A stretch of DNA of 29,836 nt. Source: a virus. The stretch lies in the IMG/VR virus record IMGVR_UViG_3300042924_001744, positions 1 through 29,836 of that record, one strand, 5' to 3'. The stretch's first letter is position 1, and the number at the start of each line of letters is the position of its first letter. Made by a program: the position numbers and the translations under genes. Positions 1-29,836 of this stretch are shown here, in pieces. The notes under the pieces are model-generated. The model had not been told where the DNA came from. It saw only the letters and a list, made by a program, of their open reading frames with translations, and ran no database searches.

Positions 1-94
1 AGACCACAAGCAAGTCATTAAGAAACTCTACGCACTACACACCGAGAATTTAGAATTGAAAAAGCAAGTTAATGACCTAAAAATACTCTTATGA
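1..94 (+). CDS. 3' end of small coiled-coil protein (alternative haplotype)
   Basis: Partial gene cut by the window start; reading from base 2 it gives 30 residues ending at a TGA at 92-94. The peptide starts DHKQVIKKLYALH and lines up with the C-terminus of the complete 90-residue protein at 29075-29347 (DHKQVIKKVYALH), so this is the second haplotype's version of that gene. The last dozen residues have diverged, although the heptad-like pattern of Leu, Lys and Glu persists. Its stop overlaps the HNH gene start as ATGA, whereas in the other haplotype it overlaps the NinG start directly. Function unknown. Confidence 0.75.
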   Translation, partial: DHKQVIKKLYALHTENLELKKQVNDLKILL

Positions 95-495
95 GCCAAA
101 AAAGAACAATGCCAACCAAAGCAAAAATAATTGCACATTGGAATTTAACTTATAAACAAGAATTTACAAGTAAAAATTGTTGGGGGTGTGGCGGTAATGC
201 TGAAACTTTGGAGCGTGCGCATTTATTGGCTAAATGCAAAGGTGGCGCAGATGAGGAAAACAATTTAATTTTACTATGCAGAATTTGCCACGTTTCAATA
301 CAAGAACCAGTTTCTGATACTATTGAACAAGCGGAACACATTAAAAGTTTAATATTAGACGGATTCCCATTTTGGAAAATTATGTTTACATTTTATGCTG
401 AAAAAATTAAAGGTGGAGTTTATGACAAAACAGATTTAACTCGCATCGGAGTTTCAAAAGAAGACCTTGAAAAATTTAAAGAAATAACGAAATGA
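91..495 (+). CDS. HNH endonuclease, haplotype-specific insertion
   Basis: A 134-residue HNH-family nuclease. Seen: a zinc-ribbon CWGCGG near residue 31, an ERAHLL histidine motif near 43, an EENNLILLC segment carrying the two Asn, and CRICH near 66, giving the CxxC...H...N...CxxCH layout of this family. Such free-standing phage HNH genes usually nick or cut DNA and can spread by homing; that role is inferred. The gene is AT-richer than its neighbours and uses more GAT/AAT-type codons. It joins both neighbours through ATGA stop/start overlaps, so it keeps translational coupling. The equivalent junction at 29344 lacks it entirely. It could instead be a cargo gene without homing activity. Confidence 0.85.
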   Translation: MSQKRTMPTKAKIIAHWNLTYKQEFTSKNCWGCGGNAETLERAHLLAKCKGGADEENNLILLCRICHVSIQEPVSDTIEQAEHIKSLILDGFPFWKIMFTFYAEKIKGGVYDKTDLTRIGVSKEDLEKFKEITK

Positions 496-1010
496 AGTCA
501 TGTAAAAAGTGCGGCGAAATCTTTACACCATTTTCGACTTTAGACAAGCACTGTTATGTTTGCAAAAAGACGGAACAAGCGTTAAAAAACCTCGCCAAAA
601 TCAAAAAGGAAAAGGTCAAAAAGCAAAAGGAAGACCTACTAACTACTTCGGACTACCTTAAAATGGCTCAACAAGTGTTTAACAAGTGGGTAAGGCTACG
701 AGACAAAGACCAAGGTTGTATTTCCTGCGGTGGAAAGTTAGGCTCAAAATACGACGCTGGACACTTTTGGAGCGCAGGAGGTCACTCTTCGGTGCGGTTT
801 CACCCTGACAACGTCCACGCTCAATGTGTAGCTTGTAATCAACACAAACACGGTAACTTGATACCATACCGCGAAGCCTTAATAAAGAAAATTGGCTTAG
901 AAAAATACGCTGAAATCGAAAGTTTTGCCCACGACACGAAGAAATGGGACAAGGAAGAGTTGAAAGACTTAATTACTAAGTATAAAAAGAAGATTAAAGA
1001 TGAATTTTAA
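492..1010 (+). CDS. ninG: NinG/Rap-like recombination protein
   Basis: A 172-residue protein of the lambda NinG (Rap) family, a structure-specific nuclease that helps process branched recombination intermediates. Seen: N-terminal zinc-binding cysteines (CKKCGE, then CYVCKK), a basic Lys-rich helix at about residues 35-50, and an HNH-like C-terminal half with CISCGG, DAGHFWSAG, FHPDNVHAQC and CVACNQHKHG. The length fits the family. It starts at the ATGA overlap with the HNH gene and overlaps the next gene by 11 bases. It sits with ERF and YqaJ genes, a typical phage recombination set. A second, diverged copy truncated by the contig end lies at 29344. Confidence 0.9.
   Translation: MKSCKKCGEIFTPFSTLDKHCYVCKKTEQALKNLAKIKKEKVKKQKEDLLTTSDYLKMAQQVFNKWVRLRDKDQGCISCGGKLGSKYDAGHFWSAGGHSSVRFHPDNVHAQCVACNQHKHGNLIPYREALIKKIGLEKYAEIESFAHDTKKWDKEELKDLITKYKKKIKDEF
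858..984 (+). repeat. 127-bp exact overlap with the window end
   Basis: Bases 858-984 equal 29710-29836 with no mismatch; bases 857 and 29709 differ (c and t). The overlap length of exactly 127 matches a common de Bruijn k-mer size, which points to graph closure rather than a biological terminal repeat. Confidence 0.9.
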
Positions 1011-1359
1011 CAATGACTTCCGCTACGACTTACAAGTTGGTCAAGTTTACGAACAAGAATTTGCGAAGTTACTCGGTAGCAAAATAGAAATAAAACGCGA
1101 CTTTCGATGCTTAGAAACTGGCAATATATTTATCGAATACGAATCACGAAATAAACCGAGTGGCATTGCTACAAGTGAAGCGCAGTTTTGGTGCTATTGG
1201 TTAAGCGATAACCATTGCGTATTTATCAAAACCGAAGCGTTGAAGTCACTTTGTAGGGAATACCTAAACACGAAACGAGACATTTTAGGGGGTGACATGA
1301 ATACGAGTAAAGGAATTTTGTTACCATTAAACGACCTCATAAATAAAAATTTACCTTAA
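1000..1359 (+). CDS. Putative PD-(D/E)XK nuclease-like protein
   Basis: A 119-residue protein. Seen: an N-terminal helix with VGQVYEQEFAKLLG, then a KIEIKRD strand, then GNIFIEYESRNKPSGIA followed by EAQFWCYW. The run of acidic/Lys strand, E-x-E strand and 'KPSGI' turn resembles small phage proteins with a restriction-endonuclease-like fold. That assignment is from pattern only and the catalytic residues are uncertain. It overlaps ninG by 11 bases and is the last gene before the early promoter at about 1364, so it closes the transcription unit that begins in the replication region. It may be a resolvase-like or repair nuclease. Confidence 0.5.
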   Translation: MNFNNDFRYDLQVGQVYEQEFAKLLGSKIEIKRDFRCLETGNIFIEYESRNKPSGIATSEAQFWCYWLSDNHCVFIKTEALKSLCREYLNTKRDILGGDMNTSKGILLPLNDLINKNLP

Positions 1360-1363
1360 TGTG

Positions 1364-1392
1364 TTGTGTATTAAAAATAAAGCGTATATTTG
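1364..1392 (+). promoter_or_regulatory. Host-type (TTTG/TAnnTTTG-like) early promoter
   Basis: TTG at 1364-1366, an 18-base spacer, and TATATTTG at 1385-1392, matching the Bacteroidota primary-sigma -7 element TAnnTTTG. It lies in the 55-base gap before the ERF gene, 22 bases from its ATG. The -33 side and the first part of the spacer (TTGTGTATTAAAA) nearly repeat the promoter at 25145. Confidence 0.75.
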
Positions 1393-1414
1393 CTGAAACT
1401 AATAAGAAAAAAAC

Positions 1415-1966
1415 ATGAAAAAAACAGAACAAACCATTGAAGAGGTGGTAAAAGTAGCGGGTCTTTACCCAAAGCTACACGCTGCAAAGCAGAAAATTGG
1501 TAAGGTAGTTAAGAACGCCAATAACCCCCATTTCAAAAAGTCCTACGCTGACATTAACGCACTTGTTGAGTCGGTTGAACCTATCCTTTTGGAAAACGGT
1601 TTGCTACTTATTCAACCAATTGAACAAGGGTTAGTTAGTACTTTAATCATTGACATCGAAACTGGCGACAAAGTAGTTAGTTCAATGCGCCTTCCTGACA
1701 TTCAAGACCCTCAAAAAGTCGGTTCTGCGGTGACTTATTACCGCCGTTATACCTTGCAGTCATTGTTGAGTTTACAAGCCGAGGACGACGATGCAAATAG
1801 TGCCAGTGCAACGGTCAAAAACACGAAGCCAACAATTAGTCAAGAACGCTTTGAGAATGGACTCACGAAAATCGCCAATAAGGAAATGACACCCGACCAG
1901 TTCAAACAAGCGTTGAGCGGTTACCAATTAACAGACCTACAAACTAAAGCCCTTTTATTGTTATGA
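1415..1966 (+). CDS. erf: ERF-family single-strand annealing protein
   Basis: A 183-residue ERF-superfamily recombinase, which anneals complementary single strands during phage recombination and genome circularisation. Seen: the conserved block HFKKSYADINALVESVEPIL near residues 39-58, the GLLLIQP strand, and the diagnostic GSAVTYYRRYTLQSLL near 105-120 followed by EDDDAN. The C-terminal tail (from about 128) is a linker with a short helical end. It is first in an operon and overlaps the YqaJ-type exonuclease by 4 bases (ATGA). The annealing protein plus exonuclease pair is the classic two-component phage recombination system. Confidence 0.92.
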   Translation: MKKTEQTIEEVVKVAGLYPKLHAAKQKIGKVVKNANNPHFKKSYADINALVESVEPILLENGLLLIQPIEQGLVSTLIIDIETGDKVVSSMRLPDIQDPQKVGSAVTYYRRYTLQSLLSLQAEDDDANSASATVKNTKPTISQERFENGLTKIANKEMTPDQFKQALSGYQLTDLQTKALLLL

Positions 1967-2634
1967 AAATTCGCTGCAGCTCGTTAGGTAAGATTATGAC
2001 TTCCCCCAAATCAAAGGGGGAGGTCTTATCTCAAACCGCAAAAACGTATTTAAAGGAACTTGCTTTAGAGGAAAAGTTCGGAATCAGAAAAGATTTCTCA
2101 AGCCGTTACACGGACAAGGGTAATATTCAGGAAGACACCGCAATCGAAATGGCATCTAAGGTATTGAGTTTACCTTTTGCGCTCAAAAACACGGAATACT
2201 TCGAGAACGAATTTATCAAAGGAACTCCCGACCTCATCTTAGAAGACGAAATAATCGACATTAAATGCTCTTGGGACGGTACTACATTCCCTTGGTTTGA
2301 AGACGAACTACCTAACAAAGATTATTTTTGGCAGTTGGTCGGTTACATGTGGCTCACTGGAAAAACGAAAGCCCGTGTAGTGTATTGCTTAGTTGACACC
2401 CCCGAAGATATCGTACAAGACGAGATTCGTAGAACATCTTGGAAAAAGTTTGAGATAGATGTCACCGAAGAAACCGAGAATGAAGTCCGAGCGAAACACG
2501 AATTTAGCCACATAAGCGAAAATAAGCGCATTAGAGCGTTCCAAGTAGAGTTGAATGAGGCTAACATCGAACAAGTGAAAGAAAAGCTGTTACACGCGAA
2601 AGAATACTATAACGAACTAATTGAACGATTATGA
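1963..2634 (+). CDS. YqaJ-type (lambda-exonuclease-like) recombination exonuclease
   Basis: A 223-residue YqaJ-like nuclease expected to resect double-stranded ends for the ERF protein. Seen: the N-terminal CSSLGKIMTSP segment typical of this family, GNIQEDTAIEM with the conserved Glu, then GTPDLILEDEIIDIKCSWD, which holds the PD-(D/E)XK catalytic Asp, Asp and Lys near residues 87-101, and FWQLVGYMWLTG, the conserved Gln/Tyr helix. The length fits the family. It overlaps the ERF stop by 4 bases and the next gene by 4. Codons 12-21 contain a strong inverted repeat, listed separately. Confidence 0.9.
   Translation: MKIRCSSLGKIMTSPKSKGEVLSQTAKTYLKELALEEKFGIRKDFSSRYTDKGNIQEDTAIEMASKVLSLPFALKNTEYFENEFIKGTPDLILEDEIIDIKCSWDGTTFPWFEDELPNKDYFWQLVGYMWLTGKTKARVVYCLVDTPEDIVQDEIRRTSWKKFEIDVTEETENEVRAKHEFSHISENKRIRAFQVELNEANIEQVKEKLLHAKEYYNELIERL
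1998..2025 (+). repeat. 10-bp hairpin inside the exonuclease start region
   Basis: Arms GACTTCCCCC (1998-2007) and GGGGGAGGTC (2016-2025) pair over ten positions with one G-U wobble around an A-rich 8-base loop. It starts 35 bases after the ATG, where a stable mRNA hairpin could slow or gate translation. No T-run follows, so it is not an intrinsic terminator. Confidence 0.6.
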
Positions 2635-2867
2635 ATCTACTTGAATTACTTATACACAACGAAAGAGCGCAAGCCTATCAAGACTCATTGTCAATTGAAG
2701 AACAAATAGAATTGCTTAAGCCGTATAAAAAAAGTGTATTTACTTTTCACATGGAAGACGGAAGAAAAATAGTAAGAGGTGACGATGAAAGCGACAAGGA
2801 AGAAATGGAGGACTTTTTTAAACAGAACCCTCAAGACGGATGCGAATGGATTGAATTTCACAAGTAA
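2631..2867 (+). CDS. Small acidic protein, unknown function
   Basis: A 78-residue protein that I do not recognise. It starts at an ATGA overlap with the exonuclease stop. It is acidic, with a helical first half (SIEEQIELLKPYKK) followed by a strand-like VFTFHMEDGRKIVRGDDES and an acidic helix DKEEMEDFF. There are no cysteines beyond one near the end and no signal peptide. Its place right behind ERF/YqaJ suggests a recombination accessory or host-takeover protein, but that is only context. Confidence 0.7.
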   Translation: MNLLELLIHNERAQAYQDSLSIEEQIELLKPYKKSVFTFHMEDGRKIVRGDDESDKEEMEDFFKQNPQDGCEWIEFHK

Positions 2868-2870
2868 GCT

Positions 2871-3053
2871 ATGAAAAAAGAAAAAAAAACGATTATGTTT
2901 CGCTTAATGATTACACCAACCGAAAAACAATGGATTGAAAACAAAGCCAAAGAAACTGGTTTAACTCAATCTCAAGTGGTAAGGTTTTATTATGTGAATA
3001 ATGTTAAAGAAACGGAAGGTAAATTTAAAAACACGGAAAATGAAAACAGATAG
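2871..3053 (+). CDS. Ribbon-helix-helix-like DNA-binding protein
   Basis: A 60-residue basic protein. Seen: a short N-terminal beta strand KKTIMFRLMITPTEK, then helix QWIENKAKETG, turn, and helix LTQSQVVRFYYVNNV. This strand-helix-helix order with 'LTQSQVVR' is characteristic of ribbon-helix-helix (MetJ/Arc, mobilisation-protein-like) dimeric DNA binders. The C-terminal 15 residues are a charged tail. It probably acts as a small transcriptional regulator, although no operator can be assigned. It starts 3 bases after the preceding stop and overlaps the MazG-like gene by 14 bases. Confidence 0.6.
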   Translation: MKKEKKTIMFRLMITPTEKQWIENKAKETGLTQSQVVRFYYVNNVKETEGKFKNTENENR

Positions 3054-3240
3054 AATAGTAATCCAAGTCCTAAACCAAATAGCCGACCGCAGCGAACGTG
3101 GACTTGAGAAATACGGAACGAACCTCGAAAGAACCGACCTTGAGACGTTAGATTGGTTGCAACACGCACAAGAGGAGGCAATGGACTTATGCCTATATTT
3201 AGAACGATTAAAAGAGCAAATCAAAAACAAACAGTTATGA
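3040..3240 (+). CDS. MazG-like small NTP-pyrophosphatase-fold protein
   Basis: 66 residues from the chosen ATG at 3040. An ATG at 3001 would add 13 basic residues lying entirely inside the upstream gene, so the inner start is preferred. Seen: SERGLEKYGTNLERTDLETLDWLQHAQEEAMDLCLYLERL (residues about 17-57, described here in two halves: the RGLEKYG turn and the HAQEEAMDL acidic helix). These are the helix-turn-helix acidic motifs of short MazG-like all-alpha pyrophosphatases found in many phages. Such proteins hydrolyse (d)NTPs; activity here is inferred. It overlaps the next gene through ATGA. Confidence 0.6.
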   Translation: MKTDRIVIQVLNQIADRSERGLEKYGTNLERTDLETLDWLQHAQEEAMDLCLYLERLKEQIKNKQL

Positions 3241-3422
3241 GTTGTGAACCATTAAACGAACTGCCACCACGAAAAGACGAATACGAGGATGCAATCACGG
3301 ACTTACATTTTCTTTATGACCTATTGAGATGCGAAGGACACGACCCTGAAAGTTCATTTATGAAAGGGATTAAATACGCACACGATTACTTAGATGATAA
3401 ACCAATAAACAAACAAATATGA
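3237..3422 (+). CDS. Small protein, unknown function
   Basis: 61 residues starting at ATG 3237, which overlaps the upstream TGA. A farther upstream in-frame start would lie wholly within the MazG-like gene and is rejected. The protein is mostly helical and acidic with two cysteines, and carries EDAITDLHFLYDLLRCEG and SFMKGIKYAHDYLDD. No family recognised. It ends in an ATGA overlap with the SSB-like gene, so it belongs to the same tightly packed early operon. Confidence 0.65.
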   Translation: MSCEPLNELPPRKDEYEDAITDLHFLYDLLRCEGHDPESSFMKGIKYAHDYLDDKPINKQI

Positions 3423-3655
3423 GTTACGAACACAAAGCAAACACGGGAACGCTTTTCCCTAACAACAAAAAGGCGGACAACCACCCGGACTACAAAGGGA
3501 AGATTAAGGTAGGTGACCAAGAGTACGACATCGCAGGATGGGTAAAGACTACGGACAAAGGACAATTCCTTTCGTTGAAGGTATCTGAGCCGTTCAAACC
3601 CGAACCGCAGAACACCAGCGAGAAAATTGCTAACTCTTCAGGTTTACCATTTTGA
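3419..3655 (+). CDS. Small SSB-like protein with LPF C-terminus
   Basis: 78 residues. The core from about residue 20, YKGKIKVGDQEYDIAGW followed by VKTTDKGQFLSLKVS, reads as alternating strands of a small OB-like or DUF736-like barrel. The tail is polar and ends SSGLPF, which resembles the hydrophobic tip (..PF) by which bacterial SSB proteins recruit partners. This suggests, without proving, a single-strand-binding or DNA-transaction role. The ATP-dependent protein at 28177 also ends in DLPF. Its stop codon overlaps the TTG start proposed for the next gene. Confidence 0.5.
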   Translation: MSYEHKANTGTLFPNNKKADNHPDYKGKIKVGDQEYDIAGWVKTTDKGQFLSLKVSEPFKPEPQNTSEKIANSSGLPF

Positions 3656-3879
3656 GAATAGCAGAACTAACCGCGCTCAATGGCTTTCTTCGGGAGGCTA
3701 TTGGGTCGCGCTTGGAAACTGAATCAATGCGGTCTTTTTGCAGACGGTCTAAAGTTCAGTCAAGCCAAGTCAAGAAATTACTAAACAACGAAGGAGGTCT
3801 AAACACGACCACAGTAGAACGAATCGCACACGCACTAATTGACTCACGTTATGAAGCGAAACAAGACATTTTGATTTAA
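3652..3879 (+). CDS. HTH (Cro/CI-like) DNA-binding protein
   Basis: 75 residues from a TTG at 3652 that overlaps the upstream TGA as TTGA. An inner ATG at 3727 would leave only 50 residues and remove the first helix. Seen: helix LTALNGFLREAIGSRL, then MRSFCRRSKVQSSQVKKLLNNEGGL with an SSQVKKLL recognition-helix pattern, then TTTVERIAHAL. This matches the five-helix Cro/CI-like fold in miniature. It is the only repressor-like protein in the window and may control early genes. No operator identified. Confidence 0.55.
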   Translation: MRIAELTALNGFLREAIGSRLETESMRSFCRRSKVQSSQVKKLLNNEGGLNTTTVERIAHALIDSRYEAKQDILI

Positions 3880-3916
3880 GATATGTGGCAAAAAATAGGA
3901 CTTAACCTTTAACGAG

Positions 3917-4039
3917 ATGAGACGAAAGAAGATTGATAAACAGCACCGAGAGTATCGGAGTAAAAGACGGAAGATAGTAGATATTTGCCGTTATATCTGC
4001 CAACTACCACCTTTTGAAAGATTAGACCCCGAAGAATAA
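3917..4039 (+). CDS. 40-residue basic peptide, possible gene
   Basis: ATG at 3917, TAA at 4037-4039, giving a very basic 40-residue product that begins MRRKKIDKQHREYRSKRRK and ends PPFERLDPEE. It fills what would otherwise be a 180-base gap in a dense operon, and its stop codon falls inside the loop of the terminator at 4027-4050, a common arrangement for a last gene. The charge suggests nucleic-acid contact. There is no family evidence, so it could be a chance frame. Confidence 0.45.
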   Translation: MRRKKIDKQHREYRSKRRKIVDICRYICQLPPFERLDPEE

Positions 4040-4050
4040 ATCGGGGTTTT
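4027..4050 (+). terminator. Intrinsic terminator of the early operon
   Basis: Stem CCCCGA (4027-4032) with TCGGGG (4041-4046), 8-base loop, then TTTT. The loop contains the stop of the 40-residue frame. It ends the rightward early transcription that starts at about 1392. Confidence 0.75.
4035..4050 (+). repeat. Left 16-bp direct repeat flanking the Mom-like gene
   Basis: AATAAATCGGGGTTTT, repeated at 4700-4715 with one mismatch (C for A at the sixth base). This copy includes the right arm and T-run of the terminator; the distant copy has only that half and lacks CCCCGA. Confidence 0.7.
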
Positions 4051-4062
4051 AAATTTAAAAAT

Positions 4063-4701
4063 ATGCAAACAAGTTTATTTAGCCTAAATACAATACAAAA
4101 AGATTTTTTTTCAATCGGGGATGTTCGTGATTTTAAAGTATTACAATGCAGTCGAAAAGAAATAGTAGATTTTATTGAGTTTTGGCACTATTCAAAAAAT
4201 GTTAATGGTCTTACCACAGATTTTTGTTTTAAATTAATCGATGCAGATGGTAATATGATTGGAGCAATGATTTATGGAAAAATAGCAATGGCTAACGTAT
4301 GGAAAAAATATGCGTCTAATGAATTTGAATTGATTGAATTAAAACGATTATGTTGTATAGATAACACCCCAAAAAACACAGAAAGTTTTTTCATTGGTAA
4401 TACTTTGAGGTGGTTGAAAAAAAACACAAAAATAAAAACAGTCATAAGTTATGCGGACACTACTTATTCGCACGAAGGAACAATCTACAAAGCAAGTAAT
4501 TTCAAACATTTAGGTATGACAGCAAAAGGAAAAGTAATAATGTACAATGGTAAAAGATATCACGATAAAACAATAAGGACAAAATATAAAGGAGAATTGA
4601 AACCTTTTGCGATTGAAATAAAAAATGCACTTGAAGTTGGAAAAGCAAATTATGTAGATACACTCGGAAAACACATTTATTTATACAAGTTACAAAGTTA
4701 A
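4063..4701 (+). CDS. Mom-like DNA adenine-modification protein
   Basis: 212 residues. Seen: residues 129-151 read SYADTTYSHEGTIYKASNF then KHLG, the 'AD..-H-G-TIY-ASNF-G' signature of the Mom family, and an N-terminal half (FCFKLIDADGNMIGAMIYG) that looks like a GNAT-type beta core. Mu Mom converts adenine in phage DNA to N6-carbamoylmethyladenine and so blocks host restriction; the same role is inferred here. The gene is markedly AT-richer than its neighbours (GAT, AAT and AAA codons dominate) and stands alone between a terminator and the next promoter, as a moron would. It has no clear promoter of its own, so read-through or a weak AT-rich start site must serve it. Confidence 0.7.
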   Translation: MQTSLFSLNTIQKDFFSIGDVRDFKVLQCSRKEIVDFIEFWHYSKNVNGLTTDFCFKLIDADGNMIGAMIYGKIAMANVWKKYASNEFELIELKRLCCIDNTPKNTESFFIGNTLRWLKKNTKIKTVISYADTTYSHEGTIYKASNFKHLGMTAKGKVIMYNGKRYHDKTIRTKYKGELKPFAIEIKNALEVGKANYVDTLGKHIYLYKLQS

Positions 4702-4715
4702 TAACTCGGGGTTTT
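4700..4715 (+). repeat. Right 16-bp direct repeat flanking the Mom-like gene
   Basis: AATAACTCGGGGTTTT, one mismatch from 4035-4050, offset 665 bases. It begins inside the Mom-like stop codon and runs into the promoter T-tract. It carries the 3' half of the terminator without its pairing arm. Confidence 0.7.
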
Positions 4716-4745
4716 TTTGTTGGTTAAAAAATAATCGTATATTTG
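4716..4745 (+). promoter_or_regulatory. Host-type promoter of the terminase operon
   Basis: TTTG at 4716-4719, 18-base spacer, TATATTTG at 4738-4745: a full Bacteroidota -33/-7 promoter. The 15-base leader to the ATG at 4761 matches, with one mismatch, the leader of the leftward promoter at 14113-14147. Confidence 0.8.
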
Positions 4746-4760
4746 ATTAAAATTTAAGCA

Positions 4761-5018
4761 ATGGAATATGTTTTTTTGATAGCCTTAGGGTGGTTTATTC
4801 AAGAATTTGAGCCTTTCAAGTTTGTAGCCGATTGGATTTATAGCAGAATTAAACCACACCCAGTAATTGAGTACGTTTTTGGCTCGTTGGAATGTTGGCA
4901 ATGTTGCACGTTCTGGTCTGCGTTAGCCATTACTTGGTCGTTTGAAAAGGCGGTTGTCTCTTCGTTTATTGTTTTCGGTCTTCAACTACTTCACGAAGGA
5001 TGGATGCGCAGGAAGTAA
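4761..5018 (+). CDS. Small membrane protein (DUF1360-like)
   Basis: 85 residues with three hydrophobic segments: EYVFLIALGWFIQEF at the N-terminus, CTFWSALAITWSF in the middle and AVVSSFIVFGLQLL near the C-terminus. The ECWQCCTFW motif recalls the 'C-x2-C..W' turn of small DUF1360-type membrane proteins; this is a weak resemblance. First gene behind the host-type promoter at 4716. It could alter the host envelope or exclude competing phages, but nothing in the sequence decides that. It overlaps the next gene by 19 bases. Confidence 0.65.
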   Translation: MEYVFLIALGWFIQEFEPFKFVADWIYSRIKPHPVIEYVFGSLECWQCCTFWSALAITWSFEKAVVSSFIVFGLQLLHEGWMRRK

Positions 5019-5203
5019 GCTTATTCGAGCAACTGAAAGACGAATTCAATGCCGGCAAGGTTAACAAAGTGACCATTGTCAGAGTGCGAGACGTTTACAA
5101 CAAGTATGCAGATAAGCCCGTGAACTATTGCATGTGTTCGAGCGTTCAACGTAGGATATACGCAAAGGACTTTTTAACGTGGTATGCGGAGTTTAATAGA
5201 TAA
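5000..5203 (+). CDS. Small protein, unknown function
   Basis: 67 residues: an acidic helix (SLFEQLKDEFNAGK), a strand-like KVTIVRVRDVY, then YCMCSSVQRRIYAKDFLTWYAEFNR. The CMC pair and the aromatic C-terminus are its only distinctive marks. It overlaps both neighbours (19 bases upstream, 20 downstream), so it is translationally packed between the membrane protein and the sigma-like gene. Possibly an accessory of the latter; no family recognised. Confidence 0.65.
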   Translation: MDAQEVSLFEQLKDEFNAGKVNKVTIVRVRDVYNKYADKPVNYCMCSSVQRRIYAKDFLTWYAEFNR

Positions 5204-5687
5204 GTTCTATACTGACAATTATACGCTGTTGGTGAGTGCTGCGAAAAGACGAATCACGCAGTTAAAGAAATCTATTGAGCCTGAAAGTTTAGTATCATCG
5301 TCCTATTTGTACTTAGTGGGTAAGGCGGACACCATACAAGAAGACGAAATTGAGCGTTTAGCCTTTGGGTTTATTTACTTTGAACTCATGCGCTACAATT
5401 CACAAACGAACCTTAAAGAACGGGTTAACTCGGTGGACTTAGAATTTGACATTAGCGACCTGAATAACCAATCGAACAACCTATTACTTAAAATAGATGT
5501 AAGCGACTTTGAAAAGACGTTAGACAGAGTCGATGCCATACTTTGGGAGGTGTATTATAACAAGGGCATAACTACAAAACGTGACCTTGCAGAACATTTT
5601 AACATTGACCCCAGTAGCGCATTGATATACATTAACGAGTTGAAGCAAAAATTTAGAAATTATGTTGAAGATAAAAGAACAATATAA
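5184..5687 (+). CDS. Putative sigma-factor-like transcription regulator
   Basis: 167 residues. The first third (LVSAAKRRITQLKKSIEPES then LVSSSYLYLVGKA) resembles the helical region 2 of small sigma factors, and residues about 120-160 (LWEVYYNKGITTKRDLAEHF then NIDPSSALIYINELKQKFR) form a region-4-like helix-turn-helix. The middle is acidic. This layout suggests a phage sigma or sigma-like activator for later promoters, which would fit the non-host motif found five times elsewhere. The assignment is from fold pattern and position before the terminase genes, and is not certain. A terminase-associated HTH protein is an alternative. Confidence 0.5.
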   Translation: MRSLIDKFYTDNYTLLVSAAKRRITQLKKSIEPESLVSSSYLYLVGKADTIQEDEIERLAFGFIYFELMRYNSQTNLKERVNSVDLEFDISDLNNQSNNLLLKIDVSDFEKTLDRVDAILWEVYYNKGITTKRDLAEHFNIDPSSALIYINELKQKFRNYVEDKRTI

Positions 5688-5892
5688 CGGAGTGAGCGTT
5701 GAGTACAAGTTGGGGACTGTCCGGGTAACCAAGAAAATCGAGGACTTGACCGAAGCCGACATAAACACGGCTCAAAAGTGGGGGTTGAACTTGGGGAAAT
5801 ACTTTGAGGAAAACACGGAACTACCAACCGAACAACTACCAACCATTGCATACGAAGGTATAGAGGTAAAACCTAAACGCAAAAGAAAATGA
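5662..5892 (+). CDS. Small protein, unknown function
   Basis: 76 residues, starting 26 bases inside the previous gene. It has a beta-rich start (YNGVSVEYKLGTVRVTKKI), an Asp/Glu-rich centre (EDLTEADINTAQKWG) and a Lys/Arg tail KPKRKRK. No recognised family. It overlaps the next small membrane gene by ATGA. Confidence 0.65.
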   Translation: MLKIKEQYNGVSVEYKLGTVRVTKKIEDLTEADINTAQKWGLNLGKYFEENTELPTEQLPTIAYEGIEVKPKRKRK

Positions 5893-6053
5893 AGTTGAGC
5901 CACGTATTCGCTTTTTTAGTCGCTTGTTTTGTCTTCGTGTCGGCACTTTGTTTGATTTACAATGATGCTCACCACGCGATGCAGTTTAGTGGGTGGTCAC
6001 TTATTAGCTACCTTTGTTATTTAATTGCTTTAACTGGAGAAAACGATGCCTAA
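5889..6053 (+). CDS. 54-residue membrane peptide
   Basis: ATG at 5889 overlaps the upstream TGA; TAA at 6051-6053. Two hydrophobic segments are visible, FAFLVACFVFVSALCLIY and SLISYLCYLIAL, separated by NDAHHAMQFSGW, so it is probably a two-pass inner-membrane protein. Size and topology would suit a small holin-like or superinfection-exclusion protein, but it is far from the lysis genes. It overlaps the next gene by 8 bases and fills an otherwise empty 150-base stretch. Confidence 0.65.
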   Translation: MKLSHVFAFLVACFVFVSALCLIYNDAHHAMQFSGWSLISYLCYLIALTGENDA

Positions 6054-6519
6054 GCCTACACCAAGCGAAAACCACGACGACTTTATTTCACGTTGCATGA
6101 GTGACAAAAAAAGCGTGTCTTCATTCCCTGACGAGTCACAACGTTATGCTGTGTGTGAGTCTACTTGGTCAGAAACACGAATGAATATAATTGACCGATA
6201 TAAACAAGCCTTCGCAGATACCTATACCGACTATCCCCAAGCGGCAACCGAAAACGCAAAGATAGCCTTACGCTGGGCAGATGAGAACGGATGGGGCGAA
6301 TGTGGCACACCAGTAGGCAAAGCAAGAGCGAACCAACTAGCGAACCGAGAACCAATAAGTCGAGACACCATAGCACGAATGGCAGGTTTTGAACGACACC
6401 GCCAAAACTCGGACAAAGAACTAGGTGACGGATGCGGACGTTTGATGTGGCTAGCTTGGGGAGGTGACGAAGGTATAGAATGGGCGCAACGTAAACTCGA
6501 ACAAATAGACAATGGCTAA
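6046..6519 (+). CDS. Conserved phage protein with 'DDFISRCM' and 'ADENGWGECG' domains
   Basis: 157 residues in two parts. Residues 1-45 (PSENHDDFISRCMSDK then QRYAVCESTW) form a Cys-containing motif often found at the ends of phage head-processing proteins. Residues 65-155 (KIALRWADENGWGECGTPVG, then ANREPISRDTIARMAGFERH, then GCGRLMWLAWGGDEGIEWA) form a second domain also seen fused to phage portals or proteases. The biochemical role of neither part is known to me. It lies two genes before the terminase small subunit, so a packaging or head-maturation role is likely. It overlaps the next gene by 8 bases. Confidence 0.7.
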   Translation: MPKPTPSENHDDFISRCMSDKKSVSSFPDESQRYAVCESTWSETRMNIIDRYKQAFADTYTDYPQAATENAKIALRWADENGWGECGTPVGKARANQLANREPISRDTIARMAGFERHRQNSDKELGDGCGRLMWLAWGGDEGIEWAQRKLEQIDNG

Positions 6520-6709
6520 ATACTACCTATTAGACGCAGGCAAGAACATGATAAACTTCGCCAAGGCACTCGAAGACGAACTAAAGGTGAATGAAGCGCA
6601 CGTTGTTTTTTACCTTACGGACACGGACGGCTTAATCTGCCTTGAGGAAATAAGCGAGGATGAGTTTTTAGACCACTACGCAAACAACAAAAACACGAAA
6701 GAAAAATGA
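6512..6709 (+). CDS. Small acidic protein, unknown function
   Basis: 65 residues: an N-terminal KYYLLDAGKNMINFAKALEDE, then a strand VNEAHVVFYLTDTDGLICLE, then an acidic helix and a Lys-rich tail. No recognised family. It overlaps the preceding gene by 8 bases and the terminase small subunit by ATGA, which ties it to packaging genes by translation coupling only. Confidence 0.65.
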   Translation: MAKYYLLDAGKNMINFAKALEDELKVNEAHVVFYLTDTDGLICLEEISEDEFLDHYANNKNTKEK

Positions 6710-7125
6710 AATCAAAGTATATAGAGACACCCGAAAAAATGTGGGAGTTATTTGAAGCATATAGGGACAGCAGAAAACCCCGTGAAATACAAAAGGCTAC
6801 ACCCAAGGGAGTGGTAAGCGAGTTTCACACACCCCCGTTAACAATGGAAGGGTTCGAGAATTACTGCTTTGAACACGCAAGTACAATAGACCACTATTTT
6901 AGAAATGAGACGGGGACATACGATGCGTATCGCGCCATCTGTTCGCATATAAGAAAACTCATCAGGCAAGACCAAATCGAAGGTGGCATGGTCGGACAAT
7001 ACAACCCTTCCATCACTCAACGACTAAACGGACTCACTGAAAAGACGGACGTAACTACGGGAGGCGACAAGTTGACACAACCTATTACAGTTAAGATAGT
7101 AGGCAATGGAGATACAAGCCACTAA
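6706..7125 (+). CDS. terS: Terminase small subunit (gp3-like)
   Basis: 139 residues, resembling the DNA-packaging gp3-like small terminase family that recognises phage DNA and regulates the large subunit. Seen: the start KYIETPEKMWELFEAYRDS, typical of these proteins, then PLTMEGFENYCFEHASTIDH with an HTH-like helix pair, then FRNETGTYDAYRAICSHIRK followed by QIEGGMVGQYNPSITQRLNG and a polar tail. The length fits. It overlaps the large subunit by 20 bases, the usual small-large order. Confidence 0.85.
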   Translation: MKSKYIETPEKMWELFEAYRDSRKPREIQKATPKGVVSEFHTPPLTMEGFENYCFEHASTIDHYFRNETGTYDAYRAICSHIRKLIRQDQIEGGMVGQYNPSITQRLNGLTEKTDVTTGGDKLTQPITVKIVGNGDTSH

Positions 7126-8254
7126 CATTTTTTCCCGTAACTGGGACGCACTAAATTCGGACAAGCGGTTTATCATTAACCAAGGTGGCAGCCGTTCAAG
7201 TAAGACGTACTCCCTTTGTCAGATGATTATAGTGTACTGCATTCAAAACCCTAACAAGGTGGTGAGTATAGTACGTAAGACCTTCCCGGCATTGAGGGCT
7301 ACGGTCATGCGTGACTTCTTCGAGATTATGAAGGACTTGGAAATTTACGAAAAGTCGAACCATAACATGAGCGAGAATATATACCGCTTCCCCAATGGTT
7401 CAATAGTCGAGTTTTTCTCGGTAGATGACGAGCAAAAAATAAGAGGGCGCAAACGTGACATTGGATGGTGCAATGAAGCTAATGAACTTTGGTTTGAGGA
7501 CTTCCAACAACTAAACATGAGAACGGAAGAAAAGTTAATCTTTGACTACAACCCTTCGGACTCGTCAAGTTGGTTATACAAGTTACCTACCGAAGAAAGC
7601 GTGTTAATAAAATCAACGTACCGGGACAACCCGTTCCTTCCTGAAAGTATTAAGCGACAAATCGAAGACCTCAAGCGAACGGATGAAGCACTATACCAAA
7701 TTTACGCACTCGGTGAAAAGGCAATAAGCAAATCAAACATTTATAACAACTGGACGTTCTTAGGTCGTAAGCCCCAACGCTTTCAGTCTTACGTATATGG
7801 TCTTGACTTTGGGTACAATCACCCGACTGCACTCATCCGCGTCTATTGGTCCGACGGTGATATTTGGATTGAACCCGTGATTTACGAAAGCTACTTAACC
7901 ACGTCCGAACTCATTGAGAAATTTAAGCAACTGGAAATCGAAAAGACGGTTGACATTCTCGCGGACTACTCACGCCCCGAAATAATAGCCGAACTACAAA
8001 ACGCAGGTTACAACGTGAACAACGCTAACAAGTCGGTTAAGATGGGTATAAACTTCGTAAAGACCTTTGGCGTTTATTGTCAGGAAGACGAAGCACTTAA
8101 AAAGGAATACGAAAACTACAAGTGGAAAAAGGTGGGAGACATAATTACCGAAGAACCCGTTAAGCTATACGACGATGCAATGGACGCGGTAAGGTACGCG
8201 ACGACCTACATTAAAGAGACCTATTACACGGATGACCAATACGTCGCCTTCTAA
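7106..8254 (+). CDS. terL: Terminase large subunit (Terminase_3/PBSX type)
   Basis: 382 residues, the ATP-driven packaging motor and nuclease. Seen: Walker A GGSRSSKT at residues 27-34, an adenine-binding KVVSIVRKTFP, Walker B-like DIGWCNEANE with the catalytic Glu near 124, coupling FDYNPSD near 147, and the RNase H-like nuclease with YGLDFGYNHPTAL (Asp 234), DILADYSRP (Asp 287) and a C-terminal DDAMDAVRYA. Domain order and length fit the PBSX-type Terminase_3 family. It ends at 8254, and its stop codon is the first part of the TAACCA box of the promoter-like motif at 8252. Confidence 0.95.
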   Translation: MEIQATNIFSRNWDALNSDKRFIINQGGSRSSKTYSLCQMIIVYCIQNPNKVVSIVRKTFPALRATVMRDFFEIMKDLEIYEKSNHNMSENIYRFPNGSIVEFFSVDDEQKIRGRKRDIGWCNEANELWFEDFQQLNMRTEEKLIFDYNPSDSSSWLYKLPTEESVLIKSTYRDNPFLPESIKRQIEDLKRTDEALYQIYALGEKAISKSNIYNNWTFLGRKPQRFQSYVYGLDFGYNHPTALIRVYWSDGDIWIEPVIYESYLTTSELIEKFKQLEIEKTVDILADYSRPEIIAELQNAGYNVNNANKSVKMGINFVKTFGVYCQEDEALKKEYENYKWKKVGDIITEEPVKLYDDAMDAVRYATTYIKETYYTDDQYVAF

Positions 8255-8277
8255 CCATTGAACACAATAAATACTTA
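8252..8277 (+). promoter_or_regulatory. Phage promoter-like motif, copy 1
   Basis: TAACCA at 8252-8257, exactly 14 bases, TACTTA at 8272-8277; the ATG at 8285 follows 7 bases later. One of five copies of (T/C)AACCA-N14-TACTTW. There is no TAnnTTTG nearby, so a phage-specific factor is inferred. Confidence 0.65.
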
Positions 8278-8284
8278 GTAGGTT

Positions 8285-9691
8285 ATGGCAATGACACTAA
8301 TAGCAGAACCGCAGGACTTTACACCAGCGTATAACCCTTGTAAGTTTATTTACAACAGCACGAACAAAAACAACGAAGGGTTTAGATATATCTTTGACGT
8401 TTACGAAGAGGGCACGGCTAACAAGGTCGCTGAATACCGGGTACTTCCTACCTTCGGAACGGGTTACGGCGAGGTTGACTTAAGCAAGTTGTTAGGTGCT
8501 AAAGTTGGTCCCGACTTTCAACCTGCTAACTACTCAGAAAGCGACACACCGACTTCAAGATTTAACTACGATGTTAAAGTAGGCGAAGAGTACATAGTCA
8601 CGTTTAACTATACGGCGAACCTCACGAACAATTCAGGCAACGTAAAAATCACCCCAACGGTGGCGCACACGTTTTTAGTAGGTGACCAAGTTGTTGTGAA
8701 CGCGGGCAATAATACTTTAATTTCGGGCTTATGGACTGTGATAAGTGTAACGGGTACCTCTGACTTTACAATCAATGCGTCATGGTCGAACGTGGTGGAC
8801 CCAACGGAAAATGGTACGGTTAAGTACGCAGACAATAGAAAGACGATTATAAGAGACATTGCAACGACTTTAAACAAATGGGTGTTCAATGGCGCAAGGT
8901 CTTGGGTAAGTTTCCCTAACTACCTTTTTACTGACTACCTACTAGACAACACGTCTGCGCTGTTCTTGACTTCGATGTCCTACCGAAAGATGACCATAAC
9001 ACCAAACCAAGAAATATGGTTTAATGGCTTTAATAACGGGGTGACGGGTCGAGTAGTGTTTAACAATAGTAACGGCGACTCATTCTACTATGACGTGACG
9101 AACACCGAAATAACTACACAGCTATGCGTTGCAAGTCCAAACCTTAACTTGACGGTTATAAGTGGCACACTTCCGTTGATTAAGTCTGACACGACTTACT
9201 ACGAGTTTTATTTTACGGACGGCATAGCACCTCCCGACTCGCAGACCTACACGTTTGACATTGACCAACGTTGCGCAATCAATGACTACTATTTAGTGTT
9301 TCTTGACCGTATGGGGTCTTGGGGTTCGTTTGCTTTTCAACTTAGAACTTACGAGACGGGGACAAGTACAAAGCAGTCCTTTAACAAGACGGTTGAGGGC
9401 AAAGTTGGTGGTACTGAGTGGACCTATTCAAGTTACGAAAGGGGAATGACTACCTATTCAAGTACGGTCGAAAAGAACCTTCAACTAAATACCAATTGGA
9501 TGAGCGAAGAAATGGCGGTGTACTTTCAGGAACTCATCACGTCGCCCGTGGTTTATCTTTGGGACGGTGGTCAGTACGTTGCGTGTGTGGTCCAAGAAAC
9601 AGCGTTCGAGGTTGAGCGACAAAGAAATAAAAATCTAATTAAAAAGACGGTTAACGTAAAGTTAGCGAACCAAGACAAGGTTAACATATGA
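8285..9691 (+). CDS. Large beta-rich tail/baseplate structural protein
   Basis: 468 residues, Asn/Thr-rich and predicted mostly beta. The opening (FTPAYNPCKFIYNSTNKNNE) and the end (EWTYSSYERGMTTYSSTVEK, then SPVVYLWDGGQYVACVVQET, then an Arg/Lys strand before NQDKVNI) resemble structural proteins that accompany the minor tail proteins of Bacteroidota phages. An inserted Ig-like segment, about residues 105-180 (PTVAHTFLVGDQVVVNAG), suggests surface exposure. It sits directly downstream of the large terminase, an unusual place for a tail gene. It overlaps the next gene by ATGA. Probably virion; exact role unknown. Confidence 0.6.
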   Translation: MAMTLIAEPQDFTPAYNPCKFIYNSTNKNNEGFRYIFDVYEEGTANKVAEYRVLPTFGTGYGEVDLSKLLGAKVGPDFQPANYSESDTPTSRFNYDVKVGEEYIVTFNYTANLTNNSGNVKITPTVAHTFLVGDQVVVNAGNNTLISGLWTVISVTGTSDFTINASWSNVVDPTENGTVKYADNRKTIIRDIATTLNKWVFNGARSWVSFPNYLFTDYLLDNTSALFLTSMSYRKMTITPNQEIWFNGFNNGVTGRVVFNNSNGDSFYYDVTNTEITTQLCVASPNLNLTVISGTLPLIKSDTTYYEFYFTDGIAPPDSQTYTFDIDQRCAINDYYLVFLDRMGSWGSFAFQLRTYETGTSTKQSFNKTVEGKVGGTEWTYSSYERGMTTYSSTVEKNLQLNTNWMSEEMAVYFQELITSPVVYLWDGGQYVACVVQETAFEVERQRNKNLIKKTVNVKLANQDKVNI

Positions 9692-12342
9692 GTGTACAAA
9701 TACAACTTGAGACGGGCTACCTTGACGTGAAGGAGGGTACTGCCTTCCCTTTGAATTTTGGAGTCGCAGACATTCGTGATGTGAGTAAACGTTCGGGGGC
9801 TTTTAGTAAGACCATCACGTTAACGGGCACGGCTAACAATAACAACTTACTAAACCATTATTACGACGTAAACATTCAGGCAGGAACGTTTAACATAAAC
9901 ACCTTAACACGTTGCTCAGTAATTCAAAACGGGCTACCAGTTTTAGAAAGTGGTTACCTTCAACTTATCGCGGTGAACAAGGTACAAACGACTGCGGACT
10001 ATGAAAACGAAGTTGAGTATGAGGTATTAGTAAAAGACGAGTCTTCGGACTTCTTCACCAAGCTAGGCAACAAGGAACTTACCGACTTAGACTTTACGGA
10101 CCTTAACCACGAGTACCGGGCAATCAATGTAGTTAACTCATTCGTTAACACGCAGACTGACGGCTATAAATACCTTGTCCCGTTTAAGGACTCAAACGAA
10201 TATCTTTTGCAGGATATGAAGCCTGCCATTTATGCGAAGACCTACTTCGACCGTATCTTTGCACAAGCGGGGTTTAGTTACACTTGGTCCACGCTAACGG
10301 CTGCGCACTTCGACAAGTTGATTATACCTTTCAATGGTGAAAAGTCATTGATTAGCAACGTAGACTTACAAGTAGACGCGAACACTACGGAAACTGTTAC
10401 GGGTGGCGAAACTACCTACACAACACCTTTAACGGGGTGGACTGAAACTTTAGATGGTGGCAACTTGTTTGACCCCACTACGGGAGTTTACGATGTACCT
10501 TTCAACTTACAAGCGTCCGAAAATATAGCGGTTGAATTTACGTTCACTGCTGACATTTATTTAACGAACCCTTTAGCGACTACGTTAACATACTACGGGC
10601 AAACGACGCAGTTAACACCTACGTTTGTAATGTACTTAAACGGGTCTTTATATTCGTTTGGGTTTGCTAATAACGGGTTAACACTTACCAACTCTTCCAA
10701 CACTATTGGTTCAGGTACAACCAACGTAGCGACAATTACGGGTACGGCTACTATTTTATTAAGCAACGTAATCACTACGGACTCAATTAGTTTTGAAGGT
10801 GGGTTAGCGTTTGCGTCTAACTATGGTGTTTGGAGGTTTACACCTTTCAACCCAGTAACACCGATAACAACTGAAATAGACTTCACTTCGCTTTCAGTTA
10901 AGATATTGCCTTCTTCGGACATTCTCGGTTATGGTGCGGTGATTAACATGAATAACAGCGTACCGAACAAGGTTAAGCAAGCCGATTTTATTAAGTCATT
11001 GTTCACGATGTACAACCTTTACACCGAACAAGACCCCGACGTAGCTAACAATTTGGTGCTTAAACACCGCGACGATTATTACGACCAAGGGCAGGAAGTT
11101 GATTGGACCTACAAATTAGCTAAAGACAAAGACCAAGCGTTACAATTCCTTCCTGAGTTGAGCGCAAAGAAACTTATTCTCACGTATAAGAACGACAGCG
11201 ACGACCCGAACAAAATTTACTTTGAGGCAACGAAAGAAATCTACGGGCAGTTAGAATTTATATTCAATAGTGAGTACGTAAAGGGAGTTGACACAAAAGA
11301 AATTACATTCTCACCTACGCCAATAGGACTAAGCACGTTCAACGCTTACTTACCTTTGCTTTCAGGGCAACCGAAAACTAATATAAGAATTTTACACGAT
11401 GGCGGTGTAGGAACGTGTGACGCTTATAATATTTATGACTACGGAACAACGGGTGAAGACAACGTAACTACTTACCCAATTTTGCACCATTGGGACGACC
11501 CAATTAACCCGACATTTGATATTCTATTCGCTCAACCCGACTACATGTTTTATGAGGGTTATAATGTCACGAATAACAACCTTTACAACCTATACTGGCG
11601 ACGCACGGTTAATCAAATAAACGTAGGTAAGATGTTGACGGCATACTTTGACCTACGCGAAGACGATATCCAACGGCTTAAGTTAAACGACAAAATTAGA
11701 ATAGACAATAGTTGGTGGACCATTAACAAGATAATCGACTACGACTGCAACGCTCAAAACCTCACGAAGGTAGAGTTGATGAGTGTAGACACCGAAATAG
11801 ATTTAGCACCATTTAAAAAGGGTTCAGTTACTCCGACCACGGTTGGCGACTTAGCAAGTCACACGGGCAGCATCCATTGGAATAATAGTTTTGTTGGTAA
11901 CGTAATACCTTCCACGTCAACGAGTGCAATATACGGACAAGGCAATGTGATACAACCCAACGTTAATGGAATAATCGTAGGCAATAACAAAGTATTAGAC
12001 CAAACGGGAATAACTACCGAACGACTAAGCGCAGATGTTGCGAAAATTGCATCACTTGGGGTTACGGGTGGTATGGCTTTTAATGTCATTGACGCAAGTG
12101 CTAACTACTATATGACTAACGAAGACTATTGTGTTGTATGCACACCACCGAGTGCAATTAACGTGTATCTTCCACCTGCTGAAACTGTCGGTAAAGTCGT
12201 AGTGATTAAGTCAACTGCTTATAATACGGTTTTAATACCAACGTCCGCAACGATTGACGGCTCAGCGTCAAGTATAACAATTTTACCTTACGACAGTCTC
12301 ACGTTAATTTGTCATGCGTCGGGCAAGTGGGTAATTATTTAA
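9688..12342 (+). CDS. Large minor tail protein / baseplate-fibre protein
   Basis: 884 residues, the longest protein in the window. Seen: an N-terminal VSKRSGAFSKTITLTGTANN motif near residues 33-52, recurrent in tail-associated proteins of Bacteroidota phages and prophages; a long beta-rich middle; EEDDIQRL-like LREDDIQRLKLNDKIRID near 665, as in hub-type proteins; and a C-terminal part from about 700 with Gly/Asn/Ser-rich GNVIPSTSTSAIYGQGNVIQ and a final beta domain, consistent with a fibre-like or receptor-contact tip. It is translationally coupled to the 468-residue protein. It probably forms the tail tip that binds the host surface. Confidence 0.65.
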   Translation: MSVQIQLETGYLDVKEGTAFPLNFGVADIRDVSKRSGAFSKTITLTGTANNNNLLNHYYDVNIQAGTFNINTLTRCSVIQNGLPVLESGYLQLIAVNKVQTTADYENEVEYEVLVKDESSDFFTKLGNKELTDLDFTDLNHEYRAINVVNSFVNTQTDGYKYLVPFKDSNEYLLQDMKPAIYAKTYFDRIFAQAGFSYTWSTLTAAHFDKLIIPFNGEKSLISNVDLQVDANTTETVTGGETTYTTPLTGWTETLDGGNLFDPTTGVYDVPFNLQASENIAVEFTFTADIYLTNPLATTLTYYGQTTQLTPTFVMYLNGSLYSFGFANNGLTLTNSSNTIGSGTTNVATITGTATILLSNVITTDSISFEGGLAFASNYGVWRFTPFNPVTPITTEIDFTSLSVKILPSSDILGYGAVINMNNSVPNKVKQADFIKSLFTMYNLYTEQDPDVANNLVLKHRDDYYDQGQEVDWTYKLAKDKDQALQFLPELSAKKLILTYKNDSDDPNKIYFEATKEIYGQLEFIFNSEYVKGVDTKEITFSPTPIGLSTFNAYLPLLSGQPKTNIRILHDGGVGTCDAYNIYDYGTTGEDNVTTYPILHHWDDPINPTFDILFAQPDYMFYEGYNVTNNNLYNLYWRRTVNQINVGKMLTAYFDLREDDIQRLKLNDKIRIDNSWWTINKIIDYDCNAQNLTKVELMSVDTEIDLAPFKKGSVTPTTVGDLASHTGSIHWNNSFVGNVIPSTSTSAIYGQGNVIQPNVNGIIVGNNKVLDQTGITTERLSADVAKIASLGVTGGMAFNVIDASANYYMTNEDYCVVCTPPSAINVYLPPAETVGKVVVIKSTAYNTVLIPTSATIDGSASSITILPYDSLTLICHASGKWVII

Positions 12343-12365
12343 CCAAAAGACGAACTACTTACTTT
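12340..12365 (+). promoter_or_regulatory. Phage promoter-like motif, copy 2
   Basis: TAACCA at 12340-12345 (its TAA is the upstream stop codon), 14 bases, TACTTT at 12360-12365; ATG at 12373. Bases 12360-12373 also form the near-palindrome TACTTTTTAAAGTA, shared with copy 4. Confidence 0.65.
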
Positions 12366-12372
12366 TTAAAGT

Positions 12373-12843
12373 ATGGCACTACCCGGACAATACAACATTA
12401 AATACAAAACACGCGTTCACCTTCAACGTGCAATTCAACAAGAAATACAGCGTCAAGGCTTGGTACAACTTGGTACAATGAAAGACTCAATTCGTATTTC
12501 TGCGGGTAGTGGTGACGTGAATAATTTGTATGTAGAAATTAGTGCAATCTATTACTATATGTTCTTGGACAAGGGCGCGGAACTAACTAACGGCGGTGTT
12601 ATACGTCCGCATTACATTACTCAAAACGCTATGGCTTCGGCTAATGGTCAAAGGTTTATTAGTGGTGCTATTGATGAGTATTTGGCTTTCATGATTAAGA
12701 CTTACCCTTTCTTAAATGCTGACACGGTAGGCATGACACCCGACAATGTAAAGGTTAACATTACTTATAACTTGTTCGGTGCTGACGGCGGTAAGTGGAA
12801 CGGCTTATTTGAGTACGATAAAATGTGGAAGGTTTGGGGTTAA
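12373..12843 (+). CDS. Putative small structural protein (gp10-like)
   Basis: 156 residues: basic N-terminal helix RVHLQRAIQQEIQRQGLVQL, then MKDSIRISAG, EISAIYYYMFLDKGAELTNG, IRPHYITQNAM and a C-terminal IDEYLAFMIKTYPFL. The order 'helix - short strands - YY.Y.L..G..' resembles HK97 gp10-like tail-completion proteins, but the match is loose. It has its own promoter-like motif at 12340. Its stop codon overlaps the stop of the converging leftward gene within TTAA at 12840-12843, so there is no room for a terminator between them. Confidence 0.5.
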   Translation: MALPGQYNIKYKTRVHLQRAIQQEIQRQGLVQLGTMKDSIRISAGSGDVNNLYVEISAIYYYMFLDKGAELTNGGVIRPHYITQNAMASANGQRFISGAIDEYLAFMIKTYPFLNADTVGMTPDNVKVNITYNLFGADGGKWNGLFEYDKMWKVWG

Positions 12844-13577
12844 GCCTTGTTGAGTTGTAGTTCTTCAACCATTGACAGCATATTAAACACAAAGACCAAA
12901 GGAAGGTCCGTAACTGCGTCTATTTTGGTAAGGTCTTCGTTGGCGATGTCGTAAAGTAATTTCTCCCACGACCATTTTGTAAACACCTTTTCTTCGGCTT
13001 CGGCTTTAAGGTCTTCGGGGTCAAGTTCGACTTCTTCGTCTTGTTCGATGACTGGGTTAAATAGATTTTCGTAGCGTTGCTTAAAGTCGTTTGAATAGTT
13101 AACGTAATTGTTTACCGCTCCAAAGACTTCGTTTATACTTACGTCTTGAAACGTATCTTTACGGCTCATTATACTATACACGTAAGGCTCAAAAACAAGG
13201 TTGCCCCATTCGTCACGCTTCCAACGTTTGTATAATATACTAAGCAAAAGGGTGAAATTTTGGACGTTTTGACTAATATAATATTCAAGGTCGATAAACT
13301 CCCCCAAGGTAAGCGCGTCCAACGGCTTCAACATAAAACCTTTTACGGCTTGTTTAGGCTTGTTAGACGGCTCACGCTTAATAAAAGATACTTCACTGGC
13401 AAGGTCAATGAGTTCTTCGGGGGTTAGGTCTTCCAACTCTTCGGGGTCTGTATCGCTGAGTATGGAAACCGCTTCCAACGTGTGTAAAAACACGCTGTTA
13501 AATTCGTTAGGGTCAATCGAATTAAGTTCGACCCATTGGTTAACCGTTACCTCGTTCCAGCTCTTCGGTAGTTTCAT
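12840..13577 (-). CDS. Tail-assembly-chaperone-like protein 2
   Basis: 245 residues from ATG at 13577 (a TTG at 13580 directly upstream is an alternative start). The N-terminus KLPKSWNEVTVNQWVELNSI resembles that of the partner gene (EIPNQLNELTVEQFDHLNKI), so the two proteins share an N-terminal domain. The rest is helical and acidic (EEVELDPEDLKAEAEEKVFT). A pair of small, acidic, overlapping genes of this kind is typical of tail-assembly chaperones, which coat the tape measure. That is the most likely role, although here they are inverted and far from the tape measure. It overlaps the partner's end by 38 bases in another frame. Confidence 0.5.
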   Translation of the reverse strand: MKLPKSWNEVTVNQWVELNSIDPNEFNSVFLHTLEAVSILSDTDPEELEDLTPEELIDLASEVSFIKREPSNKPKQAVKGFMLKPLDALTLGEFIDLEYYISQNVQNFTLLLSILYKRWKRDEWGNLVFEPYVYSIMSRKDTFQDVSINEVFGAVNNYVNYSNDFKQRYENLFNPVIEQDEEVELDPEDLKAEAEEKVFTKWSWEKLLYDIANEDLTKIDAVTDLPLVFVFNMLSMVEELQLNKA

Positions 13578-14097
13578 CAACTTTCTTTTCGGTTATCTTG
13601 GTTATCTTTTGTAGAATATCGAGAATGTACGGGAATGCAATTTCTGCTGTTTGTTTCTTGAACAAATTAGTCTTTAGTTTCAGGTGTGCAGGTGCGTAGT
13701 GTTCGGTTCGTGTAAGGTCCGTTCGTTTGAATAAAATTGCAAGTGTTTGAGCGGTAAAATTGTCGTCTTGACTGCGGTAAATTTTCTCAATAAGCCCCAA
13801 GTCTTTAACACCGATATTCTCGGAGGTCTCATAAGTGTATTTATCAATGACAATTTGCGTCACCTTTTCGGTACTTGGTAGGTCGGACTTGTTAAAGTCT
13901 TTAATGTAGTTAGCGAACTCGTCAAGTTCCATTGAATCGAAGGCTTTTTCTTCAACACCTAAGTAAATAAATTTCTCTATCCACTTTTCGATGGTGTCTA
14001 ACTCGATGTTGTTCTCAATTTTGTTGAGGTGGTCGAACTGCTCAACGGTTAACTCGTTTAGTTGGTTGGGTATTTCAGCCCCGTAAATTTGAATCAT
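13540..14097 (-). CDS. Tail-assembly-chaperone-like protein 1
   Basis: 185 residues, first gene of the only leftward operon, behind a host-type promoter at 14113-14147. The N-terminal 'N-E-L-T-V-E-Q-F' segment is shared with the second gene. The middle is acidic and helical, and the C-terminus (FPYILDILQKITKITEKK, then VDETTEELERGNG) is charged. No catalytic motif. Chaperone assignment rests on size, acidity, gene pairing and overlap. It ends within the start region of the second gene. Confidence 0.5.
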   Translation of the reverse strand: MIQIYGAEIPNQLNELTVEQFDHLNKIENNIELDTIEKWIEKFIYLGVEEKAFDSMELDEFANYIKDFNKSDLPSTEKVTQIVIDKYTYETSENIGVKDLGLIEKIYRSQDDNFTAQTLAILFKRTDLTRTEHYAPAHLKLKTNLFKKQTAEIAFPYILDILQKITKITEKKVDETTEELERGNG

Positions 14098-14112
14098 TGC
14101 TTAGATTTTAAT

Positions 14113-14147
14113 CAAAGGTAAAAAATAATGTTGAAAAATTAACCAAA
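14113..14147 (-). promoter_or_regulatory. Host-type leftward promoter
   Basis: On the minus strand, TTTG (14147-14144), 23-base spacer, TACCTTTG (14120-14113), then a 15-base leader to the ATG at 14097. The leader ATTAAAATCTAAGCA differs by one base from that of the promoter at 4716. Its -33 box overlaps the rightward motif at 14140. Confidence 0.75.
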
Positions 14148-14165
14148 AAAATTTCACGTTACTTA
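14140..14165 (+). promoter_or_regulatory. Phage promoter-like motif, copy 3
   Basis: TAACCA at 14140-14145, 14 bases, TACTTA at 14160-14165; ATG at 14174. It faces the capsid operon and overlaps the -33 element of the divergent host-type promoter, so the two could exclude each other. Confidence 0.65.
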
Positions 14166-14173
14166 TGTAGGTA

Positions 14174-15130
14174 ATGGATGGACTACCGACTTACAAAATC
14201 ACAATAGACGAAGCATACAACGACGGGACGGAACCGCTTGGAGTTGATGCAATAGCATTCACAGCAAACCCCGCCGTTTTAGTTAAGGGCGTAGCGTTTA
14301 AGTCCCAAGAAAGAAGCCACTTCGCAGACGAAAAGAAATACCGTATTACTGCACCCGCAATGATACCGATGGACATTTACCGACGTGATGACGAAATGGG
14401 TGAGTACTATGTACAATTTAGCGAGGTCGAAATAGACACGATTTTCAAAGACTTCATGTTGAACTTGAACAATAGAAACCTTTTCAACTTAGAACACGAA
14501 GGAGACCAAATCGTTCCTGCCTACATTCTCGAAGCGTGGTTAGTTGACAACCCCGAAGCGGACAAGGCGAAAAGCACTTTTGGTATTGAGGTACCTAAAG
14601 GAACTTTGATGGTCACGGCACAAATCACGGACACGGACTATTATAACAAGTTAGTCGAAGCAGGTCAAGTAGGCTTTTCTATTGAGGGCTTTCTTGGTCT
14701 TAAATTAAGCAACCAAATAAAAATAAATAATATGTTACCAGACGGAGAACACACGCTCGAAGACGGCACATTGATTATCGTAAAAGACGGTCAAGTTGTT
14801 GACGTGCAAATTCCTACGACTGAGGAGCAAGTAATGGAAGTTGAAGCGTCTACGGAAGTGGAATTAGCAGACACAACCGAAGTAACCGAAGAGTCCGTTA
14901 AGGAAGAAGAGGTTGTTGAAGTTGAAGCAGCTATTGACCCTGCAGCAGACACCGACGCTATTTTGGCAATCGTTAGCCCATACATTGAGCAACGCATTTC
15001 TGAACTATTGCAAGTTATCGCAGACCTAAAGAATGAACTAACTGAAACGGAAGAAGTCGCACCCGTTGAAGAAATCAAAATGACAGCGGCGCAAAAGTTT
15101 AACCAAGTAATTGACTTCTTAAAAAAATAA
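14174..15130 (+). CDS. XkdF-like capsid maturation protease fused to scaffold
   Basis: 318 residues. The N-terminal 180 residues fit the XkdF-like serine protease family (Peptidase S78-type): YKITIDEAYNDGTEPLGVDA, FTANPAVLVKGVAF, YYVQFSEVEIDTIF, then FNLEHEGDQIVPAYILEAW with the presumed catalytic His 108, and VGFSIEGFLGL with the presumed nucleophile Ser 169. The remaining residues (about 215-318) are strongly acidic (Glu/Val repeats) and then helical, as expected of a scaffolding domain removed on maturation. It sits directly before the major capsid gene, the standard order. It starts 8 bases after the promoter-like motif at 14140. Confidence 0.85.
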   Translation: MDGLPTYKITIDEAYNDGTEPLGVDAIAFTANPAVLVKGVAFKSQERSHFADEKKYRITAPAMIPMDIYRRDDEMGEYYVQFSEVEIDTIFKDFMLNLNNRNLFNLEHEGDQIVPAYILEAWLVDNPEADKAKSTFGIEVPKGTLMVTAQITDTDYYNKLVEAGQVGFSIEGFLGLKLSNQIKINNMLPDGEHTLEDGTLIIVKDGQVVDVQIPTTEEQVMEVEASTEVELADTTEVTEESVKEEEVVEVEAAIDPAADTDAILAIVSPYIEQRISELLQVIADLKNELTETEEVAPVEEIKMTAAQKFNQVIDFLKK

Positions 15131-15135
15131 AGACA

Positions 15136-16077
15136 ATGGCTAAAAAGTACAAATTCGATTTGACAGTTGACGCGAGCGCGTTACTTCAAGCAAACCCATC
15201 CGAGTATTACTCAATCCTTTACGGAATGGAGAACGCAGTATCTAACTACCGAGTTCTTCCGGGTATTAAAAACAAAACAAAAATCGCTACGGTTGTATTT
15301 GACAAGGTTCTTGCTGAGTCAGGATGTGATTTTTCCGCAGTTGACGGAACGGTTAGCGCGGTAGAAATCGACGTATGTGCGTTGACTTCACAAGCATCTG
15401 TTTGTCAGTTCGACCTAGAACAATCTTGGTTGGCTTTGGAAATGGCTAAAGGTTCAAACTCTGATTTTTCTGTTGCATCTTTCATGAACTTCTTTTGGGG
15501 TCAAATGGCGAAGAAAGGACACCAAGAACTTGCACAAATTATGTGGAAAGGTGACACGCTTTCTGAAACTGCAACACTTAATTTGTGTGATGGTTGGTTG
15601 AAGAAATTGTGTGCTGCTGACGACTACCAAACACCTGCAGGTACTTACGCTGCTATTACAGCATCTAACGTTCTTGACAAAATGGGTGCAACGTTGACGG
15701 CTGCAACTGCTGAGATGTTGGTTAACCCTTCAAATATGCAGTTCAAAGTTTCTCCTGACGTTGCCGCTGCTTACCGCATCGCGACTGCTGCGAACAACAC
15801 AACTACTAACGTTACTGTTGGTTTGTCGTTGACTTACCTTGACATCCCAGTTGTTGTTGAGTATGGTCTTCCTACATCTACAATCATCTTGTCTGACTAC
15901 ACTAACTTCATCTACGCGTTGGATGCAGAAGGTGACCAAGACAATCTACAAATTGTTGACTTTAGCAAGACTACACTTGACCGTCGTATCGGCGCACGTG
16001 CTGACTTTAAAGCTGGTTTCTATGTTGTAAACACTGACCAAGTTGTTTGGTATGGTGGCGCACAATACTGCGACTAA
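15136..16077 (+). CDS. Major capsid protein
   Basis: 313 residues, assigned as the coat protein from position after the protease/scaffold gene, length, and a composition shift: this gene uses strongly preferred codons and has few rare ones, as expected for the most abundant protein. Seen: N-terminal KYKFDLTVDASALLQANPSE, LPGIKNKTKIATVVFDKVLA, a Gly/Ala-rich middle and a C-terminal DRRIGARADFKAGFYVVNTD that resembles the P-domain end of HK97-like coat proteins. A GC-rich terminator follows 18 bases after the stop. Confidence 0.8.
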   Translation: MAKKYKFDLTVDASALLQANPSEYYSILYGMENAVSNYRVLPGIKNKTKIATVVFDKVLAESGCDFSAVDGTVSAVEIDVCALTSQASVCQFDLEQSWLALEMAKGSNSDFSVASFMNFFWGQMAKKGHQELAQIMWKGDTLSETATLNLCDGWLKKLCAADDYQTPAGTYAAITASNVLDKMGATLTAATAEMLVNPSNMQFKVSPDVAAAYRIATAANNTTTNVTVGLSLTYLDIPVVVEYGLPTSTIILSDYTNFIYALDAEGDQDNLQIVDFSKTTLDRRIGARADFKAGFYVVNTDQVVWYGGAQYCD

Positions 16078-16095
16078 TCAATTTATTTAGATAGT

Positions 16096-16123
16096 AGGGG
16101 GTCTAAACCGCCCCCTTTTTTTT
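16096..16123 (+). terminator. Intrinsic terminator after the major capsid gene
   Basis: GGGGG (16097-16101) and CCCCC (16111-16115) around a 9-base loop, extended by an A-T pair, followed by eight T (16116-16123). Strong, and may set capsid transcript above the downstream genes. Confidence 0.85.
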
Positions 16124-16143
16124 AACCTTAAATACTAAATAAA

Positions 16144-16650
16144 ATGGCTTGTACAACAATAGAAACAATCCTTAAAGGATGTGACAACAATATAGGAGGT
16201 ATTACTTCTATTTACATAAACGACATGGATAACATGACGGGGACTATTACTGAGGCTAACTGGATAATTTCTTCTTTCGGTACACTTGCAGACCCTTTCA
16301 TTCCTTTTGAGTTCAGACGTAACACGGGAATGTTCACGGAAGAAGCGGCGATTGACCTTGTAAACGGTTCGTCTTTCATTACGCAAACAGTAACTTTGAT
16401 TTTCCACCGCAGAGAAGCGGCTAAGTCTAAAGCAATTAAAATTCTTGGCGAAGGTCAAAGAGATTTAGCACTTGTAGTTGGTGACGCTAACGGGAAGTAT
16501 TGGTATTTTCCTTATGCTCAATTAACTGCGGTTGCTGAAGGTTCGGGAACGGCTAAGGCGGACGGGTCTAAGTACTCAATTACGTTCGTAGCTGAAAACG
16601 AAAACTTGGCTTTTGAAGTTGCAGCAAGTGAAATTAATAACATTATTTAA
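16144..16650 (+). CDS. Putative major tail tube protein
   Basis: 168 residues, beta-rich. Seen: CTTIETILKGCDNNIGGITS, a middle FEFRRNTGMFTEEAAIDLVN and TQTVTLIFHRREAAKSKAI with an alternating strand pattern, and a C-terminal YSITFVAENENLAFEV. Size, the 'GI..I.. - strand - GK.Y' arrangement and placement between two strong terminators (16096, 16676), which insulate it as a highly expressed unit, fit a tail tube subunit. A capsid decoration protein would be the main alternative. Confidence 0.55.
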   Translation: MACTTIETILKGCDNNIGGITSIYINDMDNMTGTITEANWIISSFGTLADPFIPFEFRRNTGMFTEEAAIDLVNGSSFITQTVTLIFHRREAAKSKAIKILGEGQRDLALVVGDANGKYWYFPYAQLTAVAEGSGTAKADGSKYSITFVAENENLAFEVAASEINNII

Positions 16651-16675
16651 TAGGATTACCACAACACTAAAAACT

Positions 16676-16701
16676 AAGGGGGGTTCGCACTCCCCTTTTT
16701 T
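16676..16701 (+). terminator. Intrinsic terminator
   Basis: AAGGGG (16676-16681) pairs with CCCCTT (16692-16697), loop GGTTCGCACT, followed by a T-run to 16701. Second strong terminator within 600 bases. Confidence 0.8.
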
Positions 16702-16704
16702 ATT

Positions 16705-16730
16705 TAACCAACTTTTCAAATGGTTACTTA
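16705..16730 (+). promoter_or_regulatory. Phage promoter-like motif, copy 4
   Basis: TAACCA at 16705-16710, 14 bases, TACTTA at 16725-16730, directly after a terminator and 10 bases before the ATG at 16741. Bases 16725-16738 (TACTTATTAAAGTA) match the near-palindrome of copy 2 with one difference. Confidence 0.7.
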
Positions 16731-16740
16731 TTAAAGTAGT

Positions 16741-17088
16741 ATGATATACTTAGAAAAAAATTCACTCAATACTTTTGCCCTAACGCTAACGGAAAGTGCA
16801 ACGATTACCGCACCGACTTGGTTGTTCAAATTCGTGTGGGAAATGGACCAAACACTTGACCCTATTTATTGGGTTGGTGTGGATTATTCAAGTTACCCAA
16901 ACCGTTATAATTTATTTTATTTAACGGAAGGCGTAGACGTGACTTTTCGCATTGGTCAGTATAGATATTGGGTTTACGAAAGTCCAGTGCCTATTGTAGT
17001 TGACCCAAACACGAATGATAACGGTTTAACTTTAGTTGAGGAAGGGCGTATGGTGGTCGAAGGTATATCAAATTCAATTTATGAATAA
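16741..17088 (+). CDS. Small beta-rich structural protein, unknown role
   Basis: 115 residues: LEKNSLNTFALTLTESATIT, then WLFKFVWEMDQTLDP, RFGQYRYWVYE-like FRIGQYRYWVYESPVPIVVD, ending in GRMVVEGISN. It has the alternating hydrophobic pattern of a beta sandwich. It is first in the unit that runs into portal and tape measure, and shares one base with the portal start. Could be a head-tail or neck component; no family recognised. Confidence 0.55.
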   Translation: MIYLEKNSLNTFALTLTESATITAPTWLFKFVWEMDQTLDPIYWVGVDYSSYPNRYNLFYLTEGVDVTFRIGQYRYWVYESPVPIVVDPNTNDNGLTLVEEGRMVVEGISNSIYE

Positions 17089-18377
17089 TGGGTTTATTTG
17101 GAAAGTTTAAAAAAGACGAAAGTCTTAAAGTAGTTGACACGGGTTACCAAAGTTTTAGTACACCGTTTCTCAAAGTTCCTGAGGGTAACTTGTCATTGCC
17201 ACGTATAGACGTACGCTACACTACACAAGGGTACGTTCGTTTCGGGTTTGACAATTTGTTTCCACAGTACATGAATCAGATGTATTTCATGAGTCCGTTA
17301 CATGGGTCTATTGTGGACTTTAAGACTAACGCGGCTATTGGTGGAGGTTATTCTTTCGACGAAACGAAGTTAACCGACATGGAAAAGGTAGTGCTTTATT
17401 CGTTCGGTAAGAAAATCGGACTCAAAGGAACTATTAAAGCAATCACTAAAGACATTATTTTACACGACCGTTGCTATTTTCACGTTGAGTTGAAAGGTGG
17501 TAAGGTGTTTAACGTGTACCGGGTAGCCCCTGAAAAGGTTAGAATCAACCAAACGAAAACAATTTACGCAGTTAACGAAGATTGGGAGTATGGACTTCAA
17601 ATAAAGACTTATTTACCATACCACCCCGAACATAAAGACGGGTGTTATTTGTTGGCTTACGAAGGTCAAAGTGTAGGACAAGACTATTACCCACTTCCGC
17701 AGTACACAAGTGCGTTAAACTTCGCCTTTTTGAGTGGTGAACTATCTTACTTGCAGAAATCAAACATACAAAATAGTATCTTCCCGTCGTTTGCTATGAT
17801 GTTTCCAAAGAAGCCACAAGGTCCTGAAGAGATGCAGTTAATTAAAGACACGGTTAACAAGTTGAAAGGCGCAGAAAACGCAGGAAAAGCGGTTGCCTTC
17901 TTTGCCAATAACAAAGAAAGTTTACCCGACTTAGTAAACGTACCTACAAACTCAAACGATGAATTGTTTAAGGGTGTAAGTGAATTAAATACCGAGCAAA
18001 TTTGTTTCGCTCACACCATCGACCCTATACTTCTTGGAGTTAGAACTACGGGTTCACTTGGTTCGGGTTCGGACATTAAACAAGCGTACGTAATTTTTGA
18101 GAAAAACACAATTATTCCTTTGCGCGAAACTGTTGCCGATGTATTTAACCAACTTTTAAAAGTCGTAGGTATAAATACACACATCGAAATAACCAACTAT
18201 CAAATTGTCAACGAAACAATTACAGCAGTTGAAGACGAAGGTAAAGCGGTAATTAATGCACTTAACGCCATGAACCCAACACTCGCTGCAAAGGTTCTCG
18301 AAACAATGACACCTAACGAAATACGAGCAATGGCAGCTTTACCACCATTGAGCGAAAATAACACACCGACATTATGA
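17088..18377 (+). CDS. Phage portal protein
   Basis: 429 residues. Seen: a short basic N-terminus, VRFGFDNLFPQYMNQMYFMS with SPLHGSIVDFKTNAAIGGGY (the typical portal 'S..H...ID...N...GGG' block near residues 65-93), KDIILHDRCYFHVELKGGKV with VYRVAPEKVRI (wing domain), SYLQKSNIQNSIFPS near 220, and a clip/crown end with ICFAHTIDPILLGVRTTGSL then GSGSDIKQAYVIFEKN, a classic portal stem region. Length suits portals of the PBSX-like group. It forms the dodecameric DNA gate. Located after, not before, the capsid gene. Confidence 0.85.
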   Translation: MGLFGKFKKDESLKVVDTGYQSFSTPFLKVPEGNLSLPRIDVRYTTQGYVRFGFDNLFPQYMNQMYFMSPLHGSIVDFKTNAAIGGGYSFDETKLTDMEKVVLYSFGKKIGLKGTIKAITKDIILHDRCYFHVELKGGKVFNVYRVAPEKVRINQTKTIYAVNEDWEYGLQIKTYLPYHPEHKDGCYLLAYEGQSVGQDYYPLPQYTSALNFAFLSGELSYLQKSNIQNSIFPSFAMMFPKKPQGPEEMQLIKDTVNKLKGAENAGKAVAFFANNKESLPDLVNVPTNSNDELFKGVSELNTEQICFAHTIDPILLGVRTTGSLGSGSDIKQAYVIFEKNTIIPLRETVADVFNQLLKVVGINTHIEITNYQIVNETITAVEDEGKAVINALNAMNPTLAAKVLETMTPNEIRAMAALPPLSENNTPTL

Positions 18378-18889
18378 TTTATTTCGTAACTGAAAATTAC
18401 CTTAAGGTAAACACACCAATAACCGCGAATGTTGACGTTACGGATGTTTTCCCGTACGTTAAGCCAGCGAGTGATATGCGAGTACAAGCAATACTCGGAA
18501 GTTATTTCTACGCTTATCTATTGGGTGCGTACAACGCTCAGACATTAAACAACGACGAAGAAACACTTGTCGAAAAAATACAGCCAGTTGTAGCGTGGAG
18601 GGCAGCCGAACAAGCAGCCTTCGGACTAACTTACCAACTTAAGAATAAAGGTATTCAAACGCAGTTCGGTGACTACTCAAATAACGTGAGTCAAGGTGAA
18701 ACGGCTTTCGTGATGGACCACTACGGACAAATGGCAGCCTTTTACGAAAAAAGACTTACGAATTACCTACTTACTAATAAGGCTTTATTTCCTGAGTTTA
18801 CGAGTGACTTAAACACGGACTCAGATATAAAACCCGTAGGCGGTTGTGGGAATAGAGGTGACTACGATAACACTATGATGGTTATTTAA
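18374..18889 (+). CDS. Head-tail connector-like protein (DUF6712-like)
   Basis: 171 residues. Seen: IYFVTENYLKVNTPITANVD, then VDVTDVFPYVKPASDMRVQA with AILGSYFYAYLLGAYNAQT, then a helix pair ending VAWRAAEQAAFGLTYQLKNK and a C-terminal helix AFYEKRLTNYLLTNK. This helix-rich arrangement is seen in small connector proteins adjacent to portals in Bacteroidota phages. It would seat the tail on the head. It overlaps the portal by ATGA and the tape measure by 1 base. Confidence 0.65.
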   Translation: MIYFVTENYLKVNTPITANVDVTDVFPYVKPASDMRVQAILGSYFYAYLLGAYNAQTLNNDEETLVEKIQPVVAWRAAEQAAFGLTYQLKNKGIQTQFGDYSNNVSQGETAFVMDHYGQMAAFYEKRLTNYLLTNKALFPEFTSDLNTDSDIKPVGGCGNRGDYDNTMMVI

Positions 18890-20874
18890 TGGCAGACCAA
18901 GAAATAAATATAAAACTCAACGGTATTGCGCAGATACGTTCCGAGTTAAAAGCCTTAAAAGGGGAACTTGCTAACGCAACGGACCCTAAACAAATGGCGG
19001 ACCTTGCGGAAAAAGCGGGTGAACTTTCGGACAAACTGAAAGATGCCAACGAACGGGCTGCGGTCTTCGCTTCGGGTTCACGTTTTGAGCAGACAAGTAA
19101 CGCGTTCGGGTTGATGTCTTCGCAGTTGATGTCAATGGACTTTGAAGGCGCGAGTGAGTCGGCTAAGTTGTTCGCTGGAAACCTTGGAAAGATTGACGGC
19201 AAAACTATTTCGAGCGGTTTAAAAGGTTTAGGTTCTACCGTTGCAAGTGTGGGAGGTGCGTTTCTTAAACTTGGTGCGCAGTTACTTGTTAATCCTATCT
19301 TCTTATTGGTTGCGGTGGTTGCTGCTATTGCAGGAGCGTTGTATATGTTAGCGGATAGACTTGGTTTCGTGACTAAATTTGTGGACTTCCTAACTGCTGC
19401 ATTTAAGCCGTTGATTGATATGGTCAAGTGGTTAATGGACGCGTTGGGTATTACTTCCTTTGCAGCAGATGAGGCACTTGAAAAGACGTCCAAACAACTG
19501 GAAGAAGAAAAGGAAAAACGTCTTGAAGTCCTTGGTGTAATGGACAACAAAATAGCCTTGTTAGATGCCGAAGGGAAAAGCACTTTAGCGTTAAGAATTG
19601 AACGTAACAAATACCTTCAGGAAGAAATCAATAACAACCTTAAGTTGTTGGAGATTATGGACAATAACTTCTTGAACCAAACCAAGCTATACAAAGACAC
19701 GGTCAAGGAAAACAAAGCCAAGGCACACGAAATAAAGGTTGAGGAAGTTAAACTCAATCAGGAAGTAATTAACGAAGGTCAAAAGGCAGCCGAAGCACAA
19801 AAGCAATTCTTAGCGGACCGACTCGCAGCCACAAGACTTATTCAAGACCTTACACTTGGAGTAATGCAAGATGGTGTTGAAAAGGAACTACAAGCCAACA
19901 CCTACAAATACGAGCGACTGCGTGAAGACTTGTTGAAGAACGAGAAACTAAACAAAGACGAACGGGCAAAAATTGACGCACTATACATTCAGGAAGCCGA
20001 ACAAACAGCCAACGCAATCAACAAAAAATATGTTGATGCTGAAGCGAAAAAACAAGCCGAACTAAACAAGGTAATTAAAGACGCTCAACTATTAAGAGCG
20101 CAAGAAGAGGAAGACTTTTTCGCATTATACGACCAAAACACTACAAGCGCACAACAACTCGAAGAAAATGCTGTACGTGAAAAGTATTTTAATCTAATTG
20201 AACAAGCTAAACAATACGGCTTAGACACTCAAGAACTTGAGAAACGACAGCAAGAAGAAATAGCCAAAATTCAAGATGAAGCACGAGCGAAAGAAGACCA
20301 AAAACGTAAAGCCGAACTTGATGCAAAAATAGCAATAGCCGAACAATATACGCAGTCAGTTAACAACCTCGCAGAAACAGCGTTTACATTGTCTAATAGA
20401 TTTGGAAAACAAGACGAAGAAAGCAAGGAAAAACGTGCAAAGCGTCAGTTTCAAGTCGCTAAAGCCCTTCAATTAAGCATGGCAATCATGGACGGATTTA
20501 AAGCCGTTACAACGTCGCTTTCAATGTCGCCAGTTGCTATTGGTCCAGTACCCAATCCTGCGGGTATCGCGTCACTTGCTTTTGCCGTAACTACATCACT
20601 TGCTAACATTGCTAAAATTGCTTCGACTCAGTACGGAAGTAAGAGCGCAGGCGGTGGTGCAGGTGGTTCGAGTGCGCCAATGGGGGGCGGTGCTACACCA
20701 AGCACGGGAGGGACACCTTCATTTAGTCTTTTCGGACAAGGTAACGACATGAACACAACAAGCGCACCTAAAGACCAAGAAACAAGTCTAACGGTTAAAG
20801 CAGTGGTTGTTGAAAGTGACGTGACAAGCACACAAAATAAGGTTAAGAAAATGCAAGAAAACGCTACACTATGA
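18889..20874 (+). CDS. Tape measure protein
   Basis: 661 residues. Seen: long helical coiled-coil stretches rich in Ala, Glu, Lys and Gln (about 25-60, 195-480), a hydrophobic membrane-like segment at about 133-156 (NPIFLLVAVVAAIAGALYML), and a Gly/Ser/Ala-rich C-terminal region (SAGGGAGGSSAPMGGG). This is the normal tape-measure plan: a coiled rod with a membrane-insertion stretch that sets tail length and helps DNA delivery. At 1.5 angstroms per residue it predicts a tail near 100 nm. The long antisense frame opposite its start is an artefact of codon bias. Confidence 0.9.
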   Translation: MADQEINIKLNGIAQIRSELKALKGELANATDPKQMADLAEKAGELSDKLKDANERAAVFASGSRFEQTSNAFGLMSSQLMSMDFEGASESAKLFAGNLGKIDGKTISSGLKGLGSTVASVGGAFLKLGAQLLVNPIFLLVAVVAAIAGALYMLADRLGFVTKFVDFLTAAFKPLIDMVKWLMDALGITSFAADEALEKTSKQLEEEKEKRLEVLGVMDNKIALLDAEGKSTLALRIERNKYLQEEINNNLKLLEIMDNNFLNQTKLYKDTVKENKAKAHEIKVEEVKLNQEVINEGQKAAEAQKQFLADRLAATRLIQDLTLGVMQDGVEKELQANTYKYERLREDLLKNEKLNKDERAKIDALYIQEAEQTANAINKKYVDAEAKKQAELNKVIKDAQLLRAQEEEDFFALYDQNTTSAQQLEENAVREKYFNLIEQAKQYGLDTQELEKRQQEEIAKIQDEARAKEDQKRKAELDAKIAIAEQYTQSVNNLAETAFTLSNRFGKQDEESKEKRAKRQFQVAKALQLSMAIMDGFKAVTTSLSMSPVAIGPVPNPAGIASLAFAVTTSLANIAKIASTQYGSKSAGGGAGGSSAPMGGGATPSTGGTPSFSLFGQGNDMNTTSAPKDQETSLTVKAVVVESDVTSTQNKVKKMQENATL

Positions 20875-22412
20875 CAAGCTATATTACACTACTTTCAAAA
20901 ATCGAGCAGTTTTGTAACGCTCACTTGCAAATCAAAAAGTACGGGGGTGAGTTTCGTGAACAAATGCCGAACTTTTCTACTAAAGATGAGAAGTACCCGG
21001 TTGTTTTCGTTGAGCCGTTGAGCGACCTCGAAGACTTAAACACGAATCAATTTAGCATTAACGTTTATTGCGTTGACATTATACAAAAAGACCGTGCCAA
21101 TTTAAACACTATTCTAAGCGACTGTCAACTTATCTTAAAGGATATGTATGTTTATTATATAAACGACATGGATGCGCAGTTAGATGTGGTAGGAACGGCT
21201 ACAATGACACCTTTAAATAACTACGATTTAGATTACGTTGCTGGGTGGGTTATGGGTATTACTTTTGAGGTGGCTACTTACGGACCTTGTGAAATACCAA
21301 TGGAACCGATTACCCCTACACCCGTAGAATGCGCAGACGGAAATGTCGAAAACTCGGACGGAAGTTACACGGCTACCGTTGCAAGTGGTGGTTTATTAGT
21401 TTTGCCTGACGTTAACTTAATTGTTAAAGACCAAGATGGAAATATACTAAGCGACGAGATTTACCCAAGCGTTCAAGACGAAGAAATAATTGTAACACTT
21501 CCTGCGTGTGAACCTGCTACCTACGACCTTTATAATTCAGTTCCTACCTTAATCACTTCGGGTTCTATTGACTGCGGCGACAATGCTACAATAACAGCAC
21601 CTAACGGGATTGTACACATTAAGAAAGAAGATGACGGCACACTTGCCAATGTAAGCACACCTTCAAACGCTACAACTGAGTACATTATTCAAAACAATGA
21701 TATAACGGTGAACGGCGGTAACCTATTCACACTACATGCAGAAGAGCCGTTGGACATCCGATTAAAGAACCAAACGGGAGGTACGATAACACCGCAAAGC
21801 GTAACGCACAACGGAAACCAAGACCACGTCGACATAGTAATTAACACGTCTTCATTTATGCCCGTGGGTGCGACCTTGCAAAAGACGGGACAAACAACGT
21901 CCTATGCAACGGGTGACGATGGCGCAACGCAACGCGGACGGCTTACGAATTTCACGACTTTAGCATCAAACAACCCCTTCGGAAACACGAACCGATTTAC
22001 AAGTAAGACGGGAACTCAGACCTACACAAATTCGGTTGCTATTGATTGGACTACTTACAACGGGACTACGGTACTTGCTTACTATTTCGGTGACGCAACA
22101 ACACGCCCGTGGGCAACTCAGTTAACTCAATACACAAGTAGCACTATTGATGGCTTAACTGGTTGGTCTTTGTTTAACATTAACGAAGCGGTTAACATTA
22201 TGAATTTTAGTTTTCCGGGTAGTTATTTATACAATTATCCACCATTCAATTTAACTAGACGTTATATGTTCGTTTCAACAAATCAAACGGGCACGACATG
22301 TATAGCAACGGAAACGGGAGGTCCAAACCCGTTCTCATCAACAAATAAAAGTAACTCACTTTGGGGTATTTGGACAAGAGTTTGCACAGTTTCAGGAACT
22401 ACAATTTCTTAA
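20871..22412 (+). CDS. Fused tail protein: terminator-like N-domain plus beta adhesin tail
   Basis: 513 residues in two clear parts. Residues 1-145 (ITLLSKIEQFCNAHLQIKKY, YPVVFVEPLSDLEDL, INVYCVDIIQKDRANLNTIL, DYVAGWVMGITFEVAT) look like a small tail-terminator or neck protein with alternating strands. From about 150 (GSYTATVASGGLLVLPDVNL, then IVKDQDGNILSDEIYPSVQD) comes an Ig-like or adhesin-like module repeated in Bacteroidota phage proteins, then an Asn/Thr-rich beta tail to the end (TRRYMFVSTNQTGTTC). The fusion would mount a display domain at the head-tail joint or tail. It overlaps the tape measure by ATGA. Confidence 0.55.
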   Translation: MTSYITLLSKIEQFCNAHLQIKKYGGEFREQMPNFSTKDEKYPVVFVEPLSDLEDLNTNQFSINVYCVDIIQKDRANLNTILSDCQLILKDMYVYYINDMDAQLDVVGTATMTPLNNYDLDYVAGWVMGITFEVATYGPCEIPMEPITPTPVECADGNVENSDGSYTATVASGGLLVLPDVNLIVKDQDGNILSDEIYPSVQDEEIIVTLPACEPATYDLYNSVPTLITSGSIDCGDNATITAPNGIVHIKKEDDGTLANVSTPSNATTEYIIQNNDITVNGGNLFTLHAEEPLDIRLKNQTGGTITPQSVTHNGNQDHVDIVINTSSFMPVGATLQKTGQTTSYATGDDGATQRGRLTNFTTLASNNPFGNTNRFTSKTGTQTYTNSVAIDWTTYNGTTVLAYYFGDATTRPWATQLTQYTSSTIDGLTGWSLFNINEAVNIMNFSFPGSYLYNYPPFNLTRRYMFVSTNQTGTTCIATETGGPNPFSSTNKSNSLWGIWTRVCTVSGTTIS

Positions 22413-22414
22413 AT

Positions 22415-22642
22415 ATGAACTATCAATTTCCTTTCTTTGAGAATACAATTAGCAACCCTGAAATAGAGGTTGTATATATTACGGACGATTTAAGACAAAA
22501 GGCTTGCCGTGTGGATGTCTTACTTTCAACTCCCGAACAAGACTACGGGGTAAACTTAGATGGGTTTACCTACGTTTCGACCTTTACAACCGATGAGGTT
22601 ATTGAGTGGACGTTTAACGAACTCAAGAAATACGAAATATGA
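22415..22642 (+). CDS. Small protein, unknown function
   Basis: 75 residues from ATG 22415. A start 54 bases upstream would lie inside the preceding gene and add an unlikely sequence, so it is rejected. Seen: YQFPFFENTISNPEIEVVYI, then CRVDVLLSTPEQDYGVNLDG and a terminal helix IEWTFNELKKYEI. Possibly a tail accessory. It overlaps the holin start by ATGA. Confidence 0.6.
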   Translation: MNYQFPFFENTISNPEIEVVYITDDLRQKACRVDVLLSTPEQDYGVNLDGFTYVSTFTTDEVIEWTFNELKKYEI

Positions 22643-23052
22643 AGTATTTAATTACGTTACTTGTTGCGGTTTATTCGTTCTTTGCGCCTATTCAGGTTAT
22701 TTTATTAGTCATTGGGTTGGCTATTTTCTTAGATACGTTTGTCGCGGTTCGTTTGACTACGGAAAAGTTTTCAAGTCGTCGCCTTCGTCAGGGGTTAGTA
22801 GGTAAAATGATTACATACGAAAGTGCGGTTATTCTTTTCTTCCTTATTGACTTTGCAATGGTTAACGACATGGTTAAAACCGTCTTTTCAGTTGACTATA
22901 CCTTAACAAAATTAGTCGGTTTATTCCTTGCCAGTATTGAAGTGGTAAGTATAGACGAGAAAATCAGAGTAAAATACGGAAACGACAAAGGATTTATTGC
23001 ACGGTTTAAGTCGTTTATCAAAAAAGCCAAGGCAATCAAAGACGCATTTTAA
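22639..23052 (+). CDS. Holin
   Basis: 137 residues. Seen: hydrophobic segments at about 3-32 (LITLLVAVYSFFAPIQVILL followed by VIGLAIFLDTFVAV), 62-80 (VILFFLIDFAMVNDMVKTV) and a weaker one near 88-105 (LTKLVGLFLASIEVVSI), then a Lys-rich cytoplasmic tail (FKSFIKKAKAIKDAF). Topology, position and basic tail fit the Phage_holin_4-like class. It would form the lesion that lets the muramidase reach the wall. It is followed by spanin-like and lysozyme genes, a complete lysis cassette. Confidence 0.75.
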   Translation: MKYLITLLVAVYSFFAPIQVILLVIGLAIFLDTFVAVRLTTEKFSSRRLRQGLVGKMITYESAVILFFLIDFAMVNDMVKTVFSVDYTLTKLVGLFLASIEVVSIDEKIRVKYGNDKGFIARFKSFIKKAKAIKDAF

Positions 23053-23111
23053 TATGTTTTTGCGTATAATTCTCACAAAATAAACACTTATATATGTTTT
23101 TGCGTATAATT
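23052..23111 (+). repeat. 20-bp direct repeat duplicating the spanin start
   Basis: The 20 bases at 23052-23071 recur exactly at 23092-23111, 40 bases apart. Each copy contains ATG TTT TTG CGT ATA ATT. The first opens a 9-residue frame (23054-23083, MFLRIILTK) that stops at TAA; the second is the real start of the spanin candidate. Confidence 0.9.
23054..23083 (+). CDS. 9-residue mini-cistron, duplicated spanin start
   Basis: MFLRIILTK then TAA. The first six codons equal those of the spanin gene. Most likely a by-product of the duplication; it could also act as a translated decoy that lowers spanin initiation. No independent evidence of expression. Confidence 0.3.
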   Translation: MFLRIILTK

Positions 23112-23555
23112 TTAATACTTTGCTTAACATCTTGTTCGGTCAATTACCACCTCAACAAAGCAATTAAAAAGGGTTATCGGTGCGACACAATCACGGACAC
23201 AATTCGAGTAGTTAAAGTGGATAGTTTCTTAGTAGTTAAACACGACACGACCTATTGGGAAAAAATAATAACGTCAAAAGATACTATTATAAAGTACAAG
23301 ACTTCATACATACCAAAAACACGCTACGAAATTAAATTCGATTACAAGCGATTTAACGACTCTTTGCGCACTGTTCGACAAATGTATAAGGACAGCCTGA
23401 GAAATGCGCTTAAAACGCGTGAAAATGACTTAAAAAAGGAACGTATAAGGGAAAAACGTTCACCACTAAACCAAGTAAAGAACTATTTACTGATTTCGTC
23501 CTTTATTCTCTTCCTTATTTTAATGTTTATTTTGTTACGAAAAGTCTTACTTTAG
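23094..23555 (+). CDS. Unimolecular spanin (u-spanin) candidate
   Basis: 153 residues. Seen: an N-terminal lipoprotein signal with lipobox LTSC (Cys 14), a long polar and charged centre (residues 20-128) with a Lys/Arg/Glu helix before the end, and a C-terminal membrane segment at 131-148 (YLLISSFILFLILMFILL) followed by RKVLL. An outer-membrane lipid anchor at one end and an inner-membrane helix at the other is the u-spanin plan, used to fuse the two membranes in the last lysis step. Position between holin and muramidase supports it. Alternative: an unrelated phage lipoprotein. Confidence 0.7.
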   Translation: MFLRIILILCLTSCSVNYHLNKAIKKGYRCDTITDTIRVVKVDSFLVVKHDTTYWEKIITSKDTIIKYKTSYIPKTRYEIKFDYKRFNDSLRTVRQMYKDSLRNALKTRENDLKKERIREKRSPLNQVKNYLLISSFILFLILMFILLRKVLL

Positions 23556-23567
23556 CAAAAAAACCTT

Positions 23568-24131
23568 ATGAATTTAGAAACTTATGTAAAATTTATTAAG
23601 AAGTGGGAAGGTGGGTTAAGCCTTGACCCTTCTGACTCATGCAGTGCGATGTATTGCCCGACTCCATTGAAGGGTAAAAAATACCACACTAACATGGGAA
23701 TTTGTTACAGCACTTGGGTTGGTATGTTCGGCACTACAAACGACGAGCGGTTCTTAAACATGAACTCCGAAGACTGGTTTAAGATATTCAAGAAAGGCTA
23801 TTGGGACAAGTGCAAAGGTGACGAATTCAAATGCTTTTCCGTTGGAGTCATCGTTTCGGGAATGGCTTGGGGTTCAGGTCAACACCGCGCAATCATAACA
23901 CTACAACAAGCTTTAAACAATTTAGGTAAACACGTTGCCATTGACGGCAAAATCGGACCGCAGACGTTGAAGGCTGCGAATGAGTTAAACGACCGCATCT
24001 TATTCGATGAGTTAATTAGACTTCGTGAAGCGTTCTTTATTGCAATTAGTAAGCCCGGAATGAAAAACGCAAAGTTTAGAAGAGGTTGGTTGAATAGGTT
24101 ATCCGACTATCATGAAACGTTTAGACCATGA
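23568..24131 (+). CDS. Endolysin: GH108-type muramidase with C-terminal wall-binding domain
   Basis: 187 residues. Seen: the N-terminal FIKKWEGGLSLDPSDS with the catalytic-type Glu 14 (the 'EGG' motif of GH108 N-acetylmuramidases), TNMGICYSTW and a GYWDKCKGDEF helix, then the C-terminal PG-binding_3-like part IITLQQALNNLGKHVAIDGK, IGPQTLKAANE. Length suits this family. It cleaves the glycan backbone of peptidoglycan. There is no signal peptide, so it depends on the holin. It overlaps the exonuclease start by ATGA. Confidence 0.88.
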   Translation: MNLETYVKFIKKWEGGLSLDPSDSCSAMYCPTPLKGKKYHTNMGICYSTWVGMFGTTNDERFLNMNSEDWFKIFKKGYWDKCKGDEFKCFSVGVIVSGMAWGSGQHRAIITLQQALNNLGKHVAIDGKIGPQTLKAANELNDRILFDELIRLREAFFIAISKPGMKNAKFRRGWLNRLSDYHETFRP

Positions 24132-24901
24132 CACGCAAAAGACTATTTTTCGACATTGAGACAAGCCCGAATATAGTCACAAGTTGGCGAATCGGGTATA
24201 ACCTTAACATCTCACACGATAATATAGTAAAAGAACGCGCTATTATTTGCGTGTGTTGGAAGTGGGAAGGTGAAGACAAAGTCCATGCGTTGACATGGGA
24301 CAAGAAACAAGACGACAAGACCCTACTAAAAAAGTTTATTCAGGAACTCAACAAAGCAGACGAAATAATAGGTCACAACGGAGACCGCTTCGATATTAAA
24401 TGGTTGCGTACACGCTGTATTTATCATGACATTGATATGTTTCCTACATACCGCACAATAGATACGCTTAAATACGCTAAAAGTGGGTTCTATTTTAATA
24501 GTAATAAACTCGATTATATAGCTAAGTATTTAGAAGTTGGTAGCAAGGTGGACACTGGGGGCTTCGACACGTGGAAAAAGATTATTTTCGACAAAGACCC
24601 TGAAGCTTTAAACCACATGGTGGAGTATTGCAAAAACGACGTCGTAATTTTAGAAAAGGTTTACGACAAGTTACGACCTTATTCAAAACACAAAGTCAAT
24701 TATTCTACGTTGCGAGGTGGCGAACGTTGGGAGTGTCCTAACTGCGGAACTCCTAACATACGACTAAGCAAGACCTATACAACTTCGGCGGGTACAATCA
24801 TGCACTCGTTCCTTTGTAAAGACGGATGTCGTTCAGCTTACTCAGTAAACAATAAAGTTTACATGGACTGGCTACAATACAAAATGATAAACAATATTTA
24901 G
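24128..24901 (+). CDS. DEDD-type 3'-5' exonuclease with C-terminal zinc finger
   Basis: 257 residues. Seen: Exo I FDIETSP (Asp 9, Glu 11), Exo II HNGDRFDIKWL (Asp 89), and Exo III EYCKNDVVILEKV (Asp 171, Tyr 167) of the RNase H-like DnaQ/PolB-exonuclease superfamily. A C-terminal zinc finger follows (CPNC at 203-206 and C230/C234). No polymerase domain is present, and no DNA polymerase was recognised in the window, so it may act in repair or recombination, or trim ends with the host polymerase. A terminator follows 38 bases after the stop. Confidence 0.8.
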   Translation: MTRKRLFFDIETSPNIVTSWRIGYNLNISHDNIVKERAIICVCWKWEGEDKVHALTWDKKQDDKTLLKKFIQELNKADEIIGHNGDRFDIKWLRTRCIYHDIDMFPTYRTIDTLKYAKSGFYFNSNKLDYIAKYLEVGSKVDTGGFDTWKKIIFDKDPEALNHMVEYCKNDVVILEKVYDKLRPYSKHKVNYSTLRGGERWECPNCGTPNIRLSKTYTTSAGTIMHSFLCKDGCRSAYSVNNKVYMDWLQYKMINNI

Positions 24902-24938
24902 TATATTTGCTTACTTCTTTTTTTCATGTTAGGTTTAT

Positions 24939-24971
24939 AGGGGTAATCTTCAGGGGTTACCCTTATTTTTT
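24939..24971 (+). terminator. Intrinsic terminator ending the late region
   Basis: AGGGGTAA (24939-24946) pairs with TTACCCTT (24957-24964), one G-U pair, 10-base loop, then ATTTTTT. Confidence 0.8.
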
Positions 24972-25144
24972 GCGTTAAATTTTCAGGCTATACCCTTTAC
25001 TTTAGTCTTATTCCGTCACACATTTAGCCTAATTTTGTGACAAAATGCAAATTCCTAAAAAGTTTTTTTTACTCTTAAACCGTTGCTATCATTGAGTTTC
25101 AGAAATAACCTTAAATTATTTTGTTAAAAAAGTGTGCAAAAGTA

Positions 25145-25174
25145 TTGCGTATTAAAATTAATGCAGTACATTTG
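25145..25174 (+). promoter_or_regulatory. Host-type early promoter of the replication region
   Basis: TTG at 25145-25147, 19-base spacer, TACATTTG at 25167-25174. TTGCGTATTAAAA here corresponds to TTGTGTATTAAAA at 1364, so the two early operons share a promoter design. Confidence 0.75.
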
Positions 25175-25209
25175 TAAGGTCAATAAGGCACAAACGAAAA
25201 AAACACGAT

Positions 25210-25473
25210 ATGACAACTTTAACAATTACAGACGCAAGAAACAAAGCACTAATAGGTAAAATCATTTCTTACAATGAGTTAACTAACGAGTGTACTATTG
25301 GAAAATCAAAAAAGGTATTTAGCATAGAGTTATCAATTCACCAACCTTTTAAAAGTGAAGGAAATTATAAGGTTGTAAAATGTACTTTAGAAGATATGCA
25401 AATGATAAGATTGTTTGACTTATCAAACCCAAACAGCGCAGGTATAAATATCTACAAATACACGATAAACTAA
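25210..25473 (+). CDS. Small early protein, unknown function
   Basis: 87 residues, first gene after the early promoter, hence probably among the first made. Seen: LTITDARNKALIGKIISYNE, LTNECTIGKSKKVFSIEL, VVKCTLEDMQMIRLFDLS; mixed alpha/beta without motifs. Early position would suit a host-takeover or anti-defence protein, but nothing in the sequence supports a specific role. A hairpin follows 13 bases after its stop. Confidence 0.6.
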   Translation: MTTLTITDARNKALIGKIISYNELTNECTIGKSKKVFSIELSIHQPFKSEGNYKVVKCTLEDMQMIRLFDLSNPNSAGINIYKYTIN

Positions 25474-25486
25474 AAACAAACGGGGG

Positions 25487-25505
25487 GTGCGCATCCGTAA
25501 CGCAC
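25487..25505 (+). terminator. Weak hairpin, possible attenuator
   Basis: GTGCG (25487-25491) and CGCAC (25501-25505) with a 9-base loop, followed by ATTTT. Short stem and poor T-run, so at most partial termination between the first early gene and the next. Confidence 0.4.
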
Positions 25506-25522
25506 ATTTTAAACTTAACAAC

Positions 25523-25639
25523 ATGAAAAACTTAATTACCTATTTCACACCACGCAACGCAGAAGAGCGTAACACTTTAGGCGGTCTCTTTGTCGGACTC
25601 CTTATTTTAGCAATTGTATTTTATTTTTATTCACTTTAA
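25523..25639 (+). CDS. 38-residue single-pass membrane peptide
   Basis: ATG 25523, TAA 25637-25639. A polar N-terminus (KNLITYFTPRNAEERNTLGG) is followed by the helix LFVGLLILAIVFYFYSL, which predicts a single transmembrane segment. It fills a 177-base gap. The combination of an ATG, clean frame and membrane segment makes it more likely real than chance. Confidence 0.55.
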   Translation: MKNLITYFTPRNAEERNTLGGLFVGLLILAIVFYFYSL

Positions 25640-25650
25640 TACTTTAAATC

Positions 25651-25866
25651 ATGACAGCTTACGAATTTAAACAATCAGTAATCATCGAACAAAAACACGA
25701 AAAGATTGAAGCACTTATTGAGGGCTACAAAGAAATCATGCGCCAACTTACACACTTGCAGAAGGTCTCAAAGACGGACGGTGAAAGTACGGCATATTAC
25801 ACGGCTCGTAATATAGTCGAAGAAACAATGATTGAAATAGCAGATATAAACGTAACAGATATTTAA
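25651..25866 (+). CDS. Small helical protein, unknown function
   Basis: 71 residues, all helical and charged: AYEFKQSVIIEQKHEKIEAL, EGYKEIMRQLTHLQKV, then ARNIVEETMIEIADIN. Heptad spacing suggests a coiled-coil dimer. No family recognised. Followed after 2 bases by the zinc-finger mini-protein. Confidence 0.6.
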   Translation: MTAYEFKQSVIIEQKHEKIEALIEGYKEIMRQLTHLQKVSKTDGESTAYYTARNIVEETMIEIADINVTDI

Positions 25867-25868
25867 CC

Positions 25869-26045
25869 ATGTACGAAGAAATAATAACACGATGCGAGTA
25901 TTGTCGCGGAACTGGAATGGGCGAATATGTAACCGAGTACGGACCATTTGGGTTCTCAGTAAAAGACGAATGCCACGAATGCGAAGGCGAAGGAATTAAA
26001 GTAACATTAATAGACCCTTATGAAAGTAAAGACTTTGAGTATTAA
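25869..26045 (+). CDS. 58-residue DnaJ-type zinc-finger mini-protein
   Basis: ATG 25869, TAA 26043-26045. Seen: two CxxCxGxG repeats, CEYCRGTG (residues 9-16) and CHECEGEG (35-42), the repeat unit of the DnaJ central zinc-binding region, here without J-domain or C-terminal domain. Two CxxC units suffice for one zinc site. It could act as a nucleic-acid or protein-binding zinc ribbon. Starting 2 bases after the upstream stop and overlapping the next gene by 26 bases, it fits a translated operon. Confidence 0.7.
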   Translation: MYEEIITRCEYCRGTGMGEYVTEYGPFGFSVKDECHECEGEGIKVTLIDPYESKDFEY

Positions 26046-26181
26046 AGTAGACCTCAAGACGTTTGAGGAAACGATTAAAAGACAGTTAGCCATCACCCAC
26101 GCGGACAGAAAGAAGTGGTGGACCAACTACAACGCAGACTTAGTAAATAGAATTAGTGAAATTAAAAAAGCAACGACATGA
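26020..26181 (+). CDS. 53-residue basic protein, unknown function
   Basis: ATG 26020 lies inside the zinc-finger gene; TGA at 26179-26181 overlaps the next ATG. It contains VDLKTFEETIKRQLAITHAD and KKWWTNYNADLVNRISEIKK: helical and basic. The ATGA coupling to the next gene supports it. No family recognised. Confidence 0.55.
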   Translation: MKVKTLSIKVDLKTFEETIKRQLAITHADRKKWWTNYNADLVNRISEIKKATT

Positions 26182-26384
26182 AAACACCAATTGAACAATT
26201 AATTGAAGACCTAATAAAACATGATTTAATCAAAGCGGATGGATTTACAACCACGCTAATGTTAAAGGCAAAGCAAGTTGAATACGAACAAATACTTAAT
26301 ACTCATAAATTGGCTAAATTTTTTACAAGTGGTGATGAGTATTACAATACAACCTTTAAAAAAACGAACGATGAAACGATTTAA
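26178..26384 (+). CDS. Small protein, unknown function
   Basis: 68 residues: an acidic helix PIEQLIEDLIKHDLIKADG, a basic helix MLKAKQVEYEQILNTHKLAK and a tail FKKTNDETI. Mostly helical, AT-rich codons. It overlaps the next small gene by 14 bases. Confidence 0.55.
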   Translation: MKTPIEQLIEDLIKHDLIKADGFTTTLMLKAKQVEYEQILNTHKLAKFFTSGDEYYNTTFKKTNDETI

Positions 26385-26517
26385 AGTAATTTACAAAGGC
26401 TACGCACACAAGGCTTGGACCGAGATGTACAAAATAGTGACCGCAGTAAGCAAAGAAGACGCACGAAAGAAAGCGGATTTATGGGAGGGAGTAATAATTG
26501 ATATATACGAGATATGA
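26371..26517 (+). CDS. 48-residue protein, unknown function
   Basis: Starts at ATG 26371; an upstream ATG at 26278 would overlap most of the previous gene and give an unlikely hydrophobic start, so it is rejected. Seen: KRFKVIYKGYAHKAWTEMYK, VTAVSKEDARKKADLW, ending DIYEI: a small strand-helix-strand protein. ATGA overlap with the next gene. Confidence 0.55.
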   Translation: MKRFKVIYKGYAHKAWTEMYKIVTAVSKEDARKKADLWEGVIIDIYEI

Positions 26518-26768
26518 ACAACGACCTTAAACTCATTTCTTCCATCGCGATACTTCCAGTTTTAGCCGACTTTTTAGAAGACCTAAACGAAGACAAAGCG
26601 TTCAGAACCGAAATGAAGATGGCAACGCAGAACCTCATCAATCAAATCAGAAAGCTCGATGAGCGCGTAATGAAAAACGCATCACCTGAGACATCAGAAC
26701 AACAAGTAAACATACAAATAGCATTTAGACAATGGTTAAGAACGGCACAACATACGGACGAAAAATAA
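26514..26768 (+). CDS. Small protein, unknown function
   Basis: 84 residues with a hydrophobic start (LISSIAILPVLADFLEDLNE) then charged helices (QNLINQIRKLDERVMKNA, IAFRQWLRTAQHT). Its last 37 bases overlap the DnaA-like gene in another frame. It may be an accessory of replication by context only. Confidence 0.55.
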   Translation: MNNDLKLISSIAILPVLADFLEDLNEDKAFRTEMKMATQNLINQIRKLDERVMKNASPETSEQQVNIQIAFRQWLRTAQHTDEK

Positions 26769-27175
26769 AATATATTCTCAGCAAACTACCGAAGCGGTCA
26801 TTTTACACGATGCACGAGTTCTTTTTGGTTTGTCCTTACACTCACGAAGAGTTGAAGATAGCCAACCGTTCACGAGACCGAATGCAATGGCGACAGATTG
26901 GAATGGCTTGGGCAACATTAACCGGGTTGTCTTTAAGTGAATCAGGAAAGCTATTTAACAAGGACCACGCAACGGTGATTTATTCGCAGGAAATGATTGT
27001 ACTTGCGCTCGATGGTTATCACCCACTACTTGCGGAAAAGTTAAATGAAGTGCTGGAGTGCATCGAAATCACGAATGCTCACGCAAACGACTACAATACG
27101 GCTTTAATCATTTCAGCGAGACGTATTGAAAGCCTGTTGAAAACTCGCTATAAAAGAATCAACCAAATTAAATAG
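26732..27175 (+). CDS. Stand-alone DnaA domain IV-like replication protein
   Basis: 147 residues. Residues 45-90 (NRSRDRMQWRQIGMAWATL, then TGLSLSESGKLFNKDHATVI) match the DnaA C-terminal DNA-binding domain: the R..R...R..A.....LTGLSL basic loop and helix, and GK.F.KDHATV, the DnaA-signature analogue of 'GR.F.GRDHTTV'. No AAA+ domain is present. It would bind a DnaA-box-like origin site and recruit the replisome or block host DnaA. The N-terminal 30 residues may be an accessory helix; the start could also be the inner Met at residue 27. A helicase-like gene follows downstream. Confidence 0.7.
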   Translation: MVKNGTTYGRKIKYILSKLPKRSFYTMHEFFLVCPYTHEELKIANRSRDRMQWRQIGMAWATLTGLSLSESGKLFNKDHATVIYSQEMIVLALDGYHPLLAEKLNEVLECIEITNAHANDYNTALIISARRIESLLKTRYKRINQIK

Positions 27176-27185
27176 ATACTACTTA
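27160..27185 (+). promoter_or_regulatory. Phage promoter-like motif, copy 5
   Basis: CAACCA at 27160-27165 (C for T in the first position), 14 bases, TACTTA at 27180-27185, straddling the stop of the DnaA-like gene. Unlike copies 1-4 it is 127 bases from the next gene start, behind a structured leader. Confidence 0.6.
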
Positions 27186-27189
27186 TATT

Positions 27190-27312
27190 TACAAGACAAG
27201 TTCACATCCTACATTATATGAACTTTAAAGGCGTTATTAGCCCTTGCAATGAATGACAGGTAGGATGGTCAGGATTTGTGAGGGTTTTTTGTTTAACTTA
27301 AATTTAAATGTC
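27190..27312 (+). ncRNA. Structured leader with terminator/antiterminator-like pairings
   Basis: Three helices can be drawn. (1) CATCCTAC (27205-27212) with GTAGGATG (27260-27267), eight perfect pairs. (2) A terminator: 27241-27249 with 27276-27284, nine pairs including two G-U, followed by six T (27285-27290). (3) CACATCCT (27203-27210) with AGGATTTGTG (27271-27280), with a bulge. Helix 3 takes bases from the terminator arm, so 2 and 3 exclude each other. GTTCA/TGAAC (27200-27204, 27219-27223) could add a pseudoknot. A 12-residue frame (27218-27256) lies inside. This is the layout of an attenuator or riboswitch; no known class recognised. Confidence 0.5.
27218..27256 (+). CDS. Possible 12-residue leader peptide
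   Basis: ATG 27218, TGA 27254-27256, encoding MNFKGVISPCNE. Its stop overlaps an ATG (27253) that opens in frame with the next gene 60 bases downstream. If translated it would place a ribosome over the terminator's left arm. No direct evidence. Confidence 0.3.
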   Translation: MNFKGVISPCNE

Positions 27313-27624
27313 ATGAACGACAAATTAAAAGAAACGTTTGCCAATTACGAAAATTCGGCATTTTTTATTGACTGTTGTATTGAAGGCTTGTCAAGAGCAG
27401 GAGTACGCGATAAGCAGATTAAGTGGTTTATTAATAACCATTTTCAAACTCAAAGAAGTTGGGACTATGGAGCAGTTGTGCGTAATGTGGCACACTGGAA
27501 AAATGTCAGTTTTGACAAGTTAAATAATTACGACTTTCTAAATTACAAGCAAACTATTCACACGTTGAGCAACTATAGAATAGTAGCCAAAACAATGGAA
27601 CAATATCTAAACATTGAACTATGA
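27313..27624 (+). CDS. Replication-region protein, unknown function
   Basis: 103 residues from ATG 27313. A start at 27253 adds 20 residues encoded by the leader structure and is judged unlikely. Seen: KETFANYENSAFFIDCCIEG, LSRAGVRDKQIKWFINNHFQ, YGAVVRNVAHWKNVSFDK, a helical protein with two adjacent Cys. It overlaps the next gene by ATGA and lies downstream of the attenuator-like leader, so it and the following replication genes would be the regulated cargo. Confidence 0.65.
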   Translation: MNDKLKETFANYENSAFFIDCCIEGLSRAGVRDKQIKWFINNHFQTQRSWDYGAVVRNVAHWKNVSFDKLNNYDFLNYKQTIHTLSNYRIVAKTMEQYLNIEL

Positions 27625-28190
27625 GAAAGGCTTTTAATTTTTATCGAAGTTATTACGACGTTGCTAAGGAACTTTCAAAGAAAGACCGTGAAGAATTTTT
27701 AATGGCACTACTTCAAAAGCAATTTGAGGGTATTGAGCCTAAACTGGAAGGCATGGCTAAATTTGCTTACCTTTCACAACAACACTCAATAGACTCACAA
27801 GTAGTTGGTTATGAGCAGAAAACAAAAGAAAAACTAACCCCTACCGAAGGGGGTTGCCAAGGGGGTACTGTAGGGGGTACTAAAGGGGGTTCGGTACAAG
27901 AGGAAGAGAAAGAGGAAGAGAAAGGGAAAGTAGAATACTATCGTACTATTAAACACTTAAAATTAACGGAGGAAGAATTTACGTCGTTAAGTGCTGATTT
28001 TAGTAAACAACAAATTGACGATGTACTCGACCAAATTGAAAACTATAAAGACAATAAAAAATATGTATCGTTATATTTGACGGCTAAAAATTGGTTAAAA
28101 AAGGAGTCCAAAAAGCAAGACACGAAAGTAAGTACCGACCCGTTAGTAATAGAAATGGAACGTCAATTTAAAATGTATGGTCTTAAGTAA
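27621..28190 (+). CDS. DUF6291-like replication protein with Gly-rich linker
   Basis: 189 residues in two domains. Residues 1-75 (AFNFYRSYYDVAKELSKKDR, EFLMALLQKQFEGIEPKLEG, AYLSQQHSIDSQVVGYEQK) fit the DUF6291-like N-domain of phage replication proteins. Residues 76-92 are four xGGx units (GGCQ, GGTV, GGTK, GGSV), then an EEEKEEEK acidic run. Residues 105-185 form a DnaD/helicase-loader-like helical end (LKLTEEEFTSLSADFSKQQI, VSLYLTAKNWLKKESKK). Probably loads the helicase downstream. The linker codons form the G-quadruplex motif. It overlaps the ATPase gene by 14 bases. Confidence 0.65.
   Translation: MRKAFNFYRSYYDVAKELSKKDREEFLMALLQKQFEGIEPKLEGMAKFAYLSQQHSIDSQVVGYEQKTKEKLTPTEGGCQGGTVGGTKGGSVQEEEKEEEKGKVEYYRTIKHLKLTEEEFTSLSADFSKQQIDDVLDQIENYKDNKKYVSLYLTAKNWLKKESKKQDTKVSTDPLVIEMERQFKMYGLK
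27842..27896 (+). repeat. G-quadruplex motif closed by an inverted repeat
   Basis: Four GGGGG runs (27849-27853, 27861-27865, 27873-27877, 27885-27889) with loops of exactly 7 bases, flanked without gap by TACCGAA (27842-27848) and TTCGGTA (27890-27896), a perfect 7-bp inverted repeat. G-rich strand is the coding strand. It also encodes the xGGx linker. Confidence 0.8.
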
Positions 28191-29073
28191 AGGAAGCGCG
28201 AAAGAATATCTACACGACTACCGAGACGGGAAGATTGCGCAAGGACTCGGTATAAACTGCGACTTTGATGAGTCGTTAAGGTTTAAATACGGGCAATATG
28301 TAGGCATTTTAGGTGCTGACAACGTCGGTAAAACTTACTTCATGACTTGGTACATGTTAGCCCTAACAACTAACCACGGTTTAAAGTGGGGTATTTGGAT
28401 GGACGAAAACTCGAAAGGTCAAGTTTTAAGAGACTTAATACAAATGTACGCAGGTGTTCCATTTAAAAAGTTGACCCACGCAGAAATTGACGCACATAGC
28501 GACTACTTAGAAGACTATTTTTTCTTTGTGAACAATAAACTACAATACACCCCCGACAATTTGCTTAAACAATTTGAACAAATACCAGCGGATGGATATT
28601 TCATTGACCCATTTAACCAACTTGACCACGACATGAACTACGAGAACAACATTAAATTTATTCGTAGCTTAAAACGTTGGTGCAAAATCAACAAAAAGAC
28701 GGCTTATTTATCAATGCACCCCGTAACAGCATCAGGACGTAAAAGCATGGAGTACCCAATAGGGCATGAGTGGGAAGGTCAACCAATGGTACCGAACAAA
28801 TCAATGGCGGAAGGTGGTAAGTTATTCGCAAATATGTGCGACGACTGGGTAAATGTTCACCGACTCACTAAATTAGAATCAATGCAGTTCTTCACGCTTA
28901 TTGACATTGACAAAATTAAGGACAAAGACACGGGAGGGGCGCAAACGATGAGCAACAAACCGCTACAATTTTATTACAATCACGGCTTAGGGTTTCTTTT
29001 CAATGGAGTTGACCCAATTAAGCGACAAAAACAAGAACCAAAAATAGATTACACTAACGACTTACCTTTTTAA
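28177..29073 (+). CDS. RecA/DnaB-fold replicative ATPase (helicase-like)
   Basis: 298 residues. Seen: Walker A GADNVGKT (46-53), a second block WGIWMDENSKGQVLRDL, Walker B GYFIDPFNQLDH (Asp 144), LSMHPVTASGRK (sensor-like H, about 188) and a C-terminal segment VHRLTKLESMQFFTLIDIDK. This is the RepA/DnaB-like RecA core without a primase domain. It ends DYTNDLPF, which resembles SSB-type recruitment tips. It would unwind DNA ahead of the fork, loaded by the DUF6291-like protein just upstream. It could instead be a RAD51-like or single-ring ATPase. Confidence 0.75.
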   Translation: MVLSKGSAKEYLHDYRDGKIAQGLGINCDFDESLRFKYGQYVGILGADNVGKTYFMTWYMLALTTNHGLKWGIWMDENSKGQVLRDLIQMYAGVPFKKLTHAEIDAHSDYLEDYFFFVNNKLQYTPDNLLKQFEQIPADGYFIDPFNQLDHDMNYENNIKFIRSLKRWCKINKKTAYLSMHPVTASGRKSMEYPIGHEWEGQPMVPNKSMAEGGKLFANMCDDWVNVHRLTKLESMQFFTLIDIDKIKDKDTGGAQTMSNKPLQFYYNHGLGFLFNGVDPIKRQKQEPKIDYTNDLPF

Positions 29074-29074
29074 C

Positions 29075-29347
29075 ATGAAAGAACTCGACATTTTAACCGC
29101 ACAAATAAACCTGCGCACACTTGACCGAGCGTTGACGATGAGCATTGACGACTTGAAGGCGAAACACACGCACCGAGTTGACCTGATTAAGCCAATGGAA
29201 GAACGACAAATCGAACTCAAGGAAGCTATGTTAACCTTCTACCGAGTATGCGAAGACCACAAGCAAGTGATAAAAAAGGTTTATGCGTTGCATGAGGAGA
29301 ATTTGAGACTGAAGACTGAAAACACGGAACTAAAAAAGTTTATATGA
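29075..29347 (+). CDS. Small coiled-coil protein
   Basis: 90 residues: helix LDILTAQINLRTLDRALTMS, basic THRVDLIKPMEERQIELKEA, then LTFYRVCEDHKQVIKKVYAL and a Leu/Lys/Glu heptad end. Likely a dimeric coiled coil. It starts 1 base after the ATPase stop. Its stop overlaps the NinG start as ATGA. In the other haplotype its homologue ends at base 94 and is followed by the HNH gene. Confidence 0.65.
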   Translation: MKELDILTAQINLRTLDRALTMSIDDLKAKHTHRVDLIKPMEERQIELKEAMLTFYRVCEDHKQVIKKVYALHEENLRLKTENTELKKFI

Positions 29348-29836
29348 AGTCATGTAAAAAATGCGGTGAAACCTTTACACCATACCGAACCACGGACAAG
29401 CACTGTTTTGTCTGCGCAAAGACGGAACAAGCATTGAAAAACCTCGCTAAGATTAAAAAGGACAAGGTCAAAAAGCAAAAGGAAGACCTGCTAACCACGT
29501 CCGACTATCTTAAAATGGCGCAACAAGTGTTTAACAAGTGGGTAAGGTTACGCGACAAAGACAAAGGTTGCATTTCCTGCGGTGGAAAATTAGGCTCAAA
29601 ATACGATGCAGGTCATTTTTGGAGTGCTGGAAGTCACGCTTCTGTTAGGTTCCACCCTGACAACGTACACGCTCAATGTGTAGCTTGTAACCAACACAAA
29701 CACGGAAATTTGATACCATACCGCGAAGCCTTAATAAAGAAAATTGGCTTAGAAAAATACGCTGAAATCGAAAGTTTTGCCCACGACACGAAGAAATGGG
29801 ACAAGGAAGAGTTGAAAGACTTAATTACTAAGTATA
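29344..29836 (+). CDS. ninG: NinG/Rap-like protein, second haplotype, cut by window end
   Basis: The first 164 residues of a NinG protein; the frame runs off the window. It matches the copy at 492-1010 with about ten substitutions in the first 110 residues (for example I10T, F14Y, S15R, L17T, Y22F and K25A) and many silent ones, then is identical from base 29710. All zinc and HNH motifs (CKKCGE, CFVCAK, CISCGG, CVACNQHKHG) are kept, so both alleles look functional. Directly preceded by the coiled-coil gene with no HNH between. Confidence 0.88.
   Translation, partial: MKSCKKCGETFTPYRTTDKHCFVCAKTEQALKNLAKIKKDKVKKQKEDLLTTSDYLKMAQQVFNKWVRLRDKDKGCISCGGKLGSKYDAGHFWSAGSHASVRFHPDNVHAQCVACNQHKHGNLIPYREALIKKIGLEKYAEIESFAHDTKKWDKEELKDLITKY

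Follow-up and report, generated by a model that had tools for sequence, protein, structure and literature searches.

A Mom-family gene at a terminator–promoter junction that is empty in most related phages

The window, by which we mean the whole stretch of DNA analysed here, is a virus record of 29,836 bases that carries genes of a tailed phage, including terminases, portal, tape measure and endolysin. A near-identity search of positions 1–12400 against phage records returned no matches. The 15 best of the 1001 records that match its large terminase are Parabacteroides or Flavobacterium phages, at 32–33% identity, and this sequence affinity makes a Bacteroidota host plausible. The recombination genes and the junction downstream of them comprise the following features.

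492..1010, + strand: NinG/Rap junction endonuclease (phrog_171, E=1.7e-68)
1415..1966, + strand: Erf-like single-strand annealing protein (phrog_2324, E=3.1e-36)
1963..2634, + strand: recombination exonuclease (phrog_5715, E=6.4e-63)
3652..3879, + strand: g3652, conserved left-flank gene (weak HTH_26 match, E=0.0033, below cut-off)
3917..4039, + strand: small 40-aa ORF, the final ORF before the terminator, with its TAA stop codon in the terminator loop
4027..4050, + strand: complete intrinsic terminator upstream of mom (arms 4027–4032 and 4041–4046; T-run cut to 4)
4035..4050, + strand: left 16-bp repeat (small-ORF stop codon, 3′ arm of the complete terminator and 4-T tail)
4063..4701, + strand: mom, 212 aa, Mom family of GNAT-fold enzymes (PF25680, phrog_1384, fold 8bv8_A)
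4700..4715, + strand: right 16-bp repeat, an orphan terminator 3′ arm that starts inside the mom stop codon
4716..4745, + strand: promoter-like TTTG-N18-TATATTTG, intact after the insertion and conserved in relatives
4761..5018, + strand: g4761, conserved right-flank gene, the first after the promoter

Beyond g4761, positions 5184–5687 encode a protein of 167 aa, conserved and with weak HTH similarity that falls below the cut-off (E 0.006), which is possibly a regulator of downstream genes.

The product of 4063–4701 is a true member of the Mom family, as an earlier note made from the letters alone had proposed. It matches the Pfam Mom family PF25680 (E=1.9e-32; 113 bits against a cut-off of 27.1; model positions 2–186 of 202) and phrog_1384 (E=3e-60), and Mu Mom (8bv8) was the sole strong match in a sequence search of the PDB (E=7e-6). 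An AlphaFold2 model of the protein, built from 28 sequences (pLDDT 85.6), has 8bv8_A as its top match by VIA (Z 18.7, 1.9 Å over 147 aligned residues; next row Z 15.5), and Foldseek again placed Mu Mom first (1.2e-12; next entry 9.3e-6). Structure alignments put the identity to Mu Mom at about 20–21%. According to its title, the 8bv8 entry is the inactive mutant S124A; Ser108 of the window protein is aligned to the alanine in that chain and pairs with the mutated residue, S124 of Mu Mom (alignment offset +16), and it is invariant in 28 of the 28 aligned homologues. PADLOC returned no match for the protein.

Passages of two earlier papers describe Mu Mom as moving an acyl group onto adenine N6 (PMC7824862) and as shielding phage DNA from restriction (PMC6483171). 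Most likely, the protein of the window would also add a bulky group to adenine N6 of the phage's own DNA and thereby block host restriction, a chemistry and a role that we read across from Mu. The gene has a G+C content of 0.286, the lowest among 43 listed window genes (z = −2.7 against the other 42), in keeping with its initial description as AT-rich. Its dN/dS is 0.11 against the homologue in contig L002 and 0.07 against those in L004 and L008 (saturation made the comparison with L003 not computable), ratios which indicate that mom is under strong purifying selection.

Direct repeats enclose the gene. The left copy, AATAAATCGGGGTTTT at 4035–4050, and the right copy, AATAACTCGGGGTTTT at 4700–4715, are identical at 15 of 16 positions and lie 665 bases apart, as first noticed by eye. 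Both match the repeat pattern exactly, and the pattern has no other site in the window even with three mismatches, a looseness at which 1.08 matches would be expected by chance. A pair of 16-mers with at least 15/16 identity in the 60-base flanks arose in 2 of 2000 dinucleotide shuffles of positions 3900–4800. The full terminator stem had been assigned to the left copy only, and folding bears this out: the left hairpin has 6 pairs (−10.0 kcal/mol) followed by 4 T, and the right copy, at −0.6 kcal/mol, forms no hairpin, has no 5′ arm and sits in a run of 7 T. The simple terminator that was predicted to return on loss of 665 bases does so in silico, as a hairpin of −10.2 kcal/mol followed by 7 T. 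The right repeat moreover matches, without any difference, the 3′ half of the terminator that L047, a relative with an empty site, has in complete form (CCCTGAG...CTCGGGG, 7 T).

The arm pairs found among relatives (CCCTGAG/CTCGGGG, CCCTGAC/GTTGGGG, CCCTGA/TCAGGG, CCCCG/CGGGG and CCCGGAG/CTTCGGG) covary, and the hairpin is therefore real. An Rfam search gave no match at the gathering threshold. A terminator scan returned about chance numbers of predictions, among which the + strand hairpin at 4027–4050 did not appear, presumably because the scan demands at least 5 T. The end codons of the 40-aa ORF form the 5′ arm of the hairpin, an overlap kept in the window and 26 relatives except L049, in which the terminator 3′ arm at the small ORF is lost.

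Relatives were gathered by means of the downstream gene, two more genes and a DNA pattern for the promoter. The site could be read from g3652 to g4761 in 27 contigs, the window counted in; this count leaves out L056, the contig of which begins too late to cover the site, and the more distant relatives by terminase (L094 to L158). Identical sites (L050/L053, L052/L054, L058/L059/L060 and L065/L069) reduce the 27 contigs to 22 distinct sites. No insert separates the stop codon of the 40-aa ORF from the promoter in 23 of the 27, in which the two are 33 (nine contigs), 32 (two), 31 (eleven) or 67 bases apart (one, L071, which carries another small change). The same distance is 698 bases in the window and 699 in L002, the two contigs of the 27 that have mom in the slot. 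The nine empty sites at 33 bases are thus shorter by exactly 665 bases, the length that relatives were expected to lack if the gene had been cleanly acquired. When these bases are removed from the window, it aligns continuously with L047 at 87% identity over 1123 bases, with no gaps in the 200 columns around the join. The adjoining gaps vary more widely, from 106 to 1781 bases between g3652 and the stop of the small ORF and from 16 to 464 between the promoter and g4761. Small genes occupy the gap from promoter to g4761 in L055 (5813–5998) and L049 (5553–5998), which makes it the third gap of this junction to vary.

The window and L002 share one insertion and therefore represent one event. The two contigs are 94–99% identical over about 4100–5000, which takes in mom, the right repeat, the promoter and g4761. 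Identity is 68–78% at 5100–5799, and it is 52–53% at 3800–3999, a value that results in part from a 54-base length difference there, before returning to 85–94% at 3400–3799. Base by base, the small ORF of the window shares 71% identity with its L002 counterpart and 83% with the one in L047. The dS between window and L002 is 0.125 for mom and 0.13 for g4761, and g4761 of L047 stands at 0.39. The shared block of identity and the equal dS imply that mom moved from one background to another as one piece with its right flank; the left boundary of the transferred block would lie at or near the terminator, as judged from the fall in identity.

Other genes occupy the same slot in two further relatives. 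In L049, a 157-aa DNA methyltransferase-family protein (phrog_954, E=5e-61; PADLOC MTase_II, 3.9e-56) stands instead of mom and is followed by its own full terminator and then by the same promoter. Among 50 records of related phages, this methyltransferase was found in one, which is the L049 slot itself. The slot of L063 holds a 153-aa protein (DUF5843, phrog_18407), which we modelled from 12 sequences (pLDDT 87.4). D73, D83 and K85 are invariant in 12 of 12 of these, in the arrangement D73...D83-I-K85 of a D...(D/E)xK motif. Its best PDB alignments are to the restriction endonucleases Eco15I and NhoI (Z 8.5, 3.6–3.7 Å), followed by I-Ssp6803I (Z 7.6), DpnI and Holliday-junction resolvases. 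The assignment as a PD-(D/E)XK nuclease-like protein is only moderate, because Foldseek gave no match at E<=0.001 and its best E was 6.6e-3. The cargo types so far are thus a DNA modifier, a methyltransferase and a nuclease-like protein, and three are too few for statistics. The boundaries of the L049 and L063 cargo differ within the same junction.

The left terminator beside cargo has a T-run of 4 in the window, 4 in L002 and 5 in L063. Each of the 23 empty sites has 6 or 7, and no left terminator remains in L049. As window and L002 represent one event, the short T-run next to cargo amounts to two independent cases at most, and it may be a mere by-product of the insertion point.

The TTTG...TATATTTG / TANNTTTG motif, which we take to be a Bacteroidota promoter, is conserved in the relatives. 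On the + strand, TANNTTTG does not occur between 2323 and 4738. With 42 occurrences found in the window and 37 expected it is not enriched, and its absence upstream of mom is therefore a weak negative. A weak negative, too, is the lack of a listed + strand sigma-70-like match at 2774–4596, in a scan that gave about chance numbers. As mom has no recognisable promoter of its own, we infer that it is probably expressed from upstream by read-through of the weakened left terminator. The likely role of the enzyme would be an early, low-level adenine modification against host restriction.

We propose that mom entered as single-gene cargo at the junction where the terminator behind the recombination genes meets the promoter of the following block of genes. 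Before the insertion, the recipient would have had a terminator like that of L047, the 3′ arm, T-run and promoter of which survive at the right repeat, and the insertion would have left a complete but short-tailed terminator to the left of mom. The exchange was probably carried out by the phage's own Erf, exonuclease and NinG at short terminator homology, such as donor and recipient would share if both carried the terminator. According to passages of one study (PMC3945230), Erf/exo of phage D3 equalled lambda Red in recombining identical substrates and substrates of 78% identity, deletion of rap lowered Red-mediated exchange 3-fold, and Rad52-like recombinases are preponderant on short, diverged homology; the substrates described there were 700–800 bp, far longer than 16 bp. 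A homology of 16 bp is short even for phage recombinases. Taken as a whole, we consider it probable that mom encodes a Mom acyltransferase directed against restriction, that it came as single-gene cargo through phage-recombinase exchange at the terminator, and that it is expressed by read-through.

A different history, in which the slot held mom ancestrally and became empty in most contigs through deletion between the 16-bp repeats, would make use of the same repeats: they would permit an exact deletion of 665 bases, and the joined product folds as a terminator. That product, however, would be a hybrid terminator of the window's type, which occurs in none of the collected loci; the 23 empty sites have covarying arm pairs of their own, such as CCCTGAG/CTCGGGG in L047. 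The gene's presence in so few contigs and its extreme composition also argue for gain over loss, as do the other Mom subfamilies that further relatives carry elsewhere, and we regard deletion as quite unlikely. We give similarly little weight to the insertion of a mobile element or a homing event, with the 16-bp repeat as a target-site duplication. Direct repeats do flank the 665-base unit, the L063 cargo resembles I-Ssp6803I among other PD-(D/E)XK enzymes, and an HNH gene lies at 91–495. The unit nevertheless consists of mom only, with no transposase, integrase or nuclease ORF; the cargo of L049 and L063 has other boundaries in the same junction; and no such repeat is evident in the more distant Mom loci inspected by eye.

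GNAT folds are also found in protein and small-molecule acetyltransferases, and 982 of the 999 aligned PDB chains reach Z 5, so wide is the distribution of the fold. Yet Mu Mom is clear of all others by sequence, Foldseek and VIA, and the window protein retains the serine at which mutation inactivates Mu Mom, which makes an enzyme acting on protein, tRNA or a host metabolite instead of DNA very unlikely. An artefact of assembly at a repeated terminator is a natural concern for a metagenome contig with a direct repeat. It is highly improbable here, given that the gene and its right junction recur in a separate contig, L002, where the left flank differs, and given the intact ORF and the purifying selection on it.

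Mom-family proteins are spread widely: 297 of 50,697 phage records contain a match. Mom chemistry in a Bacteroidota phage had been thought remarkable in the earlier note; given this distribution, the enzyme is a further member of a widespread family, and the interest lies in its insertion history and in the restriction-related cargo slot. The nearest phage-record match, at 68%, is from a Geobacillus phage, followed at about 57–62% by Corynebacterium, Staphylococcus, Synechococcus, Klebsiella, Pantoea and Vibrio phages. Sixty of the 297 matching rows, sampled across the list, contain no Bacteroidota phage, and none of the isolated-phage matches listed, for all three subfamilies described below, names a Bacteroidota host. 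In IMG/VR, 45 loci match mom, and L002 alone among these shows the backbone genes of the window.

Genome contigs yielded no relative in a profile search with the single mom protein; a second search with the mom alignment found four. In one of these contigs, from a Paludibacteraceae MAG (L168, 2600–10475), a Mom 69% identical to that of the window lies among ORFs that by eye resemble DNA methyltransferases, and a contig of bacterium TMED198 (L169) has two different Mom-like stretches, at 529–1197 and 2855–3478. Upstream of mom in L007, at about 2970–3078, we saw by eye an imperfect hairpin like integron attachment sites; a repeat search of that locus did not support an array, and a search near Mom in L003, L004 and L007 for repeats of the cassette kind gave nothing convincing.

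Within the phage group itself, 50 of 92 related records, many of them fragments, were scanned for Mom. Seven had one copy each above the cut-off (window, L002, L047, L050, L053, L070 and L149), a count that leaves out two further sub-threshold matches. These seven fall into three groups joined by long branches: the window type, a Mu-like type (L050, L053 and L149; support 100/100) and a third type (L047 and L070; 98/92). L050 and L053, which do not differ in either Mom or site, may represent a single phage. Among the isolates listed, the third type is closest to Listeria phages, at 49–50%, and the Mu-like type to Pseudomonas phages and Mu. Each type has its own junction: the third lies before NinG, the Mu-like type follows the exonuclease gene, or g3001 in the case of L149, and the window type follows the small ORF. 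The position just before NinG, which holds the HNH gene in the window, has a Mom of the third subfamily in L047 (919–1575) and L070 (1571–2209), and this gap is possibly a second exchange site.

We can go further and entertain, as a rather doubtful extension, that the terminator–promoter junction beside the recombination operon is a dedicated swap slot for restriction-related genes. Erf and the exonuclease would exchange cargo by annealing at the terminator, each insertion would keep a full terminator and the promoter, and the short T-run would tune read-through such that a potentially harmful modifier is made early and at low level; the operon would then be a magnet for at least three Mom subfamilies.

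The closest known counterpart is phage Mu, the Mom of which shares with the window protein the Pfam family, the GNAT fold and the S124 position; single-gene DNA modification is predicted for the window Mom likewise. It differs in belonging to another subfamily than the Mu-like Moms of the relatives, and in its surroundings. The mom of Mu is annotated beside com in phage records, and Com activates mom translation, as stated in part of PMC6483171. In the com–mom operon of Mu, com encodes a small zinc-finger protein with four zinc-binding cysteines, and we saw no Com-like gene beside the mom of the window: the upstream ORF (3917–4039) has 40 aa, two cysteines and no PHROG match.

The initial description of the gene as a moron holds in part. 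Like morons, it is a single foreign-looking gene between gene blocks that is absent from the site in close relatives. Morons often bring their own promoter and terminator, according to passages of PMC2147016, and in this the window mom differs, having neither a complete terminator of its own nor any recognisable promoter. Portions of PMC9122126 describe a gap at a constant place, bounded by two conserved phage genes, in which the cargo varies among relatives. The slot resembles that system, as described there, in this respect and differs in that its cargo appears to consist of nucleases or of genes that protect phage DNA, not of anti-phage systems, in that its empty form is a terminator–promoter junction of about 33 bases, and in having three cargo types so far. 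A non-exhaustive literature search, with coverage of few subscription journals, showed no Mom at a terminator slot in the titles and abstract openings listed. Within the main text of the MetaGPA paper (PMC8670742) no passage on Mom was found, and the parts of the Flavobacterium phage paper (PMC7761591) that were covered mention Mom only for Mu.

The locus offers a rare resolved before-and-after of a phage gaining a DNA-hypermodification gene, with exact empty sites and an occupied sister, and the two other restriction-related genes in the same slot add to this picture. It is a clean, recent example of phages swapping DNA-disguising tools, and it provides a concrete case for testing a weakened terminator as the expression control of a foreign gene. 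When the two additional Mom subfamilies are considered, which related phages carry at different junctions of this region, adenine modification seems to have been selected for repeatedly and independently within a single group of phages, probably phages of Bacteroidota.

Follow-up and report, generated by a model that had tools for sequence, protein, structure and literature searches.

The locus considered here raises the question of why a gene of an uncultured virus should carry a strictly regular series of G runs inside its coding sequence, and what function, if any, the DNA itself has at this place. The window (the whole 29,836-nt stretch of IMG/VR record IMGVR_UViG_3300042924_001744) has a GC content of 40%, with 23 runs of at least five G or C per 29.8 kb. 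Positions 27842–27896 read TACCGAA-G5-TTGCCAA-G5-TACTGTA-G5-TACTAAA-G5-TTCGGTA, i.e. four G5 runs at a pitch of exactly 12 bp, framed by two heptamers (TACCGAA and TTCGGTA) which are perfect reverse complements and constitute a 7-bp flanking inverted repeat. An earlier note, made from the sequence alone, had described this motif (four G5-N7 units abutting a 7-bp inverted repeat) exactly, and it is far from chance: three G5 runs with gaps of 3–15 nt did not occur in 100 dinucleotide shuffles. The interval which the note gave is real but too short, as it missed a fifth unit, ACCCC-TACCGAA at 27837–27848, which is in the same 12-bp register with C replacing G. The putative iterons, all on the plus strand, are therefore (1) ACCCC-TACCGAA, in C orientation, at 27837–27848, (2) GGGGG-TTGCCAA at 27849–27860, (3) GGGGG-TACTGTA at 27861–27872, (4) GGGGG-TACTAAA at 27873–27884 and (5) GGGGG-TTCGGTA at 27885–27896, the TTCGGTACAAGAG junction of the last being seen again in many relatives. 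Their spacers match T-W-N3-W-A, and both arms of the stem claimed previously are two such spacers. Tandem 12-bp units of this type are found at 27837–27896 and nowhere else in the window. The array is in codon phase, each G5 being part of GGG GGT, and encodes EGGCQGGTVGGTKGGSVQ.

The gene containing the array (27621–28190, plus strand) codes for a 189 amino acid protein, proposed from Pfam, PHROG and AF2 data to be a replication initiator or replisome organizer. Its residues 5–70 match DUF6291 (PF19808; E 8.7e-9, 35.9 bits, above the curated cut-off of 27.2) and residues 94–170 match phrog_13246, 'replisome organizer' (E 1.4e-6). The AF2 model consists of two folded parts and a disordered linker (residues 76–103, pLDDT<50), and the array 27837–27896 sits between the two domains, at the start of the linker region. 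The N-terminal part (residues 1–76; 27621–27848, plus strand) is a four-helix domain, modelled alone with a mean pLDDT of 93.6 and a pTM of 0.82; it is the proposed iteron-binding domain, since iterons accompany it. The C-terminal domain (about residues 104–189; 27931–28187, plus strand), which has the phrog_13246 match and a bb-aaa unit in the AF2 model, is proposed to contact the helicase or its loader. A PDB fold search with the whole model and with the N-domain alone returned nothing at E<0.001, the highest VIA Z being about 4; its weak sigma-region-4 rows are not counted as evidence. No paper on DUF6291 was found in the library searched, and no close relative was found among cultured phages.

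As to the flanking genes, the helicase reported downstream stands: directly after the DUF6291 gene, a RecA-like/DnaB-like replicative helicase or primase-helicase ATPase is encoded at 28177–29073 (plus strand; phrog_18375, E 9.6e-19, with phrog_239 and phrog_19), and a homologue is present in 36 of 85 relative loci. What had been called a DnaA-domain gene, about 450 bp upstream, encodes a small protein with the DnaA C-terminal HTH only (26732–27175, plus strand; PF08299, E 1.3e-9) and is not consistently associated, being present in 11 of the 85 loci. DnaA boxes show no excess over chance in the window (4 matches versus 5 expected). Three other features of the window are recorded here. The last 493 bases (29344–29836) repeat positions 492–984 at 90% identity, both copies being ninG with different preceding genes; possibly the contig is an almost closed circle, joined via strain variants, or else it has two ninG copies. 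On the minus strand, at 12840–14097, two overlapping ORFs of 246 and 185 amino acids with similar-looking starts lie amid plus-strand structural genes. Finally, a Mom-like DNA modification protein (4063–4701; PF25680, E 1.9e-32) suggests that the phage DNA is hypermodified.

Relatives were collected by scans of viral contigs, one of which matched 277 contig stretches; they comprise 86 distinct linkers of the window's subfamily, which fall into 42 clusters when N-domains are grouped at 85% identity. A search of genome contigs, aimed at the host, led to one locus only, in a Lacinutrix MAG. The linker unit in these relatives is A-[GGGGG or NNCCC]-T-W-N3-W, 12 bp long, on a grid common to most groups. 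The five-base block is GGGGG, CCCCC, GACCC, GCCCC, CACCC or one of a few others, and in the protein these swaps change Gly-Gly into Pro-Pro, Asp-Pro, His-Pro or Ala-Pro. C- and G-blocks are usually mixed within a single array, typically in the order C-G-G-C or C-C-G-G-C, and the pitch is four codons in 251 of about 390 intervals. On this comparison, the conserved element is a 12-bp DNA grid, neither the glycine nor the G-run.

The strength of this conservation was gauged by synonymous recoding, which kept the proteins and drew on the codon usage seen in N- and C-domains of the same family. Across the 42 clusters, 125 A[GGGGG/NNCCC]TW sites were observed versus 7.7 expected. Single codons show the bias as well (these counts, like the site counts, are descriptive because the relatives are not fully independent): Gly-Gly pairs in the array are GGGGGT in 137 of 141 cases, while GGG makes up 32 of the 350 Gly codons of the flanking domains; Ser in the third codon, after the block, is TCG in 69 of 107 cases (27 of 657 in the flanking domains); and Val in the fourth and last codon is always GTA (117/117, versus 162/364 in the flanking domains). 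The bias changes even within one gene, Glu in the fourth codon of the array being GAA (69/71) and Glu in the purine tract that follows being mostly GAG (259/441). The clusters are more than 15% apart in protein, a distance at which silent sites should be largely randomised. The array is thus under very strong selection at the DNA level, beyond the needs of the protein, and the note was right in taking the feature for more than a by-product of coding. Synonymous variation in relatives, the comparison proposed in the earlier note, speaks for selection on DNA as expected there, except that what is kept is the 12-bp grid and not the G runs; relatives retaining Gly and losing the G runs, the outcome that the note set against its reading, were not what was seen, since relatives lose Gly and keep the DNA grid.

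The 12-bp units go with the N-domain and not with the C-domain. Where a C-domain of the window type is preceded by an N-domain of the window type, at least two sites are present in 14 of 14 genes and strict 12-bp tandems in 10 of 14, whereas with any other N-domain tandems are found in 0 of 41, near-identical loci being left unmerged in all three counts. C-domains of the window type are indeed also joined to unrelated N-domains and, conversely, one shared N-domain plus linker is followed by C-domains from about a dozen homology groups. One protein, L070 (encoded on the contig of L009), has a C-domain close to that of the window (71% best-segment identity) and a different, DnaD-like N-domain; its array consists of ACGAAACGCAG and variants at an 11-bp pitch. 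In 8 of 8 such genes the 11-bp signal exceeds synonymous recoding, and controls at 10, 13 and 14 bp are not significant there. Arrays at an 11-bp pitch in organizers with other N-domains come from IMG/VR contigs, one Staphylococcus phage and one Vibrio phage. A second DUF6291 subfamily has CGACCGCAT at a 10-bp pitch, clear in L178 and L183 and weak in L181. The 10- and 11-bp pitches are out of codon phase (11 is not a multiple of three) and therefore do not produce protein repeats.

On the 3' side, the array is followed by sequence that is predicted to open easily. An uninterrupted 33-nt purine tract, within the stretch coding for EEEKEEEKGK and on the proposed side of strand opening, occupies 27898–27930 on the plus strand; it begins two bases past the right arm and array end, and is the longest purine run of the window (the runner-up in 29.8 kb measures 19 nt). 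Among the 86 relatives, the longest purine run has a median of 29 nt and most commonly starts 14 nt past the start of the last iteron. Adjoining the tract, a candidate unwinding element at 27930–27969 (plus strand) has a stability, by nearest-neighbour energy, below that of 97% of all 40-mers in the window. The layout, with an easily opened tract 3' of the array, is that of an origin of the lambda ori type, the opening itself being predicted.

Three other explanations of the array were weighed. The first, a G-quadruplex held in a hairpin whose structure would signal priming, pausing or packaging, draws on the four G5 runs with 7-nt loops of the window, and a G-rich strand of this kind is able to fold in K+. 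Quadruplex potential on either strand is limited to 12 of the 42 clusters when loops may reach 12 nt, and to 8 when they may reach 7 nt, so that four G-runs on one strand are not conserved across relatives; usually within the same array, G5 is swapped for CCCCC, GACCC, CACCC or GCCCC, and therefore most relatives are left without an intrastrand quadruplex. The stem fares no better as a functional element: among 51 linkers having at least two G5 runs it is perfect in the window only, the four nearest relatives have 2–5 mismatches, and in hairpin folding as ordinary DNA neither strand beats its own shuffles (z +1.2 and +1.0). Quadruplex formation in vitro may be possible, yet it would not be what selection maintains, and we consider this explanation very improbable. 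Equally improbable is a fast-evolving low-complexity linker, devoid of any DNA-binding role, that arose through slippage at codon repeats or acts as a patch of homology where C-domains are exchanged. The disordered linker, the codon-phased repeats of the window and the dozen or so C-domain groups behind a shared N-domain and linker are what it would lead one to expect, but the synonymous bias far exceeds protein needs, slippage is not expected to yield G and C blocks plus differing spacers on one grid, and the arrays of other N-domain families run out of codon phase.

It is also unlikely, though less so than the preceding two, that the 12-bp sites are operators or other sites of a different protein (a host factor or the upstream DnaA-HTH protein) regulating the operon instead of starting replication. 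Tandem sites within a coding region can act in this manner, and a gene for a DNA-binding protein does lie upstream; this gene is, as stated above, present in a small minority of the loci, whereas the array tracks the DUF6291 N-domain, and the tract beside the array as well as the off-phase arrays of other organizers fit an origin. Most probably, the array represents five intragenic 12-bp iterons forming a replication origin inside the gene of its own initiator, bound by the DUF6291 domain. This is in line with the origin function that the earlier note held plausible, and DNA-level selection, the N-domain link and the lambda O-like layout make it the best reading. Four observations count against it. 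The N-domain gave no recognisable fold match in the PDB; the GC skew of the window is mostly positive throughout, with no inflection at the array; some distant members (L068, L100, L055 and L177) have few or no sites; and G blocks are GGGGG almost without exception, C blocks being NNCCC with two bases free, a difference for which merely flipping the strand does not account.

The initiator domain comes first, then the iterons and the opening tract, and after these the helicase-side domain and the helicase gene. This is the anatomy of the lambda O gene, and for this reason DUF6291 binding and a replication start at the array are proposed. What was observed here is the repeat, the way it is conserved as DNA and goes with the N-domain, the purine tract and the order of the genes; from these we infer how the protein would bind, the strands open, the helicase be loaded and the origin fire. 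The N-terminal domain of the DUF6291 protein (residues 1–76), a candidate for iteron binding through its association with the array, would bind the iterons, several copies assembling on the array; the assembly would strain the purine tract and AT-rich stretch (27898–27969) until they open; the C-terminal domain would recruit the helicase of the phage, the product of the next gene; and theta replication would begin at the array, as it does with lambda O at ori-lambda. The interdomain linker tolerates either Gly-Gly or X-Pro and can therefore double as origin DNA.

An origin inside an initiator gene is of a known kind. In lambda, too, the iterons occupy the central part of the initiator gene, O; they contain CCC and GGG triplets beside T and A and are followed by an A/G-rich tract and by a helicase-recruiting gene (lambda sequence; PMC7466680). 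The initiator family and the repeat grammar differ: lambda has four 18-bp inverted-repeat iterons at a pitch of 20–24 bp, the window 12-bp units of mixed orientation at an exact 4-codon pitch, and lambda O matches PF04492 only, whereas the window protein matches PF19808 and not PF04492 and shares neither Pfam nor PHROG hits with O. In SPP1 the origin oriL is embedded in the replisome organizer gene 38, and in staphylococcal 80alpha an origin has been proposed within the organizer gene ORF20 (PMC5499656); the placement is alike, but the helicase and loader arrangement differs from that of the window. The DnaD-like organizers (L070–L073, Staphylococcus phi879, Vibrio F89 g1) share the position of the array in the protein and the array-then-AT-rich order, and differ in N-domain, repeat sequence and 11-bp out-of-phase pitch. 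Such 11-bp off-codon-phase repeats, candidate intragenic origins, are located at L208:1140–1220 in Staphylococcus phage phi879 and at L209:1143–1180 in Vibrio phage F89 g1.

Proteins of Flavobacterium phage elemoA, Olleya Harreka_1 and Cellulophaga phi19:3 are homologous at their N-terminus to L049, a DUF6291 protein; they belong to another subfamily and their linkers lack G5 units. Cultured-phage homologues of the L049 subfamily bear the annotation 'replication protein' or hypothetical. Four flavobacterial phages were read; in two of them, phi19:3 and elemoA, the gene that follows encodes a DnaC-like protein and a primase-helicase, respectively. The linker of the DUF6291-type replication protein of elemoA contains a 20-bp off-phase repeat (TCGCATAGCGATAAAAA; L206:1132–1190). 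In phi19:3, perfect 12-bp repeats coding for TDTV (L205:1127–1200) occur in a DUF6291-type linker just before the C-domain, a position like that of the repetitive tract of the window.

A wider proposition, to which we assign slightly less than an even chance, is that odd linkers in phage replication proteins (GG/PP repeats, KEKE, NDNVNV, TVTDTV) are generally origins in coding DNA and not protein features: iterons with a pitch (10, 11 or 12 bp) and sequence specific to the N-domain, then a strand-opening tract, with N-domain and iterons forming a single module that is exchanged while the C-domain stays constant. An off-phase repeat is absent from L204 and L205, and the rule is therefore not universal. 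If it is true that such linkers are origins, it would become possible to locate replication origins in thousands of uncultured phages by reading their protein linkers. For the family of the window, a likely function is assigned to a Pfam domain of unknown function, DUF6291, and a likely replication origin is placed for a large clade of uncultured phages. One stretch would carry two codes: in the protein, a linker that switches from glycine to proline and back; in the DNA, a preserved grid on which a protein may land. The link between initiator domain and DNA site also becomes testable by domain swaps.
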